DNA of 64,000 nt, from positions 1 to 64,000 of the IMG/VR virus record IMGVR_UViG_3300009365_003824. The stretch is one strand, 5' to 3'. The stretch is from a virus. The notes below the pieces were generated by a model. It saw only the letters and a program-made list of their open reading frames with translations. It was not told where the DNA came from and did not search any database. Of the stretch, positions 1 to 64,000 are shown piece by piece; the stretch's first letter is position 1, and every line of letters starts with the position of its first letter. The position numbers and the translations under genes are program-made.

Positions 1-495
1 ATGAAGAAATTTCGAGAATTTTGCCAAGATCAAGTGATTAGCGAAGCCGGTCCAGGCATTGGGGTACCAGGCGCATTGCCGGGTGGTCCTCCAGGCATGG
101 GTGGTCCTCCAGGTATGGGCGGTCCTCCAGGTATGGGCGGTCCTCCAGGTATGGGCGGTCCTATGGGTGGAATGCCACCTGGAATGCCTCCTCCGGGTGG
201 TGGGCTTAATCCTATTGGCGGCGGGCCTCTTGGTAGCGATCCGATGATGGGTGGTCCCGGTGGTGGCGGGCAACAACAAGCCCCCGTAAAGTTAAAACCA
301 TTAGATGTTTGGGGCGTTTTAGAGCGTATTTTGGGAATTGAAGATGGTCAATCAGATCAGAAACAAAAACCACAACAGCAGCAACCTCAACCTCCACAAC
401 CGCCTCAGCAACCGCCAGGACAACCTGGACAACCACCTGGACAACCACCAGGACAACCTGGAATGCCGCCTCAACCTCAACATTTGATGACTTAA
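1..495 (+). CDS. Pro/Gly-rich protein with T4 internal-protein-like leader
   Basis: 164 residues; the ATG is the first base of the window, so upstream signals are not visible. Residues 1-16 (MKKFREFCQDQVISEA) look like the T4 capsid-targeting leader of internal head proteins (MKTYQEFIAEA), including an I-S-E site where a gp21-type prohead protease could cut. The middle is a collagen-like GGPPGM repeat coded by 18-bp tandem repeats. A short ordered patch follows (LDVWGVLERILGIEDG, about residues 101-116), then a Q/P-rich tail of GQPPGQP repeats. The same leader and P/Q-rich tail occur in the protein at 7845-8408. Inference: packaged or injected virion protein. No enzymatic domain is recognised. 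Confidence 0.6.
   Translation: MKKFREFCQDQVISEAGPGIGVPGALPGGPPGMGGPPGMGGPPGMGGPPGMGGPMGGMPPGMPPPGGGLNPIGGGPLGSDPMMGGPGGGGQQQAPVKLKPLDVWGVLERILGIEDGQSDQKQKPQQQQPQPPQPPQQPPGQPGQPPGQPPGQPGMPPQPQHLMT
85..156 (+). repeat. Four tandem 18-bp repeats coding collagen-like GPPGMG units
   Basis: Four consecutive copies of ggtcctccaggtatgggc (the first copy has two substitutions), followed by a partial fifth copy. The unit is 18 bp, so copy-number change keeps the reading frame and would only lengthen or shorten the GGPPGM tract. Confidence 0.9.
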
Positions 496-533
496 TATTT
501 GACTTTTACATGCAGTTCAATTAAAATCCCTGC

Positions 534-1637
534 ATGGAAACTCTTATTTTTGCCGATATACATATCCATCCTCATAAAAAGCAAGTTGAAAGATTACAGG
601 ATTGTCTTGAAACTTTAGAGTGGGTATTCAAAACTGCCGTCGAACACAATGTCTCCAACATCGTTTGCGTAGGCGATCTCTTTGTCGATAGGCAGAAAAT
701 TGATATTTTAACATATCAACATACTTTCGAGATATTTCAGAAGTATGTTAAACTCAATCCTTTTAACATCTATCTTTTGGTCGGAAACCATGATATGTGG
801 TATTCCGACAACTGGGATGTTACCAGTCTCAAACCTCTCTCAGGACTCGATCACGTTCATGTGATTGACAAGCCTTGCACATTAAATCTGCTTCATTGTC
901 AAGCAGTATCTCAAATAGGCAGAGGCGTTCCTGAATATCCGGTGAGCTTTCTGCCTTACACTGATAATCCCCTAGATGCTCTAGCCACAATAGGCAACGA
1001 CAATGATTTTAAATTGTTGTTTGCTCACCTTGCTATAGATGGTGCGACCCTTAATACCAGAGCCAAAACCCGTAGTGAGGAAATGGTAGAACATGATGGG
1101 GAAATGGTAAAGATTAATTGTGATGTGTTTCAGAACTGGAATCAAGTTTTTCTTGGTCACTATCACGCAGCACAACAAATCACACCAAAAATAGAATATG
1201 TTGGCTCACCACTACAATTGAGCTACGGTGAGGCGTTTGATGAAAAACACGTCATTATTTACAACCACGAAACACACGAGAAGAAATACGTTGTAAATGA
1301 ATTTAGTCCCAAACACTTTATTTATACGGCAACCGAAGCACAAGACATTGATCCAGAAGGCGGATTTCTGAAAATCTTGACAGAAAGCCTCACCGATCCC
1401 GAAAACATAGACCTACAAAACAAGCTGTCGCCTCATTTTAAAGAGGTTAAAGTAGAGGCATTCAAGAAACGAAAGACAGAACAGGAAGAAGAAACCATAG
1501 AGGTTGCAAGGTCCATCTTGAACGACGAAGAAAAGATGGCTGAAAAATATCTCGATTGGAAAGGGACAAACGATTTAGACAAAGCTATTTTATTAAAGGT
1601 CTTTAATGAAATACGCAAGAGAACAACGAATGTCTAA
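534..1637 (+). CDS. sbcD: Recombination endonuclease subunit, gp47/SbcD-like
   Basis: 367 residues. Calcineurin-like metallophosphoesterase with the expected motifs in order: D-x-H (ADIHIH, residues 7-12), GD (about 47), GNHD (84-87), a histidine in FAHLAI and GHYH (about 208). This matches T4 gp47 / SbcD / Mre11, the nuclease partner of gp46/SbcC. In T4 the complex resects double-strand ends for recombination-dependent replication and helps degrade host DNA. The gene is the first of a three-gene overlapping unit ending with the gp46-like ATPase; its stop overlaps the next start by 8 bp. No strong Shine-Dalgarno sequence is seen before the ATG. Confidence 0.93.
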   Translation: METLIFADIHIHPHKKQVERLQDCLETLEWVFKTAVEHNVSNIVCVGDLFVDRQKIDILTYQHTFEIFQKYVKLNPFNIYLLVGNHDMWYSDNWDVTSLKPLSGLDHVHVIDKPCTLNLLHCQAVSQIGRGVPEYPVSFLPYTDNPLDALATIGNDNDFKLLFAHLAIDGATLNTRAKTRSEEMVEHDGEMVKINCDVFQNWNQVFLGHYHAAQQITPKIEYVGSPLQLSYGEAFDEKHVIIYNHETHEKKYVVNEFSPKHFIYTATEAQDIDPEGGFLKILTESLTDPENIDLQNKLSPHFKEVKVEAFKKRKTEQEEETIEVARSILNDEEKMAEKYLDWKGTNDLDKAILLKVFNEIRKRTTNV

Positions 1638-1902
1638 ATTAGATTTTATCCAAGTATGTTTGAGTCACGGAATACCAGAGGAAAACGCACAAGAGGCATG
1701 GACAAGATTAAGCAACCTAAAGGTCAAAATTCGCAAGAATTGGGATTTAATTGAACAAATGCGAGAAAGAGAACCCACCGAAAGGCTGACACTTAGGAAA
1801 GTGGCGGCTGAAATGGGGATCGAATACACGCCTTCGGAGGTTGATAACCTGATAGATGTTATAGGAATAATTCAGGATCAAATGGAATATGAGGAAAATT
1901 AG
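1630..1902 (+). CDS. Small helical protein between gp47 and gp46
   Basis: 90 residues from the ATG at 1630; an in-frame upstream ATG at 1606 would lie deep inside the gp47 gene and is less likely. It overlaps the gp47-like gene by 8 bp and the gp46-like gene by 14 bp, so the three are probably translationally coupled. The sequence is charged and mostly helical, with a possible small helix-turn-helix (RLTLRKVAAEMGIEYTPSEV). I do not recognise the family. Position suggests a link to the nuclease complex, but that is inference from context only. Confidence 0.75.
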   Translation: MSKLDFIQVCLSHGIPEENAQEAWTRLSNLKVKIRKNWDLIEQMREREPTERLTLRKVAAEMGIEYTPSEVDNLIDVIGIIQDQMEYEEN

Positions 1903-3871
1903 TTTCAAATACATCAAAGCAGTTAATTTCTTATGCTTTGGACCTGAAGGAATAGAAATCCATTTCGATGATTATGGAAATGTAATCCAAGTCTTTGGTT
2001 TGGTGGTTGAAACCGGCAGAAGTAACGGATCTGGTAAAAGCACAATACCAGAAATAGCCACCTATGCGCTGTATGGCAAAACAATAAAGCCACACAATAA
2101 AATTAAAACCAATATATTTCATAACAAAGTTGGCAACAAACTGCATGTTGAGGTTCATTGGGACAAATACAAGGTCATTCGTAAACGAAAGCCCGACAAG
2201 CTGGAATTATACGAATTAGTAGATGGTCAGTGGAAAGACATCAGCCGAGGATCGGGTAAAATTGCCACCCAAGATTTAATTATATCCAAAATAGGCATGA
2301 ACTATGAGACATTTGTTAATGTCGTCATGTTTACCGATAAAAATGATGAAGCATTCTTAGAATGTGAACTTGCTGATAAACGAAAAATTGCTGAGAATTT
2401 ATTGTCCCTTGAAAAATACAGGATGTATGCCAATACCGTCAAGGAAATGCGAAAAGACCTGAAAGATGAATTAAAAGTCTTGATAAGAGACTACGAAAGG
2501 ATGACTTTAGATCGTGATTCCGCTGCTGCTAGGATACAGTCAGTTGAAAATCAAAACGAACAGTGGGTTTCTAATCTTAAATTTGAAATGAAGCAATTGA
2601 TGGAGAAGATTAAATCTCTAAAAACTGAGATGCAAACCACAGATGAGGGGGCGGCTCTTTTGGCTTGGCAAAAAGCTCAAGACAGTATTGCTAGGATACG
2701 CCTTGAAATCGAAGATTGTGAGGGCAAAAAAGCAGAGTCAAATGAGATGCATCAAAAACTTCAAACTAAAAGAGATTCTTACTCCACAGCGGCTCACAAA
2801 ATTAAACTTGATATTCAAACCATACAACAAGAGATAGAGCGAGCCAATAAAGAGATCGCATCGGACATGGCCTTTATCGAGGGTATAGCAGACAAAAAAG
2901 GAACACGTTGTCCTGCTTGTTTGGGTTTGGTAGGGGAAGACAACCACAATCATGCTGTAAATTCCCGCAAAGATAACCTAGCACAATTAGAGTTTCTAAT
3001 TGAAACCCACAAGAGCACCCTTGCAGACAAAGATAAAGAGGCGACTGACAAAGAAGGTGTCATTAAAAAAATCAGAATGCATATAGCAGTCCTTGAAGGC
3101 AGCAGGGGCGAGATAGACGCTAGAATCAGTAAGTTAAATCAAGAGCTTGCTCGCTTCTCCAAAGTCCCTCGACCCGAAGGTGACAACGTAGCACTGCTTT
3201 TGGAGAAGGAAATAGATCAATTAAAGAAAGAGTTGATAAAGAAGAAGGGTGCTTTTGATAGCGGCAAGACTCCCTATACGCAAATTTTAGAAGATGCACG
3301 TAACGAATTGCAAACCAAAGAAACCGAATGTGCGGATAAGAAGAAAGATTTAGAAGAGAAAGAATCGCTCTTACCCTACTATGATTACTGGTTTGAAGGA
3401 TTTGGCGATACTGGGATACGAAAGCTGATTATTTCTGATGTTGTTCCAGCTTTGAACGAAAGTATTGCTCGTTGGATTAATGTTTTGTTGGATGGAGCCT
3501 ACAGTTTGAAATTAGACAGTGAATTAAACGAGACAATTGAAAGAAATCCCGCTGATGGCGATCCGTTTGTCTATCACGCTATGTCTCGTGGAGAACAGAG
3601 AACTTTGAACCTATCCATCTCCCGTGCCTTCGCTCATGTGATGGCATTAAGTTGGGGATGTATACCATCTTTTATCTTCCTAGATGAAGTGGGTTCCAAT
3701 ATTGATGAAATCGGTAAAGAGTCTGTTTATAAGATGATTTTAGAATTATCTCAAGAGCAACAAGTGTTCGTAACGACACACGATAAGCAGCTACAGGATT
3801 TATTAAAAGGCCACAGTGAGGTTCATCTTAGAAGAGAAAATGGCTTTACAATTCTCTCAAATGAAAATTAA
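1889..3871 (+). CDS. sbcC: Recombination nuclease ATPase subunit, gp46/SbcC-like
   Basis: 660 residues. Walker A GRSNGSGKST (about 43-52), a long coiled coil, a zinc-hook CPAC (C341, C344) at its middle, a second coiled coil, an ABC signature region (SRGEQRTLNLS), Walker B FIFLDE (595-600) and a final switch histidine (VTTHDKQ). This is the Rad50/SbcC/T4 gp46 layout. The protein pairs with the gp47-like nuclease coded just upstream and acts in end processing. At 660 residues it is close to T4 gp46 and much shorter than bacterial SbcC, as expected for a phage type. A 126-bp gap without recognised signals separates it from the reductase gene. Confidence 0.94.
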   Translation: MRKISFKYIKAVNFLCFGPEGIEIHFDDYGNVIQVFGLVVETGRSNGSGKSTIPEIATYALYGKTIKPHNKIKTNIFHNKVGNKLHVEVHWDKYKVIRKRKPDKLELYELVDGQWKDISRGSGKIATQDLIISKIGMNYETFVNVVMFTDKNDEAFLECELADKRKIAENLLSLEKYRMYANTVKEMRKDLKDELKVLIRDYERMTLDRDSAAARIQSVENQNEQWVSNLKFEMKQLMEKIKSLKTEMQTTDEGAALLAWQKAQDSIARIRLEIEDCEGKKAESNEMHQKLQTKRDSYSTAAHKIKLDIQTIQQEIERANKEIASDMAFIEGIADKKGTRCPACLGLVGEDNHNHAVNSRKDNLAQLEFLIETHKSTLADKDKEATDKEGVIKKIRMHIAVLEGSRGEIDARISKLNQELARFSKVPRPEGDNVALLLEKEIDQLKKELIKKKGAFDSGKTPYTQILEDARNELQTKETECADKKKDLEEKESLLPYYDYWFEGFGDTGIRKLIISDVVPALNESIARWINVLLDGAYSLKLDSELNETIERNPADGDPFVYHAMSRGEQRTLNLSISRAFAHVMALSWGCIPSFIFLDEVGSNIDEIGKESVYKMILELSQEQQVFVTTHDKQLQDLLKGHSEVHLRRENGFTILSNEN

Positions 3872-3997
3872 TACTTGAATAAATTCTGCGTGTCACTATA
3901 CTTACGAATCGTTCCAATTAATAGTGGATATTTTTGATTCATAACACTTACATATCTTCTACCGTGTTACTTAGAATGTGAATCTGAAAGGGTGATT

Positions 3998-6199
3998 ATG
4001 TCAATTAAGGCTTTGCAGAATTATACCTATTATTCAAGGTATGCTTGTTATAAAGAGAATGAAAAGAGACGTGAAACGTGGTCAGAAGCAGTAGACCGCA
4101 TGATGGATATGCACCTTAGAAAATATCCTGATATGGGAGAGGAAATTGAATGGATTAGACCACTGATAAAGGAAAAAAGATTCTTAGGATCGCAGCGAGC
4201 ATTGCAGTTCGGCGGTCATCCCATCGAAAAGAAAAATGCTAGGCTTTACAATTGCAGTTTTAGCTACTGTGATAGGCCACGTTTTTTTCAAGAAGCTCTA
4301 TGGATGCTCCTGTGTGGCTCCGGTGTCGGTTTCTCCATGCAGAAGCATCATGTAGATAAACTTCCAGAAATTAGAGGCGTAGATAACACGGATGTTGAAA
4401 CCTTCATCATACCTGATTCTATTGAAGGTTGGTCAGATGCTTTAGGAATATTAGTGGCAACTTATATGCCACACGCTGATTACCCAGACTGGTATGGGAA
4501 AACAGTAAGATTTGATTTTGATGAAATTAGACCTGCTGGATCTTACCTGTCCTCTGGCGTCGGTAAAGCCCCCGGCCCTGAACCTCTACGCAAGTCTCTA
4601 GTTAAAATCAGAGACTTGTTAGAATTGTGTGTTGAAGAAGGCCGCACTAAATTAAGACCAATTGATGCTTATGATATTGTCATGCACGCATCTGACGCTG
4701 TTTTGAGTGGAGGAGTGCGAAGATCAGCCACCATTTGTTTGTTTAGTCTTGACGATGAAGAAATGATAGCCGCCAAGACTGGCAACTGGTTTTATGAAAA
4801 CCCGCAACGTGCCCGTTCAAACAACTCAGTAGTGCTCATAAGAGGCGAAACATCCAAAGAGGATTTCCTCAATATAATTGGGGCGGTTCGTGAATATGGC
4901 GAACCAGGGTTCTTTTGGACCGATGATCTAGAAGCTGGGTTCAATCCTTGTGGAGAAATAGGTCTTTTCGCCAAGAATGAACAAGGTGAATCTGGTTGGC
5001 AAGTTTGCAACCTTTGTGAAATTAATGGTAAGAAAATAAGATGCGAAGAAGACTTTGCATTAGCAGCCAGAGGCGCAGCAATTCTTGGAACACTTCAAGC
5101 TGGTTACACTGATTTTGAATATCTTGGACCCATCTCAGAGTCTATAATTCGTAAAGAGGCTTTATTGGGGGTTTCTATTACTGGAATGATGGACAATCCA
5201 GATATTATTTTCGATCCAGACACACAAAAGAAAATGGCTCGGCTTGTTGTTAAGACTAATAAATGGATGGCAAAAAAGATCGACATCAATCCAGCAGCTA
5301 GAACCACTTGTGTAAAACCTGCGGGAACTACATCCTGTGTTTTAGGCACAGCCAGTGGTATTCACCCACACCACGCTAGAAGATACTTTAGGCGGGTTCA
5401 AGGCAATTCACTTGAACCCGTTTTAGGTTATTTCAAATCATACAACTCAGTTGCAGTTGAAGGCAGCGTGTGGGCAGCAAACAAGACAGATGAAGTTATT
5501 ACCTTTTGTGTTGAGGTTCCTGACGGAGCGAAAACAAAGAACCAGATTTCCGCCATCGATCTTCTTGAACATGTTAAATCTACACAGAGACATTGGGTAG
5601 AAAGCGGCAAGGTTGCTGATAATTGCAGTCAGCCTTGGTTGTCCCACAATGTCTCTAATACAATTAATATCCGAGATGATGAGTGGGACGACGTAGCAGA
5701 CTATATCTATAAGAACAGAAAGTGGTTTGCGGGAATCTCTTTATTGCCAGCATCAGGTGATTTAGATTATCCTCAAGCCCCGATGGTAAAGGTTAAGCTG
5801 CCTACGGAAGTCCTAAGAGAATATGGAGATGGGGCGTTAATGGCGTCGGGTTTAGTAGTAGATGGATTACATGCTTTTGGTAATAATCTTTGGGCTGCAT
5901 GTGATGCTGTAATGGGTCTTGGAGATGAATTAATAGAACCCAGTAATGGAGAACACCGTTATTGGGAAAAGAAAATGGATTGGGTAAGAAGAATGAGACA
6001 GTTCGCTGATAGGTATTTAAATGGTGATCTTAAAAAGACCACTTATTTACTTAAAGATGTGAATAATTGGAAGCATTGGTTGGATTTAAACCGTGAATAC
6101 AAAGATGTTCCCTACGACCAATTCATTGAAGAAGAAAACAACGTAGAATTGAAGGAAACCGTGGCTTGTGCTGGTGGTGTTTGTGAATTGCATGTCTGA
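3998..6199 (+). CDS. nrdJ: Class II (adenosylcobalamin-dependent) ribonucleotide reductase
   Basis: 733 residues from the ATG at 3998, which has gaaaggg about 6 nt upstream; a GTG two codons earlier is possible. Monomeric RTPR-type reductase: N-terminal redox cysteine in YNCSF (C86), the radical site NPCGEI (N316, C318, E320), partner cysteines in VCNLCEI, and a C-terminal C-x4-C pair (CAGGVC) that re-reduces the active site. It makes deoxynucleotides without oxygen and depends on host B12. It is followed after 11 bp by CTP synthase, so the two form a nucleotide-supply unit. The 126-bp leader is too short for a cobalamin riboswitch and none was seen. Confidence 0.93.
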   Translation: MSIKALQNYTYYSRYACYKENEKRRETWSEAVDRMMDMHLRKYPDMGEEIEWIRPLIKEKRFLGSQRALQFGGHPIEKKNARLYNCSFSYCDRPRFFQEALWMLLCGSGVGFSMQKHHVDKLPEIRGVDNTDVETFIIPDSIEGWSDALGILVATYMPHADYPDWYGKTVRFDFDEIRPAGSYLSSGVGKAPGPEPLRKSLVKIRDLLELCVEEGRTKLRPIDAYDIVMHASDAVLSGGVRRSATICLFSLDDEEMIAAKTGNWFYENPQRARSNNSVVLIRGETSKEDFLNIIGAVREYGEPGFFWTDDLEAGFNPCGEIGLFAKNEQGESGWQVCNLCEINGKKIRCEEDFALAARGAAILGTLQAGYTDFEYLGPISESIIRKEALLGVSITGMMDNPDIIFDPDTQKKMARLVVKTNKWMAKKIDINPAARTTCVKPAGTTSCVLGTASGIHPHHARRYFRRVQGNSLEPVLGYFKSYNSVAVEGSVWAANKTDEVITFCVEVPDGAKTKNQISAIDLLEHVKSTQRHWVESGKVADNCSQPWLSHNVSNTINIRDDEWDDVADYIYKNRKWFAGISLLPASGDLDYPQAPMVKVKLPTEVLREYGDGALMASGLVVDGLHAFGNNLWAACDAVMGLGDELIEPSNGEHRYWEKKMDWVRRMRQFADRYLNGDLKKTTYLLKDVNNWKHWLDLNREYKDVPYDQFIEEENNVELKETVACAGGVCELHV

Positions 6200-6210
6200 G
6201 GAAAGAAAAA

Positions 6211-7833
6211 ATGAAATCAATTATAGTCTGCGGTGGTGTCATCAGCGGAACTGGCAAAGGTATAGCAGCAGCATCTATCGGGCTGTTATTGAAATTAAGA
6301 GGTCAAAGTGTCCAATTAATTAAATTTGATCCATATTTGAACATCAATGCTGGTATTTTAGCTCCTCGTGAGCATGGGGAGTGCTTTCTGTGTGATGATG
6401 GCACAGAAACCGATTTAGATTTAGGCCATTATGAGCGAATTGTTGGGACCACAGTTTCCAAAGACAACATCTGCACATCTGGGACTATTTACAAAGAGTT
6501 GATTGAGGAACAAGAAGACGGCAAATACTTGGGGGACACCATTCAGGTGATCCCCCATGTTACTGACAAAATACAGAATCGCCTCTATAATTTAGGCAAA
6601 ACTTCTGACATTGTTATTGCTGAAATTGGCGGCACAGTAGGCGATACAGAATCGGGGCAGTTCTATCACGCTATAGCTAATTTTAAACAACGAAATTGGG
6701 ACGACTGCATCATTGCAATGGTCGCCCCGATACTTTGGATACCCACTATAAAAGAATTTAAAACAAAGCCCTTACAGGCTGCTGTGAAAGGCTTGCAGAG
6801 TTTTGGTATCCAACCAGAGATGTTGCTCTGTCGAGTGGACAGGCCGGTGCCTGACAATATATTAAATAAGGTTGCTAACCTGACCAACGTGCCCCGCGAG
6901 GCTGTGTTTGATGCCCCAGATGTTTCTACAATCTATAAGGTTCCCATTGAATTCTACAACAGGCATATTGATGATTTTGTTGCCGATAAATTTCGCATAA
7001 AAAGGACTGGTTGTAGAATCCACAAATATCGGGATTTAGTGGAAAAACATGCTGAAGTTACATCATGCGACGAAAGCGACACCCATGTATGCATTGGAAT
7101 TGTGGGTAAATATGAAAACTGCGATGAGGCTTACATTAGTCTAAAAGACGCCTTGTATCATGCAAGCGTAGCAAACGACATTAAGGTGGATATTAAATGG
7201 ATTAATGCAGAAACCCTTGAAAACTACAAGGACATGAGGGGGTTCAACAACCACTTTGGTGATGTAGATGGTGTGATTGTTCCTGGTGGTTTTGATGCGA
7301 GAGGGATAGAAGGCAAAATCAAGGCAACTAAATACTGTCGTGAAAAGAAGATCCCGTTTTTAGGTATTTGTTTAGGTTTGCAGTGTGCTGTAATTGAATA
7401 TGCTCGTTTAATGGGGGCAGAAACCGCCAATAGTCAAGAGTTCGATCCTGATACTGAGTTTCCTGTAGTTCATCTCATGGAAGAACAGAAGGCCGTCAAA
7501 AAGAAATCAGCTACAATGCGACTTGGAGCTTATGATTGTGCTTTAGCTAAAGACAGTCTTGCTCACGAGTTGTATAAAAAGAAAAACATTAGTGAAAGGC
7601 ACCGCCATAGATATGAAGTCAACGCTGATTTAGTCAATGAGTTTCCTGATTTTAACATTTCAGGATTGAATCCTCAAAGGAACCTAGTGGAGATCATGGA
7701 ACTAAAACGTGAGGTTCACCCTTATTTCATAGGGACGCAGGCTCATCCAGAGTTTAAAAGCAGATTAGACAAGCCAGCACCATTATTTAATGGTCTTGTG
7801 AAAGCAGCCATTCAAAAACGTAGAGAAGGTTAA
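6211..7833 (+). CDS. pyrG: CTP synthase
   Basis: 540 residues, full length for the family. The N-terminal synthase domain starts with a P-loop-like segment GGVISGTGKGIAAASIG. The C-terminal class I glutamine amidotransferase domain has the nucleophile C387 in GICLGLQ and the H-P-E of AHPEF near the end. It makes CTP from UTP, ATP and glutamine. Phage-coded CTP synthase is uncommon; here it sits with a reductase, and the window also codes cytidylyltransferase-type and LicD-like enzymes that would consume CTP or CDP-activated groups. The likely role is DNA precursor supply, glycan precursor supply, or both. Confidence 0.95.
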   Translation: MKSIIVCGGVISGTGKGIAAASIGLLLKLRGQSVQLIKFDPYLNINAGILAPREHGECFLCDDGTETDLDLGHYERIVGTTVSKDNICTSGTIYKELIEEQEDGKYLGDTIQVIPHVTDKIQNRLYNLGKTSDIVIAEIGGTVGDTESGQFYHAIANFKQRNWDDCIIAMVAPILWIPTIKEFKTKPLQAAVKGLQSFGIQPEMLLCRVDRPVPDNILNKVANLTNVPREAVFDAPDVSTIYKVPIEFYNRHIDDFVADKFRIKRTGCRIHKYRDLVEKHAEVTSCDESDTHVCIGIVGKYENCDEAYISLKDALYHASVANDIKVDIKWINAETLENYKDMRGFNNHFGDVDGVIVPGGFDARGIEGKIKATKYCREKKIPFLGICLGLQCAVIEYARLMGAETANSQEFDPDTEFPVVHLMEEQKAVKKKSATMRLGAYDCALAKDSLAHELYKKKNISERHRHRYEVNADLVNEFPDFNISGLNPQRNLVEIMELKREVHPYFIGTQAHPEFKSRLDKPAPLFNGLVKAAIQKRREG

Positions 7834-7844
7834 TAAATAATAAC

Positions 7845-8408
7845 ATGACAATGCAATTTAAAGACTTTCTTCTGAATGAAAACAGGGTCTATTTGGGCCA
7901 AAAAATAGGCGATATTTTAAGCGCTGTGCATGATTTACAGCAAGATGAACCGGGTATGGGCGAGCGACACTATGTTCGATTTGCTGAGAAGGTGGTTACA
8001 GCGATCAGGAGGGTTCTGCATAGTCCTTGGCCTAGAAGTGAACAACAGTATTTAAAAGACTTGCAGAAAATAGGGGTAGCTTTAGCTAAGACGATTGACG
8101 AAAAAGGCGAATTAAAACAAATTATGCCTAGCATAAAGACGGAGTTAGAGCAATTATCTGGTAAATTAGGAATGCCTGTTAATCAAATGGGCGTGCAACA
8201 AGGTGCTGAACCAGCACAATTGCCTGATGAAACACCAGAAGGGGACACAGCCCCAGAGCAACAACAGCAACAACAGCAGCCGCCCAATCCTCCAATGGAA
8301 CCTCAAATAGGAGGTCAACCTCCTATGCCTGGGACACCAGGACAGCCGCCAATGCCTGGGCAAGGTCAGCCCCCTCAGCAACCACCAATGGGGCAACCTC
8401 AATTTTAA
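7845..8408 (+). CDS. Putative internal head protein with leader and P/Q-rich tail
   Basis: 187 residues from ATG 7845 (a second ATG lies at 7851). The N-terminus MTMQFKDFLLNEN fits the capsid-targeting pattern, with an L-N-E site for a prohead protease. Residues about 20-105 are helical and ordered. The C-terminal 70 residues are low complexity with a QQQQQQQ run and repeated GQPPMPG, very like the tail of the protein at 1-495. Inference: packaged virion protein paralogous in design to that protein. No known domain is recognised. Confidence 0.65.
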   Translation: MTMQFKDFLLNENRVYLGQKIGDILSAVHDLQQDEPGMGERHYVRFAEKVVTAIRRVLHSPWPRSEQQYLKDLQKIGVALAKTIDEKGELKQIMPSIKTELEQLSGKLGMPVNQMGVQQGAEPAQLPDETPEGDTAPEQQQQQQQPPNPPMEPQIGGQPPMPGTPGQPPMPGQGQPPQQPPMGQPQF

Positions 8409-8417
8409 GGGGTTCCT

Positions 8418-9413
8418 ATGAAAGTGGTTTTAATTTTAGAGGGACTCAAGGGCGCATGTCCATTCTACAGATCCGTAGGCCCATTTAAGCGATTAGCCAA
8501 TAATATGGACCTAAAGGTTAGTGTTGTTGATATTTCTCAAGATGATAAACCTCTCTGGATGCACATAACAGATGCATCAGTGGTTTATTTTGAAAGACCA
8601 GTAACCCCTAAGATGCTAGAGTATTTTAGAGAAACAAGTGACATAGGAATTAAGACCTGGGTTGATTATGATGATAATTTAATGAATATACCTTCATGGA
8701 GAGCAGATGCAAGTCTGAATGTCCAACGAGGAAAGGTAATGAGAGAGTGTGCTAAATATGCTGATTTAGTGACTGTTTCAACCACTCCTTTAAAGAGAAT
8801 GTTTGATCGATTAGGTGAGACGGCACATGTGGTCCCTAATGCTTTTGATGATTTTCTTTTAAAAGATGGGTTTAAGATTTCTAACAAAAAAATGATTTTT
8901 TGGAGGGGTTCTGACACTCACGACAAAGACTTAGACATTCTTTTTGAAGCATACAGAAAAATTCACCCACTTCATAGTGATTGGTTATGGGTCGTAATTG
9001 GAGGAGGCGATCAATCATTCCTCAGAAACAAGAAGGGAACCATGTGTGTAGATTACAACCCTTCTTTGTTGGGCTATTTTAAAAAAACTCTAAATATAGG
9101 CCCAAGTATTTTGTTGTATCCCCTGGAAGATCACTTTTTTAATTATTGTAAATCAAATATAGCTTGGTTGGAAGCAACTTATTTTGGAGCAGTCACGGTG
9201 GCTCCTAATTTTTCAGAATGGAGCAAGAAAGGATGTATCCTAAACTATAAGGAACCCCAAGACATCCCAGAACGTATAATTAGGCTAATAGAAAATAGAG
9301 AATTAAGACACAGGCTGTATGTTAATTCTCGTAGGTTTATCAAAAAGAACTTGGTAATTGATGAAGTCAACAAAATAAGAAAGAGATTGTTAGGTGAATT
9401 ATGTCAAAATTAA
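8418..9413 (+). CDS. GT-B-fold glycosyltransferase (GT4-like)
   Basis: 331 residues, with aaggggt before the ATG. The N-terminal half has features of phage GT4-like enzymes: an early loop GACPFYRS, WVDYDDN and a segment ending VVPNAFD. The C-terminal half has IFWRGSDTHDKDL and a donor-site helix around WLEATYFGAVTVAP. It would transfer an activated sugar to a glycan; substrate cannot be read from sequence. Its stop overlaps the next glycosyltransferase by 13 bp, so the two are co-translated. Confidence 0.82.
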   Translation: MKVVLILEGLKGACPFYRSVGPFKRLANNMDLKVSVVDISQDDKPLWMHITDASVVYFERPVTPKMLEYFRETSDIGIKTWVDYDDNLMNIPSWRADASLNVQRGKVMRECAKYADLVTVSTTPLKRMFDRLGETAHVVPNAFDDFLLKDGFKISNKKMIFWRGSDTHDKDLDILFEAYRKIHPLHSDWLWVVIGGGDQSFLRNKKGTMCVDYNPSLLGYFKKTLNIGPSILLYPLEDHFFNYCKSNIAWLEATYFGAVTVAPNFSEWSKKGCILNYKEPQDIPERIIRLIENRELRHRLYVNSRRFIKKNLVIDEVNKIRKRLLGELCQN

Positions 9414-10105
9414 CGTATGTGATTACTTATTACAATCAACCATTCATCGAAAAACAGCTAGAACTATGGTCTTCTTATCCCTCGGATGTTTTATCTCAAT
9501 TGGAATTTGTAATGGTGGATGATGGTTCTAAAACTAGACCATTGGCCCCCATAGTGAGACCCTATAAAAACAAACTTTCAATCAAGTTGTTTGTGATTAC
9601 TAAAGATATTTATTGGAACATCCCTGGTGCAATTAATTTGGGAATGTGCATGACTAATACTCCTTGGGCATTTCACGCAGACGTAGATAATTGGGTTGCA
9701 GCCGAGTCTATGTCTGAAATAATGGATGCTATAGAAAACGAGGAGAATGAATTATATGATTTTGTAGTTCATATAGGCGAAAGGGTGGCCAACAACACAT
9801 CTTCTTTTCTTTTGACTAGGGATTTGTTTTGGAAAATAGGGGGATATGACGAGGATTTTTCTGGACAATATGGACATGATGATATATATTTTAAATATGA
9901 ATGCGAATTTCGAGGACATAAATCTGTGCCTTTGCATGATATTAAAATAAATATGATATATGAAGGCAGAGTGGTTGAATTAGATAACCCGGAAGACAAA
10001 GAATCAGAACCTTCAAGACTGATGCTTCAAGACAAAAAAGAACCTTATAAACCCCATAGGCCCAAAAGGATTTTGAGGTTTCCGTGGAAGCAAATCATCC
10101 TTTAA
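9401..10105 (+). CDS. GT-A-fold glycosyltransferase, family 2-like
   Basis: 234 residues. N-terminal nucleotide-sugar fold (YVITYYNQP, FVMVDDGSKT), a DxD-type metal site in FHADVDNW (about residues 90-97) and a later GHDDIYF acceptor-side acidic motif typical of family 2. It overlaps the preceding GT-B gene by 13 bp and ends tail-to-tail with the LicD-like gene (4-bp overlap). Likely adds one residue to the same glycan as its neighbour. Confidence 0.82.
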   Translation: MSKLTYVITYYNQPFIEKQLELWSSYPSDVLSQLEFVMVDDGSKTRPLAPIVRPYKNKLSIKLFVITKDIYWNIPGAINLGMCMTNTPWAFHADVDNWVAAESMSEIMDAIENEENELYDFVVHIGERVANNTSSFLLTRDLFWKIGGYDEDFSGQYGHDDIYFKYECEFRGHKSVPLHDIKINMIYEGRVVELDNPEDKESEPSRLMLQDKKEPYKPHRPKRILRFPWKQIIL

Positions 10106-10791
10106 ACCATTTTCAATTTGGTTTCTTGAAAGTCTCCAAATTCAAATATGCCTTCGTGAGTTTCATCGGCCTCTCTAAAGTTCACCTTTTTTTTCTGTTC
10201 GATATACCAATCAGCCCCATACCTGAACCTTAGAAATTCTTTGGCATTATTTGGTCCCCATAATTTCCTGCCAAACATCTCTACTTCTTTGCGACCTTGA
10301 ATGAATATTTCAGGGAAAGATTTATGAATGTTTAATCCATCCGAAGTAAGTTCTCTTGTTAATACATCTCTTTTCCAAAAGAACAAATCTACAGTCATGT
10401 GATTAGTGGGACTTCTGGGGATTCTAATTACAGTTTGTCCATGAATCTTTTCTTCAGCAGCGTTTTTAGACTTGTGAATAAACATTCCATAACCGTCTGC
10501 TTTAATTCGGTCCCTCAATCCTATTATTTTCTTTCTATCTGAATAAAACACTCCTAAGTCCCCATCGGTATCGTGAGGAATGTTTTTTCCTGTTCTTACA
10601 GCCCCTAGAAGCGTTCCAAAATCCAACCAATAGTGAATATTTTGTTCTTCAAATAAATCATGCAAGTAAAACAGCACATCCCTCAGATGATTTACACAAC
10701 AGGGGGGCATGACTCTTTTTCTATTGACCCTTGGCCAGTCTTTCTTTTCACATTTAGGCGTATCTAATCTACAACCTACTCTTTTTAGCAT
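10102..10791 (-). CDS. LicD-family phosphotransferase-like protein, copy 1
   Basis: 229 residues from the ATG at 10791; a longer frame to 10845 would overlap the preceding gene heavily. Core LicD features: LDFGTLLGAVR followed by HDTDGDLG, the nucleotidyltransferase-like metal site. LicD/fukutin enzymes transfer phosphocholine or polyol phosphate from a CDP-linked donor to a sugar. It is a clear paralogue of the protein at 14312-15046; both share an MPPCC-x-x-H segment before the core. The gene follows the HExxH protein gene with one base between stop and start, so the two are coupled. Confidence 0.85.
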   Translation of the reverse strand: MLKRVGCRLDTPKCEKKDWPRVNRKRVMPPCCVNHLRDVLFYLHDLFEEQNIHYWLDFGTLLGAVRTGKNIPHDTDGDLGVFYSDRKKIIGLRDRIKADGYGMFIHKSKNAAEEKIHGQTVIRIPRSPTNHMTVDLFFWKRDVLTRELTSDGLNIHKSFPEIFIQGRKEVEMFGRKLWGPNNAKEFLRFRYGADWYIEQKKKVNFREADETHEGIFEFGDFQETKLKMV

Positions 10792-10792
10792 T

Positions 10793-11686
10793 TTAGAAAC
10801 CCAAAATTTCTCTTGTCCACCTTTCACCCAGATACTCCTTAGCAAAAGACCTCATGTTTCTAGCGTGTTCGTCATCGGCTGTCCTTATTTTATTCAAGTA
10901 AGCCGTAGCCTTACTGGTATCACCTATGCTAAGGTTAGCATTATATAGGTCCATAACCCTTTTGATGTGCCACGCCATGAAACTTTTAAATTGAGGATCT
11001 AACCTCTCTGGATTTGACATTGCCATACATAATGAATACACAGTAAATTCTAACATCTGCGTAACAGTTTCGCCTCTGCTTTGAATTTTCAAATCTATCC
11101 TTGTAGCTGAGCCATTTGTGTAGGCAATCCATTCATCACATATGTATAAAGGAGTATCCCCCCACGATCTAGCTTGTTGAACCATATAAAGATTGTATGA
11201 CATTCCTCTTAATTGTGGAGAAACATATTTAGCTGCTGCCTGCATGGTGGTTTTTGGCTCTTCCATAACAACAACATTATCATCCAGAACATAAAAAGCA
11301 TTAATTCTACGAGAGCTTTGCTCTCTAAAGTGGCTTCTTAATTTACTGGCTAACCCGTGCGAAGTCTCGTGTGCCCATGTGATACGGTCAGAATCTCTAT
11401 AAATGTGCCCTGCTGGCATATGAGATTCAATATCTGATAACACTTTTCCCAAACTACTATCCGCTTCTTTAACGGGTTGATAGGTTGAAAAGGTCGGCAC
11501 TGGAGTCTGCAATTCAGGCGGCGGTTGTTGTTGAGGCGGCACAGGCACCCCTGGAAGCGGGTGCTGCTGCACTGGCTGCTGTGATTGAAAGTCGCCTGTC
11601 TGAGCCGGTTGCGATGCACCATGAACGAAAAATAAAACCGATATGGCAAACGCTAGAACTAAAAACATCACCCTTCTATTGTTCAT
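10793..11686 (-). CDS. Exported putative HExxH zinc metallopeptidase
   Basis: 297 residues with an N-terminal signal or anchor segment (VMFLVLAFAISVLFFVHG) and a Q/P-rich linker (about 30-65). The folded domain carries HETSH (about residues 106-110), the HExxH zinc signature, and a downstream acidic ICDEWIAY that could give the third ligand. This is the gluzincin pattern, but I do not recognise the family. Shine-Dalgarno aaggagg lies upstream, after an AT-rich GATAAATA box. Inference: an envelope-located peptidase, or an exported host-like domain with a lost function. It is co-transcribed with LicD-like copy 1. Confidence 0.6.
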   Translation of the reverse strand: MNNRRVMFLVLAFAISVLFFVHGASQPAQTGDFQSQQPVQQHPLPGVPVPPQQQPPPELQTPVPTFSTYQPVKEADSSLGKVLSDIESHMPAGHIYRDSDRITWAHETSHGLASKLRSHFREQSSRRINAFYVLDDNVVVMEEPKTTMQAAAKYVSPQLRGMSYNLYMVQQARSWGDTPLYICDEWIAYTNGSATRIDLKIQSRGETVTQMLEFTVYSLCMAMSNPERLDPQFKSFMAWHIKRVMDLYNANLSIGDTSKATAYLNKIRTADDEHARNMRSFAKEYLGERWTREILGF

Positions 11687-11700
11687 ATCATCCTCCTTGT

Positions 11701-11716
11701 CTAAATATATTTATCC
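11701..11716. promoter_or_regulatory. Palindromic late-promoter-like box in a divergent gap
   Basis: ctaaatatatttatcc between two divergent genes. Read on the minus strand it gives GATAAATA, one base from the T4 late consensus TATAAATA. The core taaatatattta is a palindrome, so it could serve both strands. Each side has its own aaggagg downstream. Confidence 0.5.
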
Positions 11717-11745
11717 AGAAGGAGGATGTTTAACTACTTTATGTT

Positions 11746-12339
11746 ATGGACTTTGAAGGCATTAATTTCGATGATGTGATTGCTGACGCCGAGAAAAAGA
11801 AGAAAAAAAAGAAAAAAAAGAATTCCGGCGAAAAAGGCAAACGGGGTGAGAGAAACCTAGCGAAGGTTCTAAAAGAACGATTCGGATTCGAGTTTACTCG
11901 AACTGTTGGATCGGGCAATCGCTGGGGGCAGGTGTCATTTTTACCTCAGCACGCTACTGATACCTATTCAGGAGACATAGTTTGTCCTGAAAACTTTAAA
12001 TTTGTAATCGAATGCAAAGATGGGTATAATGACTTAGATTTGCATTTTTGCGTAGGTTCCAATAAGGGATACGCTAAAATTGATTCTTGGATAGAGCAAT
12101 CCATTGATGAAGCTAAACGAAGCGAAAGATTGCCTATAATTACTTGGAAGAAAGATTACAAACCTTGGGTAGCGCTTGTCCGAAAAATTGACCTACCTAT
12201 GCGCAGGAAGCCATATCTTGTAATCTGGAAGTCCTTCCACATGATATACAACGACTGGGCTGTGTTACCATTAACCGCTTTGTTAGAATTGCCAGACGAA
12301 TTCTGGTTTAAGGAAGCCAAGGGTGGCGAGGAATCCTGA
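11746..12339 (+). CDS. Holliday-junction-resolvase-like PD-(D/E)xK nuclease
   Basis: 197 residues. After an N-terminal lysine run (about 19-27, coded by AAG/AAA repeats) come GERNLAKVLKERFG, a TRTVGSGNRWGQ loop, GDIV and IECK. The E...D...E-x-K set is the Hjc/RRM3-type archaeal resolvase pattern of the PD-(D/E)xK superfamily. A role in resolving branched DNA before packaging is plausible in a phage with gp46/gp47. The start at 11746 is chosen because the other nearby ATG (11741) is out of frame. It overlaps the next gene by 17 bp. Confidence 0.7.
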   Translation: MDFEGINFDDVIADAEKKKKKKKKKNSGEKGKRGERNLAKVLKERFGFEFTRTVGSGNRWGQVSFLPQHATDTYSGDIVCPENFKFVIECKDGYNDLDLHFCVGSNKGYAKIDSWIEQSIDEAKRSERLPIITWKKDYKPWVALVRKIDLPMRRKPYLVIWKSFHMIYNDWAVLPLTALLELPDEFWFKEAKGGEES

Positions 12340-12661
12340 TAATTGTCCAATTTGTGGAACTTTTATGGAAATAATATGTACTGGGCACCAGCACAAAACA
12401 TGCCCATACATAGATGGCAGAACATATCCAGGCATTTGTTTCGTATGTTTTAATATCCCCAAAGTATGGGATATAACCTACGGAGAGGCCGAAGATGGTT
12501 CAGAAGATGTCTGGAAAGGCCCTTTTTGGGATCACAAGCATCTCCACACAGCAAAAGAACTCGTAGAAGATGGCACCACCGATGATATTGTGTGGGCCAA
12601 AAAAGCAGTTGCCGCAGTGAAGAAGAGAATCACAGCATCCAAAAAGGCAGGAAGATTATAG
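12323..12661 (+). CDS. Small Cys-rich zinc-binding-like protein
   Basis: 112 residues from a GTG start that overlaps the nuclease gene by 17 bp. The N-terminal half has CPIC, CTGH, CPY and CFVC, enough Cys/His for one or two zinc sites. The C-terminal half is helical and lysine-rich. An ATG at 12365 would remove the first cysteine pair, so the GTG is preferred. I do not recognise the family. It overlaps the PLD-like gene tail-to-tail by 6 bp. Confidence 0.65.
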   Translation: MARNPDNCPICGTFMEIICTGHQHKTCPYIDGRTYPGICFVCFNIPKVWDITYGEAEDGSEDVWKGPFWDHKHLHTAKELVEDGTTDDIVWAKKAVAAVKKRITASKKAGRL

Positions 12662-13882
12662 GTGGGTCACTCTTTTGTGTAGTCTTTTTTCGGCTTTGTA
12701 AAGCAATTCAAATTGATGCCTATATTGATAATACACAGTGGGGTTGTTTATTCTTAAAACAGTTTCGTCATTGTGTCTCAAGCCGGGGTGAGTATAATTA
12801 TAGGAGCCAGTCCAAACTATTCGGTGTTCATCTGTTTTTATTAATAGGAATTTATGATGCATCCTCCCACGCCAGTTATCTCGCACTTGGATTTCATCAT
12901 TTAACATATAAACTTCCTTGTTGTAATGCTCATTTCTAACAATTGCAAATGGTATTTTGTTCTCCCTAAGAAATGGAACGGTATTTTTTACGTTTTGCCA
13001 CTCATCACTTAGCAAGACTCGCACCTTAGATCCGCCTTCTTTGAATTTTAATAGGAACTCCCTCACTCTCCTTCTCGTGAAATAAGCCATAGCCACATCT
13101 ATGCGTGTTCGCTCCCCATCTGTTTTTTCATAAATCCTGTGCAGTTCTTTCTCAACTGGACAACTATCCCTTGGCATGAAATACGCTGCCGCAGGGGTTT
13201 CTATTGGGACAAGAGGCTCGAATCTGAATATGTTTAGATTGGGTCTGAGCTTTTTCTTGTTTTTTCTTAAATTGATGGTGTCTTGCAGTTCGTTCCAATG
13301 ATGAGAATATTTCGCGTAAATGTCTTTATCATCATAAATTACCACCATGTTATTAAATTGGTGTGTCTGGGTAATGTTAATATTGGCTGTGGTTTGTATG
13401 ATTACATATTTGCCTATTCCTTCCAATTCGGAAATGAGAAAGAATTTATCGTGCATGTAACCAGTTTTAGCCTCTACCTCAGCTTTGGCCATTTCTTTTC
13501 TTACTTCTGGATCATTAGTGCCAATGCGGGTGTCAATGATGACGTTTTTCTCATGGAAGGCAAGGTTGAACTTTTTTACTAAGGCAGGATGGTTGAATTC
13601 GTTGTATTTATCGAATATTATTTTAGTATCGCAATTTCTGGCTCTATCTACAAATGTTTGCGTAACAAAGTTAGGATTTCCTGGCTCGTCCTTCCATTTA
13701 TCCCTGTAATCCTTTTTAGGTAAACCTGTGTTATCGTTCCACATATAGATGGCGCAACGCACCGTAGCATCATGTGGAATACGAGAAAATAACTTTTCTA
13801 GCTCCACATACATGGAAAAATCTGGCTCGACTTCTTTATTTAACTTAGGTTTAGAAAAATAGGGGCCTAGAAACTTAACCAT
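12656..13882 (-). CDS. Phospholipase D superfamily protein
   Basis: 408 residues from the ATG at 13882; a longer frame to 13975 would run into the divergent gene. Two HKD-type half-sites: MHDKFFLI (about 170) and MHHKFLLIKTDEHRIVWTGS near the C-terminus, each with the polar residues expected downstream (TTANIN; GSYNYT). Family members are phospholipases, phospholipid synthases or nucleases; substrate cannot be told here. No signal peptide. There is no Shine-Dalgarno, but a tatata box lies 8 nt upstream, shared with the divergent cytidylyltransferase gene. Confidence 0.82.
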   Translation of the reverse strand: MVKFLGPYFSKPKLNKEVEPDFSMYVELEKLFSRIPHDATVRCAIYMWNDNTGLPKKDYRDKWKDEPGNPNFVTQTFVDRARNCDTKIIFDKYNEFNHPALVKKFNLAFHEKNVIIDTRIGTNDPEVRKEMAKAEVEAKTGYMHDKFFLISELEGIGKYVIIQTTANINITQTHQFNNMVVIYDDKDIYAKYSHHWNELQDTINLRKNKKKLRPNLNIFRFEPLVPIETPAAAYFMPRDSCPVEKELHRIYEKTDGERTRIDVAMAYFTRRRVREFLLKFKEGGSKVRVLLSDEWQNVKNTVPFLRENKIPFAIVRNEHYNKEVYMLNDEIQVRDNWRGRMHHKFLLIKTDEHRIVWTGSYNYTHPGLRHNDETVLRINNPTVYYQYRHQFELLYKAEKRLHKRVTHL

Positions 13883-13888
13883 AATCTG

Positions 13889-13898
13889 GGTATATATT
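13889..13898. promoter_or_regulatory. Shared TATATA box between divergent genes
   Basis: The whole intergenic gap is 19 bp (13883-13901) and holds ggtatatattatt. The box ends 3 nt before the plus-strand ATG and starts about 8 nt before the minus-strand ATG. Neither gene has a Shine-Dalgarno, so transcripts from this box would be almost leaderless. Confidence 0.45.
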
Positions 13899-13901
13899 AT
13901 T

Positions 13902-14306
13902 ATGAAAATAGGTTTTACTGTTGGAGTCTGGGACTTGTGGCACGATGGACACGTCAATGTCCTTGAACAATCCAAAGAACATTGTGACTACCTCGTAGTA
14001 GGTATAATGACCGACTACTGGGTTCGTGTCCAAAAAGGACACGACAGACCCTTCGAGTCTCTTATTAAAAGAATAGTCGGTCTCAGAAAATGCAAATACG
14101 TTGATAAAATTGTTATTTTAGACACGATGGATATGACTCCTTACCTCCAAATAGCAGATGTTTGGATAAAAGGGGAAGATCAATCCAATATGCGTCCAGA
14201 ATTGTGGCCGAATGAAGTCTATATTAAGAGGACTCCTGATGTTTCAACTACCGAACTAGGAGAAAGATTCAGAAAACCTGGAGAGCCTCTGAAAGAAGAT
14301 TTTTAA
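13902..14306 (+). CDS. TagD-like glycerol-3-phosphate cytidylyltransferase
   Basis: 134 residues, the usual length for TagD-type enzymes. It has the cytidylyltransferase HxGH site (HDGH in GVWDLWHDGHVNVLEQ) and a C-terminal segment ending RTPDVSTTELGERF, where ISTT/STTE is the usual nucleotide-binding motif. It would couple CTP and a phosphorylated polyol into a CDP-activated donor. A LicD-like transferase gene starts 5 bp downstream, so donor synthesis and transfer are probably coupled. The exact substrate is not certain; ethanolamine-phosphate- or sugar-phosphate-specific relatives exist. Confidence 0.85.
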   Translation: MKIGFTVGVWDLWHDGHVNVLEQSKEHCDYLVVGIMTDYWVRVQKGHDRPFESLIKRIVGLRKCKYVDKIVILDTMDMTPYLQIADVWIKGEDQSNMRPELWPNEVYIKRTPDVSTTELGERFRKPGEPLKEDF

Positions 14307-14311
14307 ATCAT

Positions 14312-15046
14312 ATGTTAAAAGTATTACGCGGTTGTACCGTTGCCACAAGGAAGTGCCCTTACCATAATTACGGGCTTGGAGTAAAAGCTCGGAATCCAGA
14401 ATACCTGAAAAGGAAACGGGGCAACGAACCATATATCTACACTAGAGAAATGCCTCCTTGCTGCATCAAGCATTGCAGGGAGTTAATTTGGTATACTATA
14501 GATTTATTGGAAGAAGAAGGAATCACGTATTGGGCTGATTTTGGAACGCTTCTAGGTGCTGTTCGAGAAGGAAGAACAGTTCCACATGATACAGATGCCG
14601 ATTTGTGTGCATTTGTAGAGGATCGACCCAAAATATTAGATTTAAAAGATAGAGTGCAAAAAGATGGCTTTGCTATGGGTATAAAAAGACCAATTCGCCC
14701 TGGTGATGACCATATTAAAATATGCCGTAGTGGCAAGAACCACATGACACTAGACATATTTTTCTGGAGACATGATAATCACAAGAACATCTATAAAAGC
14801 CCTGGCCTCAACGCACCTAAATCATTTCCTGATTGGTGGGTAGAAGAATTGACCAGGGTAGAGATTTTCGGCAAGAAAATGTGGGCACCAAGAGACCCAG
14901 AGCACTTTTTACAAATGAGATTCGGTTCCGCTTGGAAAAAACCGAAAGATGAAAAAGTGCATGATAGTGATGCCATTAGATCCCATGTCTATGGCTTCAC
15001 GTATGCCGACAAAAGAGGTTGGAAAAAAAAAGTAAAACTCACCTAA
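14312..15046 (+). CDS. LicD-family phosphotransferase-like protein, copy 2
   Basis: 244 residues. It has ADFGTLLGAVREG and HDTDADLC, the LicD core, and the MPPCC-x-x-H segment shared with copy 1 at 10102-10791. It likely transfers a phospho-alcohol from a CDP donor, possibly the product of the adjacent TagD-like enzyme. The 3' end carries an A9 run in GGTTGGAAAAAAAAAG, and a further reading frame in the -1 phase continues past the stop (see 15019-15243). Confidence 0.87.
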   Translation: MLKVLRGCTVATRKCPYHNYGLGVKARNPEYLKRKRGNEPYIYTREMPPCCIKHCRELIWYTIDLLEEEGITYWADFGTLLGAVREGRTVPHDTDADLCAFVEDRPKILDLKDRVQKDGFAMGIKRPIRPGDDHIKICRSGKNHMTLDIFFWRHDNHKNIYKSPGLNAPKSFPDWWVEELTRVEIFGKKMWAPRDPEHFLQMRFGSAWKKPKDEKVHDSDAIRSHVYGFTYADKRGWKKKVKLT

Positions 15047-15243
15047 AGAGTGGCGTTTATCTCACAGGTTCAATAAAATCCCCCCCTAAACTCACCGAAT
15101 CTGCCGATTCGTTTGTAGCAAAACGATATTCGGAAGACATACCGTTAGGCGCAACATGGGCTAAGCCACCCAAGAAGAAAAAGAAAAAGAAGAAAAAACG
15201 AGGCGAGAAGCCAAAGAAATTCATAATCAAACGAAAAGACTAA
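15019..15243 (+). CDS. Lys-rich basic frame lacking an ATG, possible -1 extension of LicD
   Basis: Up to 74 residues if the TTG at 15019 is used; no ATG or GTG occurs in frame. The protein is strongly basic, with a K9 run and RGEKPKKF at the C-terminus. It overlaps the LicD copy 2 gene by 28 bp in the -1 frame, and the overlap contains the A9 run, a typical slippery site. It may therefore be made by -1 frameshifting or transcript slippage as a basic tail on LicD, or be a separate small protein, or be non-coding. It overlaps the next minus-strand gene by 4 bp. Confidence 0.4.
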   Translation: MEKKSKTHLKSGVYLTGSIKSPPKLTESADSFVAKRYSEDIPLGATWAKPPKKKKKKKKKRGEKPKKFIIKRKD

Positions 15244-15941
15244 TAATCTCCATTCAGATCGTAGTCAACTAGAGAGTCTATGTTGCAGACTCCACTGCTA
15301 TTCAACCCGGCATTTTTAGCGTTTCGCTTATCGGTTTGATTCATTTTTCGTCTGATGCTTTTTAAGAATTTAACACCCCTGAGTGAATACTTAAATCTAT
15401 CTCCATAGTATCCTGCCATTGCACCAAGAGCAAAAGTTTTGAACCATCTAGGGCCATAACACAACTGATCTGTTACTTGTTCTAAAGTTAAATCTCTCCA
15501 AGAGGCTAATCTTCCAAAATTAGCGCTAAGGGCTTCTCTTGACCCAATGGAACAGTGACCAGAACCAAATGATGCGAACCTGCTACACCAGTAATCCTTT
15601 ACTAGATCATCCGAGTCGCAATTGCCGTAATCAAACATTCCTGACATGCACATCTTCAAACCAGTTTGAACATGTGGTAGAACAGGATGGTAGATCACGT
15701 CATACATTGATGTAATCGGTTTTTTTGACCATCCAACAGAAAGACTCACTTTATATTGCTCATCGTATTCATCCCAGTCCTCCCAAGTGCCTGCAAACAC
15801 TGTGTATGGGAACTGTAATACGAAAGTTTTCGAGCCTATCCGAACAGTTCTAACTTGTGGGGGGTATTCTCGAATTTCCACCCAGTCGTTAGGCATCATC
15901 AACCGACGATATGCTTTTTTTCTCGTATTCCATTGATCCAT
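15240..15941 (-). CDS. Conserved-looking protein of unknown function
   Basis: 233 residues, with ggagc before the ATG. Rich in aromatic residues and cysteines, for example YGNCDSDDLVKDYWCSRF and GSGHCS in the middle, and a basic stretch LKSIRRKMNQTDKRN near the end. It opens a block of minus-strand structural genes (15.2-18.0 kb). I do not recognise a domain; a virion role is suggested only by position. Confidence 0.7.
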   Translation of the reverse strand: MDQWNTRKKAYRRLMMPNDWVEIREYPPQVRTVRIGSKTFVLQFPYTVFAGTWEDWDEYDEQYKVSLSVGWSKKPITSMYDVIYHPVLPHVQTGLKMCMSGMFDYGNCDSDDLVKDYWCSRFASFGSGHCSIGSREALSANFGRLASWRDLTLEQVTDQLCYGPRWFKTFALGAMAGYYGDRFKYSLRGVKFLKSIRRKMNQTDKRNAKNAGLNSSGVCNIDSLVDYDLNGDY

Positions 15942-15969
15942 TTCTTGCTCCGAATGCGCAGAATCCGTC

Positions 15970-16076
15970 CTGAGACCTTTCCATTACCAGTATAGCACAG
16001 ATAGAGGCAATGTGAAAAAAACAACCCCCGGAAGATACCTTCCGAGGGTCTTTTAGCACTGAAAGCGAGGTCTCAG
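15970..16076. other. Long inverted repeat enclosing a terminator
   Basis: ctgagacct (15970-15978) is the exact reverse complement of aggtctcag (16068-16076); with a small bulge the pairing extends into cttt/gaaa. The terminator hairpin lies inside. No coding frame covers it. It may be a structured RNA or simply an extended terminator. Confidence 0.35.
16015..16049 (-). terminator. Rho-independent terminator of the structural gene at 16137-16874
   Basis: The stem CGGAAG/CTTCCG with loop atac extends through a one-base mismatch to accc/gggt. On the minus strand it is followed by ttgttttttt. It stands downstream of the minus-strand gene ending at 16137. Confidence 0.75.
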
Positions 16077-16136
16077 AGCCATACGTCGGCCAAGGGTAAG
16101 CTATCCGTAGCTAACAGGTTAAATTAAGGGCTTGGC

Positions 16137-16874
16137 CTATCCGAATATTTGAATTTGATTTTTAGGAGAGATGTATAGGTTATCACCTACCTCTAACTCA
16201 AACCACACATCGTAGATACCACAAGGAACATCTGTTGTGTCCCATTTGTAATATCCATACAAATGTTCTCGTATTTGAACGAGTTCTCTGTCTACCACCA
16301 ATCTTAAATCTTCTTCTTCAGGTACACAATCACCACAGCTTTGGGCAATGGAAATGTATAAAGGAGATACCACAGCTATATTGCAATAGTATTTTTCCAA
16401 TTCAGATGCGGTAGGCACATTAGGAGTTATTTGGGTTATCAGGTATTGTTTCGCTCCTTGTGCTATTTGATTTGGACGAAATGAAAATGAAAAATCATAG
16501 ATCAATGGAACGGGAGAAGTGAACCACAAATCTCTGAAAACTTGGAAGTAATTCGTTACTTCAGCAATGTCATTTTCATCTTCATTGTATTCTTCAAAAG
16601 CAACATGCCATACATCAGAATAATTACCAACAACAAACAGCCTGTCCTCTAAATTTATTTCTGCACGATAAGTTCCAGTATCATCATGGGTGATGTCTGC
16701 TTCATCAATAGTGTGAACGAGGCGTCTTTTGGTAAGATCGTCAGGCTCATCATTATCGTGTTGATAAATTTCTACTTTTTTTATGGAGTAAACATCAGTA
16801 GGCACGTTGGCGTTCCAAAACAACTGCCGCAGTGTCAAGTCATCTCCTACTTTGGGATTTTGGTATCTTTCCAT
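16137..16874 (-). CDS. Putative virion structural protein
   Basis: 245 residues. Beta-rich, acidic sequence with features of a beta-sandwich adaptor or fibre-base protein (VGDDLTLRQLFWNANVP, DTGTYRAEINLE, VPCGIYDVWFELEVGDN). A cysteine pair occurs in SCGDCVPEEED. Its ATG overlaps the stop of the preceding frame (TAATG), so it is translated together with the baseplate unit upstream. I do not recognise a named family; the virion role is inferred from neighbours and composition. Confidence 0.7.
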   Translation of the reverse strand: MERYQNPKVGDDLTLRQLFWNANVPTDVYSIKKVEIYQHDNDEPDDLTKRRLVHTIDEADITHDDTGTYRAEINLEDRLFVVGNYSDVWHVAFEEYNEDENDIAEVTNYFQVFRDLWFTSPVPLIYDFSFSFRPNQIAQGAKQYLITQITPNVPTASELEKYYCNIAVVSPLYISIAQSCGDCVPEEEDLRLVVDRELVQIREHLYGYYKWDTTDVPCGIYDVWFELEVGDNLYISPKNQIQIFG

Positions 16875-17077
16875 TATTTCTTCTTTTTCCTTTCACGCTC
16901 CATAGCTTTGTGTTCTTTTTCTTTCTGTTCAACAAACAAATGTATCAACTCTTTTCGCATATAAACAGGTATTCTTAAAACTTGTTCAAATCCGCCCATT
17001 CCAGGCATATGATAACATAGAAAGAAAATTTCATGTAGCCATCTTTTGAAAAAAGTTAGACTAGACTTTTCCCAATT
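16874..17077 (-). CDS. 67-codon frame after the baseplate gene, no start codon, -1 phase
   Basis: An open frame of 67 codons between the baseplate gene stop and the next ATG. It looks coding: NWEKSSLTFFKRWLHEIF, then FLCYHMPGMGGFEQ, then a charged helix and KKKK end, and it closes with TAATG onto the next gene. No ATG, GTG or TTG precedes the well-formed N-terminal part; the first ATG is codon 24. Its phase is -1 to the baseplate gene, and the junction is GAG-GAG-GAG-TAA-ATTGGG, a strong Shine-Dalgarno-like run. It may be made by -1 frameshifting or by reinitiation at a non-standard codon. The style recalls small tail-assembly proteins. Confidence 0.55.
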   Translation of the reverse strand, partial: NWEKSSLTFFKRWLHEIFFLCYHMPGMGGFEQVLRIPVYMRKELIHLFVEQKEKEHKAMERERKKKK

Positions 17078-18042
17078 TACTCCTCCTCCTTCCTCTTGTA
17101 TTGTGGGAAGAAAAAACCCGCTTCTAGCGGCATATCAATGTTGAAGTCTGCTGTACAGGAAGGACAAACTAAATCAACTTCAGTGTCTACGCCAAACGGC
17201 GGATCGTTGACTAAACTTCTTAAATATGATACGTCCGAAATGGGAAGTCGCTTCAGAAGGATGGTAAGGGAATTGGCATCATCAATTTCACCAATATTGT
17301 TCAACAGTTGAGCGGTTCTATAAGTCAAAGTATCATCGGTTCCGGTTGCTCCGAATTGACGAACTCTTTTTTCTCTGTATGCGTTGACTTTGTTTTCATC
17401 TCTACCTGTGGACAATTTATAGGCAAACTTGTAGTTTGTTTTAGGGAGTGTCCCCATCATGTTGGCTGAGCCAAAGTCTTCGGGACAATAATTAACTTCT
17501 AGTGCATTCAGATTAATGACTTGGCCACCTTTGGCATCACACTCTGGGCACTTAACTTCTACTTCATACTCGTTGGAATAAGAAATACCACGCAACCAAA
17601 TCAGCAAGAAAGTTCTGTCAATAGTTAGAAGATCCAATGGGTTATAATCTTCTTGACTGCACTTTCTGAAGATCATGTCGATGGCTTCGTTTTTCTTTAC
17701 ATAACGAGGCGTAGCTAAAATTTCTTCTTCGGCACCTGTCATGGGTCTTACGTGTAAGACTCCACCACTTAGAACGCTGTCATCCGAGTAAAATACGCCT
17801 CTGGATGGAAGCACTACTTCTTCATAATTTAAAACCTGCAAGTCTTTTAACATATCTTGCAAAGGACCAGTCGGTGCTGTTGTTGGTCCCATAGGCGGTC
17901 TTTGTTTGGCAGGTTGTTGAGCAGGAGGAGCAGCTTCGCCACCCCCTTCAGTCTTCTCAGCTTGAACTTGTTTCATAGCTTGTTGAAAAGCCGGTGTTGG
18001 GTTTCCTTGAATGCTCATACCACCATCGTTTGCATCTGGCAT
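17077..18042 (-). CDS. T4 gp26-type baseplate hub protein
   Basis: 321 residues, with aggag before the ATG. After a low-complexity N-terminus (about 80 residues, APPAQQPAKQRPP) comes a segment fitting the T4 baseplate protein family (Pfam T4_baseplate): VVLPSRGVFY, HVRPMTGAEEEIL, then IDRTFLLIWLRGISYSN. Two CxxC pairs (KCPEC and VCPSC) suggest a zinc ribbon. The family builds the baseplate hub. It is followed by a frame without a start codon in the -1 phase and then by a structural gene. Confidence 0.8.
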   Translation of the reverse strand: MPDANDGGMSIQGNPTPAFQQAMKQVQAEKTEGGGEAAPPAQQPAKQRPPMGPTTAPTGPLQDMLKDLQVLNYEEVVLPSRGVFYSDDSVLSGGVLHVRPMTGAEEEILATPRYVKKNEAIDMIFRKCSQEDYNPLDLLTIDRTFLLIWLRGISYSNEYEVEVKCPECDAKGGQVINLNALEVNYCPEDFGSANMMGTLPKTNYKFAYKLSTGRDENKVNAYREKRVRQFGATGTDDTLTYRTAQLLNNIGEIDDANSLTILLKRLPISDVSYLRSLVNDPPFGVDTEVDLVCPSCTADFNIDMPLEAGFFFPQYKRKEEE

Positions 18043-18085
18043 AATGTTCTCCTAAAATTCAAAAATGTTATTACTTTAAGTTAGT

Positions 18086-18448
18086 ATGCTTTCGATAAAT
18101 ATTGACAATGTAGAAGACCTTGTGTTCTTTGATGAAAAATTACATTCCAAGTTGCCTGATTTTGAGTTTCTGTTTAGGCAATGGAAGTTAGGTAAAATGT
18201 ATGGGTTGAGATCACTCATAAGGCAATCTTTATTTGACTTTCTAAATCGCACCAATAATGAACACATTAAAATTCTGGAAGAATATTTAGGTCAGGATAT
18301 TGTTATCGAGGACAATCTCGACTATCATATAGTAAGGAATATTAAAGTTTCGGTAGAAGATCCAGAAGCAATCTGCGAAATAAGTGGTTACAATGGATTT
18401 TCCACCTATAGGAAGGGTAATCAGCTATATGTATCCTTCTGGCGTTAA
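18086..18448 (+). CDS. Hypothetical protein
   Basis: 120 residues, divergent from the baseplate gene with a 43-bp gap. There is no clear Shine-Dalgarno before the ATG (ttactttaagttagt). The sequence is ordered and mixed alpha/beta, with acidic and aromatic residues (EDLVFFDEKL, IVEDNLDYHIV). I do not recognise the family. It starts a plus-strand run of four small genes (18.1-19.4 kb). Confidence 0.7.
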   Translation: MLSINIDNVEDLVFFDEKLHSKLPDFEFLFRQWKLGKMYGLRSLIRQSLFDFLNRTNNEHIKILEEYLGQDIVIEDNLDYHIVRNIKVSVEDPEAICEISGYNGFSTYRKGNQLYVSFWR

Positions 18449-18493
18449 ATTTTTTTGAAAGAAAAACTCGAATAATCATATGAGGGTGAAAGA

Positions 18494-18829
18494 ATGGAAA
18501 TAGCGAACGTAATCTTGTTTATTCTTGCATCTATTGGAATGACACACATTGTAGTAGATGGAAGTATCTTTGACGGTGCAAGAAATTGGCTTAAGAAACG
18601 TCTCTCGGAGAGAGTTTACAGCTTGTTTGAATGCTATCAATGCGCTGGCTTCTGGTGTGGTTTGATAAGCGGCTATTTTACAATAGCGATGTTTATGCCG
18701 CTTTGGAGCCAAGCCTTTGTTGCTTTCTTCTGCGGGTGCGCAGGAAGTTATCTGTCTGCCTTGGCTGCTATCCACATGAATGCTCTTGAAGCAAGAACAG
18801 TAATTGATCTAAACGAAAATGGCGATTAA
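18494..18829 (+). CDS. DUF1360-like membrane protein
   Basis: 111 residues with gagggtgaaag upstream. Membrane segments at about residues 5-22, 50-70 and 72-92. The pattern MTHIVVDGSIF...R, then CYQCAGFWCGL, resembles DUF1360 proteins found in Bacillus and in many large phages. Function is unknown; an inner-membrane location is expected. It overlaps the zinc-ribbon gene by 11 bp. Confidence 0.75.
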   Translation: MEIANVILFILASIGMTHIVVDGSIFDGARNWLKKRLSERVYSLFECYQCAGFWCGLISGYFTIAMFMPLWSQAFVAFFCGCAGSYLSALAAIHMNALEARTVIDLNENGD

Positions 18830-19148
18830 AACCTATCTTTTGTATTGCGAGATATGCAATTATAAAAAAATCACTGATGGCTCTGATGATTCATTGGTAG
18901 AAATTAAGACTTCTCCGCTAATGACTTCACCGCCCACGCTAGATCCTGAAACAAAGAAGGCTATTCCAGCTAAATTTAAACCACAAAAGAAAAGGTTCAA
19001 GTGCCCTCAATGTGGAAGGGTGATTTTTCCTAGAAAGTTACAAATAGAAGATGAAGAAAAGTCTCAGGAAAATAACGATTCTGGACATCAAACAGGCGAT
19101 GAGGGACCAGAGGTTCAGGGAGAGCCTGCCTCTGGAAGTTCAGGATGA
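18819..19148 (+). CDS. Zinc-ribbon protein with disordered tail
   Basis: 109 residues. CEIC (about 10-13) and CPQCGR (about 66-71) form a probable zinc ribbon; the last 30 residues are a disordered acidic and Gly/Ser-rich tail. It overlaps the previous gene by 11 bp and the next by 98 bp in another frame. The tail is the overlapping part, which may explain its low complexity. Function unknown. Confidence 0.7.
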   Translation: MAIKTYLLYCEICNYKKITDGSDDSLVEIKTSPLMTSPPTLDPETKKAIPAKFKPQKKRFKCPQCGRVIFPRKLQIEDEEKSQENNDSGHQTGDEGPEVQGEPASGSSG

Positions 19149-19440
19149 TGTACAGAAATATCTAAGCAATCCAGGTTGTGCCTGCAATACCCCCATTTAT
19201 ATGAGGATTTTAAAAGAATGCAGGCCGCAAATCAAGCAATATTTTCCTGGCAAAGAGGTTAGCGATATAGATGAAGAGATTAAAGAGTTATCAAAAAATC
19301 ACTGGCGGGTAATTAATTGTCATGTTACAGAATTAGAAATAGAACTCAAAAAACTACCTCCTGGGAGGAAGCAAATTGATGTTGCTAGATACGAAGATCA
19401 GGTGACTTGTGTAATTAATGAACTGGATGTTTTGTATTAA
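19051..19440 (+). CDS. Conserved phage protein with CACN motif
   Basis: 129 residues from the ATG at 19051, giving an unusual 98-bp overlap with the zinc-ribbon gene. A start at 19099 would shorten the overlap, but the N-terminal ILDIKQAMRDQRFRESLP reads as one conserved unit with NPGCACNTPIY, so the longer form is favoured. I have a memory of similar small proteins in T4-like marine phages but cannot name a family. It overlaps the minus-strand zinc-finger gene tail-to-tail by 26 bp. Confidence 0.65.
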   Translation: MKKSLRKITILDIKQAMRDQRFRESLPLEVQDDVQKYLSNPGCACNTPIYMRILKECRPQIKQYFPGKEVSDIDEEIKELSKNHWRVINCHVTELEIELKKLPPGRKQIDVARYEDQVTCVINELDVLY

Positions 19441-20263
19441 GCTCATCTGCGTAGAAGTCGCAATCCCTTTCTTTTGTAGCCATAGATGACACTGTAGGTT
19501 CAGGGTGATCATCTGCGACCCATGCTTCAAAATTAAATTGAGGCATCTTGTTTGTCCTGTCTTCGGGGTGAAATAATGGCAACCCTTTGCTCACTCGCTC
19601 TTGAAGAGTAAGAATTTTTTCTTCAGATCCAGGTTGGGCATTTGTGGCCTCACTCTTCTTTTCTTGGCGGGTTGTAGGAATAAATATAAATGTCCCCAAC
19701 GGGTATTTAAGAAGGCTATCTTGGCTATCTTTTTCTATCTTACGACGATACGCCTGTTTCGCATATTCATTGTATTGATCTAGGTGTTTCTGGCATTTCG
19801 CTTTCCCTTCCGCAGCAGTCTCGCCACAAAGAGTGCATACTCCCTCTTTGCGTCGTTTTATCGCTTTTAGTTTTCGGGTTCTTCTGCTGCTCTTGGTGTT
19901 CTTTATTTTTTGACATTTTGGACACCATCTACCAAATCGAATCCCATTCCCGCCTCGTTTTGCTGAGAATTCATCACCACATTGTTCGCACGTCAGTGAT
20001 TTCAACCGCTTCTGGTTACGGGCTACCACATTTGCTCGACTGACTTTCATTTGGCACTTTGTCGAACAATACTTCTTCAGCATCTTGGCAGAAAACGTCT
20101 TTCCGCATAGTTCGCACGTTTGATTGTTTCGTGCAGCAATCTGTCGAGCTTTTCTCCTATCATTGCTGTTTTTAGTTTTGCACTTAGAAGAACAGAACTT
20201 CCTGCTCCCGTGCGGGGAATGATCCACGAAGGAATCCCCACAAACTCCGCAATCCTTGCGCAT
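19415..20263 (-). CDS. Protein with four tandem Cys zinc modules
   Basis: 282 residues, with aaaggag before the ATG. Four successive Cys modules in the first 165 residues: C-x2-C ... CSSKC, CELCGKTF ... CSTKC, CEQCGDEF ... CPKC, CTLCGE ... CQKH. Basic linkers (RRTRKLKAIKRRKE) separate them. The C-terminal 110 residues are less ordered. Similar Cys modules occur beside HNH nuclease domains, but no HNH core is visible, so this looks like a DNA- or RNA-binding array without a nuclease. Confidence 0.75.
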   Translation of the reverse strand: MRKDCGVCGDSFVDHSPHGSRKFCSSKCKTKNSNDRRKARQIAARNNQTCELCGKTFSAKMLKKYCSTKCQMKVSRANVVARNQKRLKSLTCEQCGDEFSAKRGGNGIRFGRWCPKCQKIKNTKSSRRTRKLKAIKRRKEGVCTLCGETAAEGKAKCQKHLDQYNEYAKQAYRRKIEKDSQDSLLKYPLGTFIFIPTTRQEKKSEATNAQPGSEEKILTLQERVSKGLPLFHPEDRTNKMPQFNFEAWVADDHPEPTVSSMATKERDCDFYADELNTKHPVH

Positions 20264-20358
20264 TTTTGACTCCTTTCAAAAGTTGACAACTCCTTTCAGG
20301 TCTTCGATTCTATGCCATTCCTACTATTTTATCAATGTCTTATTTGAGGAGTTCAATC

Positions 20359-21201
20359 ATGGTAAGTATTGGTGTGGTGGGCATGGGTTTCGTGGGGGGT
20401 GCTGTTTTTAATGGCTTTAAGTATGAATGTGATGTGCGGGGTTATGATATTGATCCAAAAAAAACAACACACCCATTTGATGTGGTGGTAAATTCTGATT
20501 TCGTATTCGTGTGTCTTCCAACACCTATGGAAACCATAGAAGGGGGCAAGGCAGACATCTGCTACATAGATGATTTTTTTAATTCCCTCAAAGATGAGTT
20601 TAGGCTTAATCAAAAAACGATATTTATAATCAAATCTACGATCCCAGTAGGGACTACAAGACAGCTAAGTGAAAAGTATGAAATACCCATTGTCCATAGC
20701 CCAGAGTTCCTTACAGAAAAAAATGCCCAAGTTGATTTTATTACCCCCAACCGTCAGGTTGTTGGTTGTTTAGATGCGGCTACTAGCTGGAAGGTGGCTA
20801 ATCTATATAAAAGCAGGTTTCCTCAATGTCCCGTGTTTGAGATGGGTCCAGAAGAAGCGGAATTAGTTAAATATATGGCTAATGGTTTCTTGGCTACCAA
20901 GGTTTTGTTTTTTAATGAGATGAAATTGCTGTCTGATAGATTAGGACTTGATTGGCTTAGCATTATGGATGGGGTTTTAAGTGATGGTAGAATAGCCAAG
21001 GCTCACACAAGTATTCCTGGTCACGATGGCGACAGAGGTTTTGGTGGCAAGTGTTTCCCAAAAGATATAAATGCACTTATCGCTGTATTCAAAGACCATG
21101 ATTTAAACCCTTTACAGCTTGAAGCAACTTGGGAACAGAATAAAAAAATAAGAGAAAACTGGGACTGGGCCAGCATAAAAGGGGCGGTGAAAAATCAGTA
21201 A
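20359..21201 (+). CDS. UDP-glucose/GDP-mannose dehydrogenase-like, short form
   Basis: 280 residues from the ATG at 20359, which has gaggag 8 nt upstream. NAD-binding GVVGMGFVGGAVF at the N-terminus, FVCLPTP, the central-helix segment ELVKYMANGFLATKV and the catalytic cysteine in FGGKCFPKD. The family oxidises a sugar nucleotide to a uronic acid (UDP-glucose to UDP-glucuronate in the best-known case). Usual members have about 390-450 residues; this one stops shortly after the catalytic loop and lacks the C-terminal sugar-nucleotide domain, as do some viral relatives. It begins a glycan gene block. Confidence 0.85.
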   Translation: MVSIGVVGMGFVGGAVFNGFKYECDVRGYDIDPKKTTHPFDVVVNSDFVFVCLPTPMETIEGGKADICYIDDFFNSLKDEFRLNQKTIFIIKSTIPVGTTRQLSEKYEIPIVHSPEFLTEKNAQVDFITPNRQVVGCLDAATSWKVANLYKSRFPQCPVFEMGPEEAELVKYMANGFLATKVLFFNEMKLLSDRLGLDWLSIMDGVLSDGRIAKAHTSIPGHDGDRGFGGKCFPKDINALIAVFKDHDLNPLQLEATWEQNKKIRENWDWASIKGAVKNQ

Positions 21202-21254
21202 AACCCCTATACAAGCGGTGAAAACCACCTAAATATAATTTTAGCTAATAATGA

Positions 21255-21298
21255 CCTCCTCGTGCATAACTATGCATTGGAACACTAATGCGAGGAGG
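21255..21298 (+). promoter_or_regulatory. Leader hairpin that hides the Shine-Dalgarno sequence
   Basis: cctcctcg (21255-21262) is the exact complement of cgaggagg (21291-21298), which is the Shine-Dalgarno of the gene at 21306. A second, local hairpin tgcataactatgca sits inside the loop and competes with the top of the long stem. A possible promoter, ctaaatataattttag, lies just upstream. The layout suggests translational control. Confidence 0.6.
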
Positions 21299-21305
21299 CA
21301 TGAAA

Positions 21306-22142
21306 ATGAAAAGAATTTCATTAGTTCTGTTGGCTCTGCTGTTGATCTCTCAAACAGCGCAAGCCGCTAGACTCGTTACGTTTAGCTCATCTCGAAGGTC
21401 CACCTTCTATGTGGATCAAAAGTTCTCCGAAGTTAATAAATCCCTTGGAGTTAAAGTGTTAAAAATAACTTCAGACGGGGATAGTATTGACGGAACCAGA
21501 ATGGATGTACTCGCCATAAGGCTGAAAGAATTAGAAGGTGAATTGGATAATGATGCAATTAGATTAGAAGCCAAAGGAAACATTGATGTAATACTCCAGA
21601 ATAGGACATTGGGCAGATATAAAGTAACCCTACATGAAAGTGTAGATGTAAAGCCGGGGGTGATAAAATCCCACATGTATTTGGTGCAACCTAGACTTAG
21701 ATTGTGCATTCAAGGTAGAACAGTATGGGTGGACGCTTGTTCTTTTAATGCTACTGTAACCAAAGCTGGAAACAAGAGTAAATTTGACGTGAGTGTTTAT
21801 TTAAAGGTCACGGTATCTTTGCCTTGCATATTTCGCAGAATTGGGAATAGAATCGCAAGTAATGCCCTTCACCAAACAACCTGTCAAACTCTCTCTCAAA
21901 CAGTGAACGATATTCTTTGTGCATTGTGCGAAGAAAACCCCGACACACTAGACTTAGCTACCATGTTTTTAAAGACCTTAAAGAAGGTGGGTCTTGAAGA
22001 CGATGCTGTTGTGAAGGTAAAGGTAAGAGGAGTAGAGGTTAAATTTGATGATTTGGAAGAAGTAAAAAAAGCACTAGAAAACAAAGAAGTTAAAGAAACC
22101 ATAAATACAATAGAAGGGACTATATCTGAACTAAAGGAGTGA
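21306..22142 (+). CDS. Exported protein of unknown function
   Basis: 278 residues from the ATG at 21306, 7 nt after gaggagg; an ATG at 21300 is too close to that site. A clear signal peptide, KRISLVLLALLLISQTAQA, ends in an AQA cleavage site. The mature protein has a beta-rich domain with paired cysteines (LCIQGRTVWVDAC) and, near the C-terminus, a long amphipathic helix (VKKALENKEVKETINTIEG). I do not recognise the family. Export implies an envelope role during infection. Translation may be controlled by the leader hairpin. Confidence 0.7.
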   Translation: MKRISLVLLALLLISQTAQAARLVTFSSSRRSTFYVDQKFSEVNKSLGVKVLKITSDGDSIDGTRMDVLAIRLKELEGELDNDAIRLEAKGNIDVILQNRTLGRYKVTLHESVDVKPGVIKSHMYLVQPRLRLCIQGRTVWVDACSFNATVTKAGNKSKFDVSVYLKVTVSLPCIFRRIGNRIASNALHQTTCQTLSQTVNDILCALCEENPDTLDLATMFLKTLKKVGLEDDAVVKVKVRGVEVKFDDLEEVKKALENKEVKETINTIEGTISELKE

Positions 22143-22143
22143 T

Positions 22144-22725
22144 ATGAGCAATAGAATAGCCATCTTATCACATAAGTATAAATTCATTTACATAAAAGCT
22201 CACAAGACTGCCGGGAGCAGCATTTCGGCAGCACTTGTCCAGCATTGTGGCAAAGAAGACAGGATAAGAGCGGTTCCTAAATTCAAACAATATACCAATA
22301 ACCCCCTAGCTGAAGGAGAAGAGGTTCCCGAAGATATTTGGAGTAGTTACTATAAAATGACTGTCATTCGCAATCCTTGGGATTATTTAGTTTCATTGTG
22401 GTGGTGGAGGAAGTATTGGTTCAAAGTCAAATTAAGTTTTGATGATTTTGTCGTAAGGCAAAAAGACCATAACGGTAGGCGTTGTTATTTCAACAAAGAC
22501 GGAAGTTTAGTATGTGACCACTATATGAGGTTTGAACATTTAGAAAAAGATTACACTGATTTTTGCGAATACACTGGATACCCTTTAGAGTTGCCACTCC
22601 CAAGACTGAAAACCTTTCAAAGAGAAGACAAACGACACTACAGAGAATACTACACTAAAGAGACTAAAGACTTTGTTAGTCATAAATTTAAACGTTTCCT
22701 GAAAGTATTTGATTACGAGTTTTAA
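22144..22725 (+). CDS. Sulfotransferase-like protein, copy 1
   Basis: 193 residues; aaggag precedes the ATG, which lies one base after the previous stop. KAHKTAGSSISAAL resembles the 5'-phosphosulfate loop of PAPS-dependent sulfotransferases, and VIRNPWDYLVSLW resembles the 3'-phosphate-binding R...S element. The likely role is sulfation of a carbohydrate. Together with the second sulfotransferase at 61392-62015, it adds a modification step to the glycan kit. The 3' end overlaps the convergent glycosyltransferase by 4 bp. Confidence 0.8.
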   Translation: MSNRIAILSHKYKFIYIKAHKTAGSSISAALVQHCGKEDRIRAVPKFKQYTNNPLAEGEEVPEDIWSSYYKMTVIRNPWDYLVSLWWWRKYWFKVKLSFDDFVVRQKDHNGRRCYFNKDGSLVCDHYMRFEHLEKDYTDFCEYTGYPLELPLPRLKTFQREDKRHYREYYTKETKDFVSHKFKRFLKVFDYEF

Positions 22726-23678
22726 CTAATTATCAAACCAAAATGCTCTGAACGATCAATCTTGTGGGCGCATTGTCTTTTCATAAGAATGGGATAGTCC
22801 CTATATTTGTTTATTTCCATAGGCCACACATCATTCTGAAGACGACGCGCCCCTAATTTTAGAGCATTATCATAAAACACATTAGCCTTATTGTATTTCT
22901 TCACCAGCTTATAATAAATATCGCCCAATAGACACCAGAATTCAGCCATAAGAGGTTTCGCTATCAGGCCGGGCATCAAATTGCGAATAGCTAGATTTGT
23001 GTCTTTTTTTACATGGCAATATACCATCGAGCAATAGTATCTGGTCATAATTATTGGCATAAGTTCACTTTTTTCTTTGAACAGATAGATGTTGGCTATT
23101 TTAAGAAATTCATCATAGTTCATCTGGGAAAGCAAGGCACACGCCTCATAATAATATGGTTCACTTGAGGCGGGTTCTTTTTTTCTCCACTTCTGAACTA
23201 ATTGCAGGTTGTTAGATTGTTCAATCAATTTAGATCGAATTACACACCCGGAATCTTCAGCTTTGCCAGCTAAACACTCATAAATAGGATTGACAAATTT
23301 AAATCCTTTTTGCCACATCCTTATTTCTTTTGTCATGGTTTGTGCTTGAAACACTCTAAAATTCCACAATGGGTGGTCTTTTTTCATTACGTTCATCAAG
23401 GTGGGAACCTGACCAGCAGCCAGTTTTTCATAAGGTTGTATATAAAGCTGCCACTTGTGCCTAGCTTCTTCAGCCAGCCTATTTCTCGCCTCACTTCTAT
23501 CATCGCTCTCTAAATCAACAACTCTTGCCCCGTAGGATTCACACAGGTCTTTGGTCTTATCTTTACTGCCAAAGTCACCAACAAGAATCTCAGCTTCTAG
23601 GGGAAGAATGGATTTAATTGCTGTTTCAATCTGATTCTGATTGTTCAGAGTCAAAATTTGCACGGTTAATTGTGACAT
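22722..23678 (-). CDS. Family 2 glycosyltransferase with TPR-like tail
   Basis: 318 residues. The N-terminal GT-A start is VQILTLNNQNQIETAIKSI, with ILVGDFGSKDKT and SEARNRLAE, as in SunS-like family 2 enzymes. The second half is helical with repeat-like segments (FWCLLGDIYYKLVKKYNKA), consistent with TPR. The acidic metal motif is weak, so activity is uncertain. It overlaps the short upstream gene by 53 bp and may be translated from within it. Confidence 0.75.
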   Translation of the reverse strand: MSQLTVQILTLNNQNQIETAIKSILPLEAEILVGDFGSKDKTKDLCESYGARVVDLESDDRSEARNRLAEEARHKWQLYIQPYEKLAAGQVPTLMNVMKKDHPLWNFRVFQAQTMTKEIRMWQKGFKFVNPIYECLAGKAEDSGCVIRSKLIEQSNNLQLVQKWRKKEPASSEPYYYEACALLSQMNYDEFLKIANIYLFKEKSELMPIIMTRYYCSMVYCHVKKDTNLAIRNLMPGLIAKPLMAEFWCLLGDIYYKLVKKYNKANVFYDNALKLGARRLQNDVWPMEINKYRDYPILMKRQCAHKIDRSEHFGLIIS

Positions 23679-23826
23679 TTTTGGGGAATCTATCTTCTAT
23701 TAATTCCAGAAAGGCTTGTGCCTCGTTGTGTTTATGAACAGATTCATAATATTTGATCAAATCATCGTATGATTTGAAAGCAAATGGATTGTCCAACAAG
23801 GCAGCAAATAGTAAATCTGGCTTCAT
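23626..23826 (-). CDS. Small helical TPR-like protein
   Basis: 66 residues. FKSYDDLIKYYESVHKHNEAQAFLELIEDRFPKN reads like one TPR hairpin, but only its pattern is clear. The ATG is close to the divergent tata-type box with no Shine-Dalgarno. It overlaps the glycosyltransferase gene by 53 bp in another frame. It could be a leader gene coupled to the glycosyltransferase, which itself has a TPR-like tail. Confidence 0.55.
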   Translation of the reverse strand: MKPDLLFAALLDNPFAFKSYDDLIKYYESVHKHNEAQAFLELIEDRFPKNVTINRANFDSEQSESD

Positions 23827-23828
23827 AA

Positions 23829-23839
23829 AGTTAATATAG
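23829..23839. promoter_or_regulatory. Shared TATA-type box between divergent genes
   Basis: The intergenic gap is only 17 bp (23827-23843) and holds gttaatatagtaaa. Neither flanking ATG has a Shine-Dalgarno. The arrangement matches the gap at 13883-13901. Confidence 0.4.
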
Positions 23840-23843
23840 TAAA

Positions 23844-24830
23844 ATGAGTTGTCGAGTTATATCATTTAATCGTTGGAAAAACGCTCCTGATACGCATAAG
23901 AAGGTGGAAAGTGGGGATAAACACTTTCTATTTTATGATAGAGATGAGCAAAAACCCATATTTTGTCCGGTGAAATTAGCCGAAGTAGAATCATCTCCTT
24001 TCTTAGGTTCTCAGCCCCAACACAAGCCGTGGGAAGGCAATTGTGATAAGAAACCTTGGGAGTATGAGGTCACAGCCGTCATTCCATCTTTAAATACGCC
24101 TGAGACGCTCCCTGTGTGCATAGAGCTACTTAGACTACAAACAGTGCGTCCATTTATTATGATTATAGATACGGGCAGCACGGGCGAAGAATGGGAAGCT
24201 ACTCAAAAATTAATTGCACCCGATGTAGAGGTTCATTCTATTAAGTTGCATGGTGTACGACACCCATCAGATTATCCTGCAATGGCTATGGATGCTGCTT
24301 TTGCCATGTGTAGGACTGAATATCTTTTTGCAACACACGCAGACGTATTTTTAAGGCGTCAAGATTTCGTGGAAGATTTACTTAAACTCTGCAAGATTGA
24401 ATCCCCTGTTGTAGGTTATCAATTAAGTCCACGAAACCACAAGGATTGGAAAGGTATGTGTAGTCATACAGCGTCTATGTATCACATTCCCACAATGGAC
24501 AGAATAGGTTTTGGCTGGAATCTAAGGAGATTGTGTAATCAGTATGGGATAGAAGATTATACTCCTGTGCCAAGCAGACCTAATTGGCCGGATACAGAGA
24601 TATTAGGTAATTACATTTTAAAAAAACATGACATCACTCCTCACCTTGTAGGCGAGGAAGAGAACAACGAAAGAACTTTAGATGAAAATTTAGACCACAT
24701 AAGAAGTTATACATCCCTAAAATTATATGGAGGCGAAAATTTCGCCAGAGCAAAGGATCTTTTTAATAAAGCTAAAGAAAACGCTGAAAAAAGAATAGAA
24801 AAATGGAAAAAAATTTCTCGTGCGCAGTAA
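23844..24830 (+). CDS. Family 2-like glycosyltransferase A1
   Basis: 328 residues. GT-A start EVTAVIPSLNTPETLPVCI, IIDTGSTGEEW, and the metal motif FATHADVFLRR (about residues 165-175). It is a close paralogue of the protein at 32480-33316: both share PWE-G-x-C-x-KKPWEYEVTAV, HPSDYPA-AMD, and the NWPDTE-LGNYIL end region. A 70-residue N-terminal extension distinguishes this copy. The pair is separated by 8 kb of tail genes, which suggests duplication within the phage. Confidence 0.82.
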   Translation: MSCRVISFNRWKNAPDTHKKVESGDKHFLFYDRDEQKPIFCPVKLAEVESSPFLGSQPQHKPWEGNCDKKPWEYEVTAVIPSLNTPETLPVCIELLRLQTVRPFIMIIDTGSTGEEWEATQKLIAPDVEVHSIKLHGVRHPSDYPAMAMDAAFAMCRTEYLFATHADVFLRRQDFVEDLLKLCKIESPVVGYQLSPRNHKDWKGMCSHTASMYHIPTMDRIGFGWNLRRLCNQYGIEDYTPVPSRPNWPDTEILGNYILKKHDITPHLVGEEENNERTLDENLDHIRSYTSLKLYGGENFARAKDLFNKAKENAEKRIEKWKKISRAQ

Positions 24831-24870
24831 ATACATAGGGTTTTTTCTACTTAATCTTCGAGGAGGGCTT

Positions 24871-25458
24871 ATGGCAGTTGAATATCTAAACAATAAGGTA
24901 TTCGAGAGAACTATTCAGGAATTTCAAGTGTCGAAGAGAGAGAAAAGAAAGTACGAATTGATAATGGAAGACCTCCAAGGGTCGAAAGAAAGGCGCATAA
25001 AAAGAAGCAATCAAAATAAGAGGCGAGGCAAGCTACTTGCAACACTCTTAGACCAGAAGGAAGAGGAATATGGCTCTGTGTTGGGTGATTTTAATGTGTT
25101 GCAGGACAATTTAGCCCTGGCATTTTATACTCTGAGTGAAAACCTAGTGAAATATGCCCAGTTTCAGTTCATAGAGGAAGATGATGCTATTCAGGAAGGT
25201 GTAGTGATTTGTTTTGAGAAAATCGACAGATTCAATCCTGATAAAGGCAAGGCTTTTAACTATATGACCACTTGTATTTTAAACCACTTTAGGCAACTTT
25301 ACAGAACGGCAAGAAACTACCAGGAATTAAAAAAGAAGTATCTCGCATTTATCCAACAGGAAATTGACCGAATTATAATTCACAATGGCAAACAAACCTC
25401 TTTATGTAACAACACTACACCAGTTCCAGTAGGAAATAGTAGACAAAGAAATGATTAA
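24871..25458 (+). CDS. 55: Late transcription sigma factor, gp55-like
   Basis: 195 residues from the ATG at 24871, preceded by gaggagg. VEYLNNKVFERTI at the N-terminus matches the start of T4 gp55. The core EEDDAIQEGVVICFEKIDRFNPDKGKAFNYM...LNHFRQLYR is sigma region 2, which recognises the -10 element; regions 1 and 4 are absent, as in gp55. T4 gp55 directs the host polymerase to TATAAATA late promoters with help from gp33 and the sliding clamp. TATA-rich boxes before many genes in this window fit its presence. Confidence 0.88.
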   Translation: MAVEYLNNKVFERTIQEFQVSKREKRKYELIMEDLQGSKERRIKRSNQNKRRGKLLATLLDQKEEEYGSVLGDFNVLQDNLALAFYTLSENLVKYAQFQFIEEDDAIQEGVVICFEKIDRFNPDKGKAFNYMTTCILNHFRQLYRTARNYQELKKKYLAFIQQEIDRIIIHNGKQTSLCNNTTPVPVGNSRQRND

Positions 25459-25459
25459 C

Positions 25460-25488
25460 TTGCGTAATTAAATTAAAATGTGTATAAT
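25460..25488 (+). promoter_or_regulatory. Sigma70-type promoter
   Basis: ttgcgt (25460-25465), a 17-bp spacer and tataat (25483-25488), a perfect -10 element. It lies just upstream of the small gene at 25518 and would allow host-polymerase (early or middle) transcription. Confidence 0.6.
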
Positions 25489-25517
25489 TCGTATGTGTGC
25501 GTATAAGGACAATCATT

Positions 25518-25760
25518 ATGATGTTAAAAAGCAGTATGCTGGAAGAAATAGAGAGAGCAGAACTAATACAAAAATTAGTGGATAGTGGATACGGAGAATT
25601 AGTCGAAACCCTTTTGCTGAATGAAACTAAGGTTTATACAAAAAAGGGGCGTCTAAACAAAAGTGGCACATGTAGAGTCTTGGGCTGGAAAACTAAACAA
25701 TTAGAAGATGCCTTGGAAGAGTGTCGCAAAATTCTACACGATGATGTAGAAGAAGAGTAA
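25518..25760 (+). CDS. Small conserved-looking protein downstream of gp55
   Basis: 80 residues from ATG 25518 (aagga upstream; a second ATG directly follows). Helical N-terminus, then a compact basic segment TKKGRLNKSGTCRVLGWKTKQ that looks like a helix-turn-helix, and an acidic end. It has its own sigma70-type promoter and ends at a strong terminator. Position after the late sigma gene makes a transcription co-factor (gp33-like role) possible, but I see no gp33 sequence match and do not claim one. Confidence 0.75.
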   Translation: MMLKSSMLEEIERAELIQKLVDSGYGELVETLLLNETKVYTKKGRLNKSGTCRVLGWKTKQLEDALEECRKILHDDVEEE

Positions 25761-25766
25761 AATAAA

Positions 25767-25794
25767 ACAACCCACCCCCGTAGGGGTGGGTTGT
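25767..25794. terminator. Bidirectional terminator between convergent genes
   Basis: acaacccacccc / ggggtgggttgt with loop cgta, a 12-bp perfect stem. Followed by ttctt on the plus strand and ttttatt on the minus strand. It separates the plus-strand gene ending at 25760 from the tail tube gene ending at 25798. Confidence 0.9.
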
Positions 25795-25797
25795 TTC

Positions 25798-26313
25798 TTA
25801 ATTTCTCCAAGCACGATCATATTTCAGAGTGATGTCGCAGGTAACAACTTCGTTATTACCCATATCAAGTTCTCCGAAATTTATTTGCTCCGGCCAACAG
25901 TTTTCAAAAGTCCAACTTTCTATTATATCACCACAACCTGAGTACATCTCCAGTTCACCAGTTTTTTTGAATATACCATTTTCATTTATAATTGGAAAAT
26001 AGTTGCCCTCATACGGTTGATAGATTTCATAGATCCAATCCCATACTGGATGACTACCGCCTTGCGTGCAAATATCATAAAGCGTCAAATTAATAGGTTT
26101 CCAATCAGGTTTACCAGGGAGATAAACATTTTCTATTAAGTGTTGCACTTCAATGTTTTTGAATGCTAAATTAGGTCTAGCACCTTTCAAAGGTGGTAAA
26201 ACATTGACGCCTTCTCGTTCGCCACACACGCCGATAATTTCAAACATCCAACGAAATCGCCTTTTGTAAATGGTGTCCGGCGCAGCCAGAACACCCATGC
26301 CCATATTTGCCAT
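25798..26313 (-). CDS. Tail tube protein gp19-like, copy B
   Basis: 171 residues, close to T4 gp19 (163). It has the family features: MANMGMGVLAAPDTIYKRRFRW at the start, NVYLPGKPDWKPINLTLYD, MYSGCGDIIESWTFENCWP and a final beta strand VTCDITLKYD. It polymerises into the inner tail tube. A larger paralogue lies upstream at 26423-27052. A long hairpin and an A8G7 homopolymer stand in the gap before it. Confidence 0.9.
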   Translation of the reverse strand: MANMGMGVLAAPDTIYKRRFRWMFEIIGVCGEREGVNVLPPLKGARPNLAFKNIEVQHLIENVYLPGKPDWKPINLTLYDICTQGGSHPVWDWIYEIYQPYEGNYFPIINENGIFKKTGELEMYSGCGDIIESWTFENCWPEQINFGELDMGNNEVVTCDITLKYDRAWRN

Positions 26314-26360
26314 AGGTTATTCCGATTGTTAAAAAAAAGGGGGGGAAGAAAGTTATAGAA

Positions 26361-26401
26361 CAGTAGAGTAGTAAAGGAGGACTCCTTTACTACATCTACT
26401 G
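26361..26401 (-). other. 19-bp hairpin between the two tail tube genes
   Basis: cagtaga + gtagtaaaggag pair with ctcctttactac + tctactg, with one bulged a and a 2-base loop. On the minus strand it is followed 16 bases later by C7T8, then the copy B start. The distance to the T run makes a simple terminator unlikely. It may be an RNA-processing or attenuation site. Confidence 0.7.
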
Positions 26402-26422
26402 ATCTGTATTTCTTATCGTTTG

Positions 26423-27052
26423 TTAGCAAGACGCATCACAGCAATAATCAAATTCACCTGCACAGGAACAATATTCAACATCTGAATATCTAACTGTCAG
26501 TTCGATTGTTGCTTCTTCGGAGCTTGCATAATCTAAATCACCGAAATTAATTGCTTGTGGCCATGCATCTTTTAAAGTCCACTCTTCAAGGGTATCACCA
26601 CAACCGCTATACATACGCAAGTTAATTACTGCGGAGTAATCGCTTCGTGCAGAACCCATATGAGCAACGTTTTTATTTCCGCCACGCGGCCCGCCTTGAA
26701 TTCCTTCTGTGAAGTTATAAACACTGGCTAACCATGAATACAAAGCCATAATGCCGGTTCCAGCAGCTTCGCCTACAACATCATAGAAAGTAACAGTGAT
26801 TGTTTCCCAACTTGCTTTTCCAGGTATCCAAGTTCGACCGTTTTTCATATTGATTTCGGTTTCTTCAATGGTAATGTTCGGACGAGATGCCAACTTGACA
26901 AATTCTTCTTCAATTGAAGTGTTATTGCCTTTGGTACACAACGGAGTGATTGTCATGCCCCATCTGAATTTACGTTTGAAAATAGTGGTTGAGTCTACTA
27001 ATAGACCCATACCCATATTTACTTTATCTCTTGGTGCGCATTTTGCAACCAT
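26423..27052 (-). CDS. Tail tube protein gp19-like, copy A
   Basis: 209 residues. Same family as copy B: VNMGMGLLVDSTTIFKRKFRW, TWIPGKASWETITVTFYDV, MYSGCGDTLEEWTLKDAWP. It has an N-terminal extension with a cysteine, a longer central loop and a Cys-rich tail (six Cys in the last 20 residues). It sits 16 bp downstream of the sheath gene. One copy may form the tube and the other a special ring, or both may mix in the tube. The Cys-rich end is unusual for a tube protein. Confidence 0.88.
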   Translation of the reverse strand: MVAKCAPRDKVNMGMGLLVDSTTIFKRKFRWGMTITPLCTKGNNTSIEEEFVKLASRPNITIEETEINMKNGRTWIPGKASWETITVTFYDVVGEAAGTGIMALYSWLASVYNFTEGIQGGPRGGNKNVAHMGSARSDYSAVINLRMYSGCGDTLEEWTLKDAWPQAINFGDLDYASSEEATIELTVRYSDVEYCSCAGEFDYCCDASC

Positions 27053-27068
27053 TTTTTAAAAACCTCCA

Positions 27069-29555
27069 TTAAAAATCGGTTCCAACGTAATCGCTGTTAT
27101 ATTCAAAGGAACCTGTTCTGTGTATTGAAAACTCAATAAATATGAATTCAACAGCTTTGGTTGGTTGAATTCCGATTCTTGCCCAAAATTCATTTCTGTC
27201 TACTCTGTCTGGAGTGTTAATATCCCAGTCAGCTTGTATTCTGTAGTCCGTCAAACCTCTACCTGACCTAATAGTGTCTAGGACTCGTGAAGCTATTGTG
27301 ATAAATTTAGAGTGGAAGATGTCATCATGCGGATCAAAGAGCAATCTTCGGGAATCTGCACGAATCCTCTTCTCAGCTACAAACATCATTCTTCGGACGT
27401 TAATTCTATCTAATGCAGTTGGTGTTCGTTGTAAAGTCTTTTGACCCCAAGCAACGAAACCATCAATGTCTCTAAATTGAACGATTGGATTGACAGCATT
27501 TCTCCAACCATAGAGCAAATCTCTTTCTGCAAGAGTTGGACGTTGGAATACGTCTTTAACATTCGGAACCTGTCCTCTTGAGGCACCAGCAGGTGCGTAC
27601 CAAGGAGCGGATAGCGAATCGCTACGTGCAATTGTTGCTAAAACGCTTCCAGACGGTGGAACCCAAACATCGACCTGATTGAAAGAATCAAACTGCTTCA
27701 GCCACGGCCAGTAAAGTGCCGCAAAGTCAGAATCCAGTCTGGTATCATTCAGTGGATGCCTTCCGTTGTGCCAATCCACAATCTCTTGTAGATACAAGCC
27801 AAACGGCGGGTCAAGAATTCCCAAACAATCCATTCTCTCATTTTGGCAAACATCAATGATGCCTTCCATAACGGAAGTAGATGAATGACCCGGAGCGGCC
27901 AGAAGGTCAATATCAACCTGTTCTGGTTCGGACAGAGCGTAAAGACCTGTCATTTCGTAAAGATCACCGATGATTAAATCATCTTGGTCATCTGGATCAG
28001 CCGGAATACCATCGCTACCACCTGCTAAATCGTAGGTGCCATCTGCTGGGGATGCCGGATTGTCTGGATCGTCTGTAACTCTAACCCAGTTAGAAACGAT
28101 AGAGAGGAAGCTCTCAACATAAAATCGGCTAGTAGCGTCTTTGGTCAAATTGCCCCAAGACTCTGTTTGCGTGCTGTTGTTATAAACTTCCAAAGTAAAG
28201 GTGCCTTGTCTCAGGTCATTAGTAATTACGACCTGGGTGTTGTTACCATCAATACCTGGGCTGTCAGCAGCCAAGCTGAAGGTTACATCGCCGGTTGCGG
28301 CTGCATCGCCTACGACAATGCCGTAAGTATCAATTGACGCATCACCGGAAACACCTGCTGGACTTACACCAGTGTCAGCTTGCGTTGGGCCAGCAGTTGG
28401 GAAGCCGAAGATAGGAGCACCAGAGCTACCCGGTTTTACACGCAATGCTGCGTCTACACCGTGATGCAATGATACGATAGAAATACTCTTCAAACTTACC
28501 AAACCGGCCAGTTCTGGATCGCCTGATACTTCAGTGGGCACGGAAGCCGCGTCACCACCGATAGCTACAAAGCCACCCGGCAAACTTGCGATTTGTTCAT
28601 TAATTTCATCAACAACTTCATCAGTTGTGGATGTGATACCTTCCAAGTCTCCCAAGTCTACGACTTGAACTACTTGGTCGATACTTGTACTGTCTGTTCC
28701 ATCTACCACAATCTCCAAAAGCACATCTGTTTCGGAGGTTAAGTCCCAAGTGTCTGCTACACCTAAGCTGCTAGAATCTGGGTCTGGGTAGCCCGTGGTG
28801 GTTCCAAGAACCTGAGCACGAGTCATTCCAGTTCCGAGTCCAGTCACATTAGGTCCACCAAGAGCTACTGTGGAACCGCCGTAAATTGCGTCTTTGACTG
28901 ATACCAACTCAAGTGAGGCATCAGGACCAAACGCGAAAGTGGTGCGAACACCGATTTCATTTCCTGTAGTGCAGAAAAATTCAATCCCATCATCATCTGT
29001 AAGTTGAAGATTTAAGTCTTCAACTAATTGGAGGCAGCTATACTTATCACCTGTTAGCGGAGCCGGACGATTTGCGTCGGCGTAAACTAGCAAGGTTTTT
29101 GAGGATAGAACTGTATTTAGTCTCCAACGGAAGAAGGAATCCACAGCAAAGCTGTAAACTGGAAGTGCTGTTGGAGATGCAACATTGGACGTAATAATAA
29201 TTTGTCCACCAGCAGCAGGAACTTCGATTTCAGCCGTAGTTGCTTGCTCCCAGCTTGTGTTGTTTTCCTCGGCCACACGGACAATCCAAAGCTCGTTAGC
29301 AATAGCTAAGTATTGCGTAGCGGCGTAAAGTAAATACGGATCGCCTGTTTGGGGGTGAGGATACCCAAAAACTTCAGTTAATTCTCTTCTAGTTCTGATT
29401 TGTGTTGGGAGGTTAATCGGTCCCTTACTAGCAAATCCTACTAATCCAGCACGATGGAAAGATGATCCTACGTCATAGAAACTCAAGTCGGTTTCTTTAA
29501 TTCTCACCGACGCTGAGATTGTATTAGATGGAGGAAACCCTTTTAAAATTGCCAT
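27069..29555 (-). CDS. Contractile tail sheath protein, gp18-like
   Basis: 828 residues, longer than T4 gp18 (659). N-terminus VRIKETDLSFYDVGSSFHRA with GFASKGPINLPTQI is typical of sheath proteins. The C-terminal domain has YYAPAG-like WYAPAGASRG, LLYGWRNAVNPIVQF, GFVAWGQKTLQ, INVRRMMF and a final strand before YVGTDF. A large Gly/Asp/Val-rich central stretch (about residues 200-470) looks like inserted surface beta domains. The gene precedes the two tube genes, as in the 18-19 order of T4. Confidence 0.93.
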   Translation of the reverse strand: MAILKGFPPSNTISASVRIKETDLSFYDVGSSFHRAGLVGFASKGPINLPTQIRTRRELTEVFGYPHPQTGDPYLLYAATQYLAIANELWIVRVAEENNTSWEQATTAEIEVPAAGGQIIITSNVASPTALPVYSFAVDSFFRWRLNTVLSSKTLLVYADANRPAPLTGDKYSCLQLVEDLNLQLTDDDGIEFFCTTGNEIGVRTTFAFGPDASLELVSVKDAIYGGSTVALGGPNVTGLGTGMTRAQVLGTTTGYPDPDSSSLGVADTWDLTSETDVLLEIVVDGTDSTSIDQVVQVVDLGDLEGITSTTDEVVDEINEQIASLPGGFVAIGGDAASVPTEVSGDPELAGLVSLKSISIVSLHHGVDAALRVKPGSSGAPIFGFPTAGPTQADTGVSPAGVSGDASIDTYGIVVGDAAATGDVTFSLAADSPGIDGNNTQVVITNDLRQGTFTLEVYNNSTQTESWGNLTKDATSRFYVESFLSIVSNWVRVTDDPDNPASPADGTYDLAGGSDGIPADPDDQDDLIIGDLYEMTGLYALSEPEQVDIDLLAAPGHSSTSVMEGIIDVCQNERMDCLGILDPPFGLYLQEIVDWHNGRHPLNDTRLDSDFAALYWPWLKQFDSFNQVDVWVPPSGSVLATIARSDSLSAPWYAPAGASRGQVPNVKDVFQRPTLAERDLLYGWRNAVNPIVQFRDIDGFVAWGQKTLQRTPTALDRINVRRMMFVAEKRIRADSRRLLFDPHDDIFHSKFITIASRVLDTIRSGRGLTDYRIQADWDINTPDRVDRNEFWARIGIQPTKAVEFIFIEFSIHRTGSFEYNSDYVGTDF

Positions 29556-29567
29556 TCTTATTCTCCC

Positions 29568-29780
29568 TTAATTTAACCTGTTAGGTACGTATCGAGTAGA
29601 AATTAAACCCATTGCTTCTACACGGTCTATATATTCAGTTGCTCGCTCATCTTCAAGCAAAATTGTGTTTTTTCCTTCTCCCAATCCTGGGACTATTTTG
29701 GTCGTGAAAGATCGAGGCTTCCTTCTTGATCTTACAACTAGCTGAACTGGTTGTTTAGTTTTGTTTCTTATTTCAAGCAT
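29568..29780 (-). CDS. Small protein beside the tail sheath gene
   Basis: 70 residues, predicted all-beta and basic (VQLVVRSRRKPRSFTTK), ending ISTRYVPNRLN. It overlaps the gp15-like gene by 8 bp and ends 12 bp before the sheath gene, so it belongs to the tail operon. I do not recognise the family; a small structural or assembly role is likely from position. Confidence 0.7.
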   Translation of the reverse strand: MLEIRNKTKQPVQLVVRSRRKPRSFTTKIVPGLGEGKNTILLEDERATEYIDRVEAMGLISTRYVPNRLN

Positions 29781-30774
29781 TGTCTAAATCTTTCACCGTA
29801 GTTTTAACTCTACTAATAACCTGTGTCACATCCTCGTCCTTGACAGCATTAACAAACTCTTGGTTAATACTCAAAACAGCCTTTCGTCTCTCAATGGGCT
29901 GCGGGATATAGCTTTCTGCCAACATGTTAAACTGCATTTTTATAATTCGGATAGCTTGATCACCCGGAGCAACCTCTGTATTATTACCCGAAGATTCAAA
30001 TTTAACAATTATCTCCCAATGTACACCGCGTATGTTTATATATGCGCATGGATTGAATTTCAGAAAAATTTGTTCCGCGATCTGGTTCATGTCTTCGATA
30101 TATAGTGTCCATATCCAAAGACTATAACTAATATCAACTGGGATACCTCTAGTAACGCCAAATAGCGTTCCACGATGCTTGTTTTCGTTGACATAGTTAC
30201 TCCTAGACCACCTTTTTGCGGCACTATAAGTATATCTATCCTGATTGAATTGCATGTCGTTCTGATGAATGGCCATAAAAGGCAAACGAATGCGATCCAC
30301 CACCAACGTATTGTCCTTTCGGACGTTATCTTGAACGATAGCTGCCACCGCTTTTTCCTGGGGTCCAAAAATAATAGGAACAGGATGTTCCTTGCCATTT
30401 TCATCAAAAACAATTATATCCCTAAACAAGTCTGTAACTGCTTCATCGCAGCCACGAATTGCTTTGGAATACCTGTTTATAATATGACCACGATGCGGAG
30501 GAGTTGTCAAAGGCTCTTGCGGGTCATTTTTAATATTCCCCGTCATCATAGGATCGCAATCACCACGGGAACCAATCCCTGTTTTCTTCATGTAGTCTGT
30601 CTCAAGCCAAGAAGCGGGGCCAGTGGCAACTCTTCTTAAGGTAGGCTCTTGTGTTTCGTCACATCTTTTCCCCCAAGGAGGGTCTAAATTCAACTTGTTA
30701 ATAACCGGACTTTTTGGATTGCAAGGATTTAGTGAAGGTTCTGTGTTGATTGAGTTTTCAGTGCGTTCAGCCAT
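29773..30774 (-). CDS. Tail sheath terminator / completion protein, gp15-like
   Basis: 333 residues. The core (about 100-300) follows T4 gp15: a strand pair with VPIIFGPQEKAVA, IRLPFMAI, DRYTYSAAKRW, PVDISYSLWIWTLYIEDM, then QIAEQIFLKFNP and a late beta region. gp15 forms the hexameric ring that ends the tube and sheath and joins the tail to the neck. A 90-residue N-terminal extension is Asn/Pro-rich. It is the first gene of the tail cassette that continues with the small protein, sheath and tubes. Confidence 0.8.
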   Translation of the reverse strand: MAERTENSINTEPSLNPCNPKSPVINKLNLDPPWGKRCDETQEPTLRRVATGPASWLETDYMKKTGIGSRGDCDPMMTGNIKNDPQEPLTTPPHRGHIINRYSKAIRGCDEAVTDLFRDIIVFDENGKEHPVPIIFGPQEKAVAAIVQDNVRKDNTLVVDRIRLPFMAIHQNDMQFNQDRYTYSAAKRWSRSNYVNENKHRGTLFGVTRGIPVDISYSLWIWTLYIEDMNQIAEQIFLKFNPCAYINIRGVHWEIIVKFESSGNNTEVAPGDQAIRIIKMQFNMLAESYIPQPIERRKAVLSINQEFVNAVKDEDVTQVISRVKTTVKDLDNA

Positions 30775-30821
30775 AAATATACCTTTCCACTATTTATTGG
30801 TATTACTCTTTTATTTTCATA

Positions 30822-30989
30822 ATGAAATATTTCAAACTTAAGAAAAACAAAGTCCCTACCCCCGTGGTAACAGAGCGTATATTTCAAAATAAACTGCCTA
30901 AATGCAGGCCCACCTTAACATTCTTCAAAAAGGTTCATCGCATTGAATATGGGGAAGAAATTATTCCCCCAGAACATCATCAATCGTGA
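30822..30989 (+). CDS. Small basic protein
   Basis: 55 residues in the gap between two minus-strand structural genes. Basic first half (MKYFKLKKNKVPTPVVTE), then TFFKKVHRIEYGEEIIPP. It fills the otherwise empty stretch 30775-30960 and ends inside the 3' end of the next gene. No Shine-Dalgarno is visible, so the call rests on the intact frame and its fit to the gap. Confidence 0.45.
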   Translation: MKYFKLKKNKVPTPVVTERIFQNKLPKCRPTLTFFKKVHRIEYGEEIIPPEHHQS

Positions 30990-31512
30990 AGTCTGGCTTC
31001 TGTTGAGTAACTTTCCCCTCGCCAGTCGTAGTGGATTCTTGGAATCTCTGGCAAATCATCTCAAGGCGAATAGCGCCCCATTTATGAAATTGACCTAGAT
31101 TTCTTTGAATGAGAATCCAATTCTCACTAAGGTGAGGAGAAAAGAACCTAGAGCCTATCTTGGGAGGATGTCCTACCGCTTTTAATATGGCTTTGTAATT
31201 AACCTGAAAAATAATTTCGTCAGGAGAATCAATTCCCCACTCTGTTTGATCATTCTGAGATGGAATAGGTTCGTAATAAGCATAAATTGTTATAGGATTG
31301 GCCGACCAAAGTTTGCCTCTATCTTCGACATAAAGAGGATCTACTGTTTGATCTTGAATGAAGACTTCATAATAAAAAAGAGGCGTCCCTGATATTTTTA
31401 TAGCTTCCTCGTCCCACCTGTTCAATATTTCATGATCAGGTGAATCAGGATTAAATTGACGCATACTCCCTACTGGGTGGTATACTGTTCCATCAGTCCT
31501 ATAAATTGCCAT
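30961..31512 (-). CDS. Putative neck or head-completion structural protein
   Basis: 183 residues. N-terminus MAIYRTDGTVYHPVGS, then YYEVFIQDQTVDPLYVEDRG, YAYYEPIPSQN, GIDSPDEIIFQVNYK and HPPKIGSRFFSPHLSENW. I recall such proteins among structural genes of large T4-like marine phages, but cannot assign a T4 gene number. The end DFTIDD matches a DFTI element in the protein at 35125-35760, whose N-terminus is also alike. Its start overlaps the preceding stop (TAATG). Confidence 0.72.
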   Translation of the reverse strand: MAIYRTDGTVYHPVGSMRQFNPDSPDHEILNRWDEEAIKISGTPLFYYEVFIQDQTVDPLYVEDRGKLWSANPITIYAYYEPIPSQNDQTEWGIDSPDEIIFQVNYKAILKAVGHPPKIGSRFFSPHLSENWILIQRNLGQFHKWGAIRLEMICQRFQESTTTGEGKVTQQKPDFTIDDVLGE

Positions 31513-32018
31513 TAAGCACCACCTAAGTTGGGGACACTTTTATGTGTTCGTCCTTTTTGACTCCAAAAATCCATTTCATCCAACCTTGTGGCCATTTCCC
31601 TAATTGCTGTAGCACCTTGTCTGATAAGACCCCTGGAAGCCTCATCAATCTCAGTAGGCGGAACCTTTCTTAAGTTTTCCGTTAATTTCAAGAAAGACTC
31701 TATAGCTATCTTGATTTCGGTTTTAAGAGAAGTGCCCCAAGCACCATGAATCCAATTGCTTTCATGGAATTGTTCACATTTCCAAGCAAGGTATTTACAT
31801 TGCCACTCGGTTCTCTCAGAAACTTCCCCAGTGTGTTGTAGTTCCACAAGAACCCTGTTAATGGACATAGCCATATCAGCCATATCACTGAATCCTGGTG
31901 AATCTAATTGACGGAGTTCCTGTTGGAGCTTCTGAGACGCCTCAGTTAAGGTATCAAAAAAATAATTAGGTTGACCCTGAGCGTCGATTTCGTATTGCCA
32001 TTCATTTAAAGTCTTCAT
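31512..32018 (-). CDS. Helical structural protein with leader-like N-terminus
   Basis: 168 residues, all-helical. MKTLNEWQYEIDA begins like the capsid-targeting leaders (M-K-T-hydrophobic-x-E-W), but no clear L-x-E site follows at once. The upstream CATAAATAAAGGC holds both a late-promoter-like box and a short Shine-Dalgarno. It is coupled to the neck-like gene by a stop/start overlap. Function unknown; a virion role is likely. Confidence 0.68.
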   Translation of the reverse strand: MKTLNEWQYEIDAQGQPNYFFDTLTEASQKLQQELRQLDSPGFSDMADMAMSINRVLVELQHTGEVSERTEWQCKYLAWKCEQFHESNWIHGAWGTSLKTEIKIAIESFLKLTENLRKVPPTEIDEASRGLIRQGATAIREMATRLDEMDFWSQKGRTHKSVPNLGGA

Positions 32019-32035
32019 GCCTTTATTTATGAATG

Positions 32036-32464
32036 TTACGAATTATTTTCAGAAACAAGAGTGAATTTAGGATGCACAGAGAAAAGACCCCCGCCCGATG
32101 GTAGTTCAACCGGAGCATAAGCGGCCTGTTGTGCCCAGAGTAATTCAGTTCCAGCAGCATTGGTTACAAAGTACCCATAAATGTCTTGTGCTACTGTGAA
32201 TGTAAATTCTTGTTCGGATGCATATTCAGCATATCCTTTGTTTAAACCATCGGTGCTTATTGCCCAGCTTCCAGAGGCAAGAGTCTTAGCAGCGTAGCCA
32301 GTGCCGCCAGGACACTCTGTAAAATCAGCTAAAATGGTATCCCCATCCAAGGTCAATTCATTAGAATACAATCTTAATGCTACGTTAGATGCTGGATTAA
32401 CATTTAAAATGATTTTCAGCATATTCAGTTCTGCTACATCGGGTACAATTAGGCTTTCAGACAT
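32036..32464 (-). CDS. Beta-rich virion surface protein
   Basis: 142 residues. Immunoglobulin-like or jelly-roll style: LKIILNVNPASNVALRLYSN, a Gly-rich loop CPGGTGYAAKTLASGSW, and EFTFTVAQDIYGYFVTN with AGTELLWAQ. Such proteins are common decoration or collar candidates in T4-like marine phages. No enzymatic site. It lies between a glycosyltransferase and the structural pair at 30961-32018. Confidence 0.7.
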   Translation of the reverse strand: MSESLIVPDVAELNMLKIILNVNPASNVALRLYSNELTLDGDTILADFTECPGGTGYAAKTLASGSWAISTDGLNKGYAEYASEQEFTFTVAQDIYGYFVTNAAGTELLWAQQAAYAPVELPSGGGLFSVHPKFTLVSENNS

Positions 32465-32479
32465 ATTACTCTCCTGATT

Positions 32480-33316
32480 TTATGTAGTCCACGCCTCGAT
32501 TCTTTTCCTTGCATCTTCCTTTGCGTCTTCTACCCAATCTATCATTTTTTCTAAATGAGGCGGGCTGTATAATTTGGCAGAAGTATAAGTTCTAGGGTGA
32601 TCTATGTTTTCATCCAGGTTTCTACAATGGTTTTTTTCATTGCCTATAAACAAGGGTTCTATGCCACTTCGATTTAATATGTAGTTTCCAAGCACTTCCG
32701 TATCGGGCCAATTAGGAGAATTGGGATCGGGTTTTCTGTTTTGAATTCCGGTTGTATTGCATAATCTTCTCAACGACCAACCGAAACCTATCTTATCCAT
32801 AGTGAACATGTGATACATGGTGGCTGTATGACTCACCATGAATTCCCAATCAGCGTGTTCACGAGGAGTTAGTCGATAACCAACTACTGGTGATTCCTCT
32901 TTGCATTTTTGCAAAAGGTCTTCTACAAAATCTCTTCTTTTTAGAAAACAGTCAGAATGAGTAGCAAATAAGTAATCTGTCCTACACATCGAAAATGCCA
33001 AATCCATTGCTATAGCAGGATAATCTGAAGGGTGAACAACACCATTCAAGCGAAGCGAATGCACTTCTACATCTTCATCCCTTAGTGACTCTATCTTTTC
33101 AAGTTCACTTTCACAGCTTCCGGTATCAATAATGACAATAAAGGGGCGAACTGTTTGTAGTTTCAACAATTGCACTACGAGTTCTAGGGTGTCATAAGTA
33201 TCCAAAACTGGAACAACAGCAGTGACTTCATATTCCCAAGGCTTCTTTTCACAATCTCCCTCCCAAGGTAATTCCGTTGTGGGACGCCCTTTCAAGGGTG
33301 AAATTCTATCTCTCAT
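32480..33316 (-). CDS. Family 2-like glycosyltransferase A2
   Basis: 278 residues. Close paralogue of the protein at 23844-24830, without its N-terminal extension. EVTAVVPVLDTYDTLELVV, IIDTGSCESEL, HPSDYPAIAMD and the metal-site region FATHSDCFLKR, where the first Asp of the usual DxD is replaced by Ser (HADVF in the paralogue reads HSDCF here). Activity may differ between the two. The start overlaps the previous glycosyltransferase stop by 4 bp. Confidence 0.8.
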   Translation of the reverse strand: MRDRISPLKGRPTTELPWEGDCEKKPWEYEVTAVVPVLDTYDTLELVVQLLKLQTVRPFIVIIDTGSCESELEKIESLRDEDVEVHSLRLNGVVHPSDYPAIAMDLAFSMCRTDYLFATHSDCFLKRRDFVEDLLQKCKEESPVVGYRLTPREHADWEFMVSHTATMYHMFTMDKIGFGWSLRRLCNTTGIQNRKPDPNSPNWPDTEVLGNYILNRSGIEPLFIGNEKNHCRNLDENIDHPRTYTSAKLYSPPHLEKMIDWVEDAKEDARKRIEAWTT

Positions 33317-34359
33317 GCAATGGTGCCCTCGTAATTGATTTTTCGACTATTTGTAAATAAGTCATATGTCTTGTATTTTTTGTATAGCTCCCAATATTCT
33401 GGGTAGTTTATCAATTCCATTTCTAAACTTGCGATATGCGGTCTGGCGGCTTTAAGTTTCGCATCCTGGGGATGCCAACTCATTGAAAGAAGGTGTTCTG
33501 CCATTCTCTTTGGAATCAGTTTGTATCTTTCACTTTTGAGTTGATAAAACACCCAACTCCCGAAATCCTGGCTCAAACAGTCATACTCAAAATTTGCATC
33601 AAATTTTTCTGGGTATTTGGCAAGCAGTCCTTTGTAGAAACGACGGAATTCTTTTTCACTTAAATCTTTTTTGATGTTGAATTCTTTGTTTACGTGATAC
33701 CCTGTCCACCGCTCTTTAATTAACGCTTTTTTACATGTCACCATAGGTGTGTTGATATGTGGAAGGTTGAGTTTTTTGGCACCTTGGAAATTATAAGTTG
33801 ATACTATTGATCCTAAAATAGGAGGATTATAAACTGCTGCAACTTCTTCATTTTCAAGAAGTTGCATAGATTCCTCGGCCCATGCGGGGTTGGTGACAAT
33901 CATATCATCATGGAGCAATGTATATGCTTTTGTATGCACCCAAGGGATTGCCATTTCTATGGCTTCTCCATGACCAATTCGGCTCCAAACCCTAGCAATG
34001 GTGATGGGCATGTCCCTATCATTCCATTTTAAACTTCTTAGGTCTTCCAAAAACTCCTGTTTTGTATCTTGAACAGATGTGTCTCCTGTGCGCGAGTCTG
34101 GCCCATTAATGCAAACAATGAGATGTTCTAAATTCCCAGAAGATCGCAACAAAAGAGAAAAAACAGCCCACATCAAACAATCAATTTGACTTTGGTAGGT
34201 GGCTATGATAGCAGTGGTTTTGTCAGATACTAAGGACAAATCTTCACAAGCCTTGCGATTTAATATCATGTGCTTGTGAAAATCAGATTCTTCAAACCCA
34301 TCATCTATAACATTCTTGATGAACATTCTTTTCGATTTTTTGTCCATTCTCTCAGCCAT
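33313..34359 (-). CDS. GT-A glycosyltransferase B1
   Basis: 348 residues; gaggag lies 8 nt before the ATG at 34359, which supports this start although it overlaps the HNH gene by 55 bp. TTAIIATYQSQIDCLMWAV, LIVCINGPDSRTGD, RVWSRIGHGEAIEMAIPWV and the metal motif LLHDDMIV. It is a paralogue of the protein at 48793-49839, which shares INGPD-RTG, WSRIG-G-A and HDD. Likely acts on the same kind of glycan as glycosyltransferase A2, coded directly downstream. Confidence 0.8.
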   Translation of the reverse strand: MAERMDKKSKRMFIKNVIDDGFEESDFHKHMILNRKACEDLSLVSDKTTAIIATYQSQIDCLMWAVFSLLLRSSGNLEHLIVCINGPDSRTGDTSVQDTKQEFLEDLRSLKWNDRDMPITIARVWSRIGHGEAIEMAIPWVHTKAYTLLHDDMIVTNPAWAEESMQLLENEEVAAVYNPPILGSIVSTYNFQGAKKLNLPHINTPMVTCKKALIKERWTGYHVNKEFNIKKDLSEKEFRRFYKGLLAKYPEKFDANFEYDCLSQDFGSWVFYQLKSERYKLIPKRMAEHLLSMSWHPQDAKLKAARPHIASLEMELINYPEYWELYKKYKTYDLFTNSRKINYEGTIA

Positions 34360-35096
34360 TGTTCAAACTCCTCTTTGTTATAACTACCTTGTTTTTTTAA
34401 ATTAGTAACTGCTTTGCATGGTCTTAAATTTTCTAGGCAATTTATTATTCTCATGTCTGTGATACCATGATCAATAAAAGCCTTTATAGGAAAAACGTGA
34501 TCTAAGTGCCATTCGCTTTTTTTAAGTTGTGGCCAATCTGGGTGTTGTTCTACGTGTTCTTTTAATTCTTTGGAATCATACCCCAACAAATCTTTAGTAG
34601 GTGATGTTTTTGAGTTGTTGGTTGCATAAAGAGATCGATATAGTAAATTATAGCACTTCTTTCTAAACATTTCATTAAATCTTACTTCATTTCGATCTGG
34701 ATTCCATCTAGGATTACTCTCACCAGAAAGCCCACAGGCTTTGCATCTATGTCCTCTAGTGAAGTTTACAACAGTGGTTGTGCCTATGTGTCCTTTAGGG
34801 CATCGGTATTTTAACTTTTGAACACAGCTAGTGTAGCTGGAGTCTAATAGTTCGTATTCTTCTTTTTCAAAAATGGCTTTAACTTCTTGTAGATTCAAGG
34901 TTCTTCTTTTTTCTAATCCGCAAGCCACACATCTTTGTCCTATTAGGAAATTTTTCAATCTTGTCGAACCCTCATTACCACAAACACAAATGTAATTTAG
35001 GGGGGTTTTGTTGTTTTTGTAATCCTCAGATAATAATTTACAACCAGCATTTTCAAAAATGCCACTTACTTGTTCATAGGTGTATTTTTTAGGCAT
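34305..35096 (-). CDS. HNH endonuclease with two N-terminal zinc modules
   Basis: 263 residues from the ATG at 35096 (aaggagg upstream). Two similar zinc modules (CVCGNEG...CVACG and CPKGHIG...CKACG) precede an HNH core: WHLDHVFPIKAF, then NCLENLRPCKAVTNLKKQ. Free-standing HNH genes in phages are often homing endonucleases. It is inserted between a structural gene and glycosyltransferases, and its 3' end overlaps the next gene by 55 bp. Confidence 0.85.
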   Translation of the reverse strand: MPKKYTYEQVSGIFENAGCKLLSEDYKNNKTPLNYICVCGNEGSTRLKNFLIGQRCVACGLEKRRTLNLQEVKAIFEKEEYELLDSSYTSCVQKLKYRCPKGHIGTTTVVNFTRGHRCKACGLSGESNPRWNPDRNEVRFNEMFRKKCYNLLYRSLYATNNSKTSPTKDLLGYDSKELKEHVEQHPDWPQLKKSEWHLDHVFPIKAFIDHGITDMRIINCLENLRPCKAVTNLKKQGSYNKEEFEQWLREWTKNRKECSSRML

Positions 35097-35107
35097 TTCG
35101 CTATTCC

Positions 35108-35122
35108 TCCTTAATATATATA
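35108..35122. promoter_or_regulatory. TATATATA box in a divergent gap
   Basis: ccttaatatatatagt lies in the 28-bp gap between the HNH gene and the plus-strand gene at 35125. The minus-strand gene has aaggagg after it; the plus-strand ATG follows the box within 2-3 nt and has no Shine-Dalgarno. Confidence 0.42.
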
Positions 35123-35124
35123 GT

Positions 35125-35760
35125 ATGGCTATATACAATTCTAATGGAACAGTTTATAAATTGCAAGGCCCGAATCCCATGATGAAGAAGCAGAAAATAT
35201 GGGATGAGAAAGGCGAGTTTAAACTACACAACTGTAGTTGGGAAACTGAAGTGCTGGATGACAACCTCCCCCAGCCAGTCCCCACAAAAAGCGACTTTAC
35301 AATCAAAGAAGAGCCAGAACCGGAAGCAAAACCGGAAACAAAACCGGAAATGGAAATCAATGTTGTAGATAGGCATGAAGACGACGACATGCCAGAAATC
35401 ACAATAGTAGAGAGGAATGCCCCAACACAGCCACCAGAGAGGACTGTTCGTAAATTAGATGGCAAAGTGGTAATGCATTGTTTACAGGCGACCGCTACCA
35501 CAACAAGGGATGATTTTTATGATGAGAGCAGACCTAAAGTTGAATATGACAAGACATTTAACTTTGAGGCTATTATAGCATCCCAAAATGATATAAACAT
35601 GATGTTCTGGACTAACATTAAAATACCAGAACGATCTGTGGTTTATCCTCAAAACCAAGAGAAGCGATGGTGGGAAATAATAGATGTTCAAGAACGAGGC
35701 GGCGGCTATTTACATGTAACCATGCCAAGCACTGTTAATCCGAGTTTTGCCGAAAAATAG
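35125..35760 (+). CDS. Structural protein sharing its N-terminus with the neck-like protein
   Basis: 211 residues from ATG 35125. MAIYNSNGTVYKLQGPNP resembles the start of the protein at 30961-31512, and a DFTI element follows at about residue 55. A disordered acidic Pro/Glu/Lys linker (about 58-105) leads to a C-terminal beta domain with NFEAIIASQNDINMMFWT and YLHVTMPSTVNP. I do not recognise a named family. It appears to be a mosaic of a short docking N-terminus and another domain. Confidence 0.68.
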   Translation: MAIYNSNGTVYKLQGPNPMMKKQKIWDEKGEFKLHNCSWETEVLDDNLPQPVPTKSDFTIKEEPEPEAKPETKPEMEINVVDRHEDDDMPEITIVERNAPTQPPERTVRKLDGKVVMHCLQATATTTRDDFYDESRPKVEYDKTFNFEAIIASQNDINMMFWTNIKIPERSVVYPQNQEKRWWEIIDVQERGGGYLHVTMPSTVNPSFAEK

Positions 35761-36046
35761 GCTTGCACTCTGGACAAGACTCTTCCTGTTTGGCCTCTAT
35801 ATTTACATTGTATCCCATTTTATTTAATATGTCCCTATACTGATCGGTCGCAGCTATAAAGCCCATTTCATAGGAATCAATAAACATTCTGCCCAAAGCC
35901 TCTAAATCCCCATCCGTTCTAACGACATGAATTAATCGTTCAACCATATCCTCATGGTTTCCGTACCTATCTTTGAGAAGTTGGTATAGATATTGTTTGA
36001 GTGCTACGCCACGGGGATTTGCCCATGCTTCATATGGATTTGGCAT
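35735..36046 (-). CDS. Small helical protein with C-terminal CxxC
   Basis: 103 residues. Helical body (VALKQYLYQLLKDRYGN, LGRMFIDSYEMGFIAA) and a C-terminal CPEC near the end. It overlaps the large upstream gene by 17 bp and the convergent gene by 26 bp. Coupled to the 1,156-residue protein, so perhaps its chaperone or partner; this is inference from position. Confidence 0.65.
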   Translation of the reverse strand: MPNPYEAWANPRGVALKQYLYQLLKDRYGNHEDMVERLIHVVRTDGDLEALGRMFIDSYEMGFIAATDQYRDILNKMGYNVNIEAKQEESCPECKPIFRQNSD

Positions 36047-39000
36047 TCTCTATCTCTTTCTCTACTCTTTCTTTTAGTAATCTCTTGCGAATTTCTACAC
36101 TTTTATGGTTGAGATGCTCTTTAAGAGAGGTCCACTTTTGAATAGGCAAGCCATCTCCTTCACCCCCGGTGTCTTCTTTGGATCGTTTGGTGATTGGATC
36201 TTCTATTGGAGACAATCCACCCGTTCTACTTCCAGCAGCGCCCCATGCTTGTGCCCCTTTACGTGTAATTTCGCCTCTAATTTTGTCACTATATTTACCA
36301 TTGGGTAAATCTGGGTAGCCTATTGGCAGAGACATTTCCATGAATCCAAGTCGTTTAGATGCAGATTGAAGGATTTGGATTTGTTTTGCCAATCTTGGAT
36401 CTTCAGGATAAGCTGCCAGTAGGGCTGTTGGATTTGTTAAAATGCCTCTCAATTCTGCATTTGATTTTAGCAACTCTCTAGCCCTTGGTGCATTTTCATC
36501 ATTAGCTCTTAGGGATGCAATTACATCACCAACCATTGTTTTCCCTCTTTCTGTCGCAGGCGATCTGGCTGTTGTTGCTCTAGGAGAGGGTTGCGCTGCT
36601 GGCGCTGCGGGTTGACCTTGCGGTGAAACAGCATCAGGAGTTTTTGTTTTTGGTGTAGCACTAACCCCTGCACTTACTGAAGCTATCTTTTCTACAATTG
36701 CTGGGAAATATTTATGAAACTCTTCTTTGGGAACAAAAGCTCGTTCAAATTTACCCATCAACATACCAATCCAATGCTCTTTGCTTTCAACTGAGACCTT
36801 GGTGAGATCGATTTCTTTATTTTCTTTTTTGTTGGTTTCTTGGTCTAAAATGGGCACTACCATCATACCATCATCTGCCATTGCTTCTAATTCATCTATG
36901 GCATCTTGTTGGATTTCTAATTGTTCGCTATCTGGTCCTCTTGTTAAAGGATCAGTTTTCATGGTATCGGGGGTGTATTCTCGTGCGCGAGCTTGAATTT
37001 CGCCTGCCGGAGCGTTTTGCAACACTAATTTTTCATCCCTGATTGTTTGATACAAAGTAGCAACAACACTATCGCCTGATTTCAGTTGAATGCCCTTTTC
37101 TTTTAAATAAGATTTCAATAATGAGGCGGCTTTCCTTTCAGCCTCAGCACCAGATAGTGCTTTACCTTGAAGCGATGGATGTTTTCCACTTTGGATGGCT
37201 TCCAGAATTGTTCTATAAGAAGATTCTACATCGCCCCAATTTTCTTCCATAGTTTTCTTGTCTATTGTTTCCAAAGTTGCTGCTTGACGGGCACCTAAAT
37301 TAGACCCAAACCCTTGGGCACCGTAACGTCCAACGCCTTGGAATCTGTTTTTTCCACGTCTACTATGTCCCATTGTAGACAGGGCATCATCAGACATACC
37401 GCCATCTGCATCATCCTTCTGGGCCAAGTCTCCCAGTTCTGCTCCTGGTTCACCACTGCCACTAGGGTCAGCAGATTTATTTAATGAATCTGCTCCTATG
37501 CCATGTCTTTTTAGACGTGCAATAGATGCTTGGATTCTTTGTTTTAAGACTCCCACTCTAGCAGCTTGTCTTTTGCCGTTTTTGTGTTTCTTTTCATCAA
37601 GAACATAAACCTCTCGTCCAGCCGCAGCACTGGCTTTATCATCTATCTTCAGTGGAATATTGACTTCCTGATGAGCAGATAAAATCAAACCCATAACAGC
37701 ATTTTGCACTAAGGATTCGCCATAAGTGTTTATGATTCCACGATCTGCATCGCCAGACTTGGCCAGAATACTTTGCACGGCACCCCATGCCATTCTAGTG
37801 TATTCTTTGTATATTTCTGCCCAAACATCTTCGCCTATTGCTCTTTTGATTCTTTCTTCATCTTGTTTTTTATTTAGTGCGTAATCAGTTGAGGAGTTAT
37901 TGATACCACCAGTTACCCATATTGCTTGCAACTGTGTTTGACTTGGAGTTCCATAGTGTTGCACCAAATCAGGCAAAGCAATCCTGTTATCTCTGAGAGT
38001 TTGCTGATCTTCATCATGCAAAAGAGGTATACTTCTTGTGAATTGATCGATGTCTTCTCGCGGCCTTCCATTCCCAGGATATGCTTTGTAATTTATACCA
38101 AACCCTGCTTCTCCACCGAAAGCTCTAGGATTGGTTGCTCTGCATAAATTCATTATGCTGATTTTGCCCTGGAACGCTTCAGTGCCAGCCTTATCAATTA
38201 AATCATCAAGCAATACAATCCACTTATCTGATAATCTTAATTCTTCTTTACACGCACGTATGAACTTTTTAAGGTTTTCCTCATTTCTGGGTTGCCAATC
38301 TACATCTCTTTCTAAATTAGCATCAACAGGAATAGGCTCTATTGCCAAATCTCTAGCAGTATGATCTACTAAAGGCATTTTTCTCAATTGACCTATTTTT
38401 CCTTTAACGTCTAATTTATTGAATTGCCTAAGAATGAAATCATCTTTCTTTACTTTAATTGGTGGCTCGTGTCTTTTTAATTCATCGTTCCATTTTGCAA
38501 AAATGGTTCCTGGTAACAGCACTGGAATATAATAAGCCCCATTTGGAACCTGTCTTACTTCGCCACTTCTTTCATCAGCTATCTGGTATCCTGGTAGAGC
38601 GATCTTGATACAAGGCAGCTTATACTTTAAGGCTTTGCCTCCTGCCCACGGTCCACCTGCGGGCGGTTTGCCTGTTGGGTTTTTTCCAATACTTCCATCA
38701 ACCTGAACATTATCAACCCATTTAATAGGGTAACTTTTCCCATCTGGTGCTGTCCATTCATCAGGAACGTCTCCCTCAGCGAGTCTAAGTTCGTTCACCT
38801 TAGTCCATGCGCGAAGGTTTCTTCTAATTGCCTCTAATTGGGCTGTCTTGAAGCTCCTATTAAATACACTTGGGGGATCTCTAGCGACAATTGGCTCACC
38901 AGCAGTTGCACGGCCTTGTTGCACTTCTTCATCATCAGCTACATATATTGCTTCTAGTGGCTCTGTGAGATCGTAATCGTGGAGGCCATAACCTTGTCGT

Positions 39001-39500
39001 AAATACTGATCCCACTTATCCTTGTTTTCTCTCAGCCATTCAGGATCGATTTTCTTTTGTAAGTCTATCCACAAATCCTTGAGTCCAGTTCGGATGTTTG
39101 GAAAAGTGTAAGTGTGAGTGTGTTCTTCTTTTGGTTGTGTTGCCCACTTTTTAATAATGACATCTTCTCTGTCAGGATATTGAAAATCCTTAACCTCAGA
39201 GGTTCTGGTGTAGTCCTTTGACATATCTGGCCCAACATCGCCTTCACTACCATACTTGGCTCTAAGCATATCTTCACCACCTTGGTTCTCCCATGCTTGG
39301 GCCACTTTCAATAAACCAGAAGAATATCTCCACCACATAGCCATCATCCAACATTCGGATGGAAATTGTTGTAAATATTCCAGATCCTTTTTGTTGAACA
39401 CGATGGGAATTTTATAGTTATTTCCTTGATACATGGCCATTTCAAGGAAAACTTGGTTCTTTTTATCATTATTCAAGTAATCAGCAAACGTCAATCCCAT
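36030..39500 (-). CDS. Giant virion-type protein (1,156 residues) with leader-like start
   Basis: Largest protein of the window. MGLTFADYLNND resembles the capsid-targeting leaders and FLEM at about 18-21 offers an L-E site. No transmembrane segment or known enzyme motif is seen. The middle and C-terminal parts contain long helical stretches, Gly/Ser/Asp-rich linkers (about 690-760) and a Pro/Ala/Thr-rich linker (about 980-1015). Size, mosaic build and position between structural genes suggest a head-packaged or ejected protein, or a large structural component. A weak Shine-Dalgarno aggtg precedes the ATG. Confidence 0.6.
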   Translation of the reverse strand: MGLTFADYLNNDKKNQVFLEMAMYQGNNYKIPIVFNKKDLEYLQQFPSECWMMAMWWRYSSGLLKVAQAWENQGGEDMLRAKYGSEGDVGPDMSKDYTRTSEVKDFQYPDREDVIIKKWATQPKEEHTHTYTFPNIRTGLKDLWIDLQKKIDPEWLRENKDKWDQYLRQGYGLHDYDLTEPLEAIYVADDEEVQQGRATAGEPIVARDPPSVFNRSFKTAQLEAIRRNLRAWTKVNELRLAEGDVPDEWTAPDGKSYPIKWVDNVQVDGSIGKNPTGKPPAGGPWAGGKALKYKLPCIKIALPGYQIADERSGEVRQVPNGAYYIPVLLPGTIFAKWNDELKRHEPPIKVKKDDFILRQFNKLDVKGKIGQLRKMPLVDHTARDLAIEPIPVDANLERDVDWQPRNEENLKKFIRACKEELRLSDKWIVLLDDLIDKAGTEAFQGKISIMNLCRATNPRAFGGEAGFGINYKAYPGNGRPREDIDQFTRSIPLLHDEDQQTLRDNRIALPDLVQHYGTPSQTQLQAIWVTGGINNSSTDYALNKKQDEERIKRAIGEDVWAEIYKEYTRMAWGAVQSILAKSGDADRGIINTYGESLVQNAVMGLILSAHQEVNIPLKIDDKASAAAGREVYVLDEKKHKNGKRQAARVGVLKQRIQASIARLKRHGIGADSLNKSADPSGSGEPGAELGDLAQKDDADGGMSDDALSTMGHSRRGKNRFQGVGRYGAQGFGSNLGARQAATLETIDKKTMEENWGDVESSYRTILEAIQSGKHPSLQGKALSGAEAERKAASLLKSYLKEKGIQLKSGDSVVATLYQTIRDEKLVLQNAPAGEIQARAREYTPDTMKTDPLTRGPDSEQLEIQQDAIDELEAMADDGMMVVPILDQETNKKENKEIDLTKVSVESKEHWIGMLMGKFERAFVPKEEFHKYFPAIVEKIASVSAGVSATPKTKTPDAVSPQGQPAAPAAQPSPRATTARSPATERGKTMVGDVIASLRANDENAPRARELLKSNAELRGILTNPTALLAAYPEDPRLAKQIQILQSASKRLGFMEMSLPIGYPDLPNGKYSDKIRGEITRKGAQAWGAAGSRTGGLSPIEDPITKRSKEDTGGEGDGLPIQKWTSLKEHLNHKSVEIRKRLLKERVEKEIENAKSI

Positions 39501-39525
39501 GATGCACCTATTTTAATAAACACTC

Positions 39526-39537
39526 AACCTATATATA
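39526..39537. promoter_or_regulatory. TATATATA box in a divergent gap
   Basis: acctatatatacag in the 45-bp gap between the giant protein gene and the neck gene. The plus-strand ATG at 39546 lies about 10 nt further on and has no Shine-Dalgarno. Confidence 0.45.
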
Positions 39538-39545
39538 CAGTTACT

Positions 39546-40430
39546 ATGGCAAATACAATTTTACTTAACACTCCATCACGCGATGCCCAAGGCAGAGCGT
39601 GCAGCAATTCTTGTAGTGGAGAACTCGGTCCTACCGATCCTCTGAACAAGAGCAAACTTGGTCCTCGTAAAGAACGAGAAAAAGTCAGAGAACAAATCAA
39701 AGACTTTGTATTATTAATGCTTGGTGCGCCCGTAATTGATGTAGAATTAGATGTTCAAAATTTAGATTTAGCTGTCGATCAGGCTCTAAAAATATTTGAG
39801 GAATATGCTCCTCGTGAATATTTCGATTATTATGTCTTTGCTACAACACCCGGTAAAAGTGTATATGAGATGCCCCCGGATGTGGGTTTGATAAGAAATG
39901 TTTTTTATAAAAAACATGGTAATTTCGCCTTCCAAGCATCGGATTTAGATGGTGCCATCCCGGTTGAATATTTCTATCCTGGTGGAGCTTATGCTAGTAT
40001 CCAAGGTGGTCTTATTGACCCAATTCAGCCCATTTGGGGACGTATGGGTGAGTGGGCACTGTATAAACAATATGAAATGATGTATTCTAGGCTTAGTTCC
40101 AACATCGGTGGATGGGAGTGGGTAGGAGGATTTCAACATGTTAAATTGTATCCTGCCCCAGTAGGAAACCAAAAAGTAATTGTTCACTACCTCCAAAAAC
40201 ACAAAGACTGGAACGAAGTTACTGAGTCCATGCAAGACGGAGCTTTGGCTTACGCCAAGCAAATGTTAGGCAGAATTAGAGGGAAGTTTTCTCAAATTGC
40301 TGGCCCAGGTGGCGGCGGAATGGCCACTGATGGAGAGCGGCTTTTGACAGAAGGCTTGGAAGAACTCAAAGAATGGAGAGAAAATCTCATAACTAGATAC
40401 GGTGACATTCTTCCAATCACTTTGGATTAA
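39546..40430 (+). CDS. Neck protein, gp13-like
   Basis: 294 residues from the ATG at 39546. The core matches T4-type neck protein gp13: IKDFVLLMLGAPVIDVELDVQNLDLAVDQALKIFEEYA, then a strand with PPDVGLIRNVFY and a long C-terminal helix (ALAYAKQMLGRIRGKF) after WEWVGGFQHVKLYPAP. gp13 sits below the portal and helps join head and tail. It is followed 4 bp later by a leader-bearing small gene. Confidence 0.8.
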   Translation: MANTILLNTPSRDAQGRACSNSCSGELGPTDPLNKSKLGPRKEREKVREQIKDFVLLMLGAPVIDVELDVQNLDLAVDQALKIFEEYAPREYFDYYVFATTPGKSVYEMPPDVGLIRNVFYKKHGNFAFQASDLDGAIPVEYFYPGGAYASIQGGLIDPIQPIWGRMGEWALYKQYEMMYSRLSSNIGGWEWVGGFQHVKLYPAPVGNQKVIVHYLQKHKDWNEVTESMQDGALAYAKQMLGRIRGKFSQIAGPGGGGMATDGERLLTEGLEELKEWRENLITRYGDILPITLD

Positions 40431-40434
40431 AATT

Positions 40435-40908
40435 ATGAAGACATTTAAAGACTGGACATTTGATGCGTTGCTCAATGAAGAAACTCATACCACAAGGTAT
40501 AGTGTAGAAATCAATTATAGGAGCAATCTTAAGGAGGTCATGGAAGGCTTCGCTAAGATTGCTCTCGGTTTTGTAAGCGCATCTCTTAAAGCACAAGATT
40601 ACCACGTCAAGCAGGTTTTTGATGAAAAACCTCTGAGAATTCTATGTTGTCGTAGGAATTGGGACGATGGCGAGTGGGTTGGACTGGTCTCTTGGAACCC
40701 AGAACACAAGTGCTTTGTAGTATCTAAAGGGTTTTATAATAAGGATAGAAATACTGTCTCCGTTCAAAAAAGCCACCAAAGCGATGGCAAGTCAGCACAG
40801 GCAGTTGCCAGAGAAATAATAAATTTCATGCACGATCTGAAAGACAAGCCTGATAGACACCATCCTAAATTAAAGCCAGTCCCCCTCAAAAGAGGACCAA
40901 AACACTAA
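40435..40908 (+). CDS. Putative internal head protein with clear leader
   Basis: 157 residues from ATG 40435; an upstream ATG at 40402 lies inside the neck gene. MKTFKDWTFDALLNEE is one of the best matches in the window to the T4 capsid-targeting leader (MKTYQEFIAEA) and contains an L-N-E protease site. The rest is an ordered alpha/beta domain (PLRILCCRRNWDDGEWVGLV, AREIINFMHDLKDKP) with a basic end (LKRGPKH). Inference: packaged with DNA and released into the host. Its stop overlaps the Nudix start by 1 bp. Confidence 0.7.
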   Translation: MKTFKDWTFDALLNEETHTTRYSVEINYRSNLKEVMEGFAKIALGFVSASLKAQDYHVKQVFDEKPLRILCCRRNWDDGEWVGLVSWNPEHKCFVVSKGFYNKDRNTVSVQKSHQSDGKSAQAVAREIINFMHDLKDKPDRHHPKLKPVPLKRGPKH

Positions 40909-41393
40909 TGGCTGAACAGTATCACCGTATAGGCGCAGATGGAGGGTGTCGTTTCGGAAATCGAGGCGCTGGGATTCTGTTCACAGATGGCAAGAAGGTT
41001 TTATTACTTAAACGTGCGGCCCCTGGCGATCACCCAAATACATGGGGTCAACCCGGAGGTAAAGTAGAAAAAGGTGAAACCTATATTGATGCCGCTATTC
41101 GAGAAGCCAAAGAAGAATGCGGTAAGGTGAAAGGCCATCGTATAGCCCAATTTGAAGAAAAAGATGGACTACACAGATGGATGACCTATATTTATGTGGT
41201 AGAAAAACCATTTGAGTGTGAACTCAGCGATGAGCATAAAATGTGGAAATGGTATGATTTAGACAGGCTCGATAATGTAAACCTTCATCCTAAGTTCAAA
41301 GAGAACATGGATGATTACATTAGGTTAATTAGAAAGAAGCTCAATCTTCTCAAGCCGTTTCGGGAGTGGATCGTTCATCGAGAAAAGTTTTAA
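40908..41393 (+). CDS. Nudix hydrolase
   Basis: 161 residues. Complete Nudix box: GGKVEKGETYIDAAIREAKE followed by ECG, fitting G-x5-E-x7-R-E-A-x-E-E-x-G. It hydrolyses a nucleoside diphosphate linked to another group; MutT-type sanitation and decapping-like roles occur in phages. The preceding WGQPGG and following FEEKDGLHRWMTYIY are family-like. It overlaps the convergent HhH gene by 44 bp. Confidence 0.92.
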   Translation: MAEQYHRIGADGGCRFGNRGAGILFTDGKKVLLLKRAAPGDHPNTWGQPGGKVEKGETYIDAAIREAKEECGKVKGHRIAQFEEKDGLHRWMTYIYVVEKPFECELSDEHKMWKWYDLDRLDNVNLHPKFKENMDDYIRLIRKKLNLLKPFREWIVHREKF

Positions 41394-41667
41394 TATTCTC
41401 AATTACGGCCTGTCTGACGCCTTTCATTTGTCCTATTTCTTCAAGATCAAGTGGCCCACTTTCTACAAATCTCTTGGCCAGTTTAGGACCAATACCTTTT
41501 ATTTCTAGCCACTCTTCTTCGGTAAGTTCTATGGAACTTTGTGCAGGTTCCACATCGTCATCGTCATCTACAACATCTTCGCCTGATGCCCACTTTCTAA
41601 ACTCCTCTGCTTCTTCAAGAAAAGTAGGAGCTTGTTTTCGCCATTCGTTCCAGGTTTTAAGTGCCAT
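41350..41667 (-). CDS. Helix-hairpin-helix protein with capsid-targeting-like leader
   Basis: 105 residues. MALKTWNEWRKQAPTFLEEA fits the leader pattern with L-E-E as a possible prohead protease site. After an acidic linker (VVDDDDDVEPA) comes a helix-hairpin-helix DNA-binding motif: LEIKGIGPKLAKRFVESG. This predicts a DNA-binding protein packaged inside the head. It overlaps the uracil-DNA glycosylase gene by 11 bp. Confidence 0.72.
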   Translation of the reverse strand: MALKTWNEWRKQAPTFLEEAEEFRKWASGEDVVDDDDDVEPAQSSIELTEEEWLEIKGIGPKLAKRFVESGPLDLEEIGQMKGVRQAVIENIKTFLDERSTPETA

Positions 41668-42217
41668 TTAATTCTCCTAACAGGGGTTGCAAGTCTTCCC
41701 AAACCTTCTTTTTTTCCTTGGGATTCCTAAGTAAATACGCAGGATGATAAGTGCAAAGCACTTTCATCCCATTGTATTCATACCAACGACCACGCATCTT
41801 ACCTATAGGAGTATCCGTTCCTAATAAGTTCTGCGCAGCCGTCGCTCCCAGACATACTATATATCTAGGTCTTATGACTTTTAATTGTAGATCCAAGTAG
41901 GGGCGGCAATTCTCTGCCTCTTCTGCTTCTGGATTTCTATTGCTGGGTGGCCTGCATTTCACGATGTTGCAGATGTAAACACTCTCTCTTTCCAACCCAC
42001 AAGCCGACAATATACTGTTCAATAATTCCCCTGCACGACCTACAAATGGCACCCCTTGTTCGTCTTCATTTTTACCTGGACCTTCACCAATCAAGACGAT
42101 TTTGGAATTGGGATCGCCATCTCCAAATACTGTTTGTGTTCTATCTACAAGTTTGGGACACTTCTGGCATTCTGCCACTTTTCCAGCCAGGGTTTGCAAC
42201 ATGTCTTGTTTGTTCAT
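41657..42217 (-). CDS. Uracil-DNA glycosylase, family 4-like
   Basis: 186 residues. Fe-S cluster cysteines in CQKCPK, in CNIVKCRPP and further on, the active-site region GEGPGKNEDEQG and the second motif CTYHPAYLLRNP. Family 4 enzymes remove uracil from DNA and are common in thermophiles and in phages. A repair role for packaged or replicating DNA is likely. The start overlaps the preceding gene by 4 bp. Confidence 0.93.
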   Translation of the reverse strand: MNKQDMLQTLAGKVAECQKCPKLVDRTQTVFGDGDPNSKIVLIGEGPGKNEDEQGVPFVGRAGELLNSILSACGLERESVYICNIVKCRPPSNRNPEAEEAENCRPYLDLQLKVIRPRYIVCLGATAAQNLLGTDTPIGKMRGRWYEYNGMKVLCTYHPAYLLRNPKEKKKVWEDLQPLLGELNGT

Positions 42218-42468
42218 ATTTCATATTCCGGTCTGTATTCGCTTCTATCCTCTTGGTAGATATAACCCCACATTAAATCCAGATACCAATTTCGCTCTGG
42301 ATCAATTAACGCACACGCCGGGTGTTTGCCTGGATAATGAAAGTTTTTAAGACCAAACTCCTCAAGGAGCCAAGTGCCAAACTGTTTTTTTGCCTTACCC
42401 ACAGGTGTTTGTTTCCACTCGATTATGGAGCCGTCTTTCTGTCTTTCTGTTCTAATCTCGTCAAACAT
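42214..42468 (-). CDS. Small hypothetical protein
   Basis: 84 residues from ATG 42468 (an upstream in-frame ATG at 42486 is also possible). Ordered, aromatic-rich: FGTWLLEEFGLKNFHYPG, PERNWYLDLMWGYIYQED. It is coupled to the glycosylase by a 4-bp overlap. I do not recognise the family. Confidence 0.65.
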   Translation of the reverse strand: MFDEIRTERQKDGSIIEWKQTPVGKAKKQFGTWLLEEFGLKNFHYPGKHPACALIDPERNWYLDLMWGYIYQEDRSEYRPEYEI

Positions 42469-42534
42469 GTTAATATCATAAACCAATTAATTATGAATTA
42501 CAAGACTAAATAATAGTAAATTCAAGGATGTGAA

Positions 42535-43458
42535 ATGGCACAAAAAAGCAACCCTAATCCAAAGAAACCAGTCGTTGAAAAAGAAATCAGCGAGAAGGAA
42601 ATCATCTTAGATGCCGTCCTACACAGTGCTTCCGAAGGTATTGTAATTGCCGATCAAGATGGCAAATTTATTTTATGGAATGATGCTGCTAGAGAAATCG
42701 TTGGAATGGGTTCCCAAGATGTAGATCCAGATAAATACCCAGCAATATATGGCACTTACAAAGATGAAGAATGCACCAATCTATTCAAAGCGGAAGAGTT
42801 GCCATTATTTCGGGCTATTCGAGGCGATGTATTCACCAATGTTGAAATGTTTCTAAAAAACGACCATGTTGACTTTCGTTGCATTCTGTTGAGTGGTCGC
42901 CCATATTTTGGCAAAAATGGAAAAAGAGGCGGCGTTTTAATGTTCAGAGACGTTACAGATGTATGTAAGGCTAAACAAATTGAACAATATTACAAGAAGT
43001 TTTACCATTCTGTTCCTATATCGTTTTTTACTACTTCAATAAAAGACGGAACATTTATCCGAGCCAATCCTTACTGTGTTCGTATGTTGGGATTTGAAAC
43101 ATTTGAAGAGATGGCCAGGAGGATAAAGTCCACAGATTTATATGTCGATCTTGATGATCGCAAAGTGCTGATTGAAGAGCTTCTAAATAACCATAAAGTG
43201 ACGGCTCATCCAGTGCATATTAAGTTGTTAAATGGAGAAGAAAGGTGGGTCGAAGTAACAGCCAGCCTTTGCAGGTGTGGTAAATTCCCTATGTGTGATA
43301 AAGGATGCGGTGCGTGTTTTGAGGGTTTGTTGTTTGATATTACCAAAAAGAAAAAAATGGAAGATGAGTTGTCGCAATTAAGAGAAGCTCGTGTGCGAGC
43401 TATGAAAGATATTAATTTAGCCATTGAAGAAAAATTAAAAACTTACCAAGGCAAATAA
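42535..43458 (+). CDS. Tandem PAS-domain sensory protein without output domain
   Basis: 307 residues; aagga lies upstream. First PAS: ILDAVLHSASEGIVIADQDG, LWNDAAREIVG, GGVLMFRDVTD (about 25-145). Second PAS: YHSVPISFFTTSIKDGTFI, ANPYCVRMLGFETFEEM, VEVTASL, LLFDITKKK (about 155-275). A cysteine cluster (C246, C248, C254, C258, C261) is inserted before the last strand of PAS 2 and could bind a metal or Fe-S cluster. The end is a coiled coil. No histidine kinase, cyclase or DNA-binding domain follows, so it likely acts by protein contacts, perhaps on a host two-component system. PAS proteins are rare in phages. Confidence 0.88.
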   Translation: MAQKSNPNPKKPVVEKEISEKEIILDAVLHSASEGIVIADQDGKFILWNDAAREIVGMGSQDVDPDKYPAIYGTYKDEECTNLFKAEELPLFRAIRGDVFTNVEMFLKNDHVDFRCILLSGRPYFGKNGKRGGVLMFRDVTDVCKAKQIEQYYKKFYHSVPISFFTTSIKDGTFIRANPYCVRMLGFETFEEMARRIKSTDLYVDLDDRKVLIEELLNNHKVTAHPVHIKLLNGEERWVEVTASLCRCGKFPMCDKGCGACFEGLLFDITKKKKMEDELSQLREARVRAMKDINLAIEEKLKTYQGK

Positions 43459-44298
43459 ATGCTACACATTTTCCCAAATAATGCCAGGTTAAAGAATGGC
43501 AAAATAGCAGTGGTGTTTCATGGAATAGTGGGGGGATTAACAGACAGAAATGGTTTGGGAGAACTTATAGATGTCGAAATTTGTGCCAAAACATTCAAAC
43601 ATAATGTGCTATCGCATTACGATTGTGATATTTTTGCTCATTCTTGGACGATAGAAGCCAAAGATAAAATAAATGAAATTTACCGACCCACAGCTTCCCT
43701 TTTTCAGCCTCAAGAGTTCTTTGGTTTGAACAAAAACAACAACGACAAAGGGGTGGGAACTCTTCGATTTAGAACCATTAGCAGGTATGAAAGTTTACGT
43801 CGGGCCATGAAGTTAAAACAGGACCACGAGAAAAAACACAACTTTAAATATCAACTGGTTTTAATGGTAAGATACGATCTTGTGTTTTTTAAAAGGGTTT
43901 ATTTAGAAAGATTTCTTCCTAGTAGGTTTTACATCTGTGGAGAACCGTATTGGTATGATAATCCTGGTTATACACCTCGGAAAATTAACCCAAATAGACG
44001 AAACATCTGTCTCCACGATATTATTTTTGTATCTGGGTCAAAAAATGCAGATCGATTTGTCACAATGGTAGATGATATAGATTCAAAATATACACCAAAC
44101 CCCCACAGAATGCTATTTTATAAATTGCACGATATGTTTCCCAATTACCCAGATGCAGTTCATATAGGCTTTGATAGGTATATAGACATGGAAATTTATC
44201 GCATGGTTATGAATCCATCACAGAGCAAGCATGGATTTAAATTTGGCGGGAATGAAACCAAACAGAGATTGGAAGAACTGCTAAAGGAAATTAAATAA
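43459..44298 (+). CDS. Putative glycosyltransferase-like protein
   Basis: 279 residues; its ATG follows the PAS gene stop directly. IAVVFHGIVGG at the N-terminus, an acidic YDCDIFAHSW, LVLMVRYDLVFFKRV with an RYD motif resembling the metal site of some glycan-transfer proteins, and HDIIFVSGSKNADRF. I cannot assign a family. The neighbours (methyltransferase, cupin, nucleotidyltransferase-kinase) support a glycan role. Confidence 0.6.
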   Translation: MLHIFPNNARLKNGKIAVVFHGIVGGLTDRNGLGELIDVEICAKTFKHNVLSHYDCDIFAHSWTIEAKDKINEIYRPTASLFQPQEFFGLNKNNNDKGVGTLRFRTISRYESLRRAMKLKQDHEKKHNFKYQLVLMVRYDLVFFKRVYLERFLPSRFYICGEPYWYDNPGYTPRKINPNRRNICLHDIIFVSGSKNADRFVTMVDDIDSKYTPNPHRMLFYKLHDMFPNYPDAVHIGFDRYIDMEIYRMVMNPSQSKHGFKFGGNETKQRLEELLKEIK

Positions 44299-45056
44299 TG
44301 AGGATAGAAATTGATTTTTTGGCATCCTTAGCACGATTTACCGAAGCTAAGACCATAGTTGAAGTGGGCGTCATGCATGGAGATGTGGCCGTTCATCTTT
44401 GCAAGGCCGCAAACCAAAATAATGGAAAATATTGCGGATTTGATGTCTGGCACAGGCATGGGTTAAAGTCACAATTCAAACAACTGGGTAGCAAAGAAGC
44501 TGTTAATAAAAGGTTGCTTCAAACAGGGTGTAAAGGCTTCACTTTAACAAAAATAGATACATTGAAAAATAGGAATGTATTTATCGATCACTTGAAACAA
44601 CAGTGTCCAAATGGAATTGATTTTGCATTCATAGATGCTTGTCATTCGTATTATGGTATAGCAAATGATTTTTTCGCAGTATATCCATTGTTGACACCCG
44701 CAGGTGTAGTTGCCTTTCACGATACTGCCAAAATAGATGGTTGTAGGGAGTTTGTCTTAGATTTAAGAACTAAATACAACGACGGAACCTTTGATGTTTC
44801 AGACTACCCATTTGGTTTGGGTAATCGTAGGTGTGGAGTCTCTATCCTGACTAAAAGATCGTATCCTGTATTAGATTTGGGCATTGATGAAGTCTGTGGT
44901 AGTGTCTCGTCCGCTGAAGAAATAGAGGCCAGAGAAATATCTTGGCATCAGCAAGAAATTAAAGATAAGCCCATTATGCCGACTAAATATGATGGTCAAA
45001 TGTTGCTTGATAAAATAGGCACATATAAACGAAGAAAATTAGGGGCGACAAAATGA
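44298..45056 (+). CDS. Class I SAM-dependent methyltransferase
   Basis: 252 residues. Motif I is IVEVGVMHGDVAVHLCKAA, the acidic strand-2 end is YCGFDVWH, and FAFIDACHSYYGIANDF with VVAFHDTAK fits the Methyltransf_24 type. The substrate is unknown; sugar O-methylation is the most natural role next to glycan genes. Starts 1 bp inside the preceding stop and overlaps the cupin by 4 bp. Confidence 0.82.
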   Translation: MRIEIDFLASLARFTEAKTIVEVGVMHGDVAVHLCKAANQNNGKYCGFDVWHRHGLKSQFKQLGSKEAVNKRLLQTGCKGFTLTKIDTLKNRNVFIDHLKQQCPNGIDFAFIDACHSYYGIANDFFAVYPLLTPAGVVAFHDTAKIDGCREFVLDLRTKYNDGTFDVSDYPFGLGNRRCGVSILTKRSYPVLDLGIDEVCGSVSSAEEIEAREISWHQQEIKDKPIMPTKYDGQMLLDKIGTYKRRKLGATK

Positions 45057-45397
45057 TAAGTCACACTGATAAACCTTGGGGATACGAAGAGCTTTTAGAG
45101 CACAATGATCACTATGTCCTCAAAAGAATTTTTATGAAAGAGGGCCACTGTTGCAGTTTGCAGTATCACAAGGAAAAACATGAAACGATATATATTGTAT
45201 CAGGAGAAATGAAGTTTGTTCATGGAGATGCTGAGGATGCATTGCAAACTGATGTTTTAGTCGAAGGTCAATTTCGTGCGGTGCCACCCAACAAAATACA
45301 CAGGATGTGCGGAAAAACGGATTGTCTTTATTTGGAGGCATCCACCCCGCAATTAGAAGATTTAGTTAGGGTAGAGGATTTTTACAATAGAAAATGA
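45053..45397 (+). CDS. Cupin, mannose-6-phosphate isomerase type II-like
   Basis: 114 residues. KPWGYEELLE at the start, YHKEKHETIYIVSGEM is the metal-binding H-x-H-x(3-4)-E element, and PPNKIHRMCG gives the last histidine. This cupin type is found fused to sugar nucleotidyltransferases (ManC) or alone in sugar pathways. Here it directly precedes a nucleotidyltransferase-kinase fusion (4-bp overlap), so isomerisation of a sugar phosphate is plausible. Confidence 0.82.
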   Translation: MISHTDKPWGYEELLEHNDHYVLKRIFMKEGHCCSLQYHKEKHETIYIVSGEMKFVHGDAEDALQTDVLVEGQFRAVPPNKIHRMCGKTDCLYLEASTPQLEDLVRVEDFYNRK

Positions 45398-46941
45398 AGG
45401 TATTAATTACTACAAGCGGCCTGGGCACTAGACTAGGCGACCTCACCAAATATACCAACAAGGCTTTAATTAAACTGGGCGATAAAGCTGTAATATCTCA
45501 CATAATTGACACATATCCTTATGCTGATTTTGTGATAACTTTGGGGTATTTGGGCGATTATGTAAAACAATATTTAGAAATAGCACATCCAGACAGGAAT
45601 TTTGAGTTTGTTTATGTCGATCCATATAGCGGCCCCGGAAGCGGTCTTATCAAGTCTCTGTCTTTTGCTAGAAATCTGCTTCAAACACCATTCATATTCC
45701 ACGCTTGCGACACCATAGTTAATTACAAGCCCAACCTCACTTCAAATTGGATGGCTTGCGTTGAATCAGAACAATCAGATGCTTTTAGAACCGTTCGCAC
45801 AACAAATAACAAGATTACCAGAATAAATGAAAAGGGTGAAATTGATTACGACTTTGCTTACATAGGTGTTGCTGGAATAATAGATTACCGCCTATTCTGG
45901 GAGATTGTGGATTCTCTGTTGACTGGCTACATTGAGGATTCTAGTGATTGTCATATTTTGATGGAAATGTTAAATACCGTTTCCATTAATTTAGTAAAAA
46001 TTGATGATTGGGATGATACGGGTGGTGTCGAAAGATTAAATAAAGCCAAACAAAAACACCCCAATAAATACAATGTGTTGGACAAACCCGAAGAGGCCAT
46101 ATATTTCGTAAACAATACAGTAATTAAGTTTTTCCGAAATTCCACTATTTGCAAAAACAGGGTAACGAGAGCATCTGCATTAAGAACACTGGTTCCAGAA
46201 ATAACATCCTCTACAGAAAACTTTTACAAATACCCCTTAGCTAATGGTGTTTTGTTAGCCAGCGACATCACACAAGAAAGGATTTCTAACTTAGTGGAGT
46301 GGGCCAAACAAAACCTTTGGCACCCGGTTTCTGTAGATTCTAAGACTTTCAAAGGCAAGTGTTATGAATTTTACAAAGAAAAAACAAAGGGCAGAATAGC
46401 CAAATTTATAAAAAACTCTAACATGCCAGATAGAGAGTGTGTGATCAATAATCATACAGTGCCTAGCTGTGAATCGCTATTAAGCCAAGTAGATTGGGAG
46501 TTACTATGTGAAACAGAACCAACTTGTTTTCATGGTGATTTCATATTAGACAACATCCTCTTCACACTGGATTCATTTGTTTTATTAGATTGGAGGCAGG
46601 ATTTTGCAGGAGACGTTGTAGCGGGAGATAAATATTATGATTTGTCTAAATTAAACCATAATTTAACGCTTAATCACGATATTTTGACACAGGGGTTGTT
46701 TACAATTGATATAACTGATAAAGCAATCAAATGCGATGTGCTTAGAAGCCACAACATGGTGCAATGCCAACAGTTTTATCTTGATGCACTGGCAGCAAAT
46801 GGTTTTAACCTCAACAAGATTGAGGTTCTTACGCCTCTAATTTGGTTGAACATGTCACCACTACACACCTATCCATTGAATAATTTCCTGTTTTATTTCG
46901 GCAGATATAATTTGTGGAGAGCATTATGCGGGAACAAATAG
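45394..46941 (+). CDS. Nucleotidyltransferase-kinase fusion, LicC-LicA-like
   Basis: 515 residues. Residues 1-230: nucleotidyltransferase with SGLGTRLGDLTKYTNKAL, DTI as the acidic site (HACDTIV) and a DDWDDTGG end. Residues 245-515: APH/choline-kinase fold with the catalytic HGDFILDN (H380) and the metal-binding Asp in LLDWRQD (D399). Together they could phosphorylate an alcohol and activate it as an NDP derivative. A fused LicC-LicA protein is known from Treponema denticola (recalled, not checked). Two LicD-like genes in this window would complete the path. Other substrates, for instance a sugar, remain possible. Confidence 0.8.
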   Translation: MKVLITTSGLGTRLGDLTKYTNKALIKLGDKAVISHIIDTYPYADFVITLGYLGDYVKQYLEIAHPDRNFEFVYVDPYSGPGSGLIKSLSFARNLLQTPFIFHACDTIVNYKPNLTSNWMACVESEQSDAFRTVRTTNNKITRINEKGEIDYDFAYIGVAGIIDYRLFWEIVDSLLTGYIEDSSDCHILMEMLNTVSINLVKIDDWDDTGGVERLNKAKQKHPNKYNVLDKPEEAIYFVNNTVIKFFRNSTICKNRVTRASALRTLVPEITSSTENFYKYPLANGVLLASDITQERISNLVEWAKQNLWHPVSVDSKTFKGKCYEFYKEKTKGRIAKFIKNSNMPDRECVINNHTVPSCESLLSQVDWELLCETEPTCFHGDFILDNILFTLDSFVLLDWRQDFAGDVVAGDKYYDLSKLNHNLTLNHDILTQGLFTIDITDKAIKCDVLRSHNMVQCQQFYLDALAANGFNLNKIEVLTPLIWLNMSPLHTYPLNNFLFYFGRYNLWRALCGNK

Positions 46942-47914
46942 AAAAAACCAAATTGTTTTTAGGCCCAATGACAAAAAACATTGTTGATGGAGTTGTGGTT
47001 TGTAAAAACGTGGGCCTCATACCTTCAAGAAGACAGGTAGATCATACAGGTGGTTATGTAAACAACTGGACTACAGAAACTTTTAGTTCTTATGTTAGAA
47101 TTACGAATAAATCTACATTGATATGCAGGGATCACGGTGGAATAGGACAAGGTTCCGCAGGGATCACGGTGGAATAGGACAAGGTTCCGTTCCAGATTCG
47201 GGTGTAGATTCATTGTTATGTGATGCCAAAATGTTGGATATAATCCATATTGACCCGTGGAAATCACTAGGTTTTGAAGATAGCATTCAATATACCGTGG
47301 ATTTGATGGAAAGATGCAGCAACATAAATAATAGATGTCTGTTTGAAATAGGCACAGAGGAGGCCATCTTCCCAATGACAACTGAGATGCTTGAAGAACT
47401 TATCCGAAAAGTAAAAGAGTTGTCTTCTCATTATCCAAAAATAATTTATGCTGTTATTCAGTCGGGAACATCGCTGAAAAGTGGAATCAATACTGGCAAT
47501 TACGACAGGAATAGATTGATTAAAATGATCAAAATATGTTCTGATAATGGCCTGTTGTCCAAGGAGCATAATGGAGATTATTTAGAACCTAAGCAGATGA
47601 AAGAAAAATTTGAATTAGGATTGTCAGCCATTAACATAGCGCCTGAAGTTGCACACATAGAAACCGAGCTTATTCTCGATAGACTTTCTCCTAAAAAGAA
47701 ACAGATGTGGTTCGCCCTGTGTTTAGAACAAGGCAGTTGGAAAAAATGGTTTCCTGAAAATTACGATCCTGATGCCAATAAATATGAAGTGATAAGACTT
47801 TGCGGGCACTATGTTTTGAGTCGCCCCGAATTTAAAAAAATTTACGATATATCACAAGTTTCTGAAGATGTGATAAAAGATGTGAAAAACTTCATTAAAA
47901 AGAGGGTTCCATGA
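46926..47914 (+). pseudogene. GatZ/KbaZ-like aldolase-family gene broken by a 32-bp duplication
   Basis: The frame from ATG 46926 (ggagag upstream) stops at 47177; the continuing frame runs to 47914. If one of the two 32-bp copies is removed, a single 318-residue frame results. The restored protein resembles tagatose-bisphosphate aldolase subunits GatZ/KbaZ: VDHTGGYVNNWTTETFSSYV, the metal-type CRDHGGIGQG, IIHIDPWK, FEIGTEEAIFP, VIQSGTS. The break falls exactly in the CRDHGGIGQG motif. Both halves keep good coding character, so the event is recent, reversible or an assembly error. Flanking glycan genes suggest a sugar substrate. Confidence 0.85.
47125..47188 (+). repeat. Exact 32-bp tandem duplication causing a frameshift
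   Basis: Two identical adjacent 32-bp units (47125-47156 and 47157-47188), each running from gcagggatcacgg to ggttcc. 32 is not a multiple of 3, so two copies shift the frame and one copy restores it. Confidence 0.97.
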
Positions 47915-48270
47915 TAGAAAGACCCAAGACTTTATTCGTTGACATTGACGGAACCTTGTTATTCCACCACGGTTGCGGCAATCTTCAAGCTAATACGCAA
48001 CCAGTGCTCTTAGCAGGAGTGCATAAAAAATTTGATGAGTGGGATAGAAAAGGCTATAGGATATTTTTAGTAACTGGACGTAGAGAAAGCGAACGCAAAA
48101 AGACAGAAGAACAACTGCAATCTGTAGGTATTGTGTATGATGGTCTAATTATGGGCATTGGTGGTGGAGTTAGAGTGTTAATTAATGATTTAAAAGAAGA
48201 ATCAAAAGACCCTACTGCGTTGGCAATTTGCATTGAACGCAACGAAGGCATAGAGAATATAAATGTTTAA
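47911..48270 (+). CDS. Small HAD-superfamily phosphatase
   Basis: 119 residues. Motif I FVDIDGTLL (D11, D13), motif II in FLVTGRRESER, and a late GVRVLINDL for the acidic motif IV. A short cap-less HAD, as in sugar-phosphate or polynucleotide-type phosphatases. It overlaps the aldolase-like gene by 4 bp, so it belongs to the same glycan operon. Convergent with the next minus-strand gene (4-bp overlap). Confidence 0.85.
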   Translation: MIERPKTLFVDIDGTLLFHHGCGNLQANTQPVLLAGVHKKFDEWDRKGYRIFLVTGRRESERKKTEEQLQSVGIVYDGLIMGIGGGVRVLINDLKEESKDPTALAICIERNEGIENINV

Positions 48271-48833
48271 TTATGGACAAATAGAACCCTGTTAATTTTT
48301 CCCACTCTAACATTTTCTTCTAAGACTTTATTAGCAAGCAACCAATCAGCGGCCACATCACCTGGGTCCAAACCACCAGCCCTTAAAACCAACTCTCTGC
48401 GTATAGCAAAAGCCCCCATGTCTATTCGTCCTATGGCCAATTCAGTGGTTAATTTTTTATATAGAAAATAACTATGCACCATGTCCCAATAGATAAAATC
48501 TAATTCGTGTTTAATCTTGTTGACTTCTGCTACGAAAGTAGGGCAATAATAATTGTCATGGCCTGAAAACACAATGAAGTCACCAGAGGCTTTTTCTAGT
48601 CCAAAATTTCTAGCATGATGTCCCCATTGTCCTTTGTAGGGTATGTGAAAATATTTAATTTTCTCCCGGTTGTCAGCCACATACCCATAAATTATATCAT
48701 CTGCTCTTTTGTCTGGCCCATCACATACCAAAATCAACTCCCAGTTTGGATCATTTTGGCATAACATGCAATTCACAATTATGTGAATACAGTTAATCCT
48801 TTTGTACACGGGGACGATTAAAGAAATCGGCAT
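48267..48833 (-). CDS. Family 2 glycosyltransferase, short
   Basis: 188 residues from ATG 48833 (gtagagg just upstream; ATG 48851 is also possible). MPISLIVPVYKRINCIHIIV, LILVCDGPDKR, HARNFGLEKASGDFIVFSGHDNYY is the family 2 core, with GHDN replacing the usual DxD. Shorter than usual, so it may be a minimal GT-A domain. It overlaps the preceding glycosyltransferase by 41 bp. Confidence 0.8.
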   Translation of the reverse strand: MPISLIVPVYKRINCIHIIVNCMLCQNDPNWELILVCDGPDKRADDIIYGYVADNREKIKYFHIPYKGQWGHHARNFGLEKASGDFIVFSGHDNYYCPTFVAEVNKIKHELDFIYWDMVHSYFLYKKLTTELAIGRIDMGAFAIRRELVLRAGGLDPGDVAADWLLANKVLEENVRVGKINRVLFVHN

Positions 48834-49839
48834 TGCCTCTACCTGTTCCATTCTTTCTTAATTGTTTACTTTTGTCGCTGATTTTACTAACTGATCTAGA
48901 TACTAACTTAGCGTCACTGCCAAAATACCTTTTGTAAAACGCATGAACGTGTGGGAGCTTTTCTTCCATTTTTTGCTCAATCTGAGTCAGATGGTATGCA
49001 CCCAAACGAAGTCGTTCCATTCTAGCGTGTCGGTTAGGAGACTGTGTGAACACCCCGTAATGATATACACATTCTTCTTTGGTAACTTGACTTAATTTAA
49101 CAATTTTTTTATCTTGCTCTTCTAGTCTGCGTTTTAAGAAAGACCCTATTTCATAAGTAACAATATCAATCTGCCTAGCTTCTTCTCCTGCTACATGTTG
49201 GTCGCCACCGTTATATTCTAAATCTGCAAAACCCTCAACAAATGGACCTTCCATCCAGTAACCAGACCATCTATGTGATTCTTCTTTTTTTACTATCGTA
49301 AATTCGGTGCCCAATTTAGGAAATGTCAAATAGGTTTTATCTTTTATCTTAGACACCCTTAGCCTGTTTGTGTCTTCAAATCTAGGATCTTCATAAAAGA
49401 CCGCACCAACTGATGGCATATTAATTTCTTCTTTTACAGCACACCAGCTTGGATCTAGAATTAATACATCATCATGCATAACCAAATAGTCTTTTGTAAA
49501 AACCCAAGGATATGCTGAATCTAAGGCTTGACCTTGACCAATACGAGACCATGTTCTTTGAACGGTAATGGGAATATATTCTCTAATTTTTTCTAAGAAA
49601 ATCTGCTTCCTATCTTGGTTTACAAGATTTCCAGTCCTTTTATCAGGACCATTGATAGACACGATGATGTGTTTTAGATAATCTGTTGAATTTAAGAATA
49701 GACTCACAATGCTAAGAGCCAGCATTTGAGGCGGGCAATTATAAGTAGGAACAATGGCTGTAATGCCATCATTGGCATCTTCACTTATTGCCTTTTGCTC
49801 ATCAAAAAAGTGCAGTTTTTTACCATTTTGCTTTAGCAT
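48793..49839 (-). CDS. GT-A glycosyltransferase B2
   Basis: 348 residues. GITAIVPTYNCPPQMLALSI, HIIVSINGPDKRTGN, TWSRIGQGQALDSAYPWV, VMHDDVLIL. Paralogue of the protein at 33313-34359, and of equal length. The C-terminal region (YHYGVFTQSPNRHARMERL) differs. It follows a terminator hairpin after the RmlA-like gene and has no clear Shine-Dalgarno. Confidence 0.8.
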   Translation of the reverse strand: MLKQNGKKLHFFDEQKAISEDANDGITAIVPTYNCPPQMLALSIVSLFLNSTDYLKHIIVSINGPDKRTGNLVNQDRKQIFLEKIREYIPITVQRTWSRIGQGQALDSAYPWVFTKDYLVMHDDVLILDPSWCAVKEEINMPSVGAVFYEDPRFEDTNRLRVSKIKDKTYLTFPKLGTEFTIVKKEESHRWSGYWMEGPFVEGFADLEYNGGDQHVAGEEARQIDIVTYEIGSFLKRRLEEQDKKIVKLSQVTKEECVYHYGVFTQSPNRHARMERLRLGAYHLTQIEQKMEEKLPHVHAFYKRYFGSDAKLVSRSVSKISDKSKQLRKNGTGRGNADFFNRPRVQKD

Positions 49840-49852
49840 ATCTTAAATAAGA

Positions 49853-49881
49853 AAGTCGCCCCTAAAAATTAGGGGCGACTT
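49853..49881. terminator. Terminator after the RmlA-like gene
   Basis: aagtcgcccctaa / ttaggggcgactt, a near-perfect stem with a short A/T loop, located between the stop of the gene at 49891 and the ATG at 49839. On the minus strand it is followed by tcttattt. Confidence 0.8.
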
Positions 49882-49890
49882 CACCGTTCC

Positions 49891-50622
49891 TCAACTCTGA
49901 CGCTTCCAGTTAAAGACCTCGCAACATGTTTCCATATACACTTCTAGGCTTTCACCAGCATCTCGCCACCAACCATCAAGGAGATTAGCTTTTAACAAGC
50001 CATCTTTTAAATAAAGATTATTCAAATCAGTTATTTCCAGTTCCCCCCTGGCCGAAGGGCTTAAAGAATTGATATACTCCCAAACCCTACTGTCATACAT
50101 GTAAATCCCGGTGGCAATGAGATTAGACTTGGGGTTTTTGGGCTTCTCTATAATTGATAGAACATTTCCATCGTCATCTGTTTCTACTACACCATACCAT
50201 TCTGGATGTTCTACTTTAGTTAGAAAAATTCTAGCACCATTGGGATTGGTTGTAAATTCTTCTACAGCTTTTGGGAATGGATTTTCAACTAAATTATCTG
50301 CCAAAACAACACACATGGGATCATCTCCCACGAAACTTTCAGCATAAGATAGTGCGTCCGCAATCCCTCTGGGTTCATCTTGATAGGTGTAGTGGAGGCG
50401 TTTTAATCCAAACTCCTCCCCGTTTCCTAATATTCTAAGAAATTCTCCTGCTGCGTTGCCTCCGCAAACCAAGAGAATGTCGGTCACTCCACTTTCGACA
50501 AGTGACCTGATTGGATAATAAATCATTGGTTGATCACAAACAGGCAAAAGACATTTGTTTGTGACTTTTGTAAGCGGTTTAAGGCGTGTACCTAGACCAC
50601 CAGCCAGAATAATACCTTTCAT
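49891..50622 (-). CDS. Glucose-1-phosphate thymidylyltransferase-like (RmlA family)
   Basis: 243 residues, short-form RmlA. IILAGGLGTRLKPLTKVTNK is the activating signature, then YQDEPRGIADALSYAESFV, VLADN, the sugar-binding EHPEWYGVVE and IIEKPKNPKSN, and WWRDAGE near the end. It makes dTDP- or UDP-hexose from the hexose 1-phosphate. It supplies donors for the many glycosyltransferases here. Terminators on both sides make it a nearly monocistronic unit. Confidence 0.9.
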   Translation of the reverse strand: MKGIILAGGLGTRLKPLTKVTNKCLLPVCDQPMIYYPIRSLVESGVTDILLVCGGNAAGEFLRILGNGEEFGLKRLHYTYQDEPRGIADALSYAESFVGDDPMCVVLADNLVENPFPKAVEEFTTNPNGARIFLTKVEHPEWYGVVETDDDGNVLSIIEKPKNPKSNLIATGIYMYDSRVWEYINSLSPSARGELEITDLNNLYLKDGLLKANLLDGWWRDAGESLEVYMETCCEVFNWKRQS

Positions 50623-50677
50623 TATTTTATCTCCGATTGCCTTTCAAAGCTCGAAGATAATATAGTTAGTAGTACAT

Positions 50678-50722
50678 AAAAAAAACCCACTCTACCCCGA
50701 CAGATGCAAGGGGCAGAGTGGG
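50678..50722 (-). terminator. Rho-independent terminator
   Basis: ggggcagagtggg pairs with cccactctacccc (12 of 13 bp, plus one wobble), followed on the minus strand by a T8 run. It ends the transcript of the two small genes at 50742-51204. Confidence 0.92.
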
Positions 50723-50741
50723 CCGACCATGAAAAGGTCTT

Positions 50742-50933
50742 CTATACGGCTACGGCGGCGTCTGTTGATGACCAGCCACGAGATACATCAATGACATATT
50801 CGCCCGATTCTAATTCATCTTGGGCCATTTCTTCCGCATCAGACGAAGAAGGGCAGCTAAACTGCAACTTTCTCCGTTTCGGCCTCTTGGTGTCCAGATT
50901 CTTCCTCTCCACGATCACTTGGTAGTTCGGCAT
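50742..50933 (-). CDS. Small hypothetical protein overlapping its neighbour
   Basis: 63 residues. A basic N-terminal strand-like part (YQVIVERKNLDTKRPKRRKL), then acidic and ending SRGWSSTDAAVAV. It overlaps the 3' end of the gene at 50857-51204 by 77 bp in another frame; aggagg stands 12 nt before its ATG. The strong terminator directly after its stop supports it as the last gene of this unit. Confidence 0.6.
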   Translation of the reverse strand: MPNYQVIVERKNLDTKRPKRRKLQFSCPSSSDAEEMAQDELESGEYVIDVSRGWSSTDAAVAV

Positions 50934-51204
50934 CTTCCTTTTTTTCCTCCTCTATCACGTTATTTTGAGTTAGGAACTCCAAAATAACGCTTTCCACGAA
51001 CTCTAATTGGGCAACTGCCAATGCCTTGCTGAAGGGCATCTTCTTGCCTAGTTTCTCGCACCGCTCCCAGATTTGTTCACGATCTTCGCAGGCTAACACA
51101 GCAGCATCGGTAGTGTAAGAGTAGTCTCCTACCATGCCTCTACGGATAGCGTGCTCAATACGAACAGTAAGCGGGCGCACGTCGGAAGGTTTTATCTTAT
51201 CCAT
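50857..51204 (-). CDS. Hypothetical helical protein
   Basis: 115 residues. Ordered helical part (VRIEHAIRRGMVGDYSYTT, FSKALAVAQLEFVESVILEF), then a strongly acidic tail of about 35 residues (EEEKKEDAELPSDRGEEES). The tail is the part that overlaps the downstream gene. Function unknown. Not a recognised family. Confidence 0.65.
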   Translation of the reverse strand: MDKIKPSDVRPLTVRIEHAIRRGMVGDYSYTTDAAVLACEDREQIWERCEKLGKKMPFSKALAVAQLEFVESVILEFLTQNNVIEEEKKEDAELPSDRGEEESGHQEAETEKVAV

Positions 51205-51288
51205 TTGCGCAGACTCGCTATAAACACATTATTGGACATTACCAACATGTTAGCATAAATAGCGATAAAGTGAAGGAAAGAGCTTGAT

Positions 51289-51729
51289 TTAACCTAGAAA
51301 ATCCACACCATCAACGGGTTCTTCGTTCAACAGTACGTCCTCAGAAGATTCATTGCACTTATCATCACAGCAAGGAGTCTCATTGAGAGGCTTGGTTTCT
51401 GGTTTTACTACTACTTGCTCAACTTTGCCTTCTGTAGTCACAGTATCAGGTTGATCTAAGATTAATTTCTCTTCTTGCATTTTTTGTTGCTCCTCAGTGA
51501 TCAATGCTCTCACCAATCGAATTTCGTTCGTTTTTACCATTTCCATAAAGTAGGAATCACCTTGAAATTCTGCCCCTGGTGCTACTGTCTTGGTGCCATC
51601 GTCCAATGGCTTAGGTAGCATCAAGGTGGCATCATTGTGGTTCCTGTAGACATACACGCCAGTTCCTCTTCTGGCTTGTTCAATCTTTTTATGCCTGTAT
51701 TCTCTGGCTTCATACTTGTTTAGCTTCAT
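51289..51729 (-). CDS. Hypothetical protein, virion-associated style
   Basis: 146 residues with aaggag before the ATG. Basic helix (YEAREYRHKKIEQARRG), then a beta-rich part VYVYRNHNDATLMLPKP with GAEFQGDSYF, then an acidic tail containing CCDDKC. I have a memory of similar proteins in large T4-like marine phages, without a function. A hairpin lies directly upstream of its Shine-Dalgarno. Confidence 0.65.
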   Translation of the reverse strand: MKLNKYEAREYRHKKIEQARRGTGVYVYRNHNDATLMLPKPLDDGTKTVAPGAEFQGDSYFMEMVKTNEIRLVRALITEEQQKMQEEKLILDQPDTVTTEGKVEQVVVKPETKPLNETPCCDDKCNESSEDVLLNEEPVDGVDFLG

Positions 51730-51741
51730 GTTTTCTCCTTT

Positions 51742-51763
51742 TTGGTTTAGATTTTTAAACCAA
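51742..51763 (-). promoter_or_regulatory. 8-bp inverted repeat upstream of a Shine-Dalgarno
   Basis: ttggttta and taaaccaa with a 6-base loop, one base upstream (minus strand) of the aaggag of the gene ending at 51289. Could be an operator or a leader hairpin. Confidence 0.4.
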
Positions 51764-51816
51764 TCGTCTTAGTATATAGTAGTAGCTCGGCTAAATTATT
51801 AAGAAAGGATGTTAGT

Positions 51817-52137
51817 ATGAATAAGCCCCCTAAATGGTCGCAAATCTACCCACAGGGAACTGCGAAAGGAGACGAAGAGCAACACTTCTTTGTTGTTCTA
51901 TCAAGAGGCAAATACGACTTTCTGAGTATTGCCCAAATTGCTCAAGAATCTAAATTGAGCAAGAAGCGAGTGGAAGAAATCATAGAAAAATACTACACCT
52001 TAAATGTGGTGCTACAAAATCCAGAAAACGAAGATCAATGGGGATATTGGGAAAGATGTGAAAGTCTGCTGCCCGAAGAAAAGCCCAGTATCTCCCGAAC
52101 CGATAAAGAATCGAGAATCAAAAAGGCACGATTATAA
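51817..52137 (+). CDS. Winged-helix-like DNA-binding protein
   Basis: 106 residues with aaagga upstream. The middle part FLSIAQIAQESKLSKKRVEEIIEKYYTLNVV has the shape of a winged helix-turn-helix, with a following wing (QNPENEDQWGYWERC). The basic end is SRIKKARL. It is a possible transcription regulator, but binding sites are unknown. Divergent from the gene at 51289-51729 and closed by a strong terminator. Confidence 0.65.
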   Translation: MNKPPKWSQIYPQGTAKGDEEQHFFVVLSRGKYDFLSIAQIAQESKLSKKRVEEIIEKYYTLNVVLQNPENEDQWGYWERCESLLPEEKPSISRTDKESRIKKARL

Positions 52138-52140
52138 AGA

Positions 52141-52176
52141 AAAAAAGCAAGCCCGCGCAAGCGGGCTTGCTTTTCT
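52141..52176. terminator. Bidirectional terminator
   Basis: gcaagcccgc / gcgggcttgc with loop gcaa, followed by ttttctc on the plus strand and preceded by an A6 run that gives a T6 on the minus strand. It separates the convergent genes ending at 52137 and 52199. Confidence 0.93.
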
Positions 52177-52198
52177 CATATTATAAAATCAATATTGC

Positions 52199-52420
52199 TT
52201 AGGCGTTCTTGCCGGTTAATTGGCCATCAGCCGTCGCAGATGTTGGGTTGAAATACTTGTGCGGATATTGTGCTCTAACATATGCGTCAGGATAGTTCTT
52301 GCTCGACCCGGCTCTATGGGTGTTTTCACTAGAATCCTCTGTGCTTTCTCCACCAGCTATGGTGTTCAGCAAATCTGTTTTAGCATTATCTTCTTCTACC
52401 CATTGGCGAAACGTTTTCAT
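52199..52420 (-). CDS. Small protein with capsid-targeting-like leader
   Basis: 73 residues, with agagagga before the ATG. MKTFRQWVEEDNA is close to the T4 leader (MKTYQEFIAEA); V-E-E is a weaker protease site. The rest is disordered and polar (AGGESTEDSSENTHRAGSS, TSATADGQLTGKNA). As in T4 internal proteins, the mature part has no obvious fold. Inference: packaged small protein. Confidence 0.65.
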   Translation of the reverse strand: MKTFRQWVEEDNAKTDLLNTIAGGESTEDSSENTHRAGSSKNYPDAYVRAQYPHKYFNPTSATADGQLTGKNA

Positions 52421-52439
52421 AATTTATCCTCTCTAAATC

Positions 52440-52477
52440 AACTGGGGATCTCAGTTCATTATATATAGCCCCCAGTT
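52440..52477 (-). promoter_or_regulatory. TATATATA box inside an inverted repeat
   Basis: aactgggg (52440-52447) and ccccagtt (52470-52477) are exact complements and enclose attatatata, a late-promoter-like box for the small leader-bearing gene at 52199-52420. Confidence 0.4.
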
Positions 52478-52523
52478 TCATTTTTTATTCGTTATTACCA
52501 ATCCATTTTTGTGCGCTCATAAG

Positions 52524-52531
52524 GATAAATA
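52524..52531 (+). promoter_or_regulatory. T4 late-promoter-like GATAAATA
   Basis: gataaata, one base from the T4 late consensus TATAAATA, 34 bp upstream of the ATG at 52566. Shine-Dalgarno ggagg lies between them at a normal distance. Confidence 0.5.
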
Positions 52532-52565
52532 TATTGGGGAGCACAATCAAAGGAGGATATTTATT

Positions 52566-52835
52566 ATGAAATTCGATAAAAACACACTAGCAATTATTGC
52601 TTTGGCATTGGGTGCTGTCTGTGCTTATTTCTGGATGCAAGACCAAAAAGGAAATACGCCACCGCCACAACAACCTAATGCACAATCTCCATTTGGTCAA
52701 AATTGGATGCCGTCGCAGCAACAGGTTCCACCGGGACAGCCGCCGCAACAACAGGTTCCACCACAGTCACCACCGCAACAGGGGCCTCCGCAGCAAATGC
52801 CACCGGAACAGCCTTTTCCACCGAGAGGAGGGTGA
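52566..52835 (+). CDS. Membrane-anchored Pro/Gln-rich protein
   Basis: 89 residues from ATG 52566, with ggagga upstream. One N-terminal membrane segment (LAIIALALGAVCAYFWM) and then a Q/P-rich tail with PGQPPQQQVPP repeats. Similar tails occur in the proteins at 1-495, 7845-8408 and 10793-11686. The anchor suggests an inner-membrane or periplasmic tether. Function unknown. Confidence 0.68.
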   Translation: MKFDKNTLAIIALALGAVCAYFWMQDQKGNTPPPQQPNAQSPFGQNWMPSQQQVPPGQPPQQQVPPQSPPQQGPPQQMPPEQPFPPRGG

Positions 52836-52892
52836 AAGCCTGGGTTTTACACTAATCACGGTAGTTTACTAGATTGGAAGATATATAATTAA

Positions 52893-53051
52893 ATGGCATG
52901 TGGAAATTGTGGAAAAAAAGGCACAGTCAGAATGAGAACTTATGACTGGGAAAAGAGTCGCAAACGGGCTAAAGCTATCATCAAGCGAAAGCGTGAGATG
53001 AGTCATTATCATGCTAAGGCCCGAATGGTTTTCAATAAAATGCATTTGTGA
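52893..53051 (+). CDS. Very small basic protein with MxCGxC start
   Basis: 52 residues. MACGNCGKKGTVRMRTYDW, then a highly basic helix (KSRKRAKAIIKRKREM). A tata-type box (agatatataatt) ends a few bases before the ATG, with no Shine-Dalgarno between. Nucleic-acid binding is likely from charge. The next gene starts 10 bp later with a similar Cys motif (MGCGC). Confidence 0.6.
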   Translation: MACGNCGKKGTVRMRTYDWEKSRKRAKAIIKRKREMSHYHAKARMVFNKMHL

Positions 53052-53061
53052 GGTAAAAATT

Positions 53062-53310
53062 ATGGGATGTGGTTGTAATAAAAGTGTTCGTAGTACTGGT
53101 AGTAGAACCAAAATGACTGTAGCCAGGGCCAGCAGAGTTGTGTCATCTTCTAAAAGCACTAGAGCCAGCAGGATGATCCCTCAATCAGTGTTGAAACAAC
53201 AAGCTGCCAAGCAGGCTGAATTAGAACAAGGAACTTCCGCACTAGAAAAACAACGCAAGTTGAGAGACATAAGAAGAAGAATTATTGCTCAAAAACTAGG
53301 ACACCATTAG
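53062..53310 (+). CDS. Small basic protein with MGCGC start
   Basis: 82 residues from ATG 53062 (gaggt upstream); a longer frame from 53011 would overlap the previous gene. MGCGCNKSV is followed by a Ser/Arg/Thr-rich stretch and a long basic helix (LEKQRKLRDIRRRIIAQKLG). Similar build to the protein at 52893-53051; both may be nucleic-acid binding or packaged. It overlaps the convergent gene by 4 bp. Confidence 0.62.
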   Translation: MGCGCNKSVRSTGSRTKMTVARASRVVSSSKSTRASRMIPQSVLKQQAAKQAELEQGTSALEKQRKLRDIRRRIIAQKLGHH

Positions 53311-54137
53311 TTTTCTGCCATGTTTACGGTGTCTTTCATATATGGCATTACCCAGTTGTTTGGATCAACCACAAGGTTGACTGAGGTATTGCTAAAGGAC
53401 CAGTAGAGCGTTTTGTTTTCCTCATACCAACAAATCTTCATCTCTTTTGGAACCAAAAATCCGTTCACTGATTGAAAGCTCAAGACTTCTGAACTTGCTA
53501 TTCCATTATCAGATAAGTCCAACAAATAGTGTCCTATTATTGCTTTTTTCTCTGCATCAATGAGAGTTATTTTCTTAACCCAATTGCCCGTTGAAGCACT
53601 CACTTTTCTTTCTTCAACTAGGATATATTTCTCATTTCTCTTGATTTTATCTGGCAGTTCTATTACCCCAACATTTAGACATTCTATCATCCACAAAGGG
53701 TGAAACGGGGTTTTAAGGCGTGTCTTGTGAAGACTTGCGTGTTCTGAATAATACAGCGCAGGAGGCTTCATACGCCTTGACCAGAACCAAAATATGTTAT
53801 TAGTTGAGCCGACATCTAATTCTCTTCCAGTGATAGAATTAGCAAGCATCCTAAAATTAAGATCCTTTTCGTAGGCAATGGAACCTCTAAGATTGAAGGG
53901 GCTATCAACTATGTCTATGGCAACATCTGTTTTCATTGTCCTCAGCAGTTTATTGTGAGCATTTATTTCGTGAAATAATTGCAACACCTTTTGCTTCTCT
54001 GAGGTTTCTTGTGGCTCTAAATTGGCAACACCACCAGCACTCAAATAATGAGAAGAAGGTGGTGATCCCTGGAAATTAATATACCAGAAAAACACAATTG
54101 CCAAAATCATTATGGTTATTACTAAAATCTTCTGCAA
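53307..54137 (-). CDS. Exported or anchored LolA-like beta protein
   Basis: 276 residues. N-terminal anchor ILVITIMILAIVFFWYINF. The exported part, with SPFNLRGSIAYEKDLNFRML, LDVGSTNNIFWFWSRRMKPP and LDLSDNGI, reads like the half-barrel of LolA/outer-membrane-lipoprotein-sorting proteins. The FWFW...PP-ALYY style is one I associate with Planctomycetota (memory only). It overlaps the preceding gene by 16 bp. It would lie in the periplasm or at the inner membrane. Confidence 0.62.
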   Translation of the reverse strand: MQKILVITIMILAIVFFWYINFQGSPPSSHYLSAGGVANLEPQETSEKQKVLQLFHEINAHNKLLRTMKTDVAIDIVDSPFNLRGSIAYEKDLNFRMLANSITGRELDVGSTNNIFWFWSRRMKPPALYYSEHASLHKTRLKTPFHPLWMIECLNVGVIELPDKIKRNEKYILVEERKVSASTGNWVKKITLIDAEKKAIIGHYLLDLSDNGIASSEVLSFQSVNGFLVPKEMKICWYEENKTLYWSFSNTSVNLVVDPNNWVMPYMKDTVNMAEN

Positions 54138-54547
54138 CGGTAGTACCTCACACCAAAACAGCCCAACAACCTTCGCAAGGGTCGTCTATGACGTATATAC
54201 TTAAATGGTCTACATCTATGACGAGTAACGCATGGTTTTTTAACACAAGTGGGCGTTTCCACGAAGGTATTACAAATTAACAACCCTTCTCCGTTTGAAG
54301 GGGTGAATTCCTGATAAGGGACATATTCGATGTATTCATCTTCATATTCCCTTAGTTCCAATCCAATTAAAGGTTCTTCATTAGGTTTCCTTGAAGAAAA
54401 ATCACATAATTCCAAACCCACGATTTGATGATTGGTGTTTGCCACAACCGCTCTTTTTGGCGGTATATTCAAAATATGTTCTGTAATATAAGGCAGGTTC
54501 ATCAATGCGGCCAGAAATACCGCAATTCCTGCGAGCGTGTTTTTCAT
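54122..54547 (-). CDS. Exported small protein with Cys/Arg-rich end
   Basis: 141 residues with gggaggg upstream. Signal or anchor segment LAGIAVFLAALMNLPYI. A central acidic segment (LREYEDEYIEYVPYQEF) and a Cys/Arg-rich C-terminus (CVKKPCVTRHRCRPFKYIRHRRP). Function unknown. It is coupled to the downstream LolA-like gene, so both may act in the envelope. Confidence 0.62.
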   Translation of the reverse strand: MKNTLAGIAVFLAALMNLPYITEHILNIPPKRAVVANTNHQIVGLELCDFSSRKPNEEPLIGLELREYEDEYIEYVPYQEFTPSNGEGLLICNTFVETPTCVKKPCVTRHRCRPFKYIRHRRPLRRLLGCFGVRYYRCRRF

Positions 54548-54571
54548 AGAGTCCCTCCCAAAAAATACGTT

Positions 54572-54583
54572 CGTTATTATATA
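54572..54583. promoter_or_regulatory. TATATATA box in a divergent gap
   Basis: ttattatatatatcc in the 76-bp gap between the exported protein gene and the gene at 54624. The plus-strand gene also has ggag near its ATG. Confidence 0.42.
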
Positions 54584-54623
54584 TATCCTTACTGAGCTTG
54601 GTTTTTACGTTGGAGAAAAAAAC

Positions 54624-55391
54624 ATGTTATCATACGAAAAATGGAAAGTGATTAGTGAGTCTATGGGTGGAGCAATTCCTCTTGGTATTAAAACTCCCGA
54701 AACTATCGGAGTGGTTGGAAATATCACAGAGCCAGTTGAGCCTCTTGACTTTGAAGCTGAACTTGAGGAAGCTAAGAAATGCCTTAAGAAAAAAATGGAC
54801 GGCGACGTTCCATCTCCTGATGATGAAGGTGGAGATAAGCCTCCTTTCCTTAAGAAAAAAGGAAGTCCAGATGATGCCGAAGCCGATGATGGCGGCGAAG
54901 AACCGGGCGGCGATGAAGATGAAAGCGGCGATGAGCCTTCAGGTGATGCTGATGCTGGTTCCGATGACTCTTCTGATTCCGATTCCGATTCCAGTGGTGA
55001 CGATGAAAAAGTAGATCCAAAAGCAAAACCCACTTTATTCCAAAAGAAAAAGCAAAAGAAGGGCATGAAGAAGAATATGAAAAAGGAAGACAACGAATTC
55101 CTTAGTCGCTTCAAAAGCCTGCATAAGCAATTGGGATATGATCCTAACCAAAGACATTGGGATGGACTTAGTGAAGATGCTGTATATCCCGAATCAGACC
55201 CGAATCAAGGTCTGGCTGATATACAACCGGAAGTACCAGACAATCCGCAGCCCGGTGAAGTAGGATTTTCTCCTTACAGTAAAGTGGCAGGTTTGGGTGC
55301 TGAATATGAAGAGTCTACAAAAAATCTTGTAGATGCCATACTCAACGACTCAAGAGTGCCAGAAGAAGTTAAAAATGATTTGCGTGGTTAA
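54624..55391 (+). CDS. Acidic Asp/Ser-rich protein with leader; possible scaffold or core protein
   Basis: 255 residues from ATG 54624 (ggag upstream). MLSYEKWKVISESMGG fits the leader pattern with an I-S-E site, as in the protein at 1-495. Next comes EPVEPLDFEAELEEAKKCLKK, then a very acidic region (about 70-135) with DSDSDSSGDDE, then KKKQKKGMKKNMKK and an ordered end. Alternating acidic and basic blocks fit a prohead core or DNA-mimic packaged protein. No enzyme motif. Confidence 0.65.
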   Translation: MLSYEKWKVISESMGGAIPLGIKTPETIGVVGNITEPVEPLDFEAELEEAKKCLKKKMDGDVPSPDDEGGDKPPFLKKKGSPDDAEADDGGEEPGGDEDESGDEPSGDADAGSDDSSDSDSDSSGDDEKVDPKAKPTLFQKKKQKKGMKKNMKKEDNEFLSRFKSLHKQLGYDPNQRHWDGLSEDAVYPESDPNQGLADIQPEVPDNPQPGEVGFSPYSKVAGLGAEYEESTKNLVDAILNDSRVPEEVKNDLRG

Positions 55392-56305
55392 ATATAATCG
55401 CGTATTCCGTCCATAAGACTATACTCAGGGGAAAAGCCCAAGATTTCTTGGGCTTTTTTCATGTCTGTATGAACATTGTCTTGGTAGGTCTTTGGATCGG
55501 GATTTTCAACATATTCAATTTTCTTAAATGGCTCTCTGGGTCGTGGCATCTTCGTCTTTAAATGCAGTTGTAATGCCCCTACAACCTCATTGAAGCTAAT
55601 AGGATCGCCAGTTGCACAATTAAATATAGCAGTTCCATTGAATTCAGCAGCAAGCAGGTTGGCTCTTACCGCATCTTTCACATAAAGCCACTCTCTTTTT
55701 TCTTCCCCATTTCCGAACAATACAGGGGCTTCGCCTCGTTTTATTTTATTGGCCAGCTTTGTAATCATGCTCATTCTAGGCCCTTTGTGCTCTTCTCCTG
55801 GGCCATACACATTGCAGTATCTCAAACCTACAATTGAAATGTCGGGATGTCTTGAGGCAAATGATATTGCGTATTGATCTAGCCTATATTTGGACATTCC
55901 ATAGACATTCAGTGGATTACATTCGTCTGTTTCTTTGAATGGGTCGTGATCTTTGGTGAATCCTCTACCATAGACAGCAGTTGATGAGGCATAAACGAAT
56001 TTACAACAATTGCTGTTTAGTTTGAGTGCGTTAAAAAGATCCGTAGTTGCATATAGATTTGAACGCAACATTAAGTTATGATCGGTCTCTGTTGTCTTGT
56101 TGTTGGCGGCTTGGTGGAAACAAACATCCACCCCCTCGACACGTCGCCAATCTATGCCATTCAAATCGTGTGGCAAAAATTCGGTTCCTTCAGGAACTCT
56201 TTCAGGACAACTCCCAGTAACTAGAACCTCATGGCCTTGTTTTACAAGTTCTGAAGCTAAGTGGTGTCCAACGAAGCCCGTTCCGCCAGTAACTAATGCT
56301 TTCAT
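55388..56305 (-). CDS. NAD-dependent sugar epimerase/dehydratase (SDR family)
   Basis: 305 residues; gagg precedes the ATG. ALVTGGTGFVGHHLA is the NAD motif, YASSTAVYG and YGMSKYRLDQYA give the S/Y-x3-K catalytic set, and YCNVYGPGEEHKGPR is the sugar-binding side. It belongs to the UDP-glucose 4-epimerase/dehydratase group; the exact reaction cannot be fixed. It provides a modified nucleotide sugar for the glycosyltransferases. It overlaps the convergent gene by 4 bp. Confidence 0.9.
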   Translation of the reverse strand: MKALVTGGTGFVGHHLASELVKQGHEVLVTGSCPERVPEGTEFLPHDLNGIDWRRVEGVDVCFHQAANNKTTETDHNLMLRSNLYATTDLFNALKLNSNCCKFVYASSTAVYGRGFTKDHDPFKETDECNPLNVYGMSKYRLDQYAISFASRHPDISIVGLRYCNVYGPGEEHKGPRMSMITKLANKIKRGEAPVLFGNGEEKREWLYVKDAVRANLLAAEFNGTAIFNCATGDPISFNEVVGALQLHLKTKMPRPREPFKKIEYVENPDPKTYQDNVHTDMKKAQEILGFSPEYSLMDGIRDYI

Positions 56306-56314
56306 GATCGCCTC

Positions 56315-56322
56315 TATTTATG
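56315..56322 (-). promoter_or_regulatory. Late-promoter-like CATAAATA
   Basis: On the minus strand cataaata, one base from the T4 late consensus, ends 9 nt before the ATG of the epimerase gene (gaggcgatc lies between). Confidence 0.42.
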
Positions 56323-56341
56323 TTGGTTTAATAGAGGGAAG

Positions 56342-56494
56342 TTATTGTTTTTTTGAATGAAATACTTCGGGACGGGGTGCCCATTGGGGGCCTTTTCGCT
56401 CTTTTCCACCAACTCTGAGACGATCCATCTTGTCAGTTATTTCTTTTTTATTTATACTCTGTTCTTGGAGAGCTAACCATTGCTTAAAAGTCAT
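56342..56494 (-). CDS. 50-residue protein with capsid-targeting-like leader
   Basis: 50 residues. MTFKQWLALQEQS fits the leader pattern, with L-Q-E as a possible protease site, and the rest is basic and polar (KMDRLRVGGKERKGPQWAP). It fills the gap between the epimerase and the divergent primase-polymerase gene. The start lies 10 bp from the divergent ATG. It resembles the other leader-bearing small genes and was found by reading the frame directly. Confidence 0.6.
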   Translation of the reverse strand: MTFKQWLALQEQSINKKEITDKMDRLRVGGKERKGPQWAPRPEVFHSKKQ

Positions 56495-56504
56495 ATGAGT
56501 ATCT

Positions 56505-57197
56505 ATGGACACAATCAAGCATTTTGAAAATTACATCAAAGCAGGGTTTCAAGTTATCCCTTTGCATCCCAATACTAAAATTCCAATTGGCAAGAAGTGG
56601 AATGAAAATTGGAGTGAAAGAGGCGCACGTAGTCTCTTTCAATTTCACGTTGGAGCCAATTTAGGAATTTTACTGGGAACTGTTGTTGATGTTGAAGGCG
56701 ATACCATTGAAGCTAATGAATTGATTGATGAACTGATCGGTGATTATCCTCACCCTTCATATCGGGGTTCCAAGTCAACTCACCACTTATTTCAGAATCC
56801 AGATAAGGGTTTGACTAGAATATCCAAAAATGGAATTGAATTCAGGGCTTTCAAGCACCAATCTGTCCTTCCTCCTAGCATCCACCCAGATGGCTCTCAA
56901 TACAAGTGGTTGACTGACTTTTTTCCTATACCACCAATGCCTCCCGCTCTATTGGAGCTATATGGTGAATTTCAAGCAGTACCAAAAACGTGTCCTCCGA
57001 GGAAGCCGAGACATGATTTAATCATAATCCAGTGTCCTTGTTGTCATAAGAAAATAAAGATGAATCGCACGCGGTATAAACGAGAAAAGGCCGCTTTTAG
57101 GGAGAGGCGGGAAGAGTGGTGTTGCTCTAAGTGTAGAAGATTTGATATTCGTCCTTCATGTAGAAGGATCAAAAAACAGATGCGACTTAATAAATAA
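56505..57197 (+). CDS. Stand-alone primase-polymerase (prim-pol) with zinc ribbon
   Basis: 230 residues. FENYIKAGFQVIPLHPNTKIP and the catalytic D-x-E in VVDVEGD (about residues 64-70), then STHHLFQNP and FRAFKHQSVLPPSIHPDG match the bifunctional primase/polymerase N-terminal family. The C-terminus has CPCC and CCSKC, a zinc ribbon. It would make primers on single-stranded DNA. The usual fused helicase domain is absent, so a helicase partner must be elsewhere. Confidence 0.85.
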   Translation: MDTIKHFENYIKAGFQVIPLHPNTKIPIGKKWNENWSERGARSLFQFHVGANLGILLGTVVDVEGDTIEANELIDELIGDYPHPSYRGSKSTHHLFQNPDKGLTRISKNGIEFRAFKHQSVLPPSIHPDGSQYKWLTDFFPIPPMPPALLELYGEFQAVPKTCPPRKPRHDLIIIQCPCCHKKIKMNRTRYKREKAAFRERREEWCCSKCRRFDIRPSCRRIKKQMRLNK

Positions 57198-57201
57198 CAT
57201 C

Positions 57202-57498
57202 ATGGATTTCAAGACATTTTTTTATAAAATAGCCCCTTCTGAAAAAGAGAGGGCAGCGATACAGAAGTATCAACAAGGCACTCCAGTAATGGATATTGTT
57301 CAGGAGTTTGGATTTACTTCTATGGGTAAATTCTATGAGATGCTAAAGGAAAATGGCATTGGAGCTAATCGTTTAAAACAAAAACATGAGTTAATTGGCT
57401 ATTTCCACAATGGTGGCTATAACACGCACCAGATAGCTGATTTGGTTGATATGTCAGAACGAGCCGTTCGAGATTTTGTTCGCAAATTAAGAGACTAA
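57202..57498 (+). CDS. Helix-turn-helix protein with leader-like start
   Basis: 98 residues from ATG 57202. MDFKTFFYKIAPSEKE resembles the leader pattern in the first seven residues. Then two helix-turn-helix-like segments: TPVMDIVQEFGFTSMGKFYEM and TNTHQIADLVDMSERAVRDF-type (THQIADLVDMSERAVRDFVR). DNA binding is likely. If the leader is real, this would be a packaged regulator; a plain early regulator is the alternative. Confidence 0.65.
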   Translation: MDFKTFFYKIAPSEKERAAIQKYQQGTPVMDIVQEFGFTSMGKFYEMLKENGIGANRLKQKHELIGYFHNGGYNTHQIADLVDMSERAVRDFVRKLRD

Positions 57499-57499
57499 C

Positions 57500-58354
57500 A
57501 TGCCAATAAAAGAAGAGATAGTTTGGGTATTATCTGGTGGCCGCTCCAATCGTAATGTAAATGATTCCTTGGGCGGTGAGCCTTCTACTACAATCATAAT
57601 GGATGGATTAAATAATCTTTTTGATGATGTAACCCGCTTAGAGATGAAACGAGGTAATGTAGACTATCGTTGTTTTTATGTTAAAAATGGCTCTAAACAA
57701 ACTTGGCAAAACATCCAGGTTTACATCAAAAGTCAAGTAGAAGATGGGGCTTTTGGGTATTTGGGAGTAGGTTTAGCAGATGAAGAACAACAATTCAGCG
57801 TAATCGCTGATGCTGATGTTACAGGTGGTTATTTTACTTTTGATTTTGACACTGATCTTAATGTTCGAGTTGATCACGATAGTGATTTAGATACATGGGC
57901 TGCTAACTTTGAAACAGCCCTTAAAGGAATCAGGCAGTTAAGAGATGTTCAGGTTACTGGCCATTATTTCCCAGATCATTCTACTCCATATTATCAAAAC
58001 AAAACATTTTACACTTTTAGAATTTTATTTTTAGGTCGTGACGGCAAGAGAAATCAATCTCTAATTGAACCAAATCAAAACAATATCACTGGAATTAACG
58101 TTAATTTATCTTCAGATAAAGTCATTTCTGGTGCCCCTTGTAATTCTGTAGCAGTCCAAGTAGCGGCAGAAAACCAACGCCCTGATAATGTGGTTTTTAA
58201 CCTGACCAGTAGGGATGCACCTATCCAGTTAGGAGATTTAAAACCTGATGAATATGTGCCAATTTGGTTGATGCGTGAGAATTTTCCTGATGACACTGAA
58301 AAAAGAAATGATAAAATTACAGTTGCTATTCGAGGCGCATCGACTGTAATATAA
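57500..58354 (+). CDS. Virion structural protein, LSGG-type
   Basis: 284 residues; starts 1 bp after the preceding stop. VWVLSGGRSNRNVNDSLGG, FDDVTRLEMKRGNVDYRCFY and VKNGSKQTWQN are features I recall in structural proteins of many T4-like marine phages. The C-terminal region has a second sandwich-like part (NVVFNLTSRDAPIQLGDLKPDEYVPIWL). All-beta, no enzymatic motif. A baseplate wedge, fibre or decoration role is possible. Confidence 0.75.
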   Translation: MPIKEEIVWVLSGGRSNRNVNDSLGGEPSTTIIMDGLNNLFDDVTRLEMKRGNVDYRCFYVKNGSKQTWQNIQVYIKSQVEDGAFGYLGVGLADEEQQFSVIADADVTGGYFTFDFDTDLNVRVDHDSDLDTWAANFETALKGIRQLRDVQVTGHYFPDHSTPYYQNKTFYTFRILFLGRDGKRNQSLIEPNQNNITGINVNLSSDKVISGAPCNSVAVQVAAENQRPDNVVFNLTSRDAPIQLGDLKPDEYVPIWLMRENFPDDTEKRNDKITVAIRGASTVI

Positions 58355-58379
58355 CTCTTTTAGTGTAGGAGAAATATAA

Positions 58380-58994
58380 ATGAAATGTCCAGTCACAGGG
58401 AAAATGTGTCCCAAGCCTAGAGTTTATCACGTTACTGAAATAGAAGATGGGACGGCATCTAAGCAATTAGATTTATGCCCTGATTGCTTTGCAGCCTATG
58501 TAAAGAAAGAACCAGTAGAGAAAGAACCAGAGCCACAACTTCCTGATTTGCCAAATTTAAAAAATCTCACTCCTCAAGTAGCAGATGAATTTGTGCAAGA
58601 CATGATGACGTTTGTAGAGAAAATCGTACAAAAACACCAACCTTTGGTTGTTCCACAAGATTTAAAAACATGCAAGTGCGGTTCAACGACCCTTGATATA
58701 GCTAAAACTGGAAAAATGGGATGTCCAGAGTGTTATAAAACATTTGAGGAAGAAATGCAGCCTGTGATATTCAATGCGCATTCTGGCCCTAATTCATCGG
58801 AACAAATTGAACACGTAGGGAAAAAACCCAAAAACTGGACCCCACCAGCACCACCACCTGAATCTCCAAAAATGAAAATGGTGAAACTGAACTATAAAAT
58901 GAAAATGGCCATTCAAGAAGAAGATTATGAATATGCTGCTAGGCTTAGAGATGAAATTAAAAAAATAACAGATGGACTAAAATCGGAAGATTAA
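58380..58994 (+). CDS. McsA-like UVR-motif zinc protein
   Basis: 204 residues with aggag upstream. Three zinc pairs: CPVTGKMC ... CPDC, CKCGST, CPECY. Then HVGKKP and a C-terminal UVR motif (KMKMAIQEEDYEYAARLRDEIK). This is the layout of McsA, which activates the McsB arginine kinase or partners of the ClpC protease. A phage McsA-like protein could redirect host proteolysis. It overlaps the convergent subtilase gene by 4 bp. Confidence 0.85.
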   Translation: MKCPVTGKMCPKPRVYHVTEIEDGTASKQLDLCPDCFAAYVKKEPVEKEPEPQLPDLPNLKNLTPQVADEFVQDMMTFVEKIVQKHQPLVVPQDLKTCKCGSTTLDIAKTGKMGCPECYKTFEEEMQPVIFNAHSGPNSSEQIEHVGKKPKNWTPPAPPPESPKMKMVKLNYKMKMAIQEEDYEYAARLRDEIKKITDGLKSED

Positions 58995-60040
58995 CCTTCT
59001 GGCAGTTCTTCTTTTAACTCCTCATCTTTGTGGGTCTCAATATATTTTAAAAACTCTCTTGGATCAATAATTCCAAATCCTTGGAAGAACTTTTTGCCAG
59101 CTTGATGTTTGTTGGCAATGTGAACTGTGTGTTCTTTCAGCAAAGCCCTGATGCCATCTACAGATTGTAACGCGCACTCTCCCTTAGCAATTAATTGACA
59201 ATCATCTCCACATATTTTGCAATCTAATTTTTGCTCTTTAGCATAAGACAACAATAATGCTGTGCATCCTACAGCAAAAGGAGCAGACTGTGAAGTGCCA
59301 GACATGACACCATACCAATCATCGGGAATACAACTTTGAATCTTACCACCTGGAGCCATGAAATCCAACATCTTACCAGTGTTGCTGAAATTAGAACGGG
59401 TGAAGTTTTTGTTAATTGAGCCTATGGCTATAGTTTCAGGATAGCGTGCTGGGTAATAAATCTCCTTGATTTTCCCAGCATTGCCTGCTGCGCAGAATAC
59501 GGGCACTCCTTTTTTTGTAGCATATTGAATAGCTTTTCTTACTTGTTGTAAGGGAAATGGTGCCCCTAGAGACATAGAAATAATATCTGCCCCATTATCT
59601 ACAGCAAACCTGATTCCTTTCGCTACATTAACAAGATCACCATCGCCAAATGAATCTAAAATCTTGACAGGCATTCCTTTAGCTTCTGGTGCGACACCTA
59701 TAATACCCACACCATTCTCGCCTGCGCACACAACCCCCATACAGTGCGTGCCGTGTCCGTTATCATCATGCGGCGGCTTTTTGGGATTAAGAATGTTGGC
59801 CCCTTTGGGCACGATTAAATTATCAACTAAATCAGGGTGATCTAGATCACAACCACTGTCTAAGATAGCAACGGTCACGCCTTTGCCTCTTGAATACTTC
59901 CATGCATTGGGAAGATCAAAGGCGGTTATTTGCCACCCTGGCCTATCCCCAGCTTGTTGTGCAGAAAGCGTCTCTACTATTTCAAAGGGAGGTAAAGAAC
60001 AGTGTCTTTTATTCGCCATCTCCTGCTTCTTCTTGTTCAT
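58991..60040 (-). CDS. Subtilisin-family serine protease
   Basis: 349 residues from ATG 60040, which has ggaggg just upstream; ATG 60058 and 60019 are less likely. Complete triad: D in AILDSGCDLDHPDL (about 61), H in DNGHGTHCMGVV (about 96) and S in GVMSGTSQSAPFA (about 245). SMSLGAPF and AAGNAG are also present. No signal peptide is visible, so it probably acts in the cytoplasm or in the virion. A C-terminal Cys-rich insert (CKICGDDCQLIAKGEC) is unusual. Confidence 0.92.
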   Translation of the reverse strand: MNKKKQEMANKRHCSLPPFEIVETLSAQQAGDRPGWQITAFDLPNAWKYSRGKGVTVAILDSGCDLDHPDLVDNLIVPKGANILNPKKPPHDDNGHGTHCMGVVCAGENGVGIIGVAPEAKGMPVKILDSFGDGDLVNVAKGIRFAVDNGADIISMSLGAPFPLQQVRKAIQYATKKGVPVFCAAGNAGKIKEIYYPARYPETIAIGSINKNFTRSNFSNTGKMLDFMAPGGKIQSCIPDDWYGVMSGTSQSAPFAVGCTALLLSYAKEQKLDCKICGDDCQLIAKGECALQSVDGIRALLKEHTVHIANKHQAGKKFFQGFGIIDPREFLKYIETHKDEELKEELPEG

Positions 60041-60452
60041 CTTCCCTCCATAGACCATCTCGGTATTTTTGAACCATAAAATCTATCACATAGGAGATCC
60101 ACACGTAAATTATTAGATGCTTAACTCTCCCTGCTATTGGCTTTAGCCAAATTGGCAATACTTCTTTTATGACATGATCATATAGTATTTCTATTGCCCT
60201 TAACACCGTTGCTTTTTTATCTGGACTGTCTAAATCTACAAATTTATCAACTCTTAGAATTAATTCATCCACACAGTTGATTAAGAAAGAAACGGCCACC
60301 ATTAAACCATTGCGGCCCTTCTTCCAGAATTCCCACCATCTTTTTTGTGGTACGGGATTCTCCTCATTCCATTGCTCTGCTAACTTGAGAATCTCAGGTT
60401 CCAGCGCTGTAGTTGCCCTTCCAATAGGATTGGCTTGTGCTACTGCTTTCAT
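60009..60452 (-). CDS. Hypothetical protein with one membrane-like segment
   Basis: 147 residues from ATG 60452, with aggagg upstream. Helical, with KRWWEFWKKGRNGLMVAVSFLIN and HLIIYVWISYVIDFMV as hydrophobic segments. Acidic end EDEQEEAGDGE. It overlaps the subtilase gene by 32 bp. A membrane role (holin-like or anchor) is possible but not supported by a family match. Confidence 0.6.
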   Translation of the reverse strand: MKAVAQANPIGRATTALEPEILKLAEQWNEENPVPQKRWWEFWKKGRNGLMVAVSFLINCVDELILRVDKFVDLDSPDKKATVLRAIEILYDHVIKEVLPIWLKPIAGRVKHLIIYVWISYVIDFMVQKYRDGLWREDEQEEAGDGE

Positions 60453-60469
60453 AATGGTATCCTCCTGTG

Positions 60470-60480
60470 TGTATATATTA
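60470..60480. promoter_or_regulatory. TATATATT box in a divergent gap
   Basis: tgtatatattatta between the minus-strand gene starting at 60452 (aggagg on that side) and the glycosyltransferase gene at 60496 (gagg on that side). Near-palindromic core. Confidence 0.45.
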
Positions 60481-60495
60481 TTATGAGGTTGTGAA

Positions 60496-61401
60496 ATGAA
60501 AATATTATTCGTTACAGGTGGGGGCATTGGCAACATCATTCAAGCCACCCCAACCATCAAAGCCCTTGCTATTGAAGGACATAAGGTGGATCTTCGGCTT
60601 CACTGTAATAGTGGCGCAGACATTCGAGAGGTTTTCAATATCCCCAGTGTTCGACAGGTTTTTATAGATAAAGAACCCAAAGGCAATTATGATTGTGAGA
60701 TGCGAGGGCTTTTCATTCCAAGCAGCCTTCATGGTGCTAAAAAAACAGTTAAATGCAAAATAAGCTACGCTCAACATATCCCAGAATCAGAAGTTTATTA
60801 CAGCCTTGCAAAACAAATCGGAATCAAAGCCCCTATGGGAGATTGCGAAATAAATGTAGGTCAAAATGGGCCTATCCCAGAACACAAACACACAGTTGCT
60901 ATTTATCCTGGTTCAAAATACAACTGGGCAATGAAAAGATGGGATAAATACGATGAATTAGCCAAAAAATTCAAACATGTAGCAGTGGTTGGAACAGATA
61001 AAGACATTAACACGCATGGGAATCCCACATGGATTACTCGTTCTTGGAAATGGCCTAAGCATGTGAGATTTGCAAAAGACCCTCAACTTGTGAATGTGGC
61101 TCATTTTATTTCTAAATGCGACATGTTTATTGGCAATGATGGCGGGTTGGCTCATGTAGCAGCCGCTACTGGGATACCCACCTTTGTCCTGTTCGGTCCA
61201 TCATCGGATGTTAAAAATAAACCTAAAGCCCACAAGGCACATGTGGTAGCCATCAACTTGCCTTGTCGCCCATGTCAGTTTAAGAAAAAAAATGGAAAGT
61301 CTATTTTTGATGGCAATATAGGCAATTGCTATTTAAACATGAAGTGCATGAATGATATGTCCGTTGATTTTGTATTGAAACAAATGCGTGCTCAAATGTA
61401 A
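60496..61401 (+). CDS. Family 9 glycosyltransferase (heptosyltransferase-like)
   Basis: 301 residues. ILFVTGGGIGNIIQATPTIKAL at the start, AIYPGSKYNWAMKRWDKYDE, and FIGNDGGLAHVAAATGIPTFVLFGP is the ADP-heptose:LPS heptosyltransferase signature. C-terminal CRPCQFKKKN. It transfers a heptose or related sugar, normally to the LPS core. Its presence suggests a host with an LPS-like glycan, or a related sugar on the virion. It overlaps the next gene by 10 bp. Confidence 0.9.
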   Translation: MKILFVTGGGIGNIIQATPTIKALAIEGHKVDLRLHCNSGADIREVFNIPSVRQVFIDKEPKGNYDCEMRGLFIPSSLHGAKKTVKCKISYAQHIPESEVYYSLAKQIGIKAPMGDCEINVGQNGPIPEHKHTVAIYPGSKYNWAMKRWDKYDELAKKFKHVAVVGTDKDINTHGNPTWITRSWKWPKHVRFAKDPQLVNVAHFISKCDMFIGNDGGLAHVAAATGIPTFVLFGPSSDVKNKPKAHKAHVVAINLPCRPCQFKKKNGKSIFDGNIGNCYLNMKCMNDMSVDFVLKQMRAQM

Positions 61402-62015
61402 TTGTGTTTTTCTAGCCACCAACCAAATTCATCTTCTATTAAGTTTATAGATTCCTCGGAAAGCACATTTTTGTAACTGCTTGGCCTACCATTAGTTCCT
61501 TTGGTAATATGGTTGGGGTGCAACTGAGTGATTTGACTCATTTGTTTTTTAGGAATAATTAATCCTTCAACTTTCTTATGAACTTTTTTTGGATCAACAA
61601 TTAGGTCTAATTTTCTAAGAATTGAAGTGAGGGTTCTGACTTTATTGAAATACATCTTCTCGTATCTAATTTCTAAATGAGAGTATTTCTTCCAAGGAGT
61701 GTGTTCTCTATTAACTACTCGTTTTACATACTTAACAACTTCTTCAGGTGTGTTTTCGATTAATTTTCTACGAACTGCTGAAGCTGCTATGTCTCGTAAA
61801 TCTCTTGTTGTAGTGAAAATGCGATAGGCGTGTTTGTGTTGTTTTAAAAAGTTGTGAGTTTTAATGACATGGTATTCTTCTCTTCTTGTGGAATCATACT
61901 CATTGTGAAAGCAAGAATAGAAAGGGATTTGAGCTTCCCGCAAAGAAAGCCTCAATGCATTAAATAGCCAAGTGCTTCCCGAACGATGACACCCAGCACA
62001 GATTATTTTTCGCAT
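61392..62015 (-). CDS. Sulfotransferase-like protein, copy 2
   Basis: 207 residues. ICAGCHRSGSTWLFNALR is the 5'-phosphosulfate loop and FTTTRDLRDIAASAVRR is the 3'-phosphate site. It is a sulfotransferase of the carbohydrate type, only distantly like copy 1 at 22144-22725. Its start overlaps the preceding stop by 1 bp, so it is coupled to a large glycosyltransferase, which may provide its acceptor. Confidence 0.85.
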   Translation of the reverse strand: MRKIICAGCHRSGSTWLFNALRLSLREAQIPFYSCFHNEYDSTRREEYHVIKTHNFLKQHKHAYRIFTTTRDLRDIAASAVRRKLIENTPEEVVKYVKRVVNREHTPWKKYSHLEIRYEKMYFNKVRTLTSILRKLDLIVDPKKVHKKVEGLIIPKKQMSQITQLHPNHITKGTNGRPSSYKNVLSEESINLIEDEFGWWLEKHNYI

Positions 62016-63937
62016 TAGAAATTCAACTTTCCTTCATCAATTAATTTCTGAACTTGGGGAGGATGTTGTCCTCCAAATTCAGTCCAGTTTCCACCACCCA
62101 TTGGGTGTGTTTTCCCATTAACAGCATTCGGGTTTTTTCTCCATCTTAAAAATACATCATCAACATAACCTCTATTATCAACCCCTGATTGCTGTCTGTA
62201 GTATTCCATCTTGTGATAGATTTTCTCAAGTGGCCTTACCCATGAATAATGATAAAAGAGGCGCTCATTACCTCTCCATGTTTTGACTTTTTTGTTGACG
62301 AGAACACTATCGTGAGCAGAAACGTGCAAGTGGTTTTTTCCACGATAACCGTAACCCTCTCGCCATTTAACAACTCGTTCTTGGGGGTAATTGTCCCATT
62401 TGCCTGTCCCAATTGTGTTGACGTTATTCCAAAACAACCAGAACTGCATTATAAGCACTTCGTATTGCGTCATTAATTGCGTAACCCGCCACAGTTGATC
62501 CTCTGTATAGACCTCATCTCCATCGAGCATAAACATCCAGTCACCCGGTTTTAGTTTTGTGGCATAAGCATTTCTCATCTCTACTTTGTCTTTCCACAAT
62601 CTTCCCGGTGGTCCTATGACGGTGCCGTTGTGTGTGTTCGCTAATTCATGGGCTATTTCTAAAGTTTTGTCTATGGGGGTGCCATCTGGATTACACATGC
62701 CTGCTTTTTGGGCATACTCGTTTCCACCAATCACAAATATCCATTCATCTATTAATGGAGCAACACTATCCACAGACGCCTCTAAAAACTCTTCTTCATT
62801 TAGAGCAATTACACATCCTACGGTTTTACCTTTTTTAGCATCTTTAAGTCCATTTGGGATATGTAGCAACCCTGGTCTAGCACTGCAATGTTTATCTACT
62901 TTGTAATTGTTGACCCATCTTTCCATGAAAATCTTTTTGTTGTTGGACCTGTATTTGTGACCTCCTCCTTTTGATTGGCCTACTTTGTGGTATATCATAG
63001 ATTGAGGTTCATACCATATTTCCAACCCTGCATCCTTCACCTTCATACACAAGTCTGAATCTTCCCAGTAGCCAATTCTATAATCAAGATCGAATCCACC
63101 TATCCGATTAAACAGTTCTTTCCTAATTATAAAACATGCCCCAGTAACCATGTCTCTAGGTGCTGCTCGAAGTAAATCTCTAGGGGCTTTGTTGTATCTT
63201 ATTGGTTCTTTTAATTCACGATCTTGATAGATGTTTCGGCCTATATGGAGAAATGACTTTGATCTCCAACTCCAACGAGATCCAGCAGAATCAATATAAC
63301 CTTTGGGATTTAATTGTAGGTTGCCGACTAATCCTATTTTAGGATCAGATTTGAGGCGTTTTACTAAAGGGCTTATCCAGTTGGGTGTGACTACTGTATC
63401 TGCATTCAAGAAAATCAGATAATCCCCTGAAGCATGAGCGGCCCCTGTGTTACAAGTGGGTCCAAATCCGGCATTTTTAGAGTGTTTTACTATTTTGCCT
63501 ATTTTGAATGTTGGTCTGTTAGCTGCCCAAATGCTGGTGATTTGCGTGTATGTCTTATCAGGACAGCAATCATCAACGTAGATTATTTCTGTAGATATGT
63601 CTGGTTCTGGTTGAGACCATTTTTTAATTTGTTCTGTTATACAGGCTTTACTGCGGAAAAGAGGAACGATGATTGAAACATCAACTTTTTCAGAGGTTCT
63701 AAACCAATCAGGCGTGGGCAACTCTTGAGCTTTTGGATAAATAAATGGATCGAGAACAAAGACTTTATCTGCGGGCCGCTCTGGTGAGACTTTTAATTTT
63801 TTTCTCTTTTTTGAAGACTTACTATATATCTTGCCCTTGCGGTTAGGGTCATTTACAAGCTGTTGGATCTTCTTGTTATTTTCGGGATGCGAGCGCGTAT
63901 TTCTCTGTACCAGAATGTTTTTAAATTTAGATGCCAT
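62015..63937 (-). CDS. Two-domain family 2 glycosyltransferase
   Basis: 640 residues. Domain 1 (about 80-345): VSIIVPLFRSKACITEQI, IIYVDDCCPD, NTGAAHASGDYLIFLNADTVV and GGFDLDYRIGYWEDSDLCMK, a complete family 2 core. Domain 2 (about 370-600): TVGCVIALNEEEFLEASVDS and GDWMFMLDGDEVYTEDQ with a DGDE metal site. A basic, disordered N-terminus precedes. Two transfer reactions in one chain suggest assembly of a repeating glycan. Confidence 0.9.
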   Translation of the reverse strand: MASKFKNILVQRNTRSHPENNKKIQQLVNDPNRKGKIYSKSSKKRKKLKVSPERPADKVFVLDPFIYPKAQELPTPDWFRTSEKVDVSIIVPLFRSKACITEQIKKWSQPEPDISTEIIYVDDCCPDKTYTQITSIWAANRPTFKIGKIVKHSKNAGFGPTCNTGAAHASGDYLIFLNADTVVTPNWISPLVKRLKSDPKIGLVGNLQLNPKGYIDSAGSRWSWRSKSFLHIGRNIYQDRELKEPIRYNKAPRDLLRAAPRDMVTGACFIIRKELFNRIGGFDLDYRIGYWEDSDLCMKVKDAGLEIWYEPQSMIYHKVGQSKGGGHKYRSNNKKIFMERWVNNYKVDKHCSARPGLLHIPNGLKDAKKGKTVGCVIALNEEEFLEASVDSVAPLIDEWIFVIGGNEYAQKAGMCNPDGTPIDKTLEIAHELANTHNGTVIGPPGRLWKDKVEMRNAYATKLKPGDWMFMLDGDEVYTEDQLWRVTQLMTQYEVLIMQFWLFWNNVNTIGTGKWDNYPQERVVKWREGYGYRGKNHLHVSAHDSVLVNKKVKTWRGNERLFYHYSWVRPLEKIYHKMEYYRQQSGVDNRGYVDDVFLRWRKNPNAVNGKTHPMGGGNWTEFGGQHPPQVQKLIDEGKLNF

Positions 63938-64000
63938 TACCTACCTGTTAAACTTGCAACGCCCTTATTGGCTCTGCCTTGTTGCCCTATAGTCATGCTG
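63937..64000 (-). CDS. C-terminal end of an upstream gene (partial)
   Basis: The window edge cuts this frame. The visible last 20 codons end IGQQGRANKGVASLTGR and the stop overlaps the next ATG (TAATG). No function can be given. Confidence 0.5.
   Translation of the reverse strand, partial: SMTIGQQGRANKGVASLTGR

Follow-up and report, generated by a model that had tools for sequence, protein, structure and literature searches.

A hairpin that hides the Shine-Dalgarno sequence of an exported-protein gene, a probable translational brake in an uncultivated phage with T4-type parts

Hairpins that hide the Shine-Dalgarno sequence (SD) and act as translational brakes are already known from phage T4. 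According to those parts of PMC3014915 that deal with T4 gene e, early transcripts of this gene form a structure that covers the initiation region; transcripts made late begin inside this region and are translated. The leaders of I-TevI, segB and Aeh1 mobE are described in portions of PMC2988022 as resembling that of T4 e, and the sections of both reports that treat such leaders (PMC3014915, PMC2988022) also list soc, 39, 25 and 26 as T4 genes with a sequestered ribosome-binding site. In this report, we describe what is probably another instance, located on the gene for a probably secreted cargo protein.

Several properties relate this element to the known systems. In T4 e, as presented in the gene e portion of PMC3014915, structure in the initiation region cuts synthesis from full-leader transcripts, and the same would be expected here, in a phage that also has a T4-type sheath. 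However, T4 late promoters of this kind sit where the 5' strand of the hairpin is encoded, whereas our best promoter-like site precedes the hairpin. The leaders of I-TevI, segB and mobE, in the account given in part of PMC2988022, share with ours a very stable stem over the SD, a few nucleotides ahead of the AUG. Those genes encode homing endonucleases, whereas the present gene encodes a signal-peptide protein, and no late promoter was convincingly found within its hairpin. By analogy, the element resembles the repressed state of T4 e/I-TevI-type leaders.

The stretch of DNA that we analyzed (hereafter, the window) comprises 64,000 nucleotides of a virus record 105,941 bases long. The features on which the argument depends are as follows.

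20335-21201, plus strand: UDP-glucose dehydrogenase-like gene, the 5' neighbor
21230-21235, plus strand: TAAATA, a late-promoter-like element that fits the motif TA[TAC]ATA and lies 5' of the hairpin
21255-21262, plus strand: 5' arm of the hairpin (anti-SD), CCTCCTCG
21264-21275, plus strand: apical hairpin A, GCAU/AUGC, predicted by folding; the TGCATAACTATGCA (21263-21276) of a preliminary description
21274-21291, plus strand: competing apical hairpin B, GCAUUGG-AACA-CUAAUGC, in the second-best fold
21291-21298, plus strand: 3' arm, which includes the SD AGGAGG, CGAGGAGG
21306-22142, plus strand: gene for a 278-amino-acid protein with a signal-peptide-like N-terminus (MKRISLVLLALLLISQTAQA); a start at 21300 is also possible
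22144-22725, plus strand: sulfotransferase-like gene, the 3' neighbor
24820-25458, plus strand: late-sigma-like gene (profile match)
27069-29555, minus strand: T4-type contractile tail sheath (PHROG tail sheath, E 3e-73)

The two 8-nucleotide arms are 100% complementary and are separated by 28 nucleotides. The 3' arm consists of a C followed by GAGGAGG, the SD of the gene at 21306, and the resulting stem of 8 to 9 base pairs is GC-rich. For positions 21245-21325, the minimum free energy (MFE) is -24.8 kcal/mol (z -5.33), and none of 200 shuffled sequences was equally stable. A reading as an intrinsic terminator was dropped, because there is no U-run beyond either side of the hairpin and the terminator scan has no entry there.

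Candidate starts for the gene lie at 21288, 21300 and 21306. The latter two are ATG codons, and that at 21306 is 7 nucleotides past GGAGG. The in-frame start at 21288, which is within the loop, was set aside because it has only a weak SD. Also set aside, for want of a preceding SD, was an open reading frame at 21251 as a coupling device; as read by eye, it has 39 codons and overlaps the gene out of frame. The signal peptide was likewise assigned by eye. Searches with the 278-amino-acid protein found nothing in Pfam and PHROGs (E 0.001) or in PADLOC (0.1), and gave one NCBIfam match under the cut-off and PDB matches with E values of 0.23 or worse. Its structure prediction (mean pLDDT 35) is not usable.

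To assess chance pairing, the SD and start were held fixed and the upstream part alone was shuffled (n = 2000). The mean unpaired probability of the SD in the natural sequence, 0.0006, was matched by none of these shuffles, and its MFE was matched by one. When such shuffles were made for all 99 genes with an SD, none of 3960 reached the limits for both MFE and occlusion. The MFE is also the second lowest among 130 gene starts folded genome-wide, the starts having been called by a custom script rather than a standard gene finder. By a cruder measure, the SD is covered by a perfect stem of 8 or more pairs in 7 of 703 SD genes of the phage and its relatives, versus 5 of 2109 shuffles; among the seven are a duplicated pair of loci and a gene whose start is doubtful. 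An 8-pair match is therefore not very rare by itself, but the whole structure is. The SD lies in a stable stem beyond chance expectation, which places the element among SD-sequestering hairpins. The preliminary description had proposed that the arms pair exactly and block the SD of the gene at 21306, and the complementarity, the z score and the SD-fixed shuffles all bear this out.

In the best fold, three helices meet in a three-way junction: the SD stem, GCAU/AUGC (21264-21275) and AUUGG/CUAAU (21276-21289). In the second fold, GCAUUGG/CUAAUGC (21274-21280/21285-21291) replaces the first small hairpin, and the outer pairs of hairpin B and hairpin A are mutually exclusive. The two folds have nearly equal energies (-19.4 versus -19.0 kcal/mol for 21251-21300). 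The earlier suggestion of competing loop hairpins thus stands insofar as two near-equal apical folds exist, but the main competitor of the TGCAT/ATGCA hairpin is GCATTGG/CTAATGC rather than the long stem merely extended. A further suggestion, that the alternative folds switch translation, is not supported, the SD being within the stem in both of them. Indeed, the SD is paired in every listed fold down to -15.4 kcal/mol.

Control by temperature or by a ligand had also been proposed. In the computation, the unpaired probability of the SD rises from 0.00006 at 20°C through 0.0015 (37°C) and 0.010 (50°C) to 0.028 at 60°C, so warming from 20 to 60°C does not release the SD as in an RNA thermometer, and from 4 to 50°C the value never exceeds about 0.010. 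FourU and ROSE elements are RNA thermometers in which a 5'-UTR hairpin pairs with the SD. The present hairpin shares this arrangement, but its stem is GC-rich and exact and does not melt at biological temperatures by the model. Searches with Rfam covariance models gave no matches at the gathering score within the window, and thus no known riboswitch or thermometer family; the sole weak match, with E 3.1, is on the opposite strand and is to an antisense sRNA of Enterococcus.

For modeled transcripts with 5' ends anywhere from 20900 to 21250, the unpaired probability of the SD is 0.0010 to 0.0015 throughout, and cutting at 21256, 21260 or 21266 raises it to 0.24, 0.52 or 0.30, respectively. A transcript starting at 21260, in which the 5' arm is gone, thus has a mean unpaired probability of 0.52 rather than 0.0015. 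The cost of opening the SD is 10.3 to 10.6 kcal/mol with the 5' arm (5' ends 21202, 21241 and 21246), compared with a modeled 5.7 to 7.2 kcal/mol without it (5' ends 21260-21284; 6.8 kcal/mol for 21260).

The gene adjoins glycosyltransferase genes and occupies a region that differs among relatives. In contig L004, whose sheath protein is 58% identical, the genes flanking the locus are retained, but there is no match to the dehydrogenase, the exported-protein gene or the sulfotransferase (for the last, only an 18-residue match with E 0.52). The L004 locus carries different cargo instead, including another signal-peptide-like protein. In L005, all three genes are likewise missing. Because both contigs lack these genes, we regard the locus as a variable cargo region. 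Among viral contigs, homologues of the exported protein occur only in a near-identical contig, and none was found in phages, plasmids or genome contigs (one genome per species). Nothing credible turned up either when the loci of sheath relatives were searched with tblastn; the best match (L085, E 0.023) appears by eye to lie inside a transposase-like open reading frame.

The near-identical contig differs by 2 mismatches in 10,834 bases (99.98% identity); positions 21150-21350 are identical, and the hairpin is unchanged. It is the only homologous locus found, and so close a match carries no information on covariation. The detailed hairpin pattern occurs elsewhere only in this contig, and a looser pattern of the stem plus ATGAAA occurs in four stretches, three of which are other contigs with different downstream genes. 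A 10-bp direct repeat, GCGGTGAAAA, is present at 21184-21193 and 21215-21224, 31 nucleotides apart, and spans the end of the dehydrogenase gene; it possibly marks a cassette edge. The glycosyltransferase gene at 23844-24830 has a second copy with 62% protein identity at 6255-7067 of the near-identical contig, L003.

Upstream of the hairpin, TAAATA is overlapped by TATAAT at 21234-21239. A first motif search of upstream regions mostly recovered the CCTCC of divergent SDs; the late-promoter-like motif emerged from a seeded search and was thus not discovered blind. TATATA is enriched in upstream regions (27 occurrences versus 2.0 expected), and of the 61 that have a gap of 25 nucleotides or more, 33 contain TA[TAC]ATA-like sites, at 23 to 77 nucleotides ahead of the start. 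At 21230-21235, the P value per position is 0.003 with the seeded motif and 0.0008 with a hand-picked matrix, and the 12-mer begins 79 nucleotides ahead of the ATG. Given about 95 positions, this match is suggestive of a promoter but is not proof. If the T4 spacing from late promoter to start, applied by analogy, holds, the mRNA would begin near 21241-21246 and include the whole hairpin. With TAAATA 5' of the hairpin, the predicted transcript of the gene itself would thus carry the entire brake. Near-palindromic TATATA elements also occur in many short divergent intergenic regions of the window (for example, 35096/35125, 54547/54624 and 60452/60496), and are possibly bidirectional late promoters.

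We conclude that the hairpin is probably a translational brake on a cargo gene of the variable region, and that its release, if there is any, would most likely come through loss of the 5' arm. In any transcript with this arm, whether it comes from read-through of the UDP-sugar dehydrogenase gene or is initiated from the promoter-like element TAAATA (21230), the stem would hold the SD so that little of the exported cargo protein is made, and low expression may be its purpose. An increase would be explained most economically by mRNA that is made or trimmed without the 5' arm, following the logic of T4 gene e and I-TevI, and not by flipping of the two loop hairpins. Cleavage by an RNase and transcription from an internal start are candidate ways to lose the arm, and its loss raises SD accessibility in the computation. 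The documented T4-type hairpins, taken with the T4-type sheath and late-sigma-like gene of this phage, support the brake by analogy, and the excess of strongly occluded SDs in this genome, described below, also favors it. Several considerations count against it: the strongest variant known relies on a late promoter in the hairpin region, where the best loop site here is weak; it would be odd for a gene with a perfect AGGAGG to be kept nearly silent by a brake that has no visible release; and in the model opening the SD would remain costly even after the 5' arm is lost. If the brake is real, T4-style translational braking extends to the gene of a secreted cargo protein in an uncultivated phage that has T4-type parts. 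It would also follow that a gene's own predicted promoter can give a transcript that includes such a brake, so that a mode of release other than promoter choice would be needed.

Among the alternatives, a timing device like those of T4 e and I-TevI fares best, although we consider it unlikely. Here a late promoter would lie within the hairpin at CATAACTA (21265-21272, identical at 6 of 8 positions to TATAAATA); late transcripts starting at about 21278 would lack the 5' arm and be translated, and earlier read-through would be silent. Such devices are documented for T4 e, I-TevI, segB and Aeh1 mobE in the parts of PMC3014915 and PMC2988022 noted above. In its favor, a late-sigma-like gene is present in the phage, CATAAC and ATAACT occur upstream of its genes more often than expected (8 versus 1.0 and 11 versus 1.9), and the upstream dehydrogenase gene is co-directional, so read-through is possible. 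However, the loop site is poor by the phage's own motif (the best, GCATAACTATGC, has P 0.034 per position with the seeded motif and 0.023 with the hand-picked matrix), the better site 5' of the hairpin would place the 5' arm in the mRNA, and opening the SD still costs 6.2 kcal/mol from a start at 21278. Judged by its sequence, then, the hairpin seems to lack the internal late promoter that defines the late-timed class.

It is improbable that the structure is a relic or by-product of outward-facing SDs, with a 5' arm that remains from the SD of a minus-strand gene since lost. Many divergent gene pairs in this genome have SDs that form CCTCC...GGAGG inverted repeats (for example, 35096/35125 and 60452/60496), a similar repeat lies between the minus-strand gene at 11686 and the plus-strand gene at 11746, and TCCTCC is overrepresented upstream of genes (8 versus 1.5), consistent with the CCTCC of the motif search. 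Here, though, the upstream gene is on the same strand, the minus strand has no start codon at SD distance (21254 and below), and the match of the arms is exact and full length.

Somewhat less probable again is a 5'-end stabilizer, in which a hairpin about 10 nucleotides from the end of an mRNA starting at about 21241-21246 guards against 5'-end-dependent decay, and pairing of the SD is a side effect or modest tuning. The promoter-like element directly upstream fits this idea, but the start is a prediction and not a mapped end, and the stem matches the SD to the base, a burial that a stabilizer does not need.

Strong occlusion is not confined to this gene: the unpaired probability is below 0.001 in 4 of the 99 SD genes of the genome, versus 0.35 expected. 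These are the present gene, an epimerase-like gene (56305, minus strand), a nucleotidyltransferase-like gene (50622, minus strand) and a gene at 39453 (plus strand) with a doubtful start. We can imagine, as a long shot, that similar hairpins over the SDs of a small set of genes, notably the two sugar-nucleotide genes and the exported-protein gene beside the UDP-sugar dehydrogenase, form one coordinated, stage-dependent translational program of host-surface remodeling, with a phage or host factor removing or binding the 5' arms. Least credible is an RNA thermometer, riboswitch or true two-state switch, for which the near-equal apical folds speak, but against which stand the burial of the SD in both folds, its slight modeled opening even at 50 and 60°C, and the Rfam result.

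Two other loci have related arrangements. In contig L012 (16760-16840), a 16-bp perfect inverted repeat covers the SD of an HNH endonuclease gene (16838, plus strand), which lies behind the apparent end of a co-directional open reading frame; the arrangement recalls the hairpins over the SDs of T4 homing-endonuclease genes. The local MFE fold has a different pairing, on a stretch that is missing most of the 5' arm. On sequence grounds, this gene is a better formal candidate for the late-timed class than is the exported-protein gene. Between the divergent genes at 11686 and 11746 in the window, a 10-pair inverted repeat, CATCCTCCTT/AAGGAGGATG, covers the SD of the minus-strand, signal-peptide-like gene at 11686. 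The plus-strand GGAGG is about 19 nucleotides from the ATG of the 11746 gene and may not be the SD of that gene. The loop contains the perfect palindrome TAAATATATTTA, and if transcription starts in the loop, the geometry would be like that of T4 gene e.
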